Assembly: GCA_017444345.1 (NCBI GenBank)
Contig: JAFSWW010000133.1
Coordinates: 1-42,286, forward strand
Direction: 5' to 3'
DNA length: 42,286 bases
From: Synergistaceae bacterium
GTDB lineage: Bacteria; Synergistota; Synergistia; Synergistales; Aminobacteriaceae
The notes under the pieces were generated by a model. It ran no database searches. It saw nothing but the letters and a program-made list of their open reading frames with translations, and was not told the origin of the DNA. Every line of letters begins with the position of its first letter. The first letter of the stretch is position 1. Below are positions 1 through 42,286 of the stretch, one piece after another. The position numbers and the translations under genes are program-made.

Positions 1-29
1 CGGGGAATAATAAATAAATCTTTCACTAT

Positions 30-72
30 TCTACTCTGCTACGTAGTAGCAGGGTGGGCGGGTGGGAGTAGA
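30..72 (+). repeat. Intergenic hairpin with G-quadruplex motif
   Basis: An outer inverted repeat, TCTACTC (30-36) with GAGTAGA (66-72), encloses a perfect hairpin, GCTAC-gta-GTAGC (38-50), and four GGG runs with one-base loops (52-66). Duplex folding and quadruplex folding compete for the last GGG run. There is no T-run, so it is not a standard intrinsic terminator. It lies upstream of the zinc-hook gene at 124. Its function is unknown. Confidence 0.6.
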
Positions 73-123
73 CTAAAGCGTAAAATTTATAGTGTTATAT
101 AATTACAGGAGCTAAAAATTTTC

Positions 124-2571
124 ATGATTGATAGAATTATAGACGAGATTGACGACATAAAGCGAATATTAAAGCATAAAAGCATAGAATTACACTTAAT
201 TGAATATCTCAAAGAATTAGACTCACGCCGCAATGACTGGGAGCGGAGATTTTCGTTATTTGTGCCTTCACAGCAAAGACTCGAACGGGGGGCAAAGACT
301 CTCGAACTTGGCGAATCCTACGAGACTATCAAAGAATTACGCTCGGAAGGGGCAAAAAATAAGCTCAGGCAGGACTCATTACGTGATAATTTAGCAGTCG
401 CACGAACTGATTTACAGAGCGCGGAAGAGTCATTAACTCTCATAGAGGCCGAATACAGGGACAAACTCGCCGAACAGACGAAATTAAAAACTGTAACGCA
501 GAGAGTCATGGCACTTGACAGCCAGATAACCGAACGAACTGACGCAGCAATTAATACCCGCCGTGAATTCGACGAGTCAGAAAAAAAATTGCGTGATTGT
601 TCGTTGAAAGTTGAGCAGGCAAGATCTTCACTTGAGAGACTCGAAATTGAATTACGCGAGGCACGAAAATTTTTACAAATGAGGGCAGCTGACGAGAAAT
701 TAATCGCGGCACTTCCGGGAATTCAAAAATGTTTCAGCATGTACGAGAAATCAGAAGAGAAGAGGCTCGCTCTAAAATCTTCATGGGAGGCAGCTATTCA
801 TAAAAGACAGCAGGCACAAAGCACTCTCAATGACAGAGGGGCGTTATATTCTGATGTTATGCAGAGATTTGAGTTAATCGAGAAAAATTTTTCACGCGCA
901 AGATCATTTTATGAGAGTACGCTCAAGGGCCGGACTATTCCGGAGTGGCGCGAAATCTGCGAGAAAAATATCAAGAAACTTGCTGAACTCGACGAGCTTT
1001 ATAGAAAATTTCAGGAGGCAAAATCACTTGAAGAAAGACTCAGGAATTCACAGGAAATAAAATTAAGAATCCAGCGGGAAACAAGAAATCTAAATTTGCG
1101 CGATGTCGAACAGTCAAGCCGCTTGCATGAATTACAGGCCGAGTCAGAAAAATTAGAGAAAAGAGTCTCGCTTTTACGCCGCATTGAAGATTTAGACGCA
1201 GTTAGAGAGCTTTTACAGGACGGCTTCCCTTGTCCTTTATGCGGTTCACGGACTCATCCGTATACTTCAGGGGCTGTTATTCCAAATCCTGAAGAAGTCC
1301 ATAATCAATTAATTGAGGCTCAAAGCAATTTAGACAAGTTACGCGACGAATTAACAACTAGGCAGGCCAAGACCGGCAAATTAAATCAGGAAATCGAGTC
1401 AATCACACGCGATGAAGTAAATTTAAGAAAGCAGCTTAACGAGTTAAACGCCGAAATCTCGTCAAAAGTTTCTATAATGGGTCTGAAGTTGAGCGCGGGA
1501 ATCTCACCTTTTGAAGAAATTGACAGAGAAAGACAGAAAACTCGCGACTCCCTTCAAATTGCACGCAGTACAGCAGACACAGCCGAATCAGCCGAGCATG
1601 ATATGAAATCAGCAGCCGACGAACTTGATAAAATTACTCGGACTCGTGAAGAAATAACGAGATTCCATCAAGACGCTTTATTTTCACTCAACAGCGAGAA
1701 ATCAGACGAGTCAAATTTTGAGAATGAAGTCAAGACTCAGGAAGAAATTGTCAACAGCTTAAAACGTGAATTAATATCGCAAATTATGCCCTTTGGCTAT
1801 AAATCTTTACCCGATAAGAACCCCGGCGAAATTATTTCAGCTCTTGAGAAAAGGCTCAATGCATGGCAGGAAGGCACAAGAAAGCGCGACGAACTCGAAC
1901 ACGAAGTATCAGTATCACAAGCTAAATTTGCAGCTCTCAAGAAAGATAAAGAGTCCTTCAGGCTCAAACGTGAAGAACTTGCAAGCCGCGTTAAAGGAGT
2001 CGAGGCCGAACGTGACAGCCTGCAGCAACAGAGAATTATATTATTTGCCTCACGCAAGCCCGATGACGAACAGGAACGAATGAGCAAAGATGTAGAATTA
2101 TTACGCGGCCGACTCAATGAATGCCGGGAGACTCGCAACGAGAAAAGCGCAAAACTTGATAAATTATTGACGGCGATTCACAGCTTAGAGACTCAAATGG
2201 CCCGGGGTCGTGAAGATTTACAGAAACATGAAGTAAATTTCGGCAAAAAGTTAATTGCTTTAGGATTCAAGAATGAAGAAGATTTTGCGGCATCATGTTT
2301 AACTAGCGACGAACGGCGGGACTTGCAAAATAGATTACGCGAATTAACACGTGAAGATTTAGATATTAAGTCCGAAAAAGAGAATACACGCGCGAAATTA
2401 ATCGAACTTCAAAGCGACGGCGTAAGATTTGACCCCGACCAGTTAAAATCACGTCTTGAGATGGCTAAAAATTTAATTCGTGAAAATCAAAGCGAAAATA
2501 TACCCTCTGAGACCATAAAAGAAATAAGAGAACTTGCTAAAATTTGCGGCCTGTCAAGTGAGGTGCTTTAA
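124..2571 (+). CDS. SbcC-like zinc-hook coiled-coil protein lacking ATPase heads
   Basis: This 815-aa protein is almost entirely charged heptad coiled coil, interrupted near the middle by a Rad50/SbcC-type zinc hook, CPLCGSRTHP, with Cys about 370 and 373. The hook is flanked by about 370 and 440 residues, as expected for an antiparallel coil folding back on itself. The segments around it, including an FGYKSLP...W stretch and an LGF-x-EEDF stretch, follow the order seen in SbcC. Family members normally have about 1000-1200 residues, with a Walker A head at the N-terminus and signature/Walker B motifs at the C-terminus. Neither is present here: no GxxGxGK[ST] and no C-terminal D-loop. The start is secure because in-frame upstream DNA has a stop and AGGAG lies at 107-111. 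No SbcD nuclease lies in the window. The next gene starts 1 nt after the stop, suggesting translational coupling. The family assignment is good; the function without heads is unknown. Confidence 0.75.
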   Translation: MIDRIIDEIDDIKRILKHKSIELHLIEYLKELDSRRNDWERRFSLFVPSQQRLERGAKTLELGESYETIKELRSEGAKNKLRQDSLRDNLAVARTDLQSAEESLTLIEAEYRDKLAEQTKLKTVTQRVMALDSQITERTDAAINTRREFDESEKKLRDCSLKVEQARSSLERLEIELREARKFLQMRAADEKLIAALPGIQKCFSMYEKSEEKRLALKSSWEAAIHKRQQAQSTLNDRGALYSDVMQRFELIEKNFSRARSFYESTLKGRTIPEWREICEKNIKKLAELDELYRKFQEAKSLEERLRNSQEIKLRIQRETRNLNLRDVEQSSRLHELQAESEKLEKRVSLLRRIEDLDAVRELLQDGFPCPLCGSRTHPYTSGAVIPNPEEVHNQLIEAQSNLDKLRDELTTRQAKTGKLNQEIESITRDEVNLRKQLNELNAEISSKVSIMGLKLSAGISPFEEIDRERQKTRDSLQIARSTADTAESAEHDMKSAADELDKITRTREEITRFHQDALFSLNSEKSDESNFENEVKTQEEIVNSLKRELISQIMPFGYKSLPDKNPGEIISALEKRLNAWQEGTRKRDELEHEVSVSQAKFAALKKDKESFRLKREELASRVKGVEAERDSLQQQRIILFASRKPDDEQERMSKDVELLRGRLNECRETRNEKSAKLDKLLTAIHSLETQMARGREDLQKHEVNFGKKLIALGFKNEEDFAASCLTSDERRDLQNRLRELTREDLDIKSEKENTRAKLIELQSDGVRFDPDQLKSRLEMAKNLIRENQSENIPSETIKEIRELAKICGLSSEVL

Positions 2572-2572
2572 C

Positions 2573-3319
2573 GTGAATAATTTAATATGGGATGAGTTAA
2601 AATTTTTTATATCGCGCTTAAAATCTTTATCAATCAGCGACTCCCTTAATCTCGATAATAATAATCACGGCTTCTGTGTATCAGTAAAATGCGAGCTTGA
2701 AAGCTGGGTATACTGCCCTGATAATATAAATCAAGATATTTGCGATAAAGTTATTAATTTCTTTACTGGGCGCGAGTCTTTCATGTGGCCTGTATATAAT
2801 AATGCTGACACGAAAATTTTAGACGATTCAGGACTATTTTATGCAGGTGATTTAATTGCTATGAGCCTTAATCCTGAGAATGCAATAACGAGTAAAGCAA
2901 ATCCAAATATAAAAATTGAACGCGTCATAAATAATTCTCGTGAATGGGCAGTTACTGCGGGAATTTCTTTCGGGAGTCAGGAAAACGAGATCACCCGGAA
3001 TTATATAAATTTTATTTCTGCCATGAATCAAGACCGGCAAAATTTAGCATTATATCTCGCAAAACTTGATAATAAACCGGCGGGAACTTTCTTATTAACC
3101 CGCAAAAACGGTGTATATTATTTCGGAGTCAAACCTGAATTCAGGCGCATGGGTATAGCAGCGGCCATGATGAGCGAAATTTGCAGGTTATCGAATTTAC
3201 ATGATAGAAATATTATAACTTTACAAGCGACTCCATCAGGATATAAATTTTATAAGTCGTTCGGATTCAGTGAATTATTCGCTATAAAAGTCTATTCGCC
3301 TGAGAAAGAAATTTTTTAA
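2573..3319 (+). CDS. GNAT-family N-acetyltransferase
   Basis: A 248-aa protein whose C-terminal half (about residues 120-245) is a GNAT fold. The acetyl-CoA pyrophosphate loop is seen as VKPEFRRMGIAAAMM near residue 190, followed by a YKFYKSFGF stretch typical of motif B. The N-terminal 110 residues are not recognised. I choose the GTG start at 2573, because GAGGTG lies 7 nt upstream at 2560-2565 and because this start falls just after the stop of the preceding coiled-coil gene. A longer frame opening at 2534 would overlap that gene. The acetyl acceptor cannot be told from the sequence. The tight spacing argues for co-expression with the zinc-hook protein. Confidence 0.8.
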   Translation: MNNLIWDELKFFISRLKSLSISDSLNLDNNNHGFCVSVKCELESWVYCPDNINQDICDKVINFFTGRESFMWPVYNNADTKILDDSGLFYAGDLIAMSLNPENAITSKANPNIKIERVINNSREWAVTAGISFGSQENEITRNYINFISAMNQDRQNLALYLAKLDNKPAGTFLLTRKNGVYYFGVKPEFRRMGIAAAMMSEICRLSNLHDRNIITLQATPSGYKFYKSFGFSELFAIKVYSPEKEIF

Positions 3320-3388
3320 TTATTATATTTTGTAAAATTTTATATATAATTTCACGTGTAATAATTTTTTTTCGGGAAGTGTTTTAAC

Positions 3389-4672
3389 TTGAATAATTTA
3401 AAATGGGGCGGCGTTGATTGTCTCGAACTCGCTAATAAATTCGGGACTCCTTTGTACGTTTATGATACGGGAATAATTAAATCTCGCTGCAAAGAACTTA
3501 GAGACACTTTTATAAAACGCTGGGATGAGAAAAATGTTAGAGTCCGTTATGCAAGCAAGGCTTTCTTGACCCGTTCAATGGCAAAATTAATCGAACATGA
3601 AGGGATCGGCCTCGATGTCGTATCACTGGGCGAATTATACACGGCTTTGAGCGCAGAATTTCCACCTGAAAGAATCGAAATGAACGGTAACGCTAAGAGT
3701 CATGATGAGATTTCTTTATGCGTTAAATCAGGAGTCGGCCGCATAATCGTAGATCACCCTGACGAGCTGCAAATTATAGAGAAATACGCGCAGGAATTCG
3801 GACGTGTTCAAAAAATTTTGATTCGAGTAGCTCCCGGAGTCGACGCTCATACTCACGCATATATAGCAACTGGTCAAACTGGCAGCAAATTCGGATTTCC
3901 ACTTGACGGCGATATGTTACCAGACGCGATAAAATATGCAATGACGAGTAAATATTTATATCTCACCGGGCTTCATTTTCATGTAGGATCGCAATTATTT
4001 GAAATCGATGATTATTTGAAGTCGCTTGATATAATTATTAACCTCATGAAAAAATTGCATGACTCGTTAAACTTTACGACTCGTGAATTAAATCTCGGCG
4101 GAGGATTCGGGGCTGTCATAAATCCTGCTATACCCGCAATGAAAGCAAGTTTTTACACTGACCCGATGATGCAGTTACTACACGAGAAATGCAGCGAATA
4201 TAATATTGAAATCCCCCGTGCTGTGATTGAGCCCGGACGCTGGATAATTTCAGAATCGGGAATAACTCTTTACAGTGTTGAGAATATAAAATCTTTAACG
4301 GGAATAACTTTTATAGCAGTAAACGGGGGAATGGCTGATAATCCTAGATACGCTCTCTATCAGGCAGAATATAACGCAGTCAGAGTCAAAAATTTTGATG
4401 AGCCTGCAAATTATAATAACACTCAAGTTTCAATTGTCGGAAAATGCTGCGAGTCAGGCGATATATTAATCGATAATGCTAAGATTCAAGAAGTCAAGCC
4501 GGGCGATATTATTGCTCTATATAACACGGGTGCTTACACCTTCAGCATGTCGAGTACTTATAACAAATTGCAGCGTCCTGCAGTCGTCTTTGTCGAAAAT
4601 GGGAATTCTAAATTAGTCGTCGAGCGTCAATCACTTGAAGATATTACACGGGGCGATTTGCTGATAGATTAA
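3389..4672 (+). CDS. lysA: Diaminopimelate decarboxylase
   Basis: A PLP-dependent fold-III decarboxylase of 427 aa that converts meso-diaminopimelate to lysine in the cytoplasm. Visible features are the PLP lysine in YASKA (K57), HFHVGSQ, the glycine loop LNLGGGFG that holds the PLP phosphate, EPGRW, and the GKCCESGD active-site segment contributed across the dimer. The C-terminal GAYTFSMSSTYN is also typical. Length is normal for LysA. Translation starts at TTG, with a GGGAAGTG Shine-Dalgarno-like stretch about 8 nt upstream. It lies 69 bp after the acetyltransferase gene. No lysine riboswitch is recognisable in that gap. Related arginine/ornithine or carboxynorspermidine decarboxylases are less likely given the motif set. 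Confidence 0.9.
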   Translation: MNNLKWGGVDCLELANKFGTPLYVYDTGIIKSRCKELRDTFIKRWDEKNVRVRYASKAFLTRSMAKLIEHEGIGLDVVSLGELYTALSAEFPPERIEMNGNAKSHDEISLCVKSGVGRIIVDHPDELQIIEKYAQEFGRVQKILIRVAPGVDAHTHAYIATGQTGSKFGFPLDGDMLPDAIKYAMTSKYLYLTGLHFHVGSQLFEIDDYLKSLDIIINLMKKLHDSLNFTTRELNLGGGFGAVINPAIPAMKASFYTDPMMQLLHEKCSEYNIEIPRAVIEPGRWIISESGITLYSVENIKSLTGITFIAVNGGMADNPRYALYQAEYNAVRVKNFDEPANYNNTQVSIVGKCCESGDILIDNAKIQEVKPGDIIALYNTGAYTFSMSSTYNKLQRPAVVFVENGNSKLVVERQSLEDITRGDLLID

Positions 4673-4738
4673 TTATTTATTATAAATTCTCCGATAAAGT
4701 AATCAGGATATTCTGTAATGACAGGAGGTTAATTTTTT

Positions 4739-7700
4739 ATGGCATCAATGAGCATTTCGGGTGTAGTCTCCGGCATGGACTGGGACAGCATGATAGACTC
4801 TATAATTGAATCAGCTGCCGAGCCCGCTCAAGTCCAAGTCAATAAGAAGACTAATTTAACCCGCAAAAAAAGTTTATTCGAAGAAATGAAAGTCATGGTG
4901 CAAAGTATTCAGACTTCCATGACTTCTTTAAAGTTGCCGTCAACCTATAGTGCTAAGGAAATCGAAATCGAACGCCTTGACTCAAATTCTTCATATAAGG
5001 GCGTATTAACAGCGACAGTAAATGCAGACGCAGAAGTCAGTGTGCATGAAGTCGAAGTAACACAGATAGCGCGCGCCCAAACTAACAGGTCAAGCCAAAT
5101 AACAAGCTCAACTATAGCAAGCAATCTAAGTAATTACGGCCTGACAGATTCGACTCTGTATATTTCAGCAGGCGGGCAGAAAATCGGCGTAGATGTATAT
5201 TCAACTGATAGTTTACAGGCTTTGAAGTCGCGAATTAATAACACTTTGAAGACTCTTGACAATCCCATGAATATAACTGCGTATGTTTCTGATAATAGAT
5301 TATTACTCCGCAGCGATTACACAGGGACGGGCGAGACTTCAGTAGAAGAGACGATTAATTACAGCTTGAACGGGTATAATAAACTCTCTGATATTCTCGT
5401 AACTGAAGGCCAAGAAAGCAATTTATCTATTAACGGCTACACTCAAGGCACTGACTATGTAGTAGTAAATACTCCTGAGGGCAGCGAAATTAGATGGAAT
5501 TTATACGAGGACACCGACGAGGTAAAACTCGGAAAAAGCATAACAGCGACATATCAATTTGGAGCGGGTGATGTTTTTGACTCGTCAGTTCTTGATATAA
5601 CACAAAAAAAAGGCTCAAGCTCTGAAAGCACAACAAGTGTATCGAGTTTGCTGGGATTTACTCCGGGTAATTATGAAAATCTCAAGATTAAAGGCTCCGA
5701 CGGGACATTATATAAATACGGCCGGGACTTCACGATTAATGACAGCGGCGCAGTCGAATGGCTTACCAGTGCTACAGTTACAAATGAGCCGGATTCTTAT
5801 ACTGTATCTTATGCTAAAAATTTAACTGTTTCAAATGATATAACAATGGGCAGCGGCAAAGATGCAGATATAACAAGTAATTTTTATTCACTGTCAGCAC
5901 TTAAGACCGCATATTATAATGAATTCGGTATAGATTTACCCACTGAAGAATTAACGGCCTCCAATGGTAAGACTTACACGTATATAAGCGATGATGTTAA
6001 TTTCACAATAGACGGCTACGAATACGGGCGGGATTTTGTTTTACGTCAGAACAGCACGAGTCATATTGCTATTGGATGGGGCGGCGGATATGTTGCAGAA
6101 GCCTACGCAAAAGAACATTCAATCGATACCAGCGAAATGATAATTCCTGATGAGGGCGATACTTACACAATAAAATTTAATCATACTTATTCAGCAGCAG
6201 GAGACAGTACGACAGATTTATCGACTTTGCTGGGCTATGATGTCTCTTCGGATTATGAAAACGTTGTTATAAAAGATTCCGACGGCAATATTTACGAGTA
6301 CGGCACGGACTACACAATAACTGACGGCGTTTTAACGTGGCATACTAGAAATAGCAGAATAAATCCAACAGACGGCACAGAATACTCGTTTATTTACACG
6401 AGCGCAGAACCTATAAAAGCAAGCCTTACAAGCTCGGATCTTGTCGATGAAGATTACCCCGATGAATATTATTTGAATCTCGAAGCAACTGACGGCGAAA
6501 TCTCTTCAGGAAGCACTAATTATTTAAGCTGGGATCAAATCGAGTCAGAAATTGATACGACTGATGATGACGTTATGGATTTATATTTTACCGTTAAAGA
6601 TTCAAATAATAATATTTATAAATACGGCACAGATTACACGATAGATTCTGATTCGTCAGGTAATTTGATTCTAAAATGGGATATTGACGAAGACGAGATA
6701 CCGGCAAATTTCACAGTAACTTATACCGGCCATACTACAGGAGTAGACAGCGGCGGGGAGACTCTCAACGTTAATTTAACGCGTTCATACACTGATGATA
6801 TTTTATGGGCGTCAAGTTCTGATATTCCGTATTATTCAAAATTTGAGGGCGGTACTACGACAATAACACAAGGCGGAAAAACTTTTTATGAAGGCGTTGA
6901 CTTTGACATTGTAGACGACGGGAACGGCCGCGCTCAAGTTCAATGGGCAACTGACTCCGGTTATGAGTGGTATCTGCCTGCCTCAGGAGCTAATACACGC
7001 TACACAATAAATTTAACGAGTTCGGACGGGACAGCTTATACTTATTCAGCAGTCAGAGATTATCAAGACACAATAAATTTAGGTGATTACGGATTTACGA
7101 GCGTCAACGGTGCGATCACATCAGTAACTTATCAGGGCAGCAGCACTCACACTTATGATTTAACGGCAACAGAGACAGATGATGAAGGCAACGTAACTTA
7201 CACACAACGAGAAAATATGCAAAAAGAAATCGGCGCATACTACAACGAAGGCACAAACGGCGGCGTGAAAGTCTTTAATTTTAACTGGGTAACACCTGAC
7301 AGGACTGCGAACTCTTTACCAGCAAGCGGCGACTCATTAACAGTAAGTTATGAATATGATGCTAACACGTTTGAATTAAGCGACTCAGACGATGACGCAT
7401 TATTAAAGGCTTTAGGCTTCCTGAACTCAAGCGGGGAACTTGACGAAGATAATTACACGGCGGCCCAGAACGCAAAATTAATACTTGACGGCGATAACGA
7501 AATCGAGAGATCTTCAAATTATATCGGTGCTTCTTATGAGAACGAAATCGACGAGCTTAAGGGCGTAACTTTGACTCTTAAGGGCACGGGCATTGTCTCG
7601 CTTGATATTGCACATGACGCAGAGAAGGCAGTCGAATCAATACAAACATTTGTCGACGGCTATAATGATTTAATGAACTGGATTAATACGCGCATGACTG

Positions 7701-8611
7701 AAAGCCAAGTAGACGAGGACACAGCAGCAACAGTTGACTCTGATGATTTCAGAATGAGATGGGGACTTCTGCACGGGAACTCTCTTTTACGCAACACAAA
7801 GAGTCAAATGCGTAATATACTCGCGCAAAATTTCACATTCTCATTTACCCAGCGTGTAAGCTCTCAAGAAATTTACGGGACAATGGCTCATAACGGCTTA
7901 AAATCTGACTCGACTTTGAGACTCAGAATCGGCACAAAATATGTCGATGTTCCTATTTACACGGGCGACACTATAACAGATATTGCAAATAGAGTTAATG
8001 ACCCGACTAATACGGACATGAGAGCAATTTTTTACGATGATGACGGAAATTTACTCGAACAGCCATTACTCAAGGCAACCGCAGAAAATGACGTATTTGT
8101 AATTAATTCGACTTCTGAAGACGAAATAACAATGTCAGGCACTGCAGCAATGAACGCCCTCAAAATGAATTACACGTATAAAGGCCTGTATCAAGTCGGA
8201 ATCGCTACAACTTCAACGGATTATGGCAAGAGTGGCGAACTTGAATTTGACACTAGCAAGTTTATGGAAGCTCTTGAAGACAACCCGACCGAAGTACAAG
8301 ACTTAATGGTAAAATTTGCGGGAGAAATGGACACGTGGCTTAAATCAATGCTTACTACTTCAGCGAGCGGAGAAACTAAAGGCACATTATCGCGTCAAAT
8401 CGATGACATTCAAACGCAGATTGACTCAATTAATGAATATCTCGAAAACTATCAAGAGAGACTCGACCGCATGGAGGAGTCATTACGTTCAAAATATGCC
8501 GCAGCTGAGGACAGAATCGCGCAATTATCACAGAAAGCAAGTTCAATCGCAGCAATCTTAAATCAGCTTAACGGGAATGCTTCAAATTCCAGCAGCAGCA
8601 CAAGCTCATAA
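4739..8611 (+). CDS. fliD: Flagellar filament cap protein FliD, greatly expanded
   Basis: This is the flagellar hook-associated protein 2, which sits at the filament tip and assists flagellin folding outside the cell. The FliD N-terminal domain covers about residues 5-110 (opening SISGVVSGMDWDSMID). The FliD C-terminal domain starts about residue 880, with AKLILDG, RSSN and GVTLTL, and ends in a long coiled coil before a Ser/Asn-rich tail. FliD usually has 400-700 aa; this one has 1290. The extra length is a central block in which a motif of form Y-x-Y/x-G-x-D-Y/F-x-I/V recurs near residues 230, 325, 430, 520, 628 and 718. The copies near 325 and 520 sit in longer matching units (LLGF/Y...YEN...IK-SDG). 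These look like tandem surface-exposed beta domains. A strong AGGAGGT (4724-4730) precedes the ATG. No other flagellar gene is nearby. A rho-independent terminator follows. Confidence 0.9.
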   Translation: MASMSISGVVSGMDWDSMIDSIIESAAEPAQVQVNKKTNLTRKKSLFEEMKVMVQSIQTSMTSLKLPSTYSAKEIEIERLDSNSSYKGVLTATVNADAEVSVHEVEVTQIARAQTNRSSQITSSTIASNLSNYGLTDSTLYISAGGQKIGVDVYSTDSLQALKSRINNTLKTLDNPMNITAYVSDNRLLLRSDYTGTGETSVEETINYSLNGYNKLSDILVTEGQESNLSINGYTQGTDYVVVNTPEGSEIRWNLYEDTDEVKLGKSITATYQFGAGDVFDSSVLDITQKKGSSSESTTSVSSLLGFTPGNYENLKIKGSDGTLYKYGRDFTINDSGAVEWLTSATVTNEPDSYTVSYAKNLTVSNDITMGSGKDADITSNFYSLSALKTAYYNEFGIDLPTEELTASNGKTYTYISDDVNFTIDGYEYGRDFVLRQNSTSHIAIGWGGGYVAEAYAKEHSIDTSEMIIPDEGDTYTIKFNHTYSAAGDSTTDLSTLLGYDVSSDYENVVIKDSDGNIYEYGTDYTITDGVLTWHTRNSRINPTDGTEYSFIYTSAEPIKASLTSSDLVDEDYPDEYYLNLEATDGEISSGSTNYLSWDQIESEIDTTDDDVMDLYFTVKDSNNNIYKYGTDYTIDSDSSGNLILKWDIDEDEIPANFTVTYTGHTTGVDSGGETLNVNLTRSYTDDILWASSSDIPYYSKFEGGTTTITQGGKTFYEGVDFDIVDDGNGRAQVQWATDSGYEWYLPASGANTRYTINLTSSDGTAYTYSAVRDYQDTINLGDYGFTSVNGAITSVTYQGSSTHTYDLTATETDDEGNVTYTQRENMQKEIGAYYNEGTNGGVKVFNFNWVTPDRTANSLPASGDSLTVSYEYDANTFELSDSDDDALLKALGFLNSSGELDEDNYTAAQNAKLILDGDNEIERSSNYIGASYENEIDELKGVTLTLKGTGIVSLDIAHDAEKAVESIQTFVDGYNDLMNWINTRMTESQVDEDTAATVDSDDFRMRWGLLHGNSLLRNTKSQMRNILAQNFTFSFTQRVSSQEIYGTMAHNGLKSDSTLRLRIGTKYVDVPIYTGDTITDIANRVNDPTNTDMRAIFYDDDGNLLEQPLLKATAENDVFVINSTSEDEITMSGTAAMNALKMNYTYKGLYQVGIATTSTDYGKSGELEFDTSKFMEALEDNPTEVQDLMVKFAGEMDTWLKSMLTTSASGETKGTLSRQIDDIQTQIDSINEYLENYQERLDRMEESLRSKYAAAEDRIAQLSQKASSIAAILNQLNGNASNSSSSTSS

Positions 8612-8624
8612 ATATAAAATTTTC

Positions 8625-8663
8625 ATGGCAGGTCTTGACTCGTTCAGGGCTTGCCATTTTTTT
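8625..8663 (+). terminator. Rho-independent terminator of fliD
   Basis: The stem arms ATGGCAGGTC (8625-8634) and GGCTTGCCAT (8648-8657) pair over 10 positions with two G-T wobbles, with an inner TGA/TCA pairing, and are followed by a run of seven T. It sits 14 nt after the fliD stop. The T-run abuts the end of the convergent glycosyltransferase gene. Confidence 0.85.
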
Positions 8664-9777
8664 ATGGTAAATTCTCAAGCAAATTTTTGACTGATTCAAT
8701 ATCTCCGCACTTGATTATATGCGAGTCTTTGCGCTTTATAGTCTCAGGAGATCCCCCCGCATTATAAGTTATTACAGGAGTCCCGCATGATTCGGCCTCA
8801 AGATTCACAGTGGGATAATTTTCTTCATAGCTGGGATTAAAGAATATATCTGACTCAGTATAAATATTTGCGAGTTCAATTTGATTATTAGTGCGTTGAA
8901 TTGCGATAATATTTTTATACCCGGCCAAGTTCTTAATTTGCGAACTCGTTAACCCGACAAGAAATATTATAAATTTTCCAGAGTCAAGAATCTTTGCGAG
9001 TCTTATAAAGTCATCAAGTCCCTTTTTCTTATTCCAGATATTAGCGACTCCGAGTATAATTTTTTTGTCCTGTAAATTATATTTTTGCCTGAAATTTCCG
9101 GGCGTGGGCTTGAAAATATTTTCGTCAATCTTGTTATATCTGACTTCAACGGGATAATCACATAGAAAACTTTTTTTTACGAGTCCGGCGAGCCACTTTG
9201 ACGGCGTTATAATCGTTAAATTTTTTATCCCAGTAAATAATTTGCGCTTGTCATCAAAATTTTTACAGCTTGAGTCTGCAAAACTTGCAGGATATGAATT
9301 TTTTTGCGGGCAATTCTCGCAATGAGTCTGCCATTTATCGCAATTAGCAATTAAGAAGTGTGCACAATGACCCGTAAAGCTCCAGCAATCATGAAGAGTC
9401 CATAAAACTTTTAGATTTTCTCGTGATTTTATCCAGGTAAATAATAATTCAATATTTATATAATATCCGTGAATGTTATGCAGCCATAATAAATCAGGGT
9501 TAAAATTTTTATTCACCCAGTCAAGAAATTTTTTAGTCGCATGTCTTGAATAAAAGCCGTGTCTATCTGTTAATCTAGTCAATAAAGCGTGAAAATATAC
9601 ATCTGATTTAGTGCCTATCTTGACAGCAAATTTTTTGAATCTCTCAGGCACATAATCGCTCCGTCCGTAAGCAATTTTTACATCATGGCCTTCACTTGTA
9701 AATTTTTCTGCGAGTTCTCCCGTTATTTTGCCCGTGCTGCCAGTCCCGCAGACTGAATTAATAAATAATACTCTCAT
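8662..9777 (-). CDS. Family 4 glycosyltransferase
   Basis: A 371-aa GT-B fold enzyme. The N-terminus MRVLFINSVCGTGSTGKI is a donor/acceptor-side glycine loop. A Cys-rich segment follows, HDCWSFTGHCAHF then HCENCPQ near residues 130-160, which is typical of polysaccharide-cluster GT4 enzymes. The C-terminal half has SYEENYPTVNLEAESCGTPVI, the nucleotide-sugar binding E-x7-E motif. It should transfer a sugar from an activated donor in the cytoplasm, for exopolysaccharide, LPS or flagellar glycan. It stands alone, convergent with fliD and divergent from malic enzyme, so no pathway can be assigned. Its neighbourhood makes a flagellar or surface glycan role possible, but this is only inference. 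Confidence 0.8.
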   Translation of the reverse strand: MRVLFINSVCGTGSTGKITGELAEKFTSEGHDVKIAYGRSDYVPERFKKFAVKIGTKSDVYFHALLTRLTDRHGFYSRHATKKFLDWVNKNFNPDLLWLHNIHGYYINIELLFTWIKSRENLKVLWTLHDCWSFTGHCAHFLIANCDKWQTHCENCPQKNSYPASFADSSCKNFDDKRKLFTGIKNLTIITPSKWLAGLVKKSFLCDYPVEVRYNKIDENIFKPTPGNFRQKYNLQDKKIILGVANIWNKKKGLDDFIRLAKILDSGKFIIFLVGLTSSQIKNLAGYKNIIAIQRTNNQIELANIYTESDIFFNPSYEENYPTVNLEAESCGTPVITYNAGGSPETIKRKDSHIIKCGDIESVKNLLENLP

Positions 9778-9837
9778 GCAAATAAATACTCCCGTATAAA
9801 TAATAAAATTTTATCAAGTATACAGCTTTATTTGCGC

Positions 9838-9843
9838 TATAAT
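9838..9843 (+). promoter_or_regulatory. Candidate -10 box for malic enzyme unit
   Basis: A perfect TATAAT sits 32 bp before the malic enzyme ATG, with AGGAG (9857-9861) between. No good -35 box is visible at 16-18 bp spacing, so the call rests on the -10 alone. Confidence 0.4.
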
Positions 9844-9874
9844 CATAAAAAATTTTAGGAGTGAATAATTTAAT

Positions 9875-11047
9875 ATGGACTACGCAAAAGAATCGCTGAA
9901 TTTACACGAGAAGTGGCAGGGCAAAATTGAAGTTATTTCAAGAGTTCCAGTTAAGACGCGCGAGGATTTATCACTTGCATACACGCCAGGAGTCGCGAGT
10001 CCCTGTTTAGAGATTCAGAAAGATATATCAAAAAGTTATAATTTGACTCGTCGTCATAATTTGTGCTTAGTTGTTACAGACGGGAGCGCAGTATTAGGAC
10101 TCGGCAATATAGGCCCCGAAGCTGCAATGCCCGTTATGGAAGGGAAGTGCGTATTATTTAAGTCATTCGCAGGAGTTGACGCGTTTCCTTTATGCGTGAA
10201 GACTCAAAATGTCGATGAGTTTGTAGAGACAGTTTATAATATTTCCGGCTCATTCGGGGGGATTAATTTAGAGGACATTTCAGCACCCCGCTGCTTTGAG
10301 ATTGAGCGCAAATTAAAAGAATGCTGCGATATTCCTATATTTCATGACGACCAGCACGGGACAGCAGTAATTACTTTAGCAGGACTCACAAATGCATTAA
10401 AAGTTGTCGGGAAAAAATTAAGTGATATAAAAATTGCAATAAGCGGGGCAGGGGCAGCAGCAATCGCAATCACTAAATTATTATTATCGGCCGGAGCTAA
10501 AAATATAATTTTATCTGACAGGACGGGAATAATTTATAACGGGCGCGATAATTTAAACTGGATCAAGCGCGAAATGTCAGAACTCACAAATCCCGAAAAT
10601 ATTAAAGGCTCTCTATCAGACGCTATGAAGGGTGCTGATGTATTTATAGGCGTGTCTGCTCCTAATAGCGTAAATCCTGAAATGGTCAAATCAATGGCAC
10701 AAGACCCGATTATATTTGCATGTGCGAACCCGACTCCGGAAATATTCCCGGAAGAAGCTAAACAGGCCGGAGCTAAAATTATTTCAACTGGACGCAGCGA
10801 TTACCCGAATCAAATTAATAACGTTCTTGCATTTCCGGGCATATTCAGGGGAGCTTTTGACGTTCGTGCGAGCGACATTAACGAGGAAATGAAATTAGCG
10901 GCCTCAAATGCTTTAGTTTCTCTTGTGAGTGAAAGCGAATTAAACCCGGATTATATTATTCCCGCAGCTTTTGACGAACGAGTCGGCCCTGCAGTCGCAA
11001 AGGCAGTATCACAGGCGGCAATTAATTCCGGTGTAGCAAGGATTTAA
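9875..11047 (+). CDS. NAD(P)-dependent malic enzyme (short form)
   Basis: This enzyme oxidatively decarboxylates malate to pyruvate. At 390 aa it is the short bacterial form without the phosphotransacetylase-like tail of MaeB. Visible are the catalytic Tyr in LAYTPGVASPC (Y36), the Lys-containing EGKCVLFKSFAGVDAFP (from about 89), the metal-binding HDDQHGTAV (157-165), and a Rossmann loop GAGAAA near 195. The C-terminal RSDYPNQINNVLAFPGIFRG is the usual family signature. The next gene, an AEC carrier, begins 8 nt after the stop, so the pair probably imports and uses malate or a related dicarboxylate. Cofactor preference cannot be read with confidence. Confidence 0.9.
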   Translation: MDYAKESLNLHEKWQGKIEVISRVPVKTREDLSLAYTPGVASPCLEIQKDISKSYNLTRRHNLCLVVTDGSAVLGLGNIGPEAAMPVMEGKCVLFKSFAGVDAFPLCVKTQNVDEFVETVYNISGSFGGINLEDISAPRCFEIERKLKECCDIPIFHDDQHGTAVITLAGLTNALKVVGKKLSDIKIAISGAGAAAIAITKLLLSAGAKNIILSDRTGIIYNGRDNLNWIKREMSELTNPENIKGSLSDAMKGADVFIGVSAPNSVNPEMVKSMAQDPIIFACANPTPEIFPEEAKQAGAKIISTGRSDYPNQINNVLAFPGIFRGAFDVRASDINEEMKLAASNALVSLVSESELNPDYIIPAAFDERVGPAVAKAVSQAAINSGVARI

Positions 11048-11055
11048 TAAATATC

Positions 11056-11997
11056 ATGAATGAAAGTTTTTTAGCGGCCTTAAGAGTCGTTATTCCCATG
11101 ATTATATTAATGTCAGTGGGCTATTTAATGCGGGCTACTAATAAAATCACACGTCCTGCAATGAAGGAATTTGACCGGATAATTTTTCTTGTATTCATGC
11201 CTGTATTATTATTCAAGAATATTTATGATATGGATTTCTCGCAGGGATTCGCACTAAAAGAAATAATTTTTGCTGCTGTATGCCTGCTTGTAGTATTTAT
11301 AATAGCTTACTATGTGCCTCGCGTGTTCGTTAAAGACGGCAATAAATCCAGCGTAATCGGCCAAGCAGTGGGACGGTGTAATTATATTTTATACGGTATC
11401 GCAGTAAGTGAAGCTCTTTACGGTGAAGGTAATTCAAAAATGGTAGTAATGCTTGCTGTTCTCGTTATTCCTGCGATAAATACATTTTCGGCTGTAATTC
11501 TTGAATTAAATAGATCAGGGCGAACAAGTCCCGGAAAATTATTTATTGCAATTTTGCGAAATCCCATGATAATAGCTTCGTTGCTTGCATTTGCGTTAAA
11601 TCTTTCAGGCGTAAAAATCCCCGTGCCCATATGGTCAGCAATTAAAAGCCTCGCGAATTCCACTACAACAGTGAGTTTTATTTCACTGGGAGTCGGCCTC
11701 GAAATGCTGGAGTCAAAATCTGATAGAATGCCGCTTTTACTGGGAATAATTTTAAGAATGCTTATAGTTCCGTTAATATTTATGCCGATTTCGATTTTAG
11801 CAGGATTCAGAAATGAAAGTTTATGCGCAATGATGATAATTTTTGCGTCCCCTTCTGCAGTAGCTTCTTATCCTATGGCTATAGCTATGGGAGCAGATGG
11901 CAAATTAGCGGGTCAGCTTGTTTGCATAACGACTTTATTATCAGTCCTGACTATATTTTTATGGACATTTATTTTGCGTACACTTGGCCTGATGTAA
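11056..11997 (+). CDS. AEC-family transporter (auxin efflux carrier / malate permease type)
   Basis: A 313-aa integral membrane protein with about ten hydrophobic segments, in two similar halves, as in the AEC family. N-terminal VVIPMIILMSVGYLMRATNKI and the central loop IGQAVGRCNYILYGIA match the family layout. It follows malic enzyme by 8 nt, which favours malate or another organic acid as substrate; this comes from context, not from motifs. It ends in a convergent gap with metH that contains GC-rich hairpins. Confidence 0.85.
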   Translation: MNESFLAALRVVIPMIILMSVGYLMRATNKITRPAMKEFDRIIFLVFMPVLLFKNIYDMDFSQGFALKEIIFAAVCLLVVFIIAYYVPRVFVKDGNKSSVIGQAVGRCNYILYGIAVSEALYGEGNSKMVVMLAVLVIPAINTFSAVILELNRSGRTSPGKLFIAILRNPMIIASLLAFALNLSGVKIPVPIWSAIKSLANSTTTVSFISLGVGLEMLESKSDRMPLLLGIILRMLIVPLIFMPISILAGFRNESLCAMMIIFASPSAVASYPMAIAMGADGKLAGQLVCITTLLSVLTIFLWTFILRTLGLM

Positions 11998-12064
11998 ATA
12001 GCGATAAATTTTTATTGTGAGTTTGCATATATTTGTCCTGATAAAAAATTTTTATGCGTGAATG

Positions 12065-12133
12065 CGGGGGCACCCCGTGTCCGTTCCCGAACTAAAAGAC
12101 TCGGCTTGCCGAGCCCGCACCCCCTCCCCGCCC
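12065..12133. repeat. GC-rich convergent intergenic element with hairpins and minus-strand G4
   Basis: This element lies between the convergent ends of the AEC carrier and metH. CGGGG-gca-CCCCG (12065-12077) and CTCGG-cttg-CCGAG (12100-12113) form two hairpins. They are followed by CCC, CCCCC, CCCC, CCC runs (12114-12133), which give a G-quadruplex motif on the minus strand with loops of 1, 1 and 3. It may act as a bidirectional transcription barrier, but no T-run follows. It stands out sharply from the AT-rich surroundings. Confidence 0.5.
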
Positions 12134-12169
12134 GGAATGTTTTAAGCAGCCGAGTATACAATAATGCAT

Positions 12170-14566
12170 TTAACCGCCTAATAAACTTGTAAGAATTCTA
12201 ACGCCTTCCATTGCGTCGCGAGCATAATAATCAGCACCGGCATATTTTGCTAAATCAGGAGTCAACACAGCACCTCCGGCAATAATTTTTACTTCAGGGC
12301 ATGACTCTTTTAATTTCGTGATAGTATCTTTCATGCTTGCTACAGTAGTTGTCATTAAAGCACTCAACCCGACGACGTTAATATTATCGCGTTTGACAGT
12401 CTCGACAATCAAATCAGGCGGGACATCTTTCCCTAAATCTATAACGTCAAAATTATAATTCTCGAAAATAGTTCGCACTATATTTTTGCCAATATCATGG
12501 ACATCGCCGTAAACAGTAGCAAGTACAACAGGGCCGCGTGCTTTGCTTGAATTCCCTTCACGAGTCATAATGCTTGATAAGACTTCAAAGGCAGATTTTG
12601 CGGCTTCAGCGGATTTTATTAATTGAGGTAGAAATAACTTCCCTGACTCGTAATTTTTTCCGACAGTGTCAAGAGCTGGCACAATATTTTCCTGAATTAT
12701 ATCGAGCGGCTTTTTTTGTGAGCTTAATTCTTGAGTGAGTTTCGCTGATTCGTCTTTAAGTCCCTTGATAATTGCATTATTGAGAGCGTCTATATTTGTT
12801 ATTTCCTGCTTTAATTGCGAGTTAATAATTTGCGGGTTAATTTTTTGTGCCGGGTGAATTTCGCAAAATGAGATATATTCTTGCATTTCATTTTCTGAGC
12901 CGGTTAATAATTTATAAGCTGATAAACTTTCTTGCAAGTCTAAATCTCCGGGGTTAATAATAGCCGCGTCAAGTCCTGACATTAAAGCCATGATTAAGAA
13001 CGTACGATTTATTAAAGCACGTCTAGGCAGCCCGAAAGATATATTACTCAAGCCCAGTACAGTATTAACGCCTAAATTATTTTTCACGAGTTTAATAGCT
13101 TTGAGAGTCTCACCTACTAAATTTTGCTGTGCCGATGCCGTTAAAGTCAAGCAGTCAATTAAAATATTTCGTCTAGGAATGCCTAAATTTTGAGCGTGTT
13201 CACAAATTTTTTTAGCGATATTAAATCTCTGTTCGGCTGTCTCAGGAATTCCCGACTCATCAAGTGTCAGGCCAAGAACGCAGGCACCATATTTTTTTGC
13301 GATGGGTAAAATATTTTCTAAGCTTTCAATTTTGCCATTTACTGAATTTAATAACGGTTTGCCATTATAAAATCTTGCTGCTTGTTCCATAGCGTTATAA
13401 TTAGTCGTATCGATTTGAATGGGAAGATTTACAATTCCCTGAATTTCAGTGAGTGCCCTGCATAAAATCTCGGTCTCGTTAATATCAGGAAGTCCCGCGT
13501 TTAAATCGAGAACATCTGCGCCCTGTTCGACCTGCTTTAGAGCCTCTTTCAGCAAGTAATCTATATTATTTTCTCGTAGTGCTTTCTGTAATAATTTTTT
13601 GCCCGTTGGATTGAGCCTCTCACCGATAATTATAAATTTATTGCCGAATTCGACTATATTAGACGCTGAACAAATTAGAGTTTTTTCGGGAATATTGCGC
13701 GTTATTGCATGAGAAAATTTACTAGTTACAGCGTTTTTCATGTTTAAAATATGTTCGGGAGTAGTTCCGCAGCACCCGCCGAGAATATTAACGCCCATTT
13801 GTGCAAATTTTATAGATATATTAGCAAACTCTTCAGGTGTTACGTCATAATGAGCCGCCCCGTCAATCATAACAGGCAGCCCCGCATTTGGCTGAACCAT
13901 TACGGGAATATGTGAGAGCGCGCAAATTTTTTCGACAATCGGCACTAATTGAGCAGGACCGAGCGAGCAGTTTACACCTAGCGCAGAAATTCCCAGCCCC
14001 TCAAGTGTTGCCGTCATTGACTCTATGCTAGTCCCGAAAAAAGTACGTCCTCCCTCTTCAAAGCTCATAGTTGCGAAAATGGGAAGATCTGAATTTTCAC
14101 GAGCTGCTAAGATTGCCGCTTTTAACTCGTATAAATCCGTAAAAGTTTCTAGCAAAATTACATCGCATAAATCCCGGCCTGCTATGACCATTTCAGAAAT
14201 TGCATTATAGATTTCGTTAAATGACGCGTCGCCTGAAGGAGCCATTACACGACCAGTCGAGCCAATATCCAGCGCGATTAGTGAATTATTTTGTGCGGCA
14301 TCACGAGCTAATTTGCACCCGGCCTGTATAATTTCCTGAACGTTATAGCCCGTATTAGCTAGCTTAAATTTATTAGCTCCGAAAGTATTAGCTGTTATGA
14401 AATCTGCACCGGCCTTAAAATATTCTTGATGAATTTGGCGAATTAAATCGGGATTAGTTAAATTCAATATTTCGGGAACTTCACGGAGTTTTAGCCCGCG
14501 AGCTTGTAACATACTTCCCATAGCGCCGTCAAAGAAATAAATTTTATTATTGTCAAGATTAAACAA
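12170..14566 (-). CDS. metH: Cobalamin-dependent methionine synthase, without reactivation domain
   Basis: This enzyme transfers the methyl group of methyltetrahydrofolate via cobalamin to homocysteine. At 798 aa it carries, in order, the homocysteine-binding domain (from DGAMGSMLQ at 14; zinc cysteines in GVNCSLGP near 200 and GGCCGTTPEH near 265), the pterin-binding domain (about 310-575, with IIGERLNPTG and VLDLNAGLPD), a cobalamin cap (about 590-670) and a B12 domain with DVHDIGKNIV, whose His near 688 is the cobalt ligand. The C-terminal AdoMet-binding reactivation domain of the 1200-aa E. coli form is absent, as in several anaerobes. The start is TTG with AGGAGGTG about 6 nt upstream. 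I see no SAM or cobalamin riboswitch in the leader. Confidence 0.9.
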   Translation of the reverse strand: MFNLDNNKIYFFDGAMGSMLQARGLKLREVPEILNLTNPDLIRQIHQEYFKAGADFITANTFGANKFKLANTGYNVQEIIQAGCKLARDAAQNNSLIALDIGSTGRVMAPSGDASFNEIYNAISEMVIAGRDLCDVILLETFTDLYELKAAILAARENSDLPIFATMSFEEGGRTFFGTSIESMTATLEGLGISALGVNCSLGPAQLVPIVEKICALSHIPVMVQPNAGLPVMIDGAAHYDVTPEEFANISIKFAQMGVNILGGCCGTTPEHILNMKNAVTSKFSHAITRNIPEKTLICSASNIVEFGNKFIIIGERLNPTGKKLLQKALRENNIDYLLKEALKQVEQGADVLDLNAGLPDINETEILCRALTEIQGIVNLPIQIDTTNYNAMEQAARFYNGKPLLNSVNGKIESLENILPIAKKYGACVLGLTLDESGIPETAEQRFNIAKKICEHAQNLGIPRRNILIDCLTLTASAQQNLVGETLKAIKLVKNNLGVNTVLGLSNISFGLPRRALINRTFLIMALMSGLDAAIINPGDLDLQESLSAYKLLTGSENEMQEYISFCEIHPAQKINPQIINSQLKQEITNIDALNNAIIKGLKDESAKLTQELSSQKKPLDIIQENIVPALDTVGKNYESGKLFLPQLIKSAEAAKSAFEVLSSIMTREGNSSKARGPVVLATVYGDVHDIGKNIVRTIFENYNFDVIDLGKDVPPDLIVETVKRDNINVVGLSALMTTTVASMKDTITKLKESCPEVKIIAGGAVLTPDLAKYAGADYYARDAMEGVRILTSLLGG

Positions 14567-14730
14567 GTTTTTACACCTCCTGAAAAAGTATTATATAATA
14601 ATTCTTAATCTTAAAAGGTGTATGACTTGCAAGTTTTTATAATTAAGTTTTGAAGTATAACAGCAAGAAAACTCATTCGCAAGATAATATCTATATAAAA
14701 TTTTATCACATATCGCAAAAAATCAAATGA

Positions 14731-14736
14731 TATAAT
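14731..14736 (+). promoter_or_regulatory. Extended -10 promoter of the small-peptide unit
   Basis: TATAAT preceded by TGA, making TGnTATAAT, lies about 78 bp before the ATG of the 51-aa peptide. Transcription would begin near 14743, at the start of a GC-richer structured leader. Confidence 0.5.
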
Positions 14737-14813
14737 AATTCACAAGAGGGGGCTCGGAAGTAGGACAGTCTGCTTCATGCGGGTAGTCTAACTGTAGGAC
14801 TTAGGTGATGAAG

Positions 14814-14969
14814 ATGGGTAAGAAAACTCACAAATCCCGGAAATCTAAATCACGAAAAAGGACAGTGAGAAGGCTCATCCGCAAAATTAGATCTTTCTTC
14901 GCTGTCCTGTATTGGTTATTTAGTTTCGCCCTAACTACATTACTGCTTTGGGATAGACTATTTAATTAG
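14814..14969 (+). CDS. Small basic single-span membrane peptide (51 aa), unknown
   Basis: I do not recognise this peptide. It starts MGKKTHKSRK and has a highly basic N-terminal 28 residues rich in Lys, Arg and Ser, then one hydrophobic segment (about SFFAVLYWLFSFALTTLLLW), ending DRLFN. AGGTG at 14803-14807 lies 6 nt before the ATG; an in-frame ATG at 14808 overlaps that site and is less likely. Use of CGG, AGG, CTC and CTA codons differs from neighbouring genes. It has its own extended -10 promoter, a structured leader of about 70 nt with repeated GTAGGAC, and a stable 3' hairpin. A compact mRNA coding a basic single-span peptide resembles type I toxin mRNAs, but no antisense RNA promoter was found, so this is only a hypothesis. 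Confidence 0.5.
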   Translation: MGKKTHKSRKSKSRKRTVRRLIRKIRSFFAVLYWLFSFALTTLLLWDRLFN

Positions 14970-14994
14970 TACCGTGTAGCTTTATTTATTCTTT

Positions 14995-15029
14995 AATAGG
15001 GAGCAACTCCCCTCAACGCTGCCCCTATT
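14995..15029 (+). terminator. 3' hairpin of the small-peptide transcript
   Basis: AATAGGGAGC pairs with GCT(gc)CCCTATT over ten pairs with a 2-nt bulge. An alternative inner hairpin, GGGAG-caa-CTCCC (14999-15011), is mutually exclusive with it. There is no strong T-run afterwards. It may end or stabilise the transcript of the 51-aa peptide, and it also lies downstream of the end of the convergent AEC carrier. Confidence 0.45.
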
Positions 15030-15049
15030 GTATCACATTTAATAATAAT

Positions 15050-15994
15050 CTATATTAATTTCGCAATTACCGGAATAGTGAACATACACAATAAATTATG
15101 CAGGAACATAACTTTAGCGGCGAAATCTGTATTACCGTCATAAATCTGCGTCAAAACAGTAATCATACTGGGCGCGGGCATAGCAATAATTAATATAATA
15201 ATGGCTCGTACTAAATTATTATCGCTCAAATTAATGAACTCAAGCAAAGCAAATATTATAACAGGGACGATTAACAATCTTATAATTGCCGAACTCCAAA
15301 CGCTTAAATCCGTGAATAATTCGCCCGGTTTAGTTTTTGCTAAAGACATGCCTATAATAAACATAGAAAGCGGCGTAGTAATATTTGACAAATGAGTTAA
15401 GGGAGCTGCTATAATTACCGGTAATTTAATTTGCGAGAAATAGAATATCAGGCTCAAAACTGTAGCGAGATTTATATTACTGAATATAATAGCTTTCATG
15501 CTTAATTTAACGTGAGGGTCTGAAATATTATCTTTGCTGATTTCGATAGCTCCGAGTGTATAAACAGTTAGATTAAACGAGATATTGAACATTACAGCCA
15601 GCGCAAGGCCTTCACTTCCGAATAAAGCAAGTGCAACAGGAAATCCCATAAAGCCGGTATTTGAGAAAGCGCAGGCAAACGACCAAACGCCCCGGGTGCC
15701 TTCAGGAATTCCGAGAAAGCGCGATATAAATTTGCAAAAATATAACGTGAACACGAAAATAATAACTCCGCTTAAAACTAGAATTGCGCAGTCATGAATA
15801 AAATTAGGGTCATAATCACGAGTTACAAGCGAAATAAAAATAGTACACGGCAAAGTAAATTTAACGAGAAACGCCGAAAAAATTCCCGAAGCCTCAGCCT
15901 TAAACACTCTCGAACGTACAGAAAGATAGCCCGCTGCTATAATAATAAACAATCCCGCCAAATTTGAGAATACTACGAAAAAATCAAGTTTCAT
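15050..15994 (-). CDS. AEC-family transporter (second copy)
   Basis: A 314-aa membrane protein with about ten hydrophobic spans in the two-half AEC pattern, opening with FSNLAGLFIIIAAGYLSVRS and carrying the central WSFACAFSNTGFMGFPVAL loop. The Asn-rich loop resembles the better-known members more closely than the 11-kb copy does, and identity between the two looks low, so they probably differ in substrate. It stands alone and is divergent from the YfiH-like gene. GGGGAG about 13 nt before the ATG is the ribosome site. The substrate, likely an organic acid or amino-acid derivative, cannot be determined. Confidence 0.85.
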   Translation of the reverse strand: MKLDFFVVFSNLAGLFIIIAAGYLSVRSRVFKAEASGIFSAFLVKFTLPCTIFISLVTRDYDPNFIHDCAILVLSGVIIFVFTLYFCKFISRFLGIPEGTRGVWSFACAFSNTGFMGFPVALALFGSEGLALAVMFNISFNLTVYTLGAIEISKDNISDPHVKLSMKAIIFSNINLATVLSLIFYFSQIKLPVIIAAPLTHLSNITTPLSMFIIGMSLAKTKPGELFTDLSVWSSAIIRLLIVPVIIFALLEFINLSDNNLVRAIIILIIAMPAPSMITVLTQIYDGNTDFAAKVMFLHNLLCMFTIPVIAKLI

Positions 15995-16045
15995 ATAATA
16001 AATTGCTCCCCGATAAAAAGATAAAAAATTTAAATAATATTTTAG

Positions 16046-16051
16046 TATAAT
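16046..16051 (+). promoter_or_regulatory. Candidate -10 box for the YfiH-like gene
   Basis: TATAAT sits 43 bp before the ATG, in a 100-bp divergent gap. No clear -35 box is seen. Confidence 0.35.
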
Positions 16052-16094
16052 TAGATAAATTTATGCGAGAAAGCGAGAAAAATTTTTATATATC

Positions 16095-16745
16095 ATGATA
16101 ATAAACATAAACACGCCTGAATTTATTAACGCAAAATTTTTTATGAGAGATGAGCCTGTAATTTGCGATTACCCCGTTATAAATCCTTCACAAGTTCACG
16201 GACGAGAAATTATTATACTTGATGATAATTATAATATAAACGAGCATTCAAGAGCAGACGGAATTATATTAAAATCTCATAAATTAGCGGCCTCGTTAAA
16301 ATTTGCTGACTGCGCACCGGTCTTAATATATCCTGAAAATAATAATAATTCAGAGTGGGCTATGATATTGCATTCAGGCTTTAAAGGCACGTGCTTAAAT
16401 ATTTGCGGTCATGCTTTAGAACTCGTGAATAATAATAATCTTCATGCATGGATCGGGCCGTGTATAGGCTTTAATAATTACATGAGGGATTTTGCGGACG
16501 AATGGACTCAGAAAGCGATAAAAATTTTTGACGAGAATAATTATAGAATTTCGGGCGATAAAGTATATTTTAATCTATCAGGCGAGATATATTCACAATT
16601 AATAAAATCAGGACTTGCGAGCGAGAATATTATTATTTCAAATATAGACACTTTCACAAATCCTGAATGCTATTCATACAGGCGGGGCAATATTAATCAG
16701 AGAATGACTCTTCTTGTTTCGCTGGCTCATTCTCAAGTGCGATAA
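16095..16745 (+). CDS. YfiH/LACC1-type laccase-domain protein, degenerate active site
   Basis: A 216-aa member of the YfiH (DUF152, purine nucleoside phosphorylase / laccase-domain) family, normally about 240-270 aa. Recognisable are ADGIILK, FADCAPVLIYP, LHSGFKGTCLNI, HAWIGPCIG and the C-terminal [13 protein letters not shown]. In the family the metal site uses one His in HAGW/HSGF, a Cys in IGPCCYEVG and a downstream His. Here the His in HSGF is kept, but the second motif reads IGFNNYMRD with no Cys at the usual place, and the following region lacks the second His. Activity may therefore be lost or changed. Its last 53 bp overlap the 3' end of the convergent ftsH. Confidence 0.75.
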   Translation: MIININTPEFINAKFFMRDEPVICDYPVINPSQVHGREIIILDDNYNINEHSRADGIILKSHKLAASLKFADCAPVLIYPENNNNSEWAMILHSGFKGTCLNICGHALELVNNNNLHAWIGPCIGFNNYMRDFADEWTQKAIKIFDENNYRISGDKVYFNLSGEIYSQLIKSGLASENIIISNIDTFTNPECYSYRRGNINQRMTLLVSLAHSQVR

Positions 16746-18603
16746 TTGCTTTTATTTCGTCATTGCTTATGACTTCTTTATCTTGCAAAACTTTCGCGGC
16801 CTCGTGTAAAACTTTTTCATGTTCCCGCAAAATTGATAGTGCTTTATCTTGAGCCTCACTCACAAATCTTTTAATTTCGCTGTCAATCTTGTCAAATGTC
16901 CCCTCGCCTATGTCTTCACGGTTTTGAGCGGCACCGTTTAGATACATCATTGAAGGCGCGGCATATCTCACAGGCCCTAGAGCTTCAGACATTCCGAATT
17001 CAGTAACCATTCGGCGGGCTAATTCCGTAGCTCGTTCTAAATCATTTGATGCACCCGTTGAGCCTTCACTGAACACTAATAATTCAGCAGCTCGGCCTCC
17101 CAGCATTACAGCCATTTTTGTTTTGAGTTCGCCCTCAGTGATTAAATATTGATCTTCTGTAGGCATTTGCATTGTGTAGCCTAGAGCCCCTTTTGTCGTG
17201 GGAATTATGCTGACTTTGTGAACAGGGTCAGAGCCGGGCAGGTAACAAGCTACTAAAGCATGACCTGTTTCATGATAGGCCACTTTTTTGCGGATTTCAG
17301 GAGTGAGAGGCGTTTTTCTCTGAAGGCCTGCTACAACTCGTTCAATAGCTAAATCAAAATCATTCATTGTAACTTTATCGGCCTTGTGTCTGGCAGCAAG
17401 TAAGCTGGCTTCATTAGCAATATTTGCCAAGTCAGCCCCGGAAAATCCCGGAGTAACTTTCGCAATCGACCTTAAATCAATTTCAGGAGCAAGCGGCAAT
17501 TTTTTCGTGTGAATCTTTAAGATTTCTTCCCTGCCCTCTTCAGTCGGCAAAACAACTTGAATTTGTCTATCAAAGCGCCCCGGACGTAATAAAGCCTGAT
17601 CCAAAATTTCCGGCCTGTTAGTAGCTCCCATTATGACAACGCCGTTATTATCTTCGAAACCGTCCATTTCTGCGAGTAATTGATTTAAAGTATTTTCCTG
17701 CTCTGAGTTGCTGTTAAAGTTCCGCATTCTTGATTGTCCTATAGCGTCAATTTCGTCAACAAATATAATGCACGGAGCTTTTTTCTTGGCCTGATCAAAT
17801 AAATCACGAACACGAGCCGCGCCCACTCCTACGAACATTTCTACAAAACTTGAGCCGGTAATAAAGAAAAACGGTACTCCTGCCTCGCCTGCTGTAGCCT
17901 TAGCAAGTAAAGTCTTACCAGTTCCGGGAGGTCCTACAAGCAAGACACCACGCGGCAATTTTGCGCCGAATTTGTCAAATCTAGCTGGTTCCTTGAGAAA
18001 CTCTATAATTTCGCGTAATTCAATTTCAGCCTCACCAGCTCCGCCGATATCGCTGAAGTGTACGCCGGTCATTTCGCCCTGTAATTCTTTAGCTCGTGAA
18101 CGCCCAAAGGAAAAAATACCCCCTCCGCCCCCGGGCATATTCCTGAAAATGAAGTACCAGATTATAATTAATGGCAGCATAGGAAGCATTATTCCCATGA
18201 ATAAATCAAGCAGGCCGTCCCGTTTAGCAACTCCGCCGAATTTAATATCATTGCTTGCGAGTCTCTCAATTAAAAACGGGTCAGGAAGTCTCACTACACT
18301 TTTGAAATTATTATTATTTATTCCGGATAAAATTTTTTTATTGTGTAAGATTTTGCCGTCGATTATCTGCATTTTACGAGGCTCTTTGTCCGGGCTTTCT
18401 GATTCTTTGAGGGTGTAGCTAATTCTTGATTCTGAAATATCAACGTTTTCAATGTCATTTTTTGACAAGTCAGCAAGAAATTCACTGTAGGGGACTTCTG
18501 TTTTGCTCTCACTGTAGGGCTTGTAAATATATTCAGCAAAAAGCCAAGCTGCTATTAATGCTATAAGAAAATACCATAACGAAAATTTTTGTCCTTTGTT
18601 CAT
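16693..18603 (-). CDS. ftsH: ATP-dependent zinc metalloprotease FtsH (copy 1)
   Basis: Inner-membrane AAA+ protease that degrades membrane and short-lived cytoplasmic proteins. At 636 aa it has a transmembrane span at about 8-27, an extracytoplasmic domain, and a second span about 135-155 followed by a Gly-rich linker. The AAA module has Walker A GPPGTGKT near 227, Walker [10 protein letters not shown], and the [23 protein letters not shown]. The peptidase domain has zinc motif HETGH near 443. It is the last gene of the long minus-strand run, 33 bp after a small membrane protein. A second, clearly divergent ftsH lies at 34 kb. The gene overlaps the convergent YfiH-like gene by 53 bp. Confidence 0.95.
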
Positions 18604-18636
18604 ATTTTAATTATTTACTCCCATAAAAAAATTTAT

Positions 18637-19074
18637 TTATTTCCTGAATAAAGCCCGGCCGCTCAAATTTCTCCGGGTCCTATCCGTTAATTTCTCAAAT
18701 TCTAGTGAGATTGCCTCACGTTCTGACTCATTTACTGGCATATTGTCAAGAAATTTATTTACTTTGTCCGATAAATCATTAATTTCTTTCTCGCCGGGTG
18801 TTACAGTCCGGCCTATATTTTTAAGGCTCATGACGGCCAAGTCTGCAACTAATAAAGCTAAATCGTGAAAATTTATATCTTGATTATAATCTTGAGAGTC
18901 ATTATTAACTTTTTCGCGCTTGATTCTGGTAGCAAATAAAAGAAATCCCACTCCTAAAGCAAGCCACGCAGAACCCGCAGAAATTCTATCTATATAAAAC
19001 ATGTAACCGGCAAATATGCTCAAGATAAAGCCAGCGCAGAATAACACCCACCGCAAAAAATTATCGAGACTCAT
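18637..19074 (-). CDS. Hypothetical two-span membrane protein
   Basis: I do not recognise a family. The 145-aa product has two adjacent hydrophobic segments (about 8-27 and 33-48), a short basic loop, and a soluble C-terminal part rich in Asp, Asn and Glu with helical character (LALLVADLAVMSLKNIG, then a helix with LSDKVNKFLDNM). The gene overlaps the end of gmk by 14 bp and precedes ftsH by 33 bp, so it is almost certainly co-expressed with both. A role as an FtsH partner would be guesswork. Confidence 0.75.
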   Translation of the reverse strand: MSLDNFLRWVLFCAGFILSIFAGYMFYIDRISAGSAWLALGVGFLLFATRIKREKVNNDSQDYNQDINFHDLALLVADLAVMSLKNIGRTVTPGEKEINDLSDKVNKFLDNMPVNESEREAISLEFEKLTDRTRRNLSGRALFRK

Positions 19075-19666
19075 TCGTAAAAATCTCCTGTAATTTCCGT
19101 GAAGCTAAATCTAAATCATCATTCACAATTATATAATCATATTTATCAGCAAATTTTAATTCTTTGACGGCATTAGATAGTCTTATATTTAAATCGTGCT
19201 GGCTCTCTGTGTTGCGGTTAATTAAGCGTCTTGATAACTCTTCAATACTGGGAGGAGCTATAAATATTAACACGGCATTATTAATTTTTTCACGGACTTG
19301 TAACGCGCCCTGTACGTCAATTTCAAGCAAGACATTACGCCCGGCGTTTAACTCTCTAATCACGTCAGATTTTAGAGTGCCGTAATAGTGTTCATGAACT
19401 CGGGCATATTCGAGAAATAAATTATTATTAATTCCCTGTTCGAACTCATCACGTGAAATAAATCTATACTCTACGCCGTTAGTCTCACCTTCCCGCGGCT
19501 CCCTAGTCGTGCATGAAATCGAATATACAAGATTGCTGAAATTTTCCAGCGCGTGCTCCCGTAAAGTCCCCTTGCCTACACCTGAAGGCCCTGACAAGAC
19601 AAATAATTTTCCTGTGATTTTATTTACTCTATATTCTGTAACTGTTCTCTGATTTTCTCTACACAT
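19061..19666 (-). CDS. gmk: Guanylate kinase
   Basis: This enzyme phosphorylates GMP to GDP. It has 201 aa, with P-loop GPSGVGKGT (26-34), the GMP-binding SCTTREPREGETNGVEYRF, and LEIDVQGALQVR. The N-terminus extends about 15 residues beyond the usual family start, and no in-frame ATG, GTG or TTG lies closer to the P-loop, so I keep the ATG at 19666, which has GAGG 7 nt upstream. This places the start 43 bp inside the end of yicC. The yicC-gmk order is conserved in many bacteria. Confidence 0.93.
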   Translation of the reverse strand: MCRENQRTVTEYRVNKITGKLFVLSGPSGVGKGTLREHALENFSNLVYSISCTTREPREGETNGVEYRFISRDEFEQGINNNLFLEYARVHEHYYGTLKSDVIRELNAGRNVLLEIDVQGALQVREKINNAVLIFIAPPSIEELSRRLINRNTESQHDLNIRLSNAVKELKFADKYDYIIVNDDLDLASRKLQEIFTNESR

Positions 19667-20502
19667 GATTTTGCCTCTACTACGTCCCAGCGGAATAAAG
19701 CGTCATTAACTTTTGAGCCCATCGTGTTAATTTCTCTATTCATTTCCTGAACTAAGAAATCTAGTTTTTTGCCATTTGACTCGTTTGAGTTCATAATTTG
19801 CGAGAATTTATTTATATGCGCGTCAAGTCGGGTTAACTCCTCTGTAACGTCCCACCTGTCAGACATTAATGATACTTCCTGAGCGATTCTTGACTCGTCA
19901 ATTTCTAAATTATAATGCTCCATAACGTTTTGAATTCGTGTTCTAAGTGATTCTATAGCGTCAGAAATTGCAACTTGCCAGCGTTCTCTAAGTCTCTTGA
20001 CTATTTCAGAGAGATTCATTAATTCCTGCTTAACTTGATTAAATAATTTCTCGCCTTCTGAAATCTTCATGTTATTAAGAGACTCGCAGGCCTTCAACAC
20101 TAAATTATCCCATAAAGCAAAATCTTCTAATGAGCTTTCACAGGCAGTATTATCAACAACTCCGGGAATTAATAAAAATTGCGTTAAATCTTTGGGAATA
20201 TCTATATTATTTTCACGAGAAATTTTGCAGACCTGACTATAAATATTAATTAAAGCCTTCTCATTTACTAAGCCTATTTCAGAACCGGGGTAAAAATTTA
20301 TTTCTGCGCTGAGTCTGACTTTGCCGCGAGCTATATTATTACGCAATAGATTTATAATTCTATTCTCAAGCGAGGCAAGTTCACGGGGTAATTTCGTGCT
20401 GAAATCCTGATATTTATGATTTATTGAAGAAATCTCAAATTTTACTGTCCCCCATGAAAAATTATGCTCACTGCTTCCAAATCCTGTCATGCTTACAAAC
20501 AT
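19624..20502 (-). CDS. yicC: YicC-family endoribonuclease-like protein
   Basis: A 292-aa protein with the N-terminal signature MTGFGSSEHNF and the family C-terminal block (DUF1732) ending in LDFLVQEMNREINTMGSKVNDA. YicC proteins of about 290 aa have been linked to RNA decay in E. coli and B. subtilis; the motif set here is complete. The start at 20502 has GGGGAG 9 nt upstream. That ribosome-site region is a near copy of the 3' end of the preceding plsC gene. It overlaps gmk downstream. Confidence 0.9.
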   Translation of the reverse strand: MFVSMTGFGSSEHNFSWGTVKFEISSINHKYQDFSTKLPRELASLENRIINLLRNNIARGKVRLSAEINFYPGSEIGLVNEKALINIYSQVCKISRENNIDIPKDLTQFLLIPGVVDNTACESSLEDFALWDNLVLKACESLNNMKISEGEKLFNQVKQELMNLSEIVKRLRERWQVAISDAIESLRTRIQNVMEHYNLEIDESRIAQEVSLMSDRWDVTEELTRLDAHINKFSQIMNSNESNGKKLDFLVQEMNREINTMGSKVNDALFRWDVVEAKSCVEKIREQLQNIE

Positions 20503-20591
20503 TTTTTCAAGCTCCCCGAATGAAATAATTTCGCGACACTAAAAAATTTATGCTCGATTAACATTTTTCAAGCTCCCTGAATGAATTATTT
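20499..20591. repeat. Direct repeat: plsC 3' end duplicated at the yicC start
   Basis: About 31 bp at 20560-20591, encoding the plsC C-terminus (NNSFRELEKC), recurs with few differences at 20499-20531. The offset is about 61 bp. The second copy lies between the genes and supplies the yicC Shine-Dalgarno site (GGGGAG) and first codon. It looks like a short tandem duplication. Confidence 0.75.
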
Positions 20592-21181
20592 AACTCGTCC
20601 ATTATAATTTTGCGGCCGTCTTTGCTTTTGTATACATCATCGCTAAATCTTAATACTTTTCCGAACGTTATATTAATCTTGACCGGCTTAATTAACGCGC
20701 TCCCCGTAGGCATTGCCTTAAATGATCCGTGAATAAATACCGGCAAAATCGGGGCTTTCTCATGACTCGCGGCCAAAGCGACTCCACCTTCTAAGGGCTG
20801 CAAATTTCCGTCTAAAGTCCTCCCGCCTTCAGGGAATATTAATACATCGTTCCCGTCCTGATATAATTTCATGAAAGCTCGTAAAGCACCGGCAGCACTC
20901 GAATTATTTTCCCGTGATACAGGCATAGCACCCAACGCGCTTATACAGGCACCGAATAATTTATTAGTGAATAACTCTTCTTTTGCGAAATATCGTAAAT
21001 CCCTCGGAAAGAAACAGCCGATTAATACGGGGTCTAAGTTGCTCGCGTGATTACTGGCAACTATAAATTTTTCATCAGGGTTTAATTTTTCGAGCCAGCG
21101 AACACTGACACGATTATAAATCAATAATAATATTTTCAGGGTAAATCTTACTATTGCATAAAAAATTTTATTTTGCTTCAT
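20558..21181 (-). CDS. plsC: 1-acyl-sn-glycerol-3-phosphate acyltransferase
   Basis: This membrane-associated acyltransferase makes phosphatidic acid from lysophosphatidic acid. The 207-aa product has an N-terminal hydrophobic helix, the catalytic HX4D motif NHASNLD (H45, D50), and the acceptor-phosphate motif FPEGGRT near 117. It overlaps the end of cmk by 14 bp. The cmk-plsC adjacency is common in Firmicutes and Synergistota. Confidence 0.9.
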   Translation of the reverse strand: MKQNKIFYAIVRFTLKILLLIYNRVSVRWLEKLNPDEKFIVASNHASNLDPVLIGCFFPRDLRYFAKEELFTNKLFGACISALGAMPVSRENNSSAAGALRAFMKLYQDGNDVLIFPEGGRTLDGNLQPLEGGVALAASHEKAPILPVFIHGSFKAMPTGSALIKPVKINITFGKVLRFSDDVYKSKDGRKIIMDELNNSFRELEKC

Positions 21182-21824
21182 TATTAATAGAGCCTCTTAC
21201 TTGATTAATTATAAAATTTATTACTTCCTGTTCGCTCATGTCTGAACTGTCAATATAAATAGCATTTTCCGGAATTCTTAACGGGGCGATTTCACGGTTT
21301 AAATCATGCTGATCACGTGATTTTATAGCTTGCAGGATCTCATCATAATTTGCACTCTCACCGCGCTTGATTCTCTCGTCATAACGTCTTTTAGCTCGTG
21401 CTTCTGGGCTGGCTGTGAGATAGAATTTAAAATCTGCGTCAGGAAATACAACGCTCCCTAAGTCCCGGCCTTCTGCTATTAAACTTGCTTTCTTGGCCTG
21501 TTCACGCTGAATATTTAATAAAGCCGCTCTAACTTCGGGCAAAGCAGAATACTTTGACGATAAAATATCAGCTTCAGGCGTTCTGATTTCCTTAGTAACG
21601 TCAAAATCATTCACATAGACACCGGATTTATTAATTTCTATATTAATATCATTCAAAGCCTCGTGCAGAAATTCCGGCCTGACTTCAGACTTTGCGAGAA
21701 TTAGACCTATTGCGCGATATAATGCCCCTGTGTCTAAAAAATTTATGCTTAACTCCTGAGCTACTTTCTTTGATACTGTGCTTTTACCAGCTCCGGCGGG
21801 GCCGTCAATCGTAATAATTATCAT
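21168..21824 (-). CDS. cmk: Cytidylate kinase
   Basis: This enzyme phosphorylates CMP and dCMP. The 218-aa product has P-loop GPAGAGKST (8-16), LDTGALYRA, EGRDLGSVVFPDADFKFYLTAS and RRYDE, which together define Cmk. The start ATG overlaps the stop of the HDOD gene (ATGA type), and it in turn overlaps plsC, so all three are translationally coupled. Confidence 0.95.
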   Translation of the reverse strand: MIIITIDGPAGAGKSTVSKKVAQELSINFLDTGALYRAIGLILAKSEVRPEFLHEALNDINIEINKSGVYVNDFDVTKEIRTPEADILSSKYSALPEVRAALLNIQREQAKKASLIAEGRDLGSVVFPDADFKFYLTASPEARAKRRYDERIKRGESANYDEILQAIKSRDQHDLNREIAPLRIPENAIYIDSSDMSEQEVINFIINQVRGSINNEAK

Positions 21825-22708
21825 AATCCGGCCATATCTCCCATATCATTAGCAACGCTGCTTACATAATCGACCATTTCAGCGAGTAAACTATCAAAAT
21901 TAGTTATGCCGAGCCGCTCTAAAGGTTCAGGGAACATATAAGACTGCAGGCCGTCAGCTCCTAACCCGATACCGAGCATTAAACACACGGCATTTGCTAC
22001 TGATACTACGTCTAATAAAGGCTGATAATCAGCTTTATCTTCGGGCAACTCATTCGGCTTGTGATGATATTCAACGGCAAATTTATAAGACTCCGGCATC
22101 TCCCAGCGTTCAACTAATACAGAGCCTATCATGGCATGATCAAAACCTAACACGCTTGACTCTGCTTCAGTAAAGGGAATATGCTTTTCTTCTACCATTT
22201 TTACGATAATGCCATATCCAAATCTGACATAATCATTTAATATTACTTTGCCTATATCATGTAACAGGCCGCCGACGTAAGCGTCTTCTGTATTTACTTT
22301 TTTCGTAACATGAGCTAAATGACGGCTTGCATATGCTACCATTAAAGAATGCCGCCAAAGTTCGCCACGGTCAAGAGCATAACCTGATAAGCCCTTATCC
22401 ATTGAAGAATAAACTTCAGCAGCTAAGATTATATTGCTGATACTTTTATAGCCTAATAAAGAAATTGCCTCGCTTATACTTGAAATTTTACGGGTCATTC
22501 CATAAGCCGCCGAATTTGCTAATTTGAGAACTCTCAAAACAAGTCCCTCATCGCGCGATAAACTTTTTGCAACGTCAGCAGCATTACTTGAGGGATCATT
22601 TAATTTTTTCATGGTCTCAAGCACAAATTGCGGGAATGACTTTATATCAGCCAGTTTGCTTAATATTCTAGTCTTGATGATTTCTTTATTTGCGTTAGTG
22701 TCGCTCAC
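21821..22708 (-). CDS. HDOD-domain signalling protein
   Basis: A 295-aa single-domain HDOD protein (about residues 18-215), recognised by FPQFVLETMKKLNDPSSN, the VLRVLKLANSAAYG helix, and GGLLHDIGKVIL. HDOD proteins are HD-like domains found in signalling and flagellar or chemotaxis control. The HD pair is present as HDIGK, but it is not clear whether phosphodiesterase activity remains. Translation starts at GTG after a GGGGG ribosome site. It sits between the pseudouridine synthase and cmk in the housekeeping run, so its target is unknown. Confidence 0.85.
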   Translation of the reverse strand: MSDTNANKEIIKTRILSKLADIKSFPQFVLETMKKLNDPSSNAADVAKSLSRDEGLVLRVLKLANSAAYGMTRKISSISEAISLLGYKSISNIILAAEVYSSMDKGLSGYALDRGELWRHSLMVAYASRHLAHVTKKVNTEDAYVGGLLHDIGKVILNDYVRFGYGIIVKMVEEKHIPFTEAESSVLGFDHAMIGSVLVERWEMPESYKFAVEYHHKPNELPEDKADYQPLLDVVSVANAVCLMLGIGLGADGLQSYMFPEPLERLGITNFDSLLAEMVDYVSSVANDMGDMAGL

Positions 22709-22741
22709 TTTACAGCCCCCTTTTCGTGATTAAATTTATAT

Positions 22742-23446
22742 TTATCGAGATAAAAATATTTTATTGCACAGACTGGAAAATGACAAACTTTTATATTCGC
22801 CGCTGCTCAAATTTCCGAGTTCAAGCCCGCCGATTTTAACACGAGTTAATTTCTCAACCCTCAAACCGATTTGACGCATCATTAATCTTATTTCGCGCTT
22901 TATGCCTTCAGACAGGACAATTTTTAGCGATGCTTCCCCGATTTGCAAGACTTTAAGCGGCTTGATAAATTTATTCTCGATATTAAAGCCTTCCCGCAAT
23001 CTCGATAAATGCTTGTCATTAACCGGCAAATTTAATAATACTTCATATTCGCGTGAAATTTTTTTAGAAGGGTGAATAATATTCTGCGCAAAATTTCCGT
23101 CATTAGTCAAAATTAACAGGCCTTCACTATCTTTATCGAGCCTGCCCACCGGAAACACCCGCAAATTTCTAGCTTCTTCGGGCAATAAATCAATTATAAC
23201 GGGATAATATTTATCACTGACTGCACAGACATAGCCGCTCGGTTTATTCATAATATAATATACGCGCTTTAACTCGTGAAAAATTTGCTTATTGTCAAGT
23301 AAAATTTTATCGTGATTTATATCTACCCTGAAATATGGAGCGAGCACAATTTTATCATTGACTTTGACACGTCCCGACAAAATAATATCATCGGCCTTGC
23401 GTCGTGAACATATCCCGTTCGATGAGAGAAACAAATTTAATCGCAT
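22742..23446 (-). CDS. RsuA/RluB-type pseudouridine synthase
   Basis: A 234-aa protein with an N-terminal S4 RNA-binding domain (about 1-60, MRLNLFLSSNGICSRRKAD) and a catalytic domain containing GRLDKDSEGLLILTNDG, whose Asp near 105 is the nucleophile. The IKREIRLMMRQIG stretch is family-typical. It should convert a specific rRNA uridine to pseudouridine; whether in 16S or 23S rRNA cannot be decided by eye. It begins directly at the end of trpS with no gap. Confidence 0.9.
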   Translation of the reverse strand: MRLNLFLSSNGICSRRKADDIILSGRVKVNDKIVLAPYFRVDINHDKILLDNKQIFHELKRVYYIMNKPSGYVCAVSDKYYPVIIDLLPEEARNLRVFPVGRLDKDSEGLLILTNDGNFAQNIIHPSKKISREYEVLLNLPVNDKHLSRLREGFNIENKFIKPLKVLQIGEASLKIVLSEGIKREIRLMMRQIGLRVEKLTRVKIGGLELGNLSSGEYKSLSFSSLCNKIFLSR

Positions 23447-24454
23447 TTATTTATTTATTCTGGGTAATAGTCCCATTGCCGGATAAATTTCGTCCATTGT
23501 TGAGCCTGCTACTTTCTCAGCTCGTAATGCTCCATCGCGTAAAATTTCGTCAAGTAAACTTTTATTGCCTTCATATTTTGAGCGTCTTTCTCTGATAGGG
23601 GTCATTAACTCATTTATATGAGCGTTTAATTTTTTCTTGCAGTCAATACAGCCTATTCCCGCACTCTTGCAGCCCTCGCAAATTTCGTTTTTCTCGTTCT
23701 CGTCATTATTAAAAACTTTGTGCAAATCCCAGACAGGGCATTTTTCGGGGTCGCCCTTATCAGTTCGACGCATTCGGGCCGGGTCTGTCTTCATAGTCCG
23801 CAATTTTTGCCACATTGAGTCAGCACTCTCACTTAATTCTAAAGCATTCCCGTATGATTTACTCATTTTGCGGCCGTCAATTCCGGGAACTTTCGGAGTT
23901 TGAGTAAATAACGGCTGAGGCTCAACTAAGACATCACCGAAAAAATTATTAAACCGCCGGACTAATTCACGGGATAATTCCAAATGCGCGCTTTGATCTT
24001 CACCGACTGGGACAAATTCAGCCTTGTATAATAATATATCAGCGGCCATTAAAACAGGATAACCGAGAAATCCGAACATGCCTAAATCTTTATTGCGAAT
24101 ATTAAATAACTGCTCCTTATAAGTCGGGTTACGATAAAGCCATCCCAACGGCGTAATCATTCCCAGTGCTAGGGCGAGTTCTGCGTGCTGCTTTACATGT
24201 GATTGAATAAATAACGGGCTTTTTTCGGGGTCAAGTCCGACGCTCAGCCAGTCAGTTAATGCCATGTAACAAAATTCGCTGGTCCGCCCGCTCTCTGCAT
24301 AGTTAGACATCAAGGCGTGCCAATCTGCAATACTATAAAAACATTCGTAATTATCATCATTCTGAAGCCTGACAAAATTACTCAAAGCTCCGGCCAAGTG
24401 TCCCAAATGTAAAGCTCCGGTCGGTCTCATTGCGCTTAATACTCTTTTTTTCAT
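23447..24454 (-). CDS. trpS: Tryptophanyl-tRNA synthetase
   Basis: Class I synthetase of 335 aa charging tRNA-Trp. The HIGH-like motif is RPTGALHLGHLAGAL (11-25) and the KMSKS loop is GRKMSKSYGN near 195. A Cys-rich segment, CEGCKSAGIGCIDCKKKL near 270, is typical of the TrpS subgroup found in Firmicutes and relatives. No T-box leader is visible; it follows the Nif3 gene by 9 bp in the operon. Confidence 0.95.
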   Translation of the reverse strand: MKKRVLSAMRPTGALHLGHLAGALSNFVRLQNDDNYECFYSIADWHALMSNYAESGRTSEFCYMALTDWLSVGLDPEKSPLFIQSHVKQHAELALALGMITPLGWLYRNPTYKEQLFNIRNKDLGMFGFLGYPVLMAADILLYKAEFVPVGEDQSAHLELSRELVRRFNNFFGDVLVEPQPLFTQTPKVPGIDGRKMSKSYGNALELSESADSMWQKLRTMKTDPARMRRTDKGDPEKCPVWDLHKVFNNDENEKNEICEGCKSAGIGCIDCKKKLNAHINELMTPIRERRSKYEGNKSLLDEILRDGALRAEKVAGSTMDEIYPAMGLLPRINK

Positions 24455-24463
24455 GATTATAAA

Positions 24464-25201
24464 TTAAATTCTCCCGTAATTATTTAGTGCTTTAATATCA
24501 AGTAATATAGCATTCAATTTTTTAGCAAGTTCGAGCAGGCTGGCACGTTCCATTTCACCGTGATTGCATAAAGCCATAACAAGCCCGCTTTTAACTGCAT
24601 CAATTAATTCGTGATATTTCATGTCGCAGGTTATATAAATGTCGCAGTCCCGTGCAAATTCCCAGAACTCCGCACCGCTCCCGCCGCAAAGTGCAACACG
24701 TTTTATATCACGCTGATTCTCAAAATAATAATCTATGTGAGTTAAATTCCATGAAACTTTTACGAATTCAAGAAAATTTTTCAGGCTCATTTTTTCGCGC
24801 AAATTTCCTTTTATGCCGTAATCTGATAAACTCTCGCAATTTTCAAGCCCGATTTTACTTGCTAGAATTCTATTCACGCCGCTTTCTGACCTGTCAAAAT
24901 TTGTGTGTAAGGCAATAATATTTATATCGCGCTTTACGGCCTCTTTTATAGCAAGTCCCAGCCAGTTATTATAATTTATCTGCTTTATTCCGCGAAAAAT
25001 TAACGGGTGATGTGTTATAAGCAAATTACAATTTAACTCGCTTGCTTTGATAACAGCTTCAGGCACAGCGTCAAGACATACAGCAATATTATTTATTTCG
25101 CTGTCATAATCGCCGACGATTAAGCCCGAATTATCCCACTCAGCGCATAAATCAAAACTAGCAAAATTATTTATTTCCTGCAATAAATCACAAATTTTCA
25201 T
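24464..25201 (-). CDS. Nif3-like dinuclear metal-centre protein
   Basis: A 245-aa member of the Nif3/YbgI/YqfO family (short form, no inserted PII-like domain). Metal ligands are visible in LITHHPLIFRG, ALHTNFDRSESGVN and near the C-terminus in CNHGEMER. The family is also called GTP cyclohydrolase 1 type 2, but a physiological substrate is not established. It overlaps the deoxynucleoside kinase stop by 4 bp and is coupled to it. Confidence 0.9.
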   Translation of the reverse strand: MKICDLLQEINNFASFDLCAEWDNSGLIVGDYDSEINNIAVCLDAVPEAVIKASELNCNLLITHHPLIFRGIKQINYNNWLGLAIKEAVKRDINIIALHTNFDRSESGVNRILASKIGLENCESLSDYGIKGNLREKMSLKNFLEFVKVSWNLTHIDYYFENQRDIKRVALCGGSGAEFWEFARDCDIYITCDMKYHELIDAVKSGLVMALCNHGEMERASLLELAKKLNAILLDIKALNNYGRI

Positions 25202-25788
25202 GATAAATGCTCTCTAACATCAGCTAAAAATTTTTCTATCATGCTCGGCGTGTTTATAAATTCCGGGTTGCTCAAGTCAAAATTAAATTCATTCGGAAAT
25301 CTCACGCTCTCATAGGCCTTATATAGACTCCTCCAGTAATCTTGGCCGGCTTGTATCTCGTCTTGCCGCCCTCGTGAATTAATGCGCCTCATAATCTCGT
25401 CAAAATCGCAGTGAACGTGAATTAATAATTTAGGCTGCTTTACATTTACAGCGAGAGACTCATACAAATTTAAATATTGCCCGAACTGCCCATCTGTCAA
25501 ATAGCCGAGTTCATAATATAATTTTGCATAGACTTTATCACCGAATAAGCTGCGATCCATTATATAATTTCCGTCTTCAATGGCACATAAATATTGCGCA
25601 AATCTCGTTACTAAAAAATTTAACTGCATAGGAAACGCCCATTTTCTATTAACGTGAAAGCGGCCTAATAAGTCATAATTATCTCTAAATTCTTCGGGCA
25701 TAACGTCAAGATTTAATTTCTCGCTCAATAAATTAGTAAGCGTACTCTTTCCGCTGGCTGTCATGCCTTCAACTATTATATTTATCAT
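25198..25788 (-). CDS. Deoxynucleoside kinase
   Basis: A 196-aa kinase of the dCK/dGK family, with P-loop GMTASGKST (8-16), the YIMDRSLFGDKVYAK catalytic DRS motif near 82, and an arginine-rich lid RRINSRGRQDE near 128. It should salvage a deoxynucleoside, most likely a purine one by family habit, but specificity is not visible. It starts the Nif3-trpS group after a 115-bp gap that carries a G-quadruplex motif. Confidence 0.85.
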   Translation of the reverse strand: MINIIVEGMTASGKSTLTNLLSEKLNLDVMPEEFRDNYDLLGRFHVNRKWAFPMQLNFLVTRFAQYLCAIEDGNYIMDRSLFGDKVYAKLYYELGYLTDGQFGQYLNLYESLAVNVKQPKLLIHVHCDFDEIMRRINSRGRQDEIQAGQDYWRSLYKAYESVRFPNEFNFDLSNPEFINTPSMIEKFLADVREHLS

Positions 25789-25808
25789 TTTTTTCTCCTT
25801 TGTGCGTA

Positions 25809-25837
25809 GATAAAATTATCTTGGGCGGGCGGGTGGG
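25809..25837 (+). repeat. Palindrome plus G-quadruplex motif
   Basis: The palindrome GATAAAATTATC (25809-25820) is followed 2 nt later by GGGCGGGCGGGTGGG (25823-25837), four GGG runs with one-base loops. The last 13 bases of the G-rich part, including the trailing AG, match the element near the left end of the window. The flanking genes are on the minus strand, so their RNA would carry the C-rich version. Confidence 0.6.
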
Positions 25838-25903
25838 AGGAAGAAAGTATGCGCGGAGAATATCCCCCTTACACATTTTGAGCCTCTCATGTTCCCATAT
25901 TTA

Positions 25904-27004
25904 TTATAAATTTCCGTCCTGTGCTGATTCATGAGTTCGCAATTTCTCAAAAAATACCCCTATCAGCATAAATATTAAGCCCAGTAAAGTAAATCCCCAG
26001 GCTTTCGGCATAAATCCGAATAAGCTGTCAAAGAAGTATCTACATACCAGCAACACGCAAAATACTACTCCGGCGACTAAATGACCGCGCCAAATATTTA
26101 TCAGCATTAAGGGCACGAGACACAAGGCACTCACTACGCTTAAAATTTTCGCATAGTCCCATGAATTCCAGAACTCCGGCCAAGTTAATAATAAGCCGAA
26201 TACTCCCGCAATTAATAATCCCATTGTCTGACCGTCTGAATGCTTCATTAAGAATGACATAACACCGCCGATTATTGCAAGAATTACAAGTGTAAGAGTT
26301 CCGCCTAAACACAAACTCATTCGGGAAGCGCATAATAATAACGTGATTAAAATATTAGCGTTTATGATTGCACGTGTTCTAATACGCCAGTTCACCAGCC
26401 ATAATAAAGCCAGCAAGATAAAGGCTTTTACAGGGACGAAAAATTCCCACATTGCAAAATGCGCCGAATTCATGAATTGCAGGGCAAAAATATCTATTGC
26501 ATTTATCACGATTAAATATATAAGACTCAAGATTTCCAGTAAATAAACCTGCCATAAATCACTAGTTATCATGCATGTTACAATTTCAGCTAACAGCCAG
26601 AATTCAAGAATTTGCGACAAATCGAGCTTGATATTATACATTCGAGTGCCTAAGAAAATCCCCGAACCTAAAATAAAACTTGCCAGCAATAAAAAACTCT
26701 TCCCGGCTTTAGTGCGAATTCCTGAAATCGAACACGCTATTAACGATAATGCATAGCCCCCGATAAGCACGCATAAACGCAATAATTTCGGCAATTCATG
26801 CCACTTTGAAGCAAGAAAACTCACAGCTCCCAGTCCTAATAAAATAACTCCAGCTAAAATTAATATTCGCTTTAATGAATACTCTTTGATTTCATAGAGT
26901 GATAAAATTTTTTCACTCTGCTCACTCGTGATTATATTCTCGTCAAGCCATGAATTTATTTCACCGTTCAAGAATTCATATTCGCGCCTTCTGATATTTA
27001 TCAT
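25904..27004 (-). CDS. DUF2157 polytopic membrane protein
   Basis: A 366-aa protein with a short soluble N-terminus of DUF2157 type (about 1-45, EINSWLDENIITSEQSEKIL) followed by about eleven hydrophobic segments to the C-terminus. The family occurs across bacteria and its function is not known. It starts 1 nt after the metG stop and must be co-translated with it. No catalytic motif is visible. Confidence 0.8.
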   Translation of the reverse strand: MINIRRREYEFLNGEINSWLDENIITSEQSEKILSLYEIKEYSLKRILILAGVILLGLGAVSFLASKWHELPKLLRLCVLIGGYALSLIACSISGIRTKAGKSFLLLASFILGSGIFLGTRMYNIKLDLSQILEFWLLAEIVTCMITSDLWQVYLLEILSLIYLIVINAIDIFALQFMNSAHFAMWEFFVPVKAFILLALLWLVNWRIRTRAIINANILITLLLCASRMSLCLGGTLTLVILAIIGGVMSFLMKHSDGQTMGLLIAGVFGLLLTWPEFWNSWDYAKILSVVSALCLVPLMLINIWRGHLVAGVVFCVLLVCRYFFDSLFGFMPKAWGFTLLGLIFMLIGVFFEKLRTHESAQDGNL

Positions 27005-27005
27005 T

Positions 27006-28877
27006 CTAGCTCACTACGCTCCCTAATGGTATATTCTCATCTAAAGGCGTTAAAAGCGTTAATTTGCCTTCACTCTTTATGCTTGCTGCTAAAATCATCC
27101 CGTTGCTTTCTACTCCGCATAATTTAACGGGCTTGAGATTGCAGACAAGTATAATTTTTTGCCCTGTTAATTCGTCCGGTGAGAAATATTCTTTAATTCC
27201 GCTGCAAACTGTTCGAGTTTCTGAGCCTAAATCTATAGTTAATTTATATAACTTTTTAGATCTGGGTATTTCTTCACAGCTGGTAATTTGTCCGACGCGC
27301 ATTTGAACTCGTGCAAAATCTTCAATCGTAATTAATTCGCTTTCTTTGCTTTCTGGCGTAACTTCCGGATTATCCGACATATTTTTTTGCTCCTTCTTTG
27401 TGTCAATTCTAGGGAATAATATATCGCCCTTGTTAATTTTATTTCCTGCTCCATTGCCCCAGTCAGAAATTTTTAAATCGCAACCTAATTGAACGCAAAT
27501 TTTTTCGCTGGTACTCGGCATAAAGGGGAATAATAACACAGCGCAAAGTCTCAAGGCCTCATACAGATTCAATAATACATAATTCAGGCGTTCTGACTCG
27601 TTATTCTTAGCTAAGATCCAAGGGGTTGTCTCGTCAATAAATTTATTAGCCCGCGAAATAAATTCCCATATAGCTTTTAAGGCACTATCAAACGCAAAAT
27701 CTTTCATGAAATTATCTACTCTTGAAATAATATCTTGAGCTAGTTCACTTAGTGGCGAGCTTGATTTATCACATTCAGGCACAACTCCGGCGCGATAATT
27801 CTTTATCATTTGAAGAGTGCGATTTAATAAATTGCCTAAGTCGTTAGCTAAATCTGAATTTATACGGCCTATTAATGCATCCTCGCTGAATTCCCCGTCT
27901 GAGCCAAACGGTATTTCTCGCATTAAAAAATATCTGAACGGGTCAAGACCGTATTTATTAATCATGTCAAGAGGGTCTATAACGTTGCCTTTGGACTTGC
28001 TCATTTTGCCGCCTTTGATAGTCCACCATCCATGCGCAATAATTCCAGCCGGTAATTTCTCATTTAAGGCAATCAGCATTAACGGCCAAGTTACACAATG
28101 AAATCTAATTATATCCTTGCCGACAACGTGATAACCGGGCCAAAATTTTTTGTAGTCGTCGCCCTGTAAAGCTGAGAGATAATTTATAAGCGCGTCAAAC
28201 CAGACATAGATAACGTGATTCTCATCGCCGGGAACTGGTATCCCCCATTTTAAGCTAGTTCTTGATACGGAAATATCTTTAACGCCGCCCCGTAAAAAGC
28301 TCATGATTTCATTATAGCGTGTAACAGGCTTTATAGCATTCGGGTTATTCTCATAATATTTTATTAAGTCCGGGACATATTTTGAGGCTCTGAAAAAATA
28401 GCTTTCTTCCTGCATTGAAATTAATTTACTGCCGCAATCGGGACATGTTTGATTTTCTCCCATGTTTGACTCGCTCACGTAATTTTCACATGAGACACAA
28501 TATAAGCCTTCATATTTGCTTTTATAAATATCGCCCTGTGATAATAACTGCGAGAAAATTTTTTGTACTGTCTTGATATGCCGCTCTTCAGTTGTCCTGA
28601 TAAAATCATCGTTCGAAATATTCAAGACCTGCCATAAATCTTTAAATTTTACGTGAATCTCGTCAACTAATTCTTGAGGAGTCTTATTTTGAGAGTTTGC
28701 AGCGCGTTCTATTTTCTGGCCGTGTTCGTCAGTTCCTGTCAAAAATTTAACGTCATAGCCCTTCAGTCTCATATAACGAGAAATCACATCACATGCAATT
28801 GTCGTATAAGCGTGCCCGATATGAGGCTTGTCATTTACATAATAAATCGGTGTCGTTACGTAAAAACTTTTTGCCAT
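27006..28877 (-). CDS. metG: Methionyl-tRNA synthetase with C-terminal tRNA-binding domain
   Basis: Class I synthetase of 623 aa. The HIGH motif is PHIGHAYTT (18-26). Zinc cysteines are CVSC and CPDC (about 127-148). The KMSKS loop is GGKMSKSKGN near 293. The anticodon-binding helical domain covers about 370-480, and from about 520 there is an OB-fold tRNA-binding domain (DFARVQMRVGQI, VCNLKPVKLCGVESNGMIL). The ribosome site GGAGGGG lies about 11 nt before the ATG. It is the first gene of the long minus-strand run, divergent from gtrA. Confidence 0.95.
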   Translation of the reverse strand: MAKSFYVTTPIYYVNDKPHIGHAYTTIACDVISRYMRLKGYDVKFLTGTDEHGQKIERAANSQNKTPQELVDEIHVKFKDLWQVLNISNDDFIRTTEERHIKTVQKIFSQLLSQGDIYKSKYEGLYCVSCENYVSESNMGENQTCPDCGSKLISMQEESYFFRASKYVPDLIKYYENNPNAIKPVTRYNEIMSFLRGGVKDISVSRTSLKWGIPVPGDENHVIYVWFDALINYLSALQGDDYKKFWPGYHVVGKDIIRFHCVTWPLMLIALNEKLPAGIIAHGWWTIKGGKMSKSKGNVIDPLDMINKYGLDPFRYFLMREIPFGSDGEFSEDALIGRINSDLANDLGNLLNRTLQMIKNYRAGVVPECDKSSSPLSELAQDIISRVDNFMKDFAFDSALKAIWEFISRANKFIDETTPWILAKNNESERLNYVLLNLYEALRLCAVLLFPFMPSTSEKICVQLGCDLKISDWGNGAGNKINKGDILFPRIDTKKEQKNMSDNPEVTPESKESELITIEDFARVQMRVGQITSCEEIPRSKKLYKLTIDLGSETRTVCSGIKEYFSPDELTGQKIILVCNLKPVKLCGVESNGMILAASIKSEGKLTLLTPLDENIPLGSVVS

Positions 28878-28952
28878 TAAATAAATTCCCCTCCATAAAA
28901 ATATACGCGATATATTATATAATAGCTAAAAAATTTTAATCGGGGCTGTCTC

Positions 28953-29333
28953 ATGAATTATAAAACTTTTAAGCATTTATTTTTATATGGCATTGTCGGA
29001 GTTCTTACTACTTTATTAGCTATATTTCTTTACTGGCTGTTCACGAGAAAATTTTATCTCGGTGTTGTCTCAAGTTCTGCGTTATCGTGGGTCTTGGCCG
29101 TGATATTCTCATTCTGGGCTAATCGTAAATTTGTATTTTTTTCGCACGGGCCTCTCTTTCACGAGTTCTATTTATTCGTAATGGCTCGTATAAGCACGGG
29201 CTTAATGGATTTAGCGATTATGTATATTTTCGTTGATCTATTAAATTTTTATGACATGCCGGTGAAAATAATCAGCAATATTTTAGTGATTATATTAAAT
29301 TATGTAGCTGCAAAGCTCGTTATATTCAAGTGA
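28953..29333 (+). CDS. GtrA-family membrane protein
   Basis: A 126-aa protein with four hydrophobic segments in the GtrA pattern (FLYGIVGVLTTLLAIFLYWL at the start, FWANRKFVF in the middle). GtrA-like proteins take part in moving lipid-linked sugars or in wall polysaccharide formation. No glycosyltransferase lies next to it here. A 20-bp piece of its 3' end recurs 110 bp downstream. Confidence 0.85.
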   Translation: MNYKTFKHLFLYGIVGVLTTLLAIFLYWLFTRKFYLGVVSSSALSWVLAVIFSFWANRKFVFFSHGPLFHEFYLFVMARISTGLMDLAIMYIFVDLLNFYDMPVKIISNILVIILNYVAAKLVIFK

Positions 29334-29440
29334 GGGCTTAATTATGCGTTATATTTATATTGTCGGGATAAATTTTTCACGATAAATGCGAACTCAAGCA
29401 ATAAAATATTTATGCAGCCACAAAGCTCGTTATATTCAAG
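29311..29440 (+). repeat. Direct repeat of the gtrA 3' end
   Basis: CAAAGCTCGTTATATTCAAG occurs at 29311-29330, as the last codons of gtrA, and again exactly 110 bp downstream at 29421-29440. The similarity extends leftward (TATGTAGC versus TATGCAGC). The second copy also reads in frame as YAATKLVIFKK then stop, close to the gtrA tail YVAAKLVIFK then stop. It is probably the remnant of a duplicated gtrA end. Confidence 0.75.
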
Positions 29441-29517
29441 AAATAAATTTTTTCAGGATTATAAATTTCTCACTGCAATATATAATAAATAAAATTTTTA
29501 TGGGAGGCGTTATAAAC

Positions 29518-31221
29518 ATGATAAAATTTGCGGCCGTTGCGAGGGGCGATTTACAAGCTGATACGATAATTCATAATGCAAATATAGCAAATATTTTCAC
29601 GCAAAATTACGAACTTGCGGATATAGCTATTTATTCCGGAAAAATCGCAGGAATTGGCAAATATTCAGATGCTAAGACACATTTTGACGCACAGGGGCGG
29701 GCATTAATTCCGGGAATGATTGACGGGCATATTCACATTGAAGACACTATGATGACACCGGCAAATTTTGCAGATATAGCGGCTCTTCACGGAACCAGCG
29801 CGGTAATGGCTGATCCTCACGAAATTTCTAACGCACTGGGAGTAAACGGGCTTGAATACATGTTTGCGGCGTCCCGTTCTTTGCCGATTGATATATTTTT
29901 CGGTGCTCCGTCGTGTGTTCCTGCGTCAGAATTTGAGACACCTTTTCAAGAATTAGATATGAACTCAATAAAAAATTTTTTCGACACGGCCTTAACGCAG
30001 CATTTAGGCGAAATGATGAATTATCCGGCTGTAATTAACGGCGACCCTGAGGCATGGGGCAAAATCTTAGCAGCTGGCAACAGGCCTTTAACTGGACATG
30101 CTCCGGGAGTATCAGGCAAAAATTTAAACGCTTATATGTGTTCGGGAATTGACAGCGATCATGAATGCACAAATTTAGACGAGGCAAGAGAAAAATTATC
30201 GCGGGGTATGTGGCTCATGATTAGAGAGGGTGCGGCATTTCCTGATTTAAAAACTTTATTGCCGTTAATTCGTGAAAATCCTTTGAATGCGGCCCGCTGT
30301 ATGGTCGTCAGTGATGATATTACAGCTAGATATTTATTAGAACGCGGTCATATGGACGAAAAAATGCGCATTATGTGCCGTGAAAATATAAATCCTTTCA
30401 CAGCCTTAAGACTTCTTACACTAAGCCCGGCAGAATATTTCAGGCTTTATGACAGGGGCCTTATTGCACCGGGTAAGCTCGCAGATTTTGCTATTCTTGA
30501 AGATAAAGAAATAAATCAAGATTTCAGCGTTAAATATGTCTGGAAAAATGGCCGCTTAATAGTCAAGGACGGAGATATTTTCACAATGAATGAAGATTTG
30601 CATTTAGCTCCGGCGATAAAAACTAGAATCACTAACATTCCCACTCTTGAGCAAATAAAACTCGATATAAATAATAAAATTATTCGGGCAATCGGGATAA
30701 CACAAGGCAGCATTATTACTAAATCGCTTGAAATTGACACGTCTCAAGGAAAAAATTTAGTTGATTTAGCTAAAATTATAGTGCTTGAACGTCATAATAA
30801 CACAGGGCGGTTCGGCGTGGGCTTCGTTAAGGGATTGGGCATAAAAACGGGTGCAATAGGCTCAAGTGTTGCGCATGACGCTCATAATTTCGTAGTCGCC
30901 GGTGCTGATGATAAAAGCATTATTACTGCATTAAATGAACTTGCAAACATGGGCGGCGGACTTGTTTTAACTCAGGGGGATAATGTAATTAATTCTTTTG
31001 CGCTTCCAATCGGGGGACTTATGAGTTATCTTAAGGCTGAACAGGTAGCGAGCGAGCTCACAAAAATGGAAGATACTGCAAAAAATTTAGGCGTGGAAAT
31101 CCCTCATCCGTTTATGGTGCTTTCTTTCTTGTGCTTAAGCGTTATCGGTGAACTTAGAATTACTGATTTGGGCTATATCGATATTACTAAAGGAGGCAGG
31201 CAGGATTTATTTGTGAATTAA
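29518..31221 (+). CDS. ade: Adenine deaminase
   Basis: This metal-dependent amidohydrolase converts adenine to hypoxanthine and ammonia. The product has 567 aa from the ATG at 29518, chosen because GGGAGG lies 9-10 nt upstream at 29502-29507; the frame is open further upstream but covers intergenic repeat DNA. Metal ligands appear in PGMIDGHIHIEDTMM near 56-70, with a conserved GHAPGVSGKNLNAY segment, the HECT motif in DSDHECTNLDEAR, and a C-terminal domain with MGGGLVLTQGD. The following gene is a purine permease, so together they import and salvage purine bases. Confidence 0.93.
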   Translation: MIKFAAVARGDLQADTIIHNANIANIFTQNYELADIAIYSGKIAGIGKYSDAKTHFDAQGRALIPGMIDGHIHIEDTMMTPANFADIAALHGTSAVMADPHEISNALGVNGLEYMFAASRSLPIDIFFGAPSCVPASEFETPFQELDMNSIKNFFDTALTQHLGEMMNYPAVINGDPEAWGKILAAGNRPLTGHAPGVSGKNLNAYMCSGIDSDHECTNLDEAREKLSRGMWLMIREGAAFPDLKTLLPLIRENPLNAARCMVVSDDITARYLLERGHMDEKMRIMCRENINPFTALRLLTLSPAEYFRLYDRGLIAPGKLADFAILEDKEINQDFSVKYVWKNGRLIVKDGDIFTMNEDLHLAPAIKTRITNIPTLEQIKLDINNKIIRAIGITQGSIITKSLEIDTSQGKNLVDLAKIIVLERHNNTGRFGVGFVKGLGIKTGAIGSSVAHDAHNFVVAGADDKSIITALNELANMGGGLVLTQGDNVINSFALPIGGLMSYLKAEQVASELTKMEDTAKNLGVEIPHPFMVLSFLCLSVIGELRITDLGYIDITKGGRQDLFVN

Positions 31222-31231
31222 TTACACACTT

Positions 31232-31294
31232 CATTATGCCTAGCGCAAGCGTCCAGTACATAGCGCGGAACGCGCGCCCGGGGTATGCATAAAA
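31232..31294 (+). repeat. GC-rich imperfect inverted repeat
   Basis: TTATGC at the left and GCATAA at the right frame a GC-rich core with GCGCGGAACGCGCGC, in the 121-bp gap between adenine deaminase and the permease. It could be a folded RNA element or a transcription barrier. It does not match the purine riboswitch consensus as far as I can see. Confidence 0.35.
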
Positions 31295-31342
31295 TTTGAT
31301 TTGTGGGATAATGAGGCAAAAAATTTTTAGGAGCGTGATATT

Positions 31343-32659
31343 ATGTCATTATTTAAGCTGAATGAGAATAATACTACTTTTATGACTGAAGTTCTTGCAG
31401 GCCTCACGACATTTTTAACGATGTCATATATTATCATTGTCAATCCTGACATTTTAAGCGCAACGGGTATGGACAAGAATGCACTTGTTATAATAACTTG
31501 TCTTGCGTCTGCACTGGGAACGTTCTTAATGGCAATATTTGCAAATTATCCGATTGCACTTGCTCCGGGTATGGGCTTGAATGCGTTTTTTGCGTTCGGT
31601 GTCGTCTTAAATATGAAGATTAACGGCGAGCCTGTTACTTGGCAGATGGCACTCGCGGCGGTATTAATTGAGGGAGCTATTTTTGCGGTGCTTACTCTCA
31701 CAAATATTCGTGAAGCTATAATGAATTCAATTCCTAAATCCTTAAAAATTGGCATTTCTGCGGGGATTGGCTTATTTATTGCGTTCATAGGGCTTCAATC
31801 TTCAGGAATAATCACAAACAATGACGCTACACTCGTGGGACTGGGCAGAATAAGTAATAATATTCCCATGATGTTAAGTATGCTGGGACTGTTTATAATG
31901 AGCGTGTTGACGGCCTTAAAAGTAAAAGCGGCTTTATTAATCGGCATGGTAATAATTACAGGGCTTTCTATGTATCTGGGATTAACGCCCCTCCCTGAAA
32001 AAATTTTCTCAATGCCTGATTTAAATTCTATTGCGCCTATAACAGGCCATCTTGATTTCAGCATGATAAAAACTCCTGAATTCTGGGTAGTAGTATTCGC
32101 GTTCTTCTTTGTAGATTTCTTTGACACTCTGGGAACTCTAGTCGGTGTGTGTTCGAGGTCGGGATTACTTGACGAAAACGGAAATTTACCGCGCGCTAAA
32201 GGTGCACTCATGGCCGACGCTGTTGCAACTATGGCAGGGGCTGTTATGGGAACTAGTACAGTTACAAGTTATGTAGAAAGCTCTAGTGGTGTAGCTCAGG
32301 GAGGCAGAACGGGCTTGACTGCTTTGACGACTGCTTTATTATTTATTGCCGCTATATTCTTTACGCCTCTAGTTACTATTGTACCGGGATATGCGACTGC
32401 TCCGGCTTTAATTCTCGTAGGCGTTTACATGATGATGTCTTTGCGAGATATTAATTATGACGACTGGACGGAGTTAATTCCTTCTTTAGTGGGTTTCTTT
32501 ATGATGCCGTTTGCCTATTCTATTGCTGTAGGTATTGAGTTCGCTATAATTCTTTACACAACTATGAAGATTTTCACCGGTAAATTCAAAGATGTATCAT
32601 TCTTAATGCTTGCTCTTACCATATTATTTATCGTATATGAATTCTTTCTTAAGGCATAA
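31343..32659 (+). CDS. NCS2-family purine permease (AzgA type)
   Basis: A 438-aa membrane transporter with about 12-14 hydrophobic segments. The N-terminus TEVLAGLTTFLTMSYIIIVNP, APGMGLNAFFAFGV and the FVDFFDTLGTLVGV motif identify the AzgA/PbuG branch that carries adenine, guanine or hypoxanthine. It sits downstream of adenine deaminase. AGGAG precedes the ATG by about 11 nt. A strong bidirectional terminator follows. Confidence 0.92.
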   Translation: MSLFKLNENNTTFMTEVLAGLTTFLTMSYIIIVNPDILSATGMDKNALVIITCLASALGTFLMAIFANYPIALAPGMGLNAFFAFGVVLNMKINGEPVTWQMALAAVLIEGAIFAVLTLTNIREAIMNSIPKSLKIGISAGIGLFIAFIGLQSSGIITNNDATLVGLGRISNNIPMMLSMLGLFIMSVLTALKVKAALLIGMVIITGLSMYLGLTPLPEKIFSMPDLNSIAPITGHLDFSMIKTPEFWVVVFAFFFVDFFDTLGTLVGVCSRSGLLDENGNLPRAKGALMADAVATMAGAVMGTSTVTSYVESSSGVAQGGRTGLTALTTALLFIAAIFFTPLVTIVPGYATAPALILVGVYMMMSLRDINYDDWTELIPSLVGFFMMPFAYSIAVGIEFAIILYTTMKIFTGKFKDVSFLMLALTILFIVYEFFLKA

Positions 32660-32693
32660 AAAAACTCCCTGAGCTGTTCATAAACTCGGGGAG
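32658..32693 (-). terminator. Bidirectional rho-independent terminator
   Basis: CTCCCTGAG (32665-32673) and CTCGGGGAG (32685-32693) form a 9-bp stem with one wobble. On the minus strand it is followed by seven T, ending the DUF1659-DUF2922 unit. On the plus strand it is followed by an AT-rich stretch and can also end the permease transcript. Confidence 0.85.
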
Positions 32694-32714
32694 AAATTTA
32701 TTTATTTATTCAAG

Positions 32715-32936
32715 CTATTCTCTTATATCGAGTTCGCTCTCAGTCGTTACAACTACTTTTGCGCCGGTTGCCTCGACTGGGACATTCTCGAATATACTTC
32801 CGTTAGTTATTATCGTGTCTGCAAGATTTTTTGCGTCTGCGTCCCTCATCGTATCGTCTGCATGGTTCCAGCTAAAATTATGCTCTTTGCCGTCCTCACA
32901 CTTGAAAGTCATTACAAGTTTCTTGTTGTTCGCCAT
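32715..32936 (-). CDS. DUF2922 family small protein
   Basis: A 73-aa protein starting MANNKKLVMTF, with a strongly predicted beta-rich DUF2922 pattern (KLVMTFKCEDGKEHNFSW, then AKVVVTTESEL near the end). The start at 32936 is chosen because AGGAGGTG lies 6 nt upstream; a GTG inside that ribosome site is in frame 9 nt earlier but unlikely. It is the second gene of a pair with DUF1659, a pairing often seen in Firmicutes and related groups. Function is unknown. Confidence 0.8.
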   Translation of the reverse strand: MANNKKLVMTFKCEDGKEHNFSWNHADDTMRDADAKNLADTIITNGSIFENVPVEATGAKVVVTTESELDIRE

Positions 32937-32971
32937 CTCTCTCACCTCCTTAACTTTTTTACGAGCTTAAA

Positions 32972-33211
32972 CTATACGCCCTCAACAAGAAAATCAACGT
33001 GCGTTTTTTCTACGCCTAATACTGCTTTGCTTAGACACGGCGTTAATGCGTTTATGATATTCTGCGCCTTCTGTGCCGTCTCACTGGTAAAATCTGCTAT
33101 CTTGAGAGTTCCCAGATTGAGATTTACCGATTTGATTTTGCCCTCGCTGTCAGTGCCGTTATTGAGTTTGATACTCACTGCCGTTTTTTTCGGGTTCATT
33201 GATACTGCCAT
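32972..33211 (-). CDS. DUF1659-like small protein
   Basis: A 79-aa protein, MAVSMNPKKTAVSIKLNNG..., with a pattern like DUF1659: an N-terminal beta hairpin, the central NLNLGTLKIADFTSE, then a helix QKAQNIINALTPCL. The start at 33211 follows GGAAGTG by 6 nt, in an arrangement nearly the same as that of the next gene. It is the first gene of the pair with DUF2922, transcribed from a good promoter upstream. Function is unknown. Confidence 0.75.
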   Translation of the reverse strand: MAVSMNPKKTAVSIKLNNGTDSEGKIKSVNLNLGTLKIADFTSETAQKAQNIINALTPCLSKAVLGVEKTHVDFLVEGV

Positions 33212-33274
33212 CTTACTCACTTCCTTTGTTATTAGATTTTATTGCTTTTGTGTCATATCTCCAACACAAGAGAG

Positions 33275-33303
33275 ATTATATAGCATTTATGATTTATTTG
33301 CAA
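33275..33303 (-). promoter_or_regulatory. Sigma-70-type promoter of the DUF1659-DUF2922 pair
   Basis: Reading the minus strand, TTGCAA (33303-33298), a 17-bp spacer and TATAAT (33280-33275) lie 64 bp before the ATG. Confidence 0.7.
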
Positions 33304-33329
33304 GTAAAATATATATTATTTAAAATTTT

Positions 33330-33560
33330 ATGTGTGATTACAGGGAAAAATACGCGGCGAACTCGTTATAAAGCAGTGTTATATCGGCAATAAAAAATTT
33401 ATAGTGTACATAAATGATTTATGAAATTTTAAGGGGCAACGGCAATAAAAATTTATCATGTAAATAATTAGGCTTGACGGGTGCAAACTCGTTATAAAAT
33501 TAGGTGAATGCGAAAAAATTTAATGCCTGAAATACGCGGGCAGTTCATTATAAAAACTTG
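33330..33560 (+). repeat. Cluster of degenerate repeats upstream of the cupin gene
   Basis: The 371-bp gap before the cupin gene contains three imperfect copies of a motif of form TACGCGG-x-AACTCGTTATAAA (33351-33372, 33476-33498, 33533-33554) and two of CGGCAATAAAAATTTAT (33385-33402, 33440-33456), with a weaker third near 33510. A TGTGTGATT-x-C-x-GG block at 33330 recurs at 33928 before ftsH copy 2. They may be operator or promoter relics. I found no gene in the gap. Confidence 0.5.
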
Positions 33561-33567
33561 CTATAAT
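33559..33567 (+). promoter_or_regulatory. Extended -10 promoter of the cupin gene
   Basis: TGCTATAAT, an extended -10 box, lies 25 bp before the ATG and just upstream of the AAGAGGT ribosome site at 33575-33581. The leader would be very short. Confidence 0.5.
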
Positions 33568-33591
33568 GTCATAAAAAGAGGTATTGCAAAA

Positions 33592-33924
33592 ATGGAGCTG
33601 AAAACTGGTAATTTATACGAGTCTGTAAATCACACAGAGAATGAATTTATTAACGAGTTATTATCACGTGAAAGCAAAAATTTAAGAATAGAGCATATAG
33701 TCTCGCAGGGTCATATTTCGCCCGAAAATTTTTATTATGACCAGTCAGAATTTGAATTTGTAGCTGTCTTACAAGGCCGGGCAAAACTAGAATTCGAGCA
33801 TAATTATATATTAGAGTTCAAGCCGGGCGACTGGGTAATAATTCCTGCACACGTTAAACACAGAGTTATATACACGTCAAGTAATGAGCCCTGTATATGG
33901 CTTGCTGTTTTCTGGCGCGAATAA
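33592..33924 (+). CDS. Cupin-domain protein
   Basis: A 110-aa single cupin barrel. The pattern YYDQSEFEFVAVLQGRAKLEF, then FKPGDWVIIPAHVKHRV, gives both cupin motifs, although the first lacks the usual HxH pair and keeps only the Glu. The second motif's His residues are present, so metal binding would be partial. The ATG at 33592 is preferred over an upstream frame opening at 33508 because AAGAGGT lies 10 nt before it and an extended -10 box lies in between. Substrate and role are unknown. It precedes ftsH copy 2 by about 100 bp. Confidence 0.75.
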   Translation: MELKTGNLYESVNHTENEFINELLSRESKNLRIEHIVSQGHISPENFYYDQSEFEFVAVLQGRAKLEFEHNYILEFKPGDWVIIPAHVKHRVIYTSSNEPCIWLAVFWRE

Positions 33925-33969
33925 AAATGTGTGATTGACCGGTAAAAATTTAATTCCCCTCTGTTATAC

Positions 33970-33978
33970 TGTTATAAT
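33970..33978 (+). promoter_or_regulatory. Extended -10 promoter of ftsH copy 2
   Basis: TGTTATAAT lies 44 bp before the TTG start. GGAGGG at 34005-34010 lies between them. A TTGACC at 33935 is too far away to be the matching -35 box. Confidence 0.45.
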
Positions 33979-34021
33979 CATAGAAAAGCATTTATATTAT
34001 AAACGGAGGGTAATTTTTATC

Positions 34022-35935
34022 TTGGGCAAAATCGTTAAAAATTTAGGCTTGTATTTAATTCTAGTCTTAGTTGTCGTAACAATGGTAAATACTTTCTTGA
34101 CACCTGAAGAAGTTCAGAAGCAATATGACGAAATCAGCTACAGCCAGTTCTTAAAGGATATGGACGCAGGAAAAATCAGAATTCTCCAAATCCGAAATAA
34201 TACTATACAGGGCGAATCAAGCTCGGCAATTATTCAGGGCGAATTCCATTCGGGCGAAAGATTTTTGACGTATGGGCTTGACGTTGCAGGCTTGGCGGAC
34301 AAGGCGGCGGCTAAAAATATAATCGTAACAGTTGAGGCACCTCAAAAAAATACTTGGCTTGTAAATTTAATGAGTTCGTTATTCCCGACTTTGCTATTAA
34401 TCGGCGTATGGGTATATTTTCTCTACAATATGCAGGGCGGGGGCGGTCGCATTATGTCATTCGGCCGGAGTAAAGCGAAATTATTTCTTGATAACAAGCC
34501 AAAAGTTACGTTTAAAGATGTCGCAGGCTGTGAAGAAGCAAAAGAAGAATTGCAGGAAGTTATACACTTTTTGAAGGACCCTGAAAAATTCAAGAAACTG
34601 GGCGCGAAAGTTCCTAAGGGCGTTTTACTGGTAGGAAGTCCGGGAACTGGCAAAACTTTATTAGCTCGTGCGGCGGCTGGTGAGGCTGATGTACCGTTTT
34701 TCAGTACAAGCGGTTCGGACTTTGTAGAAATGTTTGTCGGAGTTGGTGCGGCTCGTGTTCGTGATTTATTCGAGCAGTCGAAAAAATATCAGCCCTGTAT
34801 TATATTCATTGACGAAATGGACGCGGTAGGCAGACAAAGGGGTGCGGGACTGGGAGGCGGCCACGATGAGCGCGAACAAACTTTAAATCAATTATTAGTC
34901 GAGCTTGACGGCTTTGACGATAAATCTAGCACTATTTTAATAGCAGCTACTAACCGGCCTGATATATTAGACCCTGCATTATTGAGGCCGGGACGGTTTG
35001 ACAGGCATATTGTAGTAGATAAACCTGATGTTAAAGGCCGTGAGGAAATTTTACGCGTTCACATGAAAGAAAAAAAGTTTTCTGATGACGTAGATATAAG
35101 CATTTTAGCGCGCAGAACTCCGGGACTTGTCGGTGCTGATTTAGCAAATTTGGTGAATGAAGGGGCTTTATTGGCGGCTCGAAAAGGTAAGGAAAAAATC
35201 GAAATGTCTGACCTAGAAGAAGGTATAGAACGAGTTATGGCCGGTCCTGAACGTAAAAGCCGTATAATAAGTGAACACGAGAAAAAAATCGTAGCTTATC
35301 ACGAAACAGGTCATGCAATTGTCGCTAAAGTTTTGCCCGGCGCTGACCCTGTACACAAGATTTCTATTATACCGCGTGGAAATGCCGCACTGGGTTATAC
35401 TCTGCAATTACCCGAAGAAGATAGATTCTTGATTACTAAATCGCAATTAATGAACAGGATTGCTATATTATTAAGCGGCCGAGTTGCTGAAGAAATTATA
35501 TTCAACGACGTAACGAGCGGGGCAGCCAATGATTTGGAACGAGCGACTCAGATAGCCCGGCAAATGGTAACACAATTAGGAATGAGCGAAAAATTAGGAC
35601 TTGTTAAGCTCGGCAATAAACGTGAAGAAATATTTTTAGGCCGTGATTTAGCAGAAGATAAGAATTACAGCGAGCAGGTAGCTTTTGAAATCGACAAGGA
35701 AGTCAAGGGCATAATTGACGCGTGCTATCAGACTGCAAAGGAAATTTTAACGGATAAACGGGCTTTACTAGATAAGATTTCAAGTGTCTTGCTTGATAAA
35801 GAAATTCTTGACGCTTCCGAACTCGATAAATTAATGCAGGATAATAATAATGATAATAACGAGCCTGAAAAATTGCCTGAAAAACTCATTGATTTATTAC
35901 CTGATAATAATAGCAATAAAGATTTTCTCGCATAA
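34022..35935 (+). CDS. ftsH: ATP-dependent zinc metalloprotease FtsH (copy 2)
   Basis: A second membrane AAA+ protease, 637 aa from the TTG at 34022; GGAGGG lies 11 nt before it, and upstream in-frame sequence is leader DNA containing the promoter. Two N-terminal spans flank a short extracytoplasmic domain. Walker A reads GSPGTGKT near 205 (Ser where most FtsH have Pro), Walker [40 protein letters not shown], and the zinc motif HETGH near 426. The C-terminal tail is Asn/Asp-rich (NNNDNNEPE). It keeps the [20 protein letters not shown] pore/ISS region of canonical FtsH, which copy 1 has altered, so copy 2 is nearer the housekeeping form. Confidence 0.95.
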
Positions 35936-35939
35936 AAAC

Positions 35940-35967
35940 TTGACTATATAAAAATTTTAAGTAAAAT
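35940..35967 (+). promoter_or_regulatory. Candidate promoter upstream of tRNA-Gln
   Basis: TTGACT (35940-35945), a 16-bp spacer and TAAAAT (35962-35967) could drive a transcript through the hairpin at 35985-36019 into tRNA-Gln. The -10 box is poor. Confidence 0.35.
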
Positions 35968-35984
35968 AAAAGCCTGATGAATTA

Positions 35985-36019
35985 GGAAGCCGCAACTTCT
36001 ATAAGTGGCGGTAGTTCAC
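35985..36019 (+). mobile_element. Solo IS200/IS605-type right end (omega-RNA-like hairpin)
   Basis: The sequence opens with GGAAGC, followed by a hairpin CCGC-a-ACTT / ctat / AAGT-g-GCGG (35990-36011) and TAGTTCAC. This GGAAGCC...GGTAGTTCAC layout is that of IS605-family right ends and of the 3' scaffold of TnpB guide RNAs. No tnpA or tnpB gene lies nearby; ftsH ends 50 bp upstream and the tRNA starts 20 bp downstream. GTAAAATAAA flanks the element on both sides (35961-35970 and 36020-36029). It looks like an excision scar or a non-autonomous end. Confidence 0.6.
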
Positions 36020-36038
36020 GTAAAATAAATCGCGTTGT

Positions 36039-36109
36039 TGGGGAGTAGTCTAAAGGCAGGACACCGGAATTTGGATCCGAGAATGTTGGTTCGATTCCAG
36101 CCTCCCCAG
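36039..36109 (+). tRNA. tRNA-Gln(TTG)
   Basis: The cloverleaf is complete. The acceptor TGGGGAG (36039-36045) pairs with CTCCCCA (36102-36108), with discriminator G. The D-arm is GTC/GAC. The anticodon stem CCGGA/TCCGA has one C-A mismatch at its outer end, and the loop ATTTGGA gives anticodon TTG (36071-36073 region). The T-arm is GTTGG/CCAGC with loop TTCGATT. CCA is not encoded. It lies 30 bp before glmU. Confidence 0.95.
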
Positions 36110-36139
36110 TTTAACGAAATAAACGAGGTGATTTAATTC

Positions 36140-37510
36140 ATGAAAGATTTATGCGTTTTCGTCATGGCGGCAGGTAAAGGCACAAGAATGAAGAGCGCAG
36201 AACCTAAAGTTTTACAGCCCGTTTTAGACAGACCGATTATAGATTACGTGTTAAATAATATCTTATCGGCCGGAATAAGTCCCGAAAATATTTGTGTTCT
36301 TGTAGGTTCAGGAGGCGACAAAGTAGAAGCTCACATAAAAAATTTATTCCCATCAATCAAAATTTTATATCAGCATGAACAACTAGGCACGGGCCACGCT
36401 GTTAAATGCGCTCGTGAATTCTGGGCAGAATATAATAATTTAATCGTCTTAAATGGTGATTTGCCCCTGATTACACCTGAAAGCCTTAAAAATTTAATCG
36501 CAAATTGTGATAATCATGACTGCACGGTAATAACTTTTATAGCGCAAAATCCCGCCTCATACGGCCGAATAATCCGAGAAAATAATCAAGTTTCTATAAT
36601 AGAATATAAAGACGCTAATCAATCACAGCGCACTATTAAAGAAGTCAACGCAGGCTGTTACGCATTCCGTGTTAAATCGCTTGAGAAAATTATAGACTTA
36701 ATCAATAATGATAATTCCCAGCATGAATATTATTTGACTGACGCATTAGCTTTAATGAATAATCAGGGCATGACGACTACAGCATTTATCATGTCTGAGC
36801 AGGAAATGCAGGGGGTTAATACTCAATCAGAGCTAGCTAATGTTACGCGTGATTTAAGAATGAGAATAATTAATTACTGGCTCGATAACGGCGTTAGAAT
36901 TCTTGACCCTGAAAGCGTTTATATAGGCTCAGACGTGAAATTATCACCCGATGTAGTAATAATGCCGAACGTTCAAATTTACGGAAATAGCGAAATTCAA
37001 GCAAACAGCTATATCGGCTCAGGCTGTATATTAAATAATGCTAAACTCGGCTCTGACGTGAAATTAATAGCTTATGTGATAGTCGAGAACAGCGAATTAA
37101 AGGATTTTGCCAAAGCCGGCCCGTTTTGTTATATCCGTGATAATTCGTGCTTAGAAAGTAATTCTTTTGCGGGCAAATTCGTGGAGTTAAAGAATTCTCA
37201 TATAGGCGCAAATTCCAAAGTCCCGCATTTGTCTTACATGGGAGATGCTACACTAGGGCATGACGTGAATATAGGCGCAGGAAGTATTACTTGCAATTAT
37301 GACGGCGAACACAAAAATAAAACTTTTATCGGTAATAATTGCTTTATAGGCTCTGACACAATGTTTGTAGCACCGGCTGAAATCGGCGATAATGCGGCAA
37401 CTGCGGCGGGGTCTGTGATAACTCAAAAAGTGCCTGATAATTCTTTAGGAGTAGGACGCGCAAGACAAGTTAATATAATTGACTGGTCATTGAGGCATAA
37501 CAAGAAATAA
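36140..37510 (+). CDS. glmU: Bifunctional GlmU (GlcNAc-1-P uridyltransferase / GlcN-1-P acetyltransferase)
   Basis: This makes UDP-GlcNAc for peptidoglycan and lipopolysaccharide. The 456-aa product has an N-terminal nucleotidyltransferase domain (VMAAGKGTRMKSAEPKVLQPV, LNGDLPLI) and, from about 250, a left-handed beta-helix acetyltransferase domain with hexapeptide repeats and the GSITCNYDGEHKNKTFIG motif. GAGGTG lies upstream of the ATG. glmU-prs is a conserved pair in Firmicutes and relatives; prs starts 24 bp downstream. Confidence 0.97.
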   Translation: MKDLCVFVMAAGKGTRMKSAEPKVLQPVLDRPIIDYVLNNILSAGISPENICVLVGSGGDKVEAHIKNLFPSIKILYQHEQLGTGHAVKCAREFWAEYNNLIVLNGDLPLITPESLKNLIANCDNHDCTVITFIAQNPASYGRIIRENNQVSIIEYKDANQSQRTIKEVNAGCYAFRVKSLEKIIDLINNDNSQHEYYLTDALALMNNQGMTTTAFIMSEQEMQGVNTQSELANVTRDLRMRIINYWLDNGVRILDPESVYIGSDVKLSPDVVIMPNVQIYGNSEIQANSYIGSGCILNNAKLGSDVKLIAYVIVENSELKDFAKAGPFCYIRDNSCLESNSFAGKFVELKNSHIGANSKVPHLSYMGDATLGHDVNIGAGSITCNYDGEHKNKTFIGNNCFIGSDTMFVAPAEIGDNAATAAGSVITQKVPDNSLGVGRARQVNIIDWSLRHNKK

Positions 37511-37534
37511 TATCGCGAAAGGAGTTAATTAATC

Positions 37535-38500
37535 TTGTCAAGAGGACACGGCATAAAAATTTTTTCCGGCACAGCTCACCCTGAATTTGCCGAGAGAATC
37601 AGCAGAGAATTAAACGTCCCATTATCAGATATTAAACGCTACAGATTTTCAGACGGAGAAATAGGCATTAGCTTAAATGAGCCAGTCAGAGGCGCTGACG
37701 TGTTTATTATTCAACCGACATGCACCCCCGCAAATGAAAATATTATAGAATTGCTTATAATGGCCGATTCAATGCGCAGGGCTTCAGCTCATTATATAAA
37801 CGCTGTAATTCCCTATTACGGCTATGCTCGTCAAGACAGGAAGGCAAAACCTAGAGAGCCAATCACTGCAAAATTAATCGCTAATTTATTGACACAAGGC
37901 GGCTTTGACAGGGTAATCACAGCAGATTTACACACGGGCCAGTTACAAGGCTTCTTTGATATTCCTGTTGACCACTTAACGGGCATGAAGTTACTTGCTG
38001 ACTACTTTAAAAATTTTCTTGCGCAGGATTTAGAAAATGGGCGTGTTGTTGTTGTGTCGCCTGATACCGGCGGAGTTACAAGGGCGCGGCGTTTTGCTAC
38101 ACTCTTAGACACTGATATTGCTATAGTCGACAAAAGGCGTTCTTATGATGTCGCTAACGTCTCTGAAGTTATTGACATTGTCGGCAATATTAATAATAGA
38201 ATTGCTATATTAGTCGATGACATGATTGACACGGCGGGAACGATTTGTCATGCGGCTGAGGCTCTCAAAGAAAAGGGCTGCCTGAAAATTTATGCCTGTG
38301 CTACTCATGCTGTATTATCAGGCCCGGCTATTGACAGGATTAATAGCTCATGTATAGAAAAATTAATCTGCTCTGACACTATACCCATTACGAGCGAAAA
38401 AATTTCAAGCAAAATCATGCAACTTTCTATAGCACCGTTATTTGCTGAAGCTATTAGACGAGTTCACGAGGAATTATCAATCAGTAACATGTTTGATTAA
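37535..38500 (+). CDS. prs: Ribose-phosphate pyrophosphokinase
   Basis: This makes PRPP from ribose 5-phosphate and ATP. The 321-aa product has the ATP-binding Arg region YYGYARQDRKAKPREPITAK, catalytic ADLHTGQLQGFFDIPVDHL, and the PRPP loop VVVSPDTGGVTRAR then ILVDDMIDTAGTI. The start is TTG with AAAGGAG about 11 nt upstream. A rho-independent terminator follows, separating it from the poly-G gene. Confidence 0.96.
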   Translation: MSRGHGIKIFSGTAHPEFAERISRELNVPLSDIKRYRFSDGEIGISLNEPVRGADVFIIQPTCTPANENIIELLIMADSMRRASAHYINAVIPYYGYARQDRKAKPREPITAKLIANLLTQGGFDRVITADLHTGQLQGFFDIPVDHLTGMKLLADYFKNFLAQDLENGRVVVVSPDTGGVTRARRFATLLDTDIAIVDKRRSYDVANVSEVIDIVGNINNRIAILVDDMIDTAGTICHAAEALKEKGCLKIYACATHAVLSGPAIDRINSSCIEKLICSDTIPITSEKISSKIMQLSIAPLFAEAIRRVHEELSISNMFD

Positions 38501-38518
38501 ATAATATTATAATATTAT
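38501..38518. repeat. 18-bp perfect palindrome after prs
   Basis: ATAATATTATAATATTAT reads the same on both strands and follows the prs stop codon directly. It is made only of A and T, so it may be chance or a regulator site. Confidence 0.35.
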
Positions 38519-38519
38519 G

Positions 38520-38547
38520 CAGGTCTTGATTAAATAGGCCTGTTTTT
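38520..38547 (+). terminator. Rho-independent terminator of prs
   Basis: CAGGTC (38520-38525) pairs with GGCCTG (38537-38542) with one wobble, followed by five T. It lies 20 nt after the prs stop. Confidence 0.7.
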
Positions 38548-38578
38548 ATTATATTATTATCAGGAGGGCGATTTTAAC

Positions 38579-40387
38579 GTGCAAGCTGTGATTTTAGCTG
38601 CGGGAATGGGCAAGAGGCTTAAAGAATTAACCCGCAATAATACAAAATGTATGGTAAAAGTCAACGGCGTTACTCTAATTGAACGAATGCTAAGACAGCT
38701 GGACAAGCATAATTTATCGCGTGTTATTATAGTTATCGGCTATGAAAGTGAGAAGCTAATTAAATATATTGCAACTCTCAACACAAAAACGCCGATTGTG
38801 TATATTAATAATTCCATCTATGACAAGACTAATAATATTTACTCGCTGGCACTCGCAAGTGAGCATTTATGCAATGAAGATACTTTGTTGCTTGAGTCTG
38901 ATTTAATATTTGATGATTCCGTTATTGATTGCATTCTTGACGACCCTCGCGAAAATTTAGCACTTGTCGATAAATATGAGTCATGGATGGACGGGACATG
39001 CGTAAAATTACATAGGGGGGGGGGGGGCATAGAGTCATTCGTTCCCGGCAAAAAATTTAAATTTGACGAGATTCACGAATATTATAAAACTGTGAATATT
39101 TACAAGTTCAGCGAACATTTTTCACGAACTCACTATGTGCCTTTTCTTAAAGCCTATCAGGAAGCACTCGGACGCAATGAGTACTATGAGCAGGTTCTAA
39201 GAATTATAACTATGCTCGATTATCCCGAAATTGAAGCGAAAAAATTACACGGTCAAAAATGGTACGAGATAGACGACATTCAAGACTTAGAAATCGCCGA
39301 GTCTATTTTTATGCCAAATGATGACGAGAAAATTAAACGCTTTGAAGCAAGATACGGCGGTTATTGGCGTTATCCGGGACTGATTGATTACTGCTATTTA
39401 GTTAATCCGTTCTTCCCGCCTAAGAGATTGCTTGACGAAATACGCGCAAATTTTGATGTCTTATTAACAAATTATCCCAGCGGTATGCAAGTGAATTCTT
39501 TATTAGCCGCAAAAAATTTTAACGTGAATATAAATAATATTTGCCCCGGTAATGGAGCTGCCGAGCTGATAAAAAGCCTCATGGAAAATATTATAACTGG
39601 TAATGCCGGCTTTATTCGTCCCACTTTTGAAGAGTACCCGAATAGATATAATAATGAGAACTCTATAATTTTCACGCCTCCGAGCCGTGATTATAAATAT
39701 GACGCTGATGATATTATAAAATTTTTCGCTGATAAAGAAATTAGCGCGCTCGTCTTAATAAATCCCGATAACCCAAGCGGAAATTATATAAATAAATCAG
39801 ATATTAATAAATTAATTGCGTTCACTCACGAGAAAAAATGCAAGTTAATACTTGATGAGTCATTCGCTGATTTCGCAGATGAGAGTGATAATTCATTCAT
39901 AAATCAGGAAATATTAAGCGCAAATAAGCATTTATTTATCGTCAAAAGCATATCAAAATCCTACGGAGTGCCGGGGCTTAGACTGGGCATTCTTGCGTCA
40001 GGTGATTGCGAGATAATTTCACACCTCAAGAAAGATATTGCAATCTGGAATATAAATTCTTTCGCGGAGTTCTTTATGCAGATTTTAGGCAAGTACGATA
40101 AAGACTATCACGAGGCATTAAATAAATTCAGGCTTGAACGTGAGAGATTTACGCGTGAACTTGAGAGAATAAATAATTTAACAGTATTTCACTCACAAGC
40201 AAATTTCTTAATGGCTGAAGTTAAAGGCATTTCTTCGGACGAACTCGCTAAAAAACTGCTGGTCAGGCACAATATATTAATCAAAAATTTAGCTCGCAAA
40301 ACAGGGCAGAATTATATACGTCTGGCAATAAGAAATCAAAGCGATAATAATATTTTAATCGAGGCCCTGAAGCAAGAATTAAATTAA
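38579..40387 (+). CDS. Cytidylyltransferase-aminotransferase fusion (PntC-AEPT-like) with in-frame poly-G tract
   Basis: The 602-aa product joins an N-terminal LicC/PntC-type nucleotidyltransferase (about 1-245; LAAGMGKRL at 6-14, KCMVKV, LLESDLIFDD) to a C-terminal fold-I PLP aminotransferase (about 265-602; NPDNPSGNYI, ISKSYGVPGLRLG with PLP Lys about 460). In Treponema denticola this fusion order is known as PntC-AEPT, which makes 2-aminoethylphosphonate and activates it as the CMP derivative. Phosphocholine-type activation is the alternative. No PEP mutase or phosphonopyruvate decarboxylase gene lies in the window. It starts at GTG after CAGGAGGG. A run of 13 G (39015-39027) encodes R146-GGGG; loss of one G gives a stop after residue 150, and gain of one after 160. 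The frame here is intact. Confidence 0.8.
   Translation: MQAVILAAGMGKRLKELTRNNTKCMVKVNGVTLIERMLRQLDKHNLSRVIIVIGYESEKLIKYIATLNTKTPIVYINNSIYDKTNNIYSLALASEHLCNEDTLLLESDLIFDDSVIDCILDDPRENLALVDKYESWMDGTCVKLHRGGGGIESFVPGKKFKFDEIHEYYKTVNIYKFSEHFSRTHYVPFLKAYQEALGRNEYYEQVLRIITMLDYPEIEAKKLHGQKWYEIDDIQDLEIAESIFMPNDDEKIKRFEARYGGYWRYPGLIDYCYLVNPFFPPKRLLDEIRANFDVLLTNYPSGMQVNSLLAAKNFNVNINNICPGNGAAELIKSLMENIITGNAGFIRPTFEEYPNRYNNENSIIFTPPSRDYKYDADDIIKFFADKEISALVLINPDNPSGNYINKSDINKLIAFTHEKKCKLILDESFADFADESDNSFINQEILSANKHLFIVKSISKSYGVPGLRLGILASGDCEIISHLKKDIAIWNINSFAEFFMQILGKYDKDYHEALNKFRLERERFTRELERINNLTVFHSQANFLMAEVKGISSDELAKKLLVRHNILIKNLARKTGQNYIRLAIRNQSDNNILIEALKQELN
39015..39027 (+). repeat. Poly-G tract, 13 bases, inside a coding region
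   Basis: Thirteen uninterrupted G lie within a very AT-rich gene, encoding Gly-Gly-Gly-Gly at a predicted beta-turn of the nucleotidyltransferase domain. It is the longest homopolymer I see in the window. Tracts of this length are prone to slipped-strand change, as in Campylobacter and Helicobacter contingency genes. Confidence 0.95.
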
Positions 40388-40419
40388 TTTATTTATCAAG
40401 TCAGAGCCTTTGATTTAAG

Positions 40420-41187
40420 CTAATAAAATTTTCTCGCGTAACAATACCAGTAAATACCCCCGACAAAAAACGCTCCGCCCGTGATATTTCCTAGTGTTAC
40501 GGGCAATAAATTATTAAACATTTCCGGCCAAGTTACAGCACTATTCGCAAATATAGCAGCTGGTATATAATACATGTTCGCTATACTGTGTTCAAAGCCT
40601 GAAATCACAAATAAGCACACAGGAAAGAATACCGCTAAAATCTTACCCGTAAAATCATCAGCCCCGGCCGACATCCATACAGCTAAACACACAAGCCAGT
40701 TGCATAATATGCCGCGTATAAATGCCTGCATAAATGATAGATTAATTTTTACAAGTGCTATATTTATCGTGAAGATTTCTAGTTTTTCACTAAGTAAGCC
40801 CGATTTTGCTATTAAATACGCTATTAATAAGCCCCCTATGAAATTCCCGATATAAACTATTAGCCATGATTTTATTAATTGCGTGAAAGTTATTCGCCGT
40901 TCACTCAATGACATAATCATTAAACAATTACCCGTGAATAATTCTGCGCCTGCTAATACTACCATTATTAAGCCAGCCGGAAATATTAAGCCTGCTAATA
41001 ATTTAGCCAGCCCGGGATTATTTATTGCGTGTGATAGCATATTTGCTGCTTGAGCACCGAATGCGATATATACACCTGCTAGAATGCTTAAATTTATTTG
41101 CTGTGATATTCTTAAATTTGCCTTCTTTACTCCTGAATTTATCACGCTTTCTGCGATTTCTGAAGGCGTTAAAAATAGTCTTTGCAT
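40420..41187 (-). CDS. Formate/nitrite transporter family protein
   Basis: A 255-aa pentameric-channel family protein with six hydrophobic segments. It shows the family AELFTGNCLMIM motif (omega-loop side) near 80, a central GNFIGGLL, and GFEHSIANMY near 198, whose His gates anion passage in FocA. Substrate could be formate, nitrite or hydrosulfide; no formate lyase gene is nearby. AGGAGTG about 7 nt before the ATG supports the start. It is convergent with the fusion gene, and the OCD-like gene ends 32 bp upstream of its start on the same strand. Confidence 0.9.
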   Translation of the reverse strand: MQRLFLTPSEIAESVINSGVKKANLRISQQINLSILAGVYIAFGAQAANMLSHAINNPGLAKLLAGLIFPAGLIMVVLAGAELFTGNCLMIMSLSERRITFTQLIKSWLIVYIGNFIGGLLIAYLIAKSGLLSEKLEIFTINIALVKINLSFMQAFIRGILCNWLVCLAVWMSAGADDFTGKILAVFFPVCLFVISGFEHSIANMYYIPAAIFANSAVTWPEMFNNLLPVTLGNITGGAFFVGGIYWYCYARKFY

Positions 41188-41218
41188 GATTTCTCACTCC
41201 TTTTACTATAATTATATA

Positions 41219-42190
41219 TTATAGCCAAAATTTAGAGCTTGAGCCTTTCATGTTTATATCTATATTTATATTATTACGGCAAAGTTTATATATATTAGCA
41301 GCAAAATTTATATCATGTGCAGCAATCCCGATATTGTATGCTAAAATTCTTTCTTGATTGCTTTCACGTCCGGGGGATTTTCCGGTCAAAATATCTGACA
41401 CTTCAGCGAAATACTTAAATCCCGCAAAATTCTTAAAGTGTTTCACATGGCCGTAATCGTCTGCAAAAATTTTATCAAATATTAAATCGCAATTAGTAAA
41501 TCCCCTAGTATGAACAGGCAAAACAAGAACTCCGGGCGAAAAAATTTCATTATCAGCGCAAAAATCTTTATCGGCATATGTTACAGCAGATATTATAACG
41601 TCCGAATTCCGCATTAAATCATTATAATCTGAAACGCATTCAAATTTTAAATTTTTATAGCCGGCAAAACGTGTTATAAATAAATCTTCCTGCGATTTAT
41701 AGCGCAATAATTTTATTTGCAAGTCCCGTTTATATAATTCAGCAAGCACTAACAAGACAGCCCGTGCAGTGTTGCCAAGTCCCATAATAGCTATATTGCT
41801 GAAATTTTCTCTAGCAAGTAACTTTATCGAATGTGCTGCTACTGCTCCCGTTCTCATTGCCGTTATCCAGTCAGCATTCAATAAAGCTAATTCTTCGCCA
41901 CTATCTGCGTTAAATAATATTAATATGCTCTCAAGTGCAGGCTCTCTATTTGGATAACGAGTTACTATTTTTACGCCTCCCACTGAATAATCAAGCGGTG
42001 AATATTCACCAGGAATTATACACGGCATTACGTTGCAAAATCTGCCGTCTAGTAAACTTGAAAATTTCATGCTGATTTTTGGCGGAAGTATTATATTTGC
42101 TTTATTAATTAATAGCTCGTTCACCCAGTTATAACAAGTAACAGGACTTATTCCCATGGAGGCTATATCTTCAAATTTAATTATTTTCAT
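41219..42190 (-). CDS. Ornithine cyclodeaminase / mu-crystallin family protein
   Basis: A 323-aa NAD(P)-dependent enzyme of the OCD family, which includes ornithine cyclodeaminase, pyrroline carboxylate reductase and alanine dehydrogenase of archaeal type. The N-terminal part carries GVKIVTRYPNREPALES and the ALLNADWITAMRTGAVAA substrate region; the Rossmann loop is MGLGNTAR near 135. The C-terminal tail is Asn-rich. I choose ATG 42190, because GGAG lies 9 nt upstream; a TTG at 42205 is also in frame. Nine TTGTC/TTGTA repeats lie 45 bp upstream. It may share a transcript with the downstream transporter. Exact substrate is not visible. Confidence 0.85.
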   Translation of the reverse strand: MKIIKFEDIASMGISPVTCYNWVNELLINKANIILPPKISMKFSSLLDGRFCNVMPCIIPGEYSPLDYSVGGVKIVTRYPNREPALESILILFNADSGEELALLNADWITAMRTGAVAAHSIKLLARENFSNIAIMGLGNTARAVLLVLAELYKRDLQIKLLRYKSQEDLFITRFAGYKNLKFECVSDYNDLMRNSDVIISAVTYADKDFCADNEIFSPGVLVLPVHTRGFTNCDLIFDKIFADDYGHVKHFKNFAGFKYFAEVSDILTGKSPGRESNQERILAYNIGIAAHDINFAANIYKLCRNNINIDINMKGSSSKFWL

Positions 42191-42234
42191 GCTGCCAGAC
42201 TCCAATTATAATTATTTATATTAGAGTAAAATAT

Positions 42235-42279
42235 TTGTATTGTCTTGTCTTGTCTTGTATTGTCTTGTCTTGTATTGTC
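42235..42279. repeat. Nine tandem pentanucleotide repeats (TTGTC/TTGTA)
   Basis: Nine 5-bp units in a row, with final bases A, C, C, C, A, C, C, A, C. Read on the minus strand they are GACAA/TACAA units directly upstream of the OCD-like gene, between a perfect TTGACA (42281-42276) and a TAATAT (42223-42218). A change of copy number would alter promoter spacing. Confidence 0.9.
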
Positions 42280-42286
42280 AATTTTA

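Follow-up and report, generated by a model that had tools for sequence, protein, structure and literature searches.

A probable poly-G switch in a nucleotidyltransferase–PLP enzyme gene of a Synergistaceae bacterium and a flank motif that appears to position G tracts in its genus

The usual account of contingency tracts is random slippage combined with selection. At lic1 of Haemophilus influenzae, phosphocholine varies in phase through tetranucleotide repeats in licA. FrbH, an enzyme of FR-900098 biosynthesis, has a CobD-like PLP domain. The cytidylyltransferase activity of FrbH is stated in a study that also describes the Ppm signature EDKxxxxxNS (PMC6697681). The Campylobacter phasome contains many poly-G tracts per genome, which lie mostly in ORFs with the G mostly on the coding strand and produce ON and OFF frames (PMC6321876).

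Here we analysed a 42,286-nt stretch of DNA, the window, from a draft genome of 2.33 Mb in 141 contigs (G000). The sole G or C run longer than six in the whole window is a tract of 13 G at 39015-39027, lying in frame within a GTG-started ORF of 602 aa; both the uninterrupted tract and the open frame had been claimed by the initial annotation and are confirmed. The locus comprises the following features:

38562..38567, + strand: candidate ribosome-binding site AGGAGG, probable, inferred from sequence
38579..40387, + strand: bifunctional nucleotidyltransferase/PLP-enzyme gene with GTG start (ORF, domain matches)
38579..39322, + strand: N-terminal MobA-like/PntC-LicC-like cytidylyltransferase domain, aa 1-248 (domain and structure matches)
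38999..39011, + strand: flank motif TGCGTAAAATTAC, a 13.6-bit match to TACGTAAWTTTAC that also codes C-V-K-L (matrix score)
39012..39014, + strand: gap between motif and tract, 3 nt, the modal gap of G000 (motif scan)
39015..39027, + strand: 13-G tract at ON length, codons AGG GGG GGG GGG GGC (sequence, frame check)
39028..39032, + strand: 3' border CATAG, source of the TAG stop at 12 G and a loose fit to the G000 3' consensus YATTA
39368..40372, + strand: C-terminal CobD/HisC-like PLP domain, aa 264-598 (domain and structure matches)
41219..42205, - strand: ornithine cyclodeaminase/mu-crystallin-family (OCD) gene, of a family that also adjoins the gene in Bacillota homologues and, by eye, in the congener G033

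An ORF tract of at least 8 whose length sets the frame marks a contingency locus, and G13 has this property: 13 G yields 602 aa, 12 G yields 150 aa and 14 G yields 160 aa, the truncations originally calculated, and 10 G and 16 G also give an open frame. The annotation had further placed the tract in a turn that tolerates Gly. In the alignment the tract occupies a loop that varies between homologues while the rest of the protein is conserved; this placement relies on the alignment, since an AlphaFold2 model is unreliable precisely at residues 131-172, around the tract. In 78 aligned homologues from outside the genus the site is an acidic linker (e.g. KL-SEDDS-IEAFVPG, where the window protein reads KL-HRGGGG-IESFVPG), and none of the 78 carries the G tract.

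The N-terminal half of the protein matches MobA-like transferases, the solved structure of PntC (6PD1, E 1.2e-15) and LicC (1JYK), and the C-terminal half matches CobD-like enzymes (6OUX, 3.6e-42). As in PntC cytidylyltransferases, the N-terminal PF12804 domain carries LAAGxGxRLxxLT...K, and Lys23 and Arg13 are invariant in the 28 sequences compared. The PLP domain is of the class I/II CobD-like type, not the class V AEP transaminase fused in PntC, and the PEP mutase gene (ppm), expected beside a PntC gene, is on another contig. By domain matches, the order of a MobA-like followed by a CobD-like PLP domain is that of FrbH. Neighbouring genes in the window encode PRPP synthetase, a formate/nitrite transporter and OCD. 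A search found over 400 relatives. The best 80, mainly from rumen and gut Bacillota, share 64-69% identity over the full length and often adjoin LicD and OCD or octopine-dehydrogenase genes; across the Bacillota homologues compared, identity to the intact 602-aa protein is 64-70%. Judged from sequence, the enzyme would likely supply a LicD-type transferase with a CDP-linked or CMP-linked head group, and this is probably a surface head group. The suggestion that it activates a head group of phosphonate or choline type is plausible, as the N-terminal half resembles PntC and LicC; the adjoining LicD genes in Bacillota also speak for it, as do G tracts in a LicD gene and a phosphoenolpyruvate mutase gene of G000.

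Genome-wide, G000 holds 46 tracts of at least 9 G (range G9-G18, mode 12). Over the 513 kb of G000 around the tracts, G/C runs of 4, 5, 6, 7 and 8 number 986, 242, 59, 6 and 1, and those of 9 to 14 climb back to 4, 9, 5, 12, 6 and 5, giving a bimodal length distribution. The decay of short runs, extrapolated, predicts fewer than one tract of at least 9 against the 46 seen, which excludes chance. G-sense ORFs contain 26 of the 46 (14 in frame, 12 shifted) and C-sense ORFs six (three in frame, three shifted); ten are intergenic or in short frames and four are at contig ends. About half of the coding tracts (17/32) are in frame. All 43 genomes of the genus carry tracts, with a minimum of two and up to 59.

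As expected of contingency loci, this excess is accompanied by a surface bias, the genes being mostly surface-glycan genes as judged from annotations. They encode FkbM and TylF methyltransferases, AlgX-like acetyltransferase proteins, GT1, GT6 and DUF4422 proteins, CDP-glycerol glycerophosphotransferase, EpsG, LicD, an epimerase, acetyltransferases and BACON-domain proteins, and also a fusion of phosphoenolpyruvate mutase with two nucleotidyltransferase domains that bears the Ppm signature. A likely phosphonate cluster (G000:C99:29800-36000, L095) contains this PEP mutase fusion gene (G12, out of frame) together with TPP decarboxylase-like, Fe-ADH and radical SAM plus cytidylyltransferase genes, a gene content that makes phosphonate synthesis in G000 likely. 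Four large proteins have tracts near their N-termini, all out of frame (G000:C49:9162, C62:57802, C79:22287 and C125:6175); some have lipoprotein-like starts, and they show BACON and/or weak leukocidin-like Pfam matches. Contigs C17, C31, C42 and C91 of G000 end in or beside poly-G, and the flank TCGTGTCGAGTAGT/TTGTGTCGAGTAGT is common to C17 and C42, which may belong to a repeat family that the assembly interrupted at its tract.

The gene has an orthologue in G033, of the same genus, which follows the same PRPP synthetase gene and has 12 G at the same place with a broken frame (OFF). The annotation had called for tract lengths in related genomes, and this pair, G13 ON against G12 OFF, gives the length difference expected of a contingency locus, between species only. 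Relatives with a non-repetitive sequence at the site would have argued against a switch; the sole congeneric orthologue found, that of G033, does not have one. Downstream of the G033 frame break, identity to the window gene is 77, 88 and 45% at codon positions 1, 2 and 3 and pN/pS is 0.21, i.e. purifying selection; the broken frame is therefore still in use in the population, or was so until not long ago, as a switch predicts. Other tracts also differ between species: a histidine kinase gene has G13 and G11 with flanks about 90% identical, a LicD gene G9 and G13, and a PEP mutase gene G12 and G13, a site where G034 has G8 and G017 lacks a run. Together, the 46-tract set, the G033 OFF orthologue under selection, the 17 of 32 coding tracts in frame, the prevalence of surface-glycan genes and the position in a variable loop support the ON/OFF phase variation first proposed, indirectly but strongly.

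We rejected loss of mismatch repair as a general cause of the tracts: mutS is present across the genus, with matches over the family cut-off in 37 of the 43 genomes, though frameshifted in the G000 assembly. There, a break near codon 244 divides mutS (G000:C138:229-2749, L324) into two overlapping frames, which would fit a mutator state or an assembly error. It is hardly credible that the tract is an assembly or sequencing artefact or that the gene is a decaying pseudogene. The assembly is a draft whose contigs in four cases stop at poly-G, as such errors might leave it, but lengths are bimodal, tract places are conserved in separate genomes, and a flank motif stands at fixed spacing; the selection past the frame break and the intact protein's identity to Bacillota homologues argue against this reading as well.

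That motif, first suggested by aligned 5' flanks, is the 13-bp TACGTAAWTTTAC, which precedes tracts on the G strand at their 5' side. Its nine-species consensus is TACGTAAATTTAC, with T1, G4 and A6 conserved at 92-95% in the above-threshold subset. The match in the window gene compares with 8.1 bits for the 99% quantile of random 26-mers, whereas homologues outside the genus score a median of 2.0 bits at the C-V-K-L codons, with 2 of 80 above 10.5. A matrix learned from G061, G027 and G035 picks G000 tract flanks (AUC 0.825, p 2e-14); the AUC of this matrix is 0.50 upstream of G4-G6 runs and 0.50 on G026 flanks. When each species was left out in turn, AUC was 0.94 for G033, 0.90 for G024, 0.88 for G034, 0.87 for G022 and 0.86 for G000 (p 2e-17), with a lower group of G017 (0.84), G061 (0.84), G027 (0.83) and G035 (0.74). 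For G026, a congener with 44 tracts, the value was 0.53, and the motif is absent. Summed over the 43 genomes, GTAAWW stands 2-14 nt before H-G9 in 227 matches versus 17 for the reversed pattern. The motif lies on the upstream side only and close by, not further upstream. It accompanies intergenic and antisense-coded (C-sense) tracts and, by inspection of sequences, occurs in all three codon phases, so it is not explained by protein coding.

The motif is not a general property of poly-G, an idea we rejected because tracts on viral contigs showed little excess (38 matches versus 31) and inspection of the listed flanks of G077, G108, G130 and G165 found none. A hairpin or cruciform was likewise rejected, as changes in one half of the motif are not balanced by changes in the other. 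The motif is degenerate, and it does not suffice by itself: in the fetched sequence a tract follows at only about 10% of its best matches, and about one third of G000 tracts have no match above the 95% random level. A literature search of limited scope found nothing on homopolymeric-tract flank motifs or phase variation in this group.

These data bear on whether the gene is simply an ordinary slipped-strand locus, the motif arising as a by-product of composition, codon use, paralogous ancestry or stop selection without any dedicated factor. We consider this fairly unlikely. Surface genes are a well-known place for poly-G contingency loci (PMC6321876), a number of tracts here are paralogous and so not all independent within a species (three AlgX-like genes share ACGCAATTTACGCAA), and TTACGCA and TGCGTAA are mildly frequent across the genome. 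However, held-out species are predicted whereas G4-G6 runs are not, the motif is also found antisense and between genes, the same gene is spaced differently in different species, and the tracts of G026 and of viral contigs do without it.

Spacing between motif and tract is species-specific. The modal gap is 7 in G033, 5 in G024, G034, G035 and G061, 4 in G022 and 3 in G000, G017 and G027, and 57-87% of tracts by species fall within one base of it, compared to a random expectation of about 21-22% with 26-nt flanks and 35-44% with only 18-nt flanks. Gap medians differ between G000 (3) and G033 (7; p 4e-9), with no difference between G000 and G017. In the window gene itself the motif TGCGTAAAATTA(C/T), coding the conserved C-V-K-L, is separated from the tract by 3 nt in G000 and by 7 nt in G033, in each case the modal gap of the species, and further G000/G033 gene pairs have gaps of 3/8, 3/9, 4/6 and 2/4. 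The spacing model for G000 and G033 was trained with both species included, and the leave-one-out figures are the clean ones. Longer tracts tend to have shorter gaps (rho -0.53 and -0.46 for G000 and G033 tracts), so erosion of the first Gs at the tract's 5' edge may explain part of the spacing. In G033 a GA frequently appears within the 7-nt gap, a few bases ahead of the tract, and the motif there may be longer than that of G000. At the 3' border YA is over-represented (YATTA in G000), and the tract's 3' end may be constrained too.

Transcriptional phase variation through a variable promoter spacer is known, and the motif and the 3' border YATTA could be read as promoter-like boxes with the tract as the spacer. 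The distance from motif to 3' border (gap plus length) is about 15-18 nt, and many G026 flanks have TTGACA some 7-8 nt ahead of the tract, as such a switch would have it. Most G000 tracts, however, lie inside ORFs, where about half are frame-shifted, and T..GTAA, the strongest positions of the motif, do not resemble a promoter, making this explanation very unlikely. The G026 tracts, which often follow TTGACA at that distance or end in CGT, suggest promoter-spacer tracts under a different rule.

A bolder alternative is a writer, in which a site-specific nickase or recombinase-like enzyme would bind the motif and cut at a set distance from it, and an untemplated G-preferring polymerase would make tracts de novo, with no growth through slippage. 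Fixed distance and strand specificity would suit it, as would tracts replacing a loop that has no G-run in homologues. Short G-runs are not enriched for the motif, and thus no reservoir of half-grown tracts is seen. Yet the candidate enzyme is only hypothetical, and the G8 at the G034 PEP-mutase site looks like an intermediate. A reverse-transcriptase (DGR-like) version was rejected, as RVT_1 was not found in the motif-bearing drafts G000, G017 and G061, as far as these are complete. We regard a nick-and-extend writer as unlikely and favour a DNA-bound factor.

We therefore think it probable that the tract is a poly-G contingency switch and that such tracts are positioned by a putative sequence-specific DNA factor acting on the motif. 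Gain or loss of one G at replication would shift the frame and turn the enzyme OFF or ON; the switch itself is best explained by slippage. The putative factor would sit on TACGTAAWTTTAC and help G-runs to arise and slip a fixed distance away, for example by halting the polymerase there, and selection would then keep tracts that land in surface genes. The data directly show the tract, its frames, the set of tract genes, the OFF state of the orthologue and the motif with its spacing; from these patterns we infer that strains switch, that a factor exists and how it would act. More tentatively, and with some doubt, a dedicated machine of the genus might recognise TACGTAAWTTTAC and, with a species-specific ruler, create or expand poly-G, making arbitrary genes phase-variable, among them recent acquisitions like the gene for this Bacillota-type enzyme.

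The main novelty is the positioned flank motif: these switches appear addressed. A shared motif with species-specific spacing suggests that tract places are set by a cis signal, and hence that mutability itself is addressed. The origin of contingency loci becomes a directly testable question, and the genus gains a large set of candidate phase-variable surface genes, including phosphonate, LicD and glycosyltransferase genes. It also suggests a route by which a switch could take control of an enzyme gained by lateral transfer.

Among known systems, lic1 resembles this one in switching a pathway of head-group activation and transfer with LicC/LicD-type chemistry; its repeats are in licA, whereas here poly-G lies in a nucleotidyltransferase fusion, with a separate tract in a LicD gene. 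FrbH, likened here by description and not by sequence, combines a cytidylyltransferase with a CobD-like PLP domain as the window protein does, but belongs to an antibiotic cluster, while homologues of the window protein sit with LicD and OCD or octopine-dehydrogenase genes. PntC, the 2-aminoethylphosphonate cytidylyltransferase (PMC6697681; PDB 6PD1), shares the MobA-like domain (E 1.2e-15), LAAGMGKRLKELT...K and fusion to a PLP enzyme; its partner is a class V AEP transaminase, that of the window protein is CobD/HisC-like, and the window has no adjacent PEP mutase gene. The Campylobacter poly-G loci are alike in being many, mostly in ORFs and with ON/OFF frames. Their tracts are mostly 9-10 long (PMC6321876), whereas those of G000 are longer, with a mode of 12 and up to 18; a positioned motif goes unmentioned in PMC6321876, where the word 'motif' does not occur.
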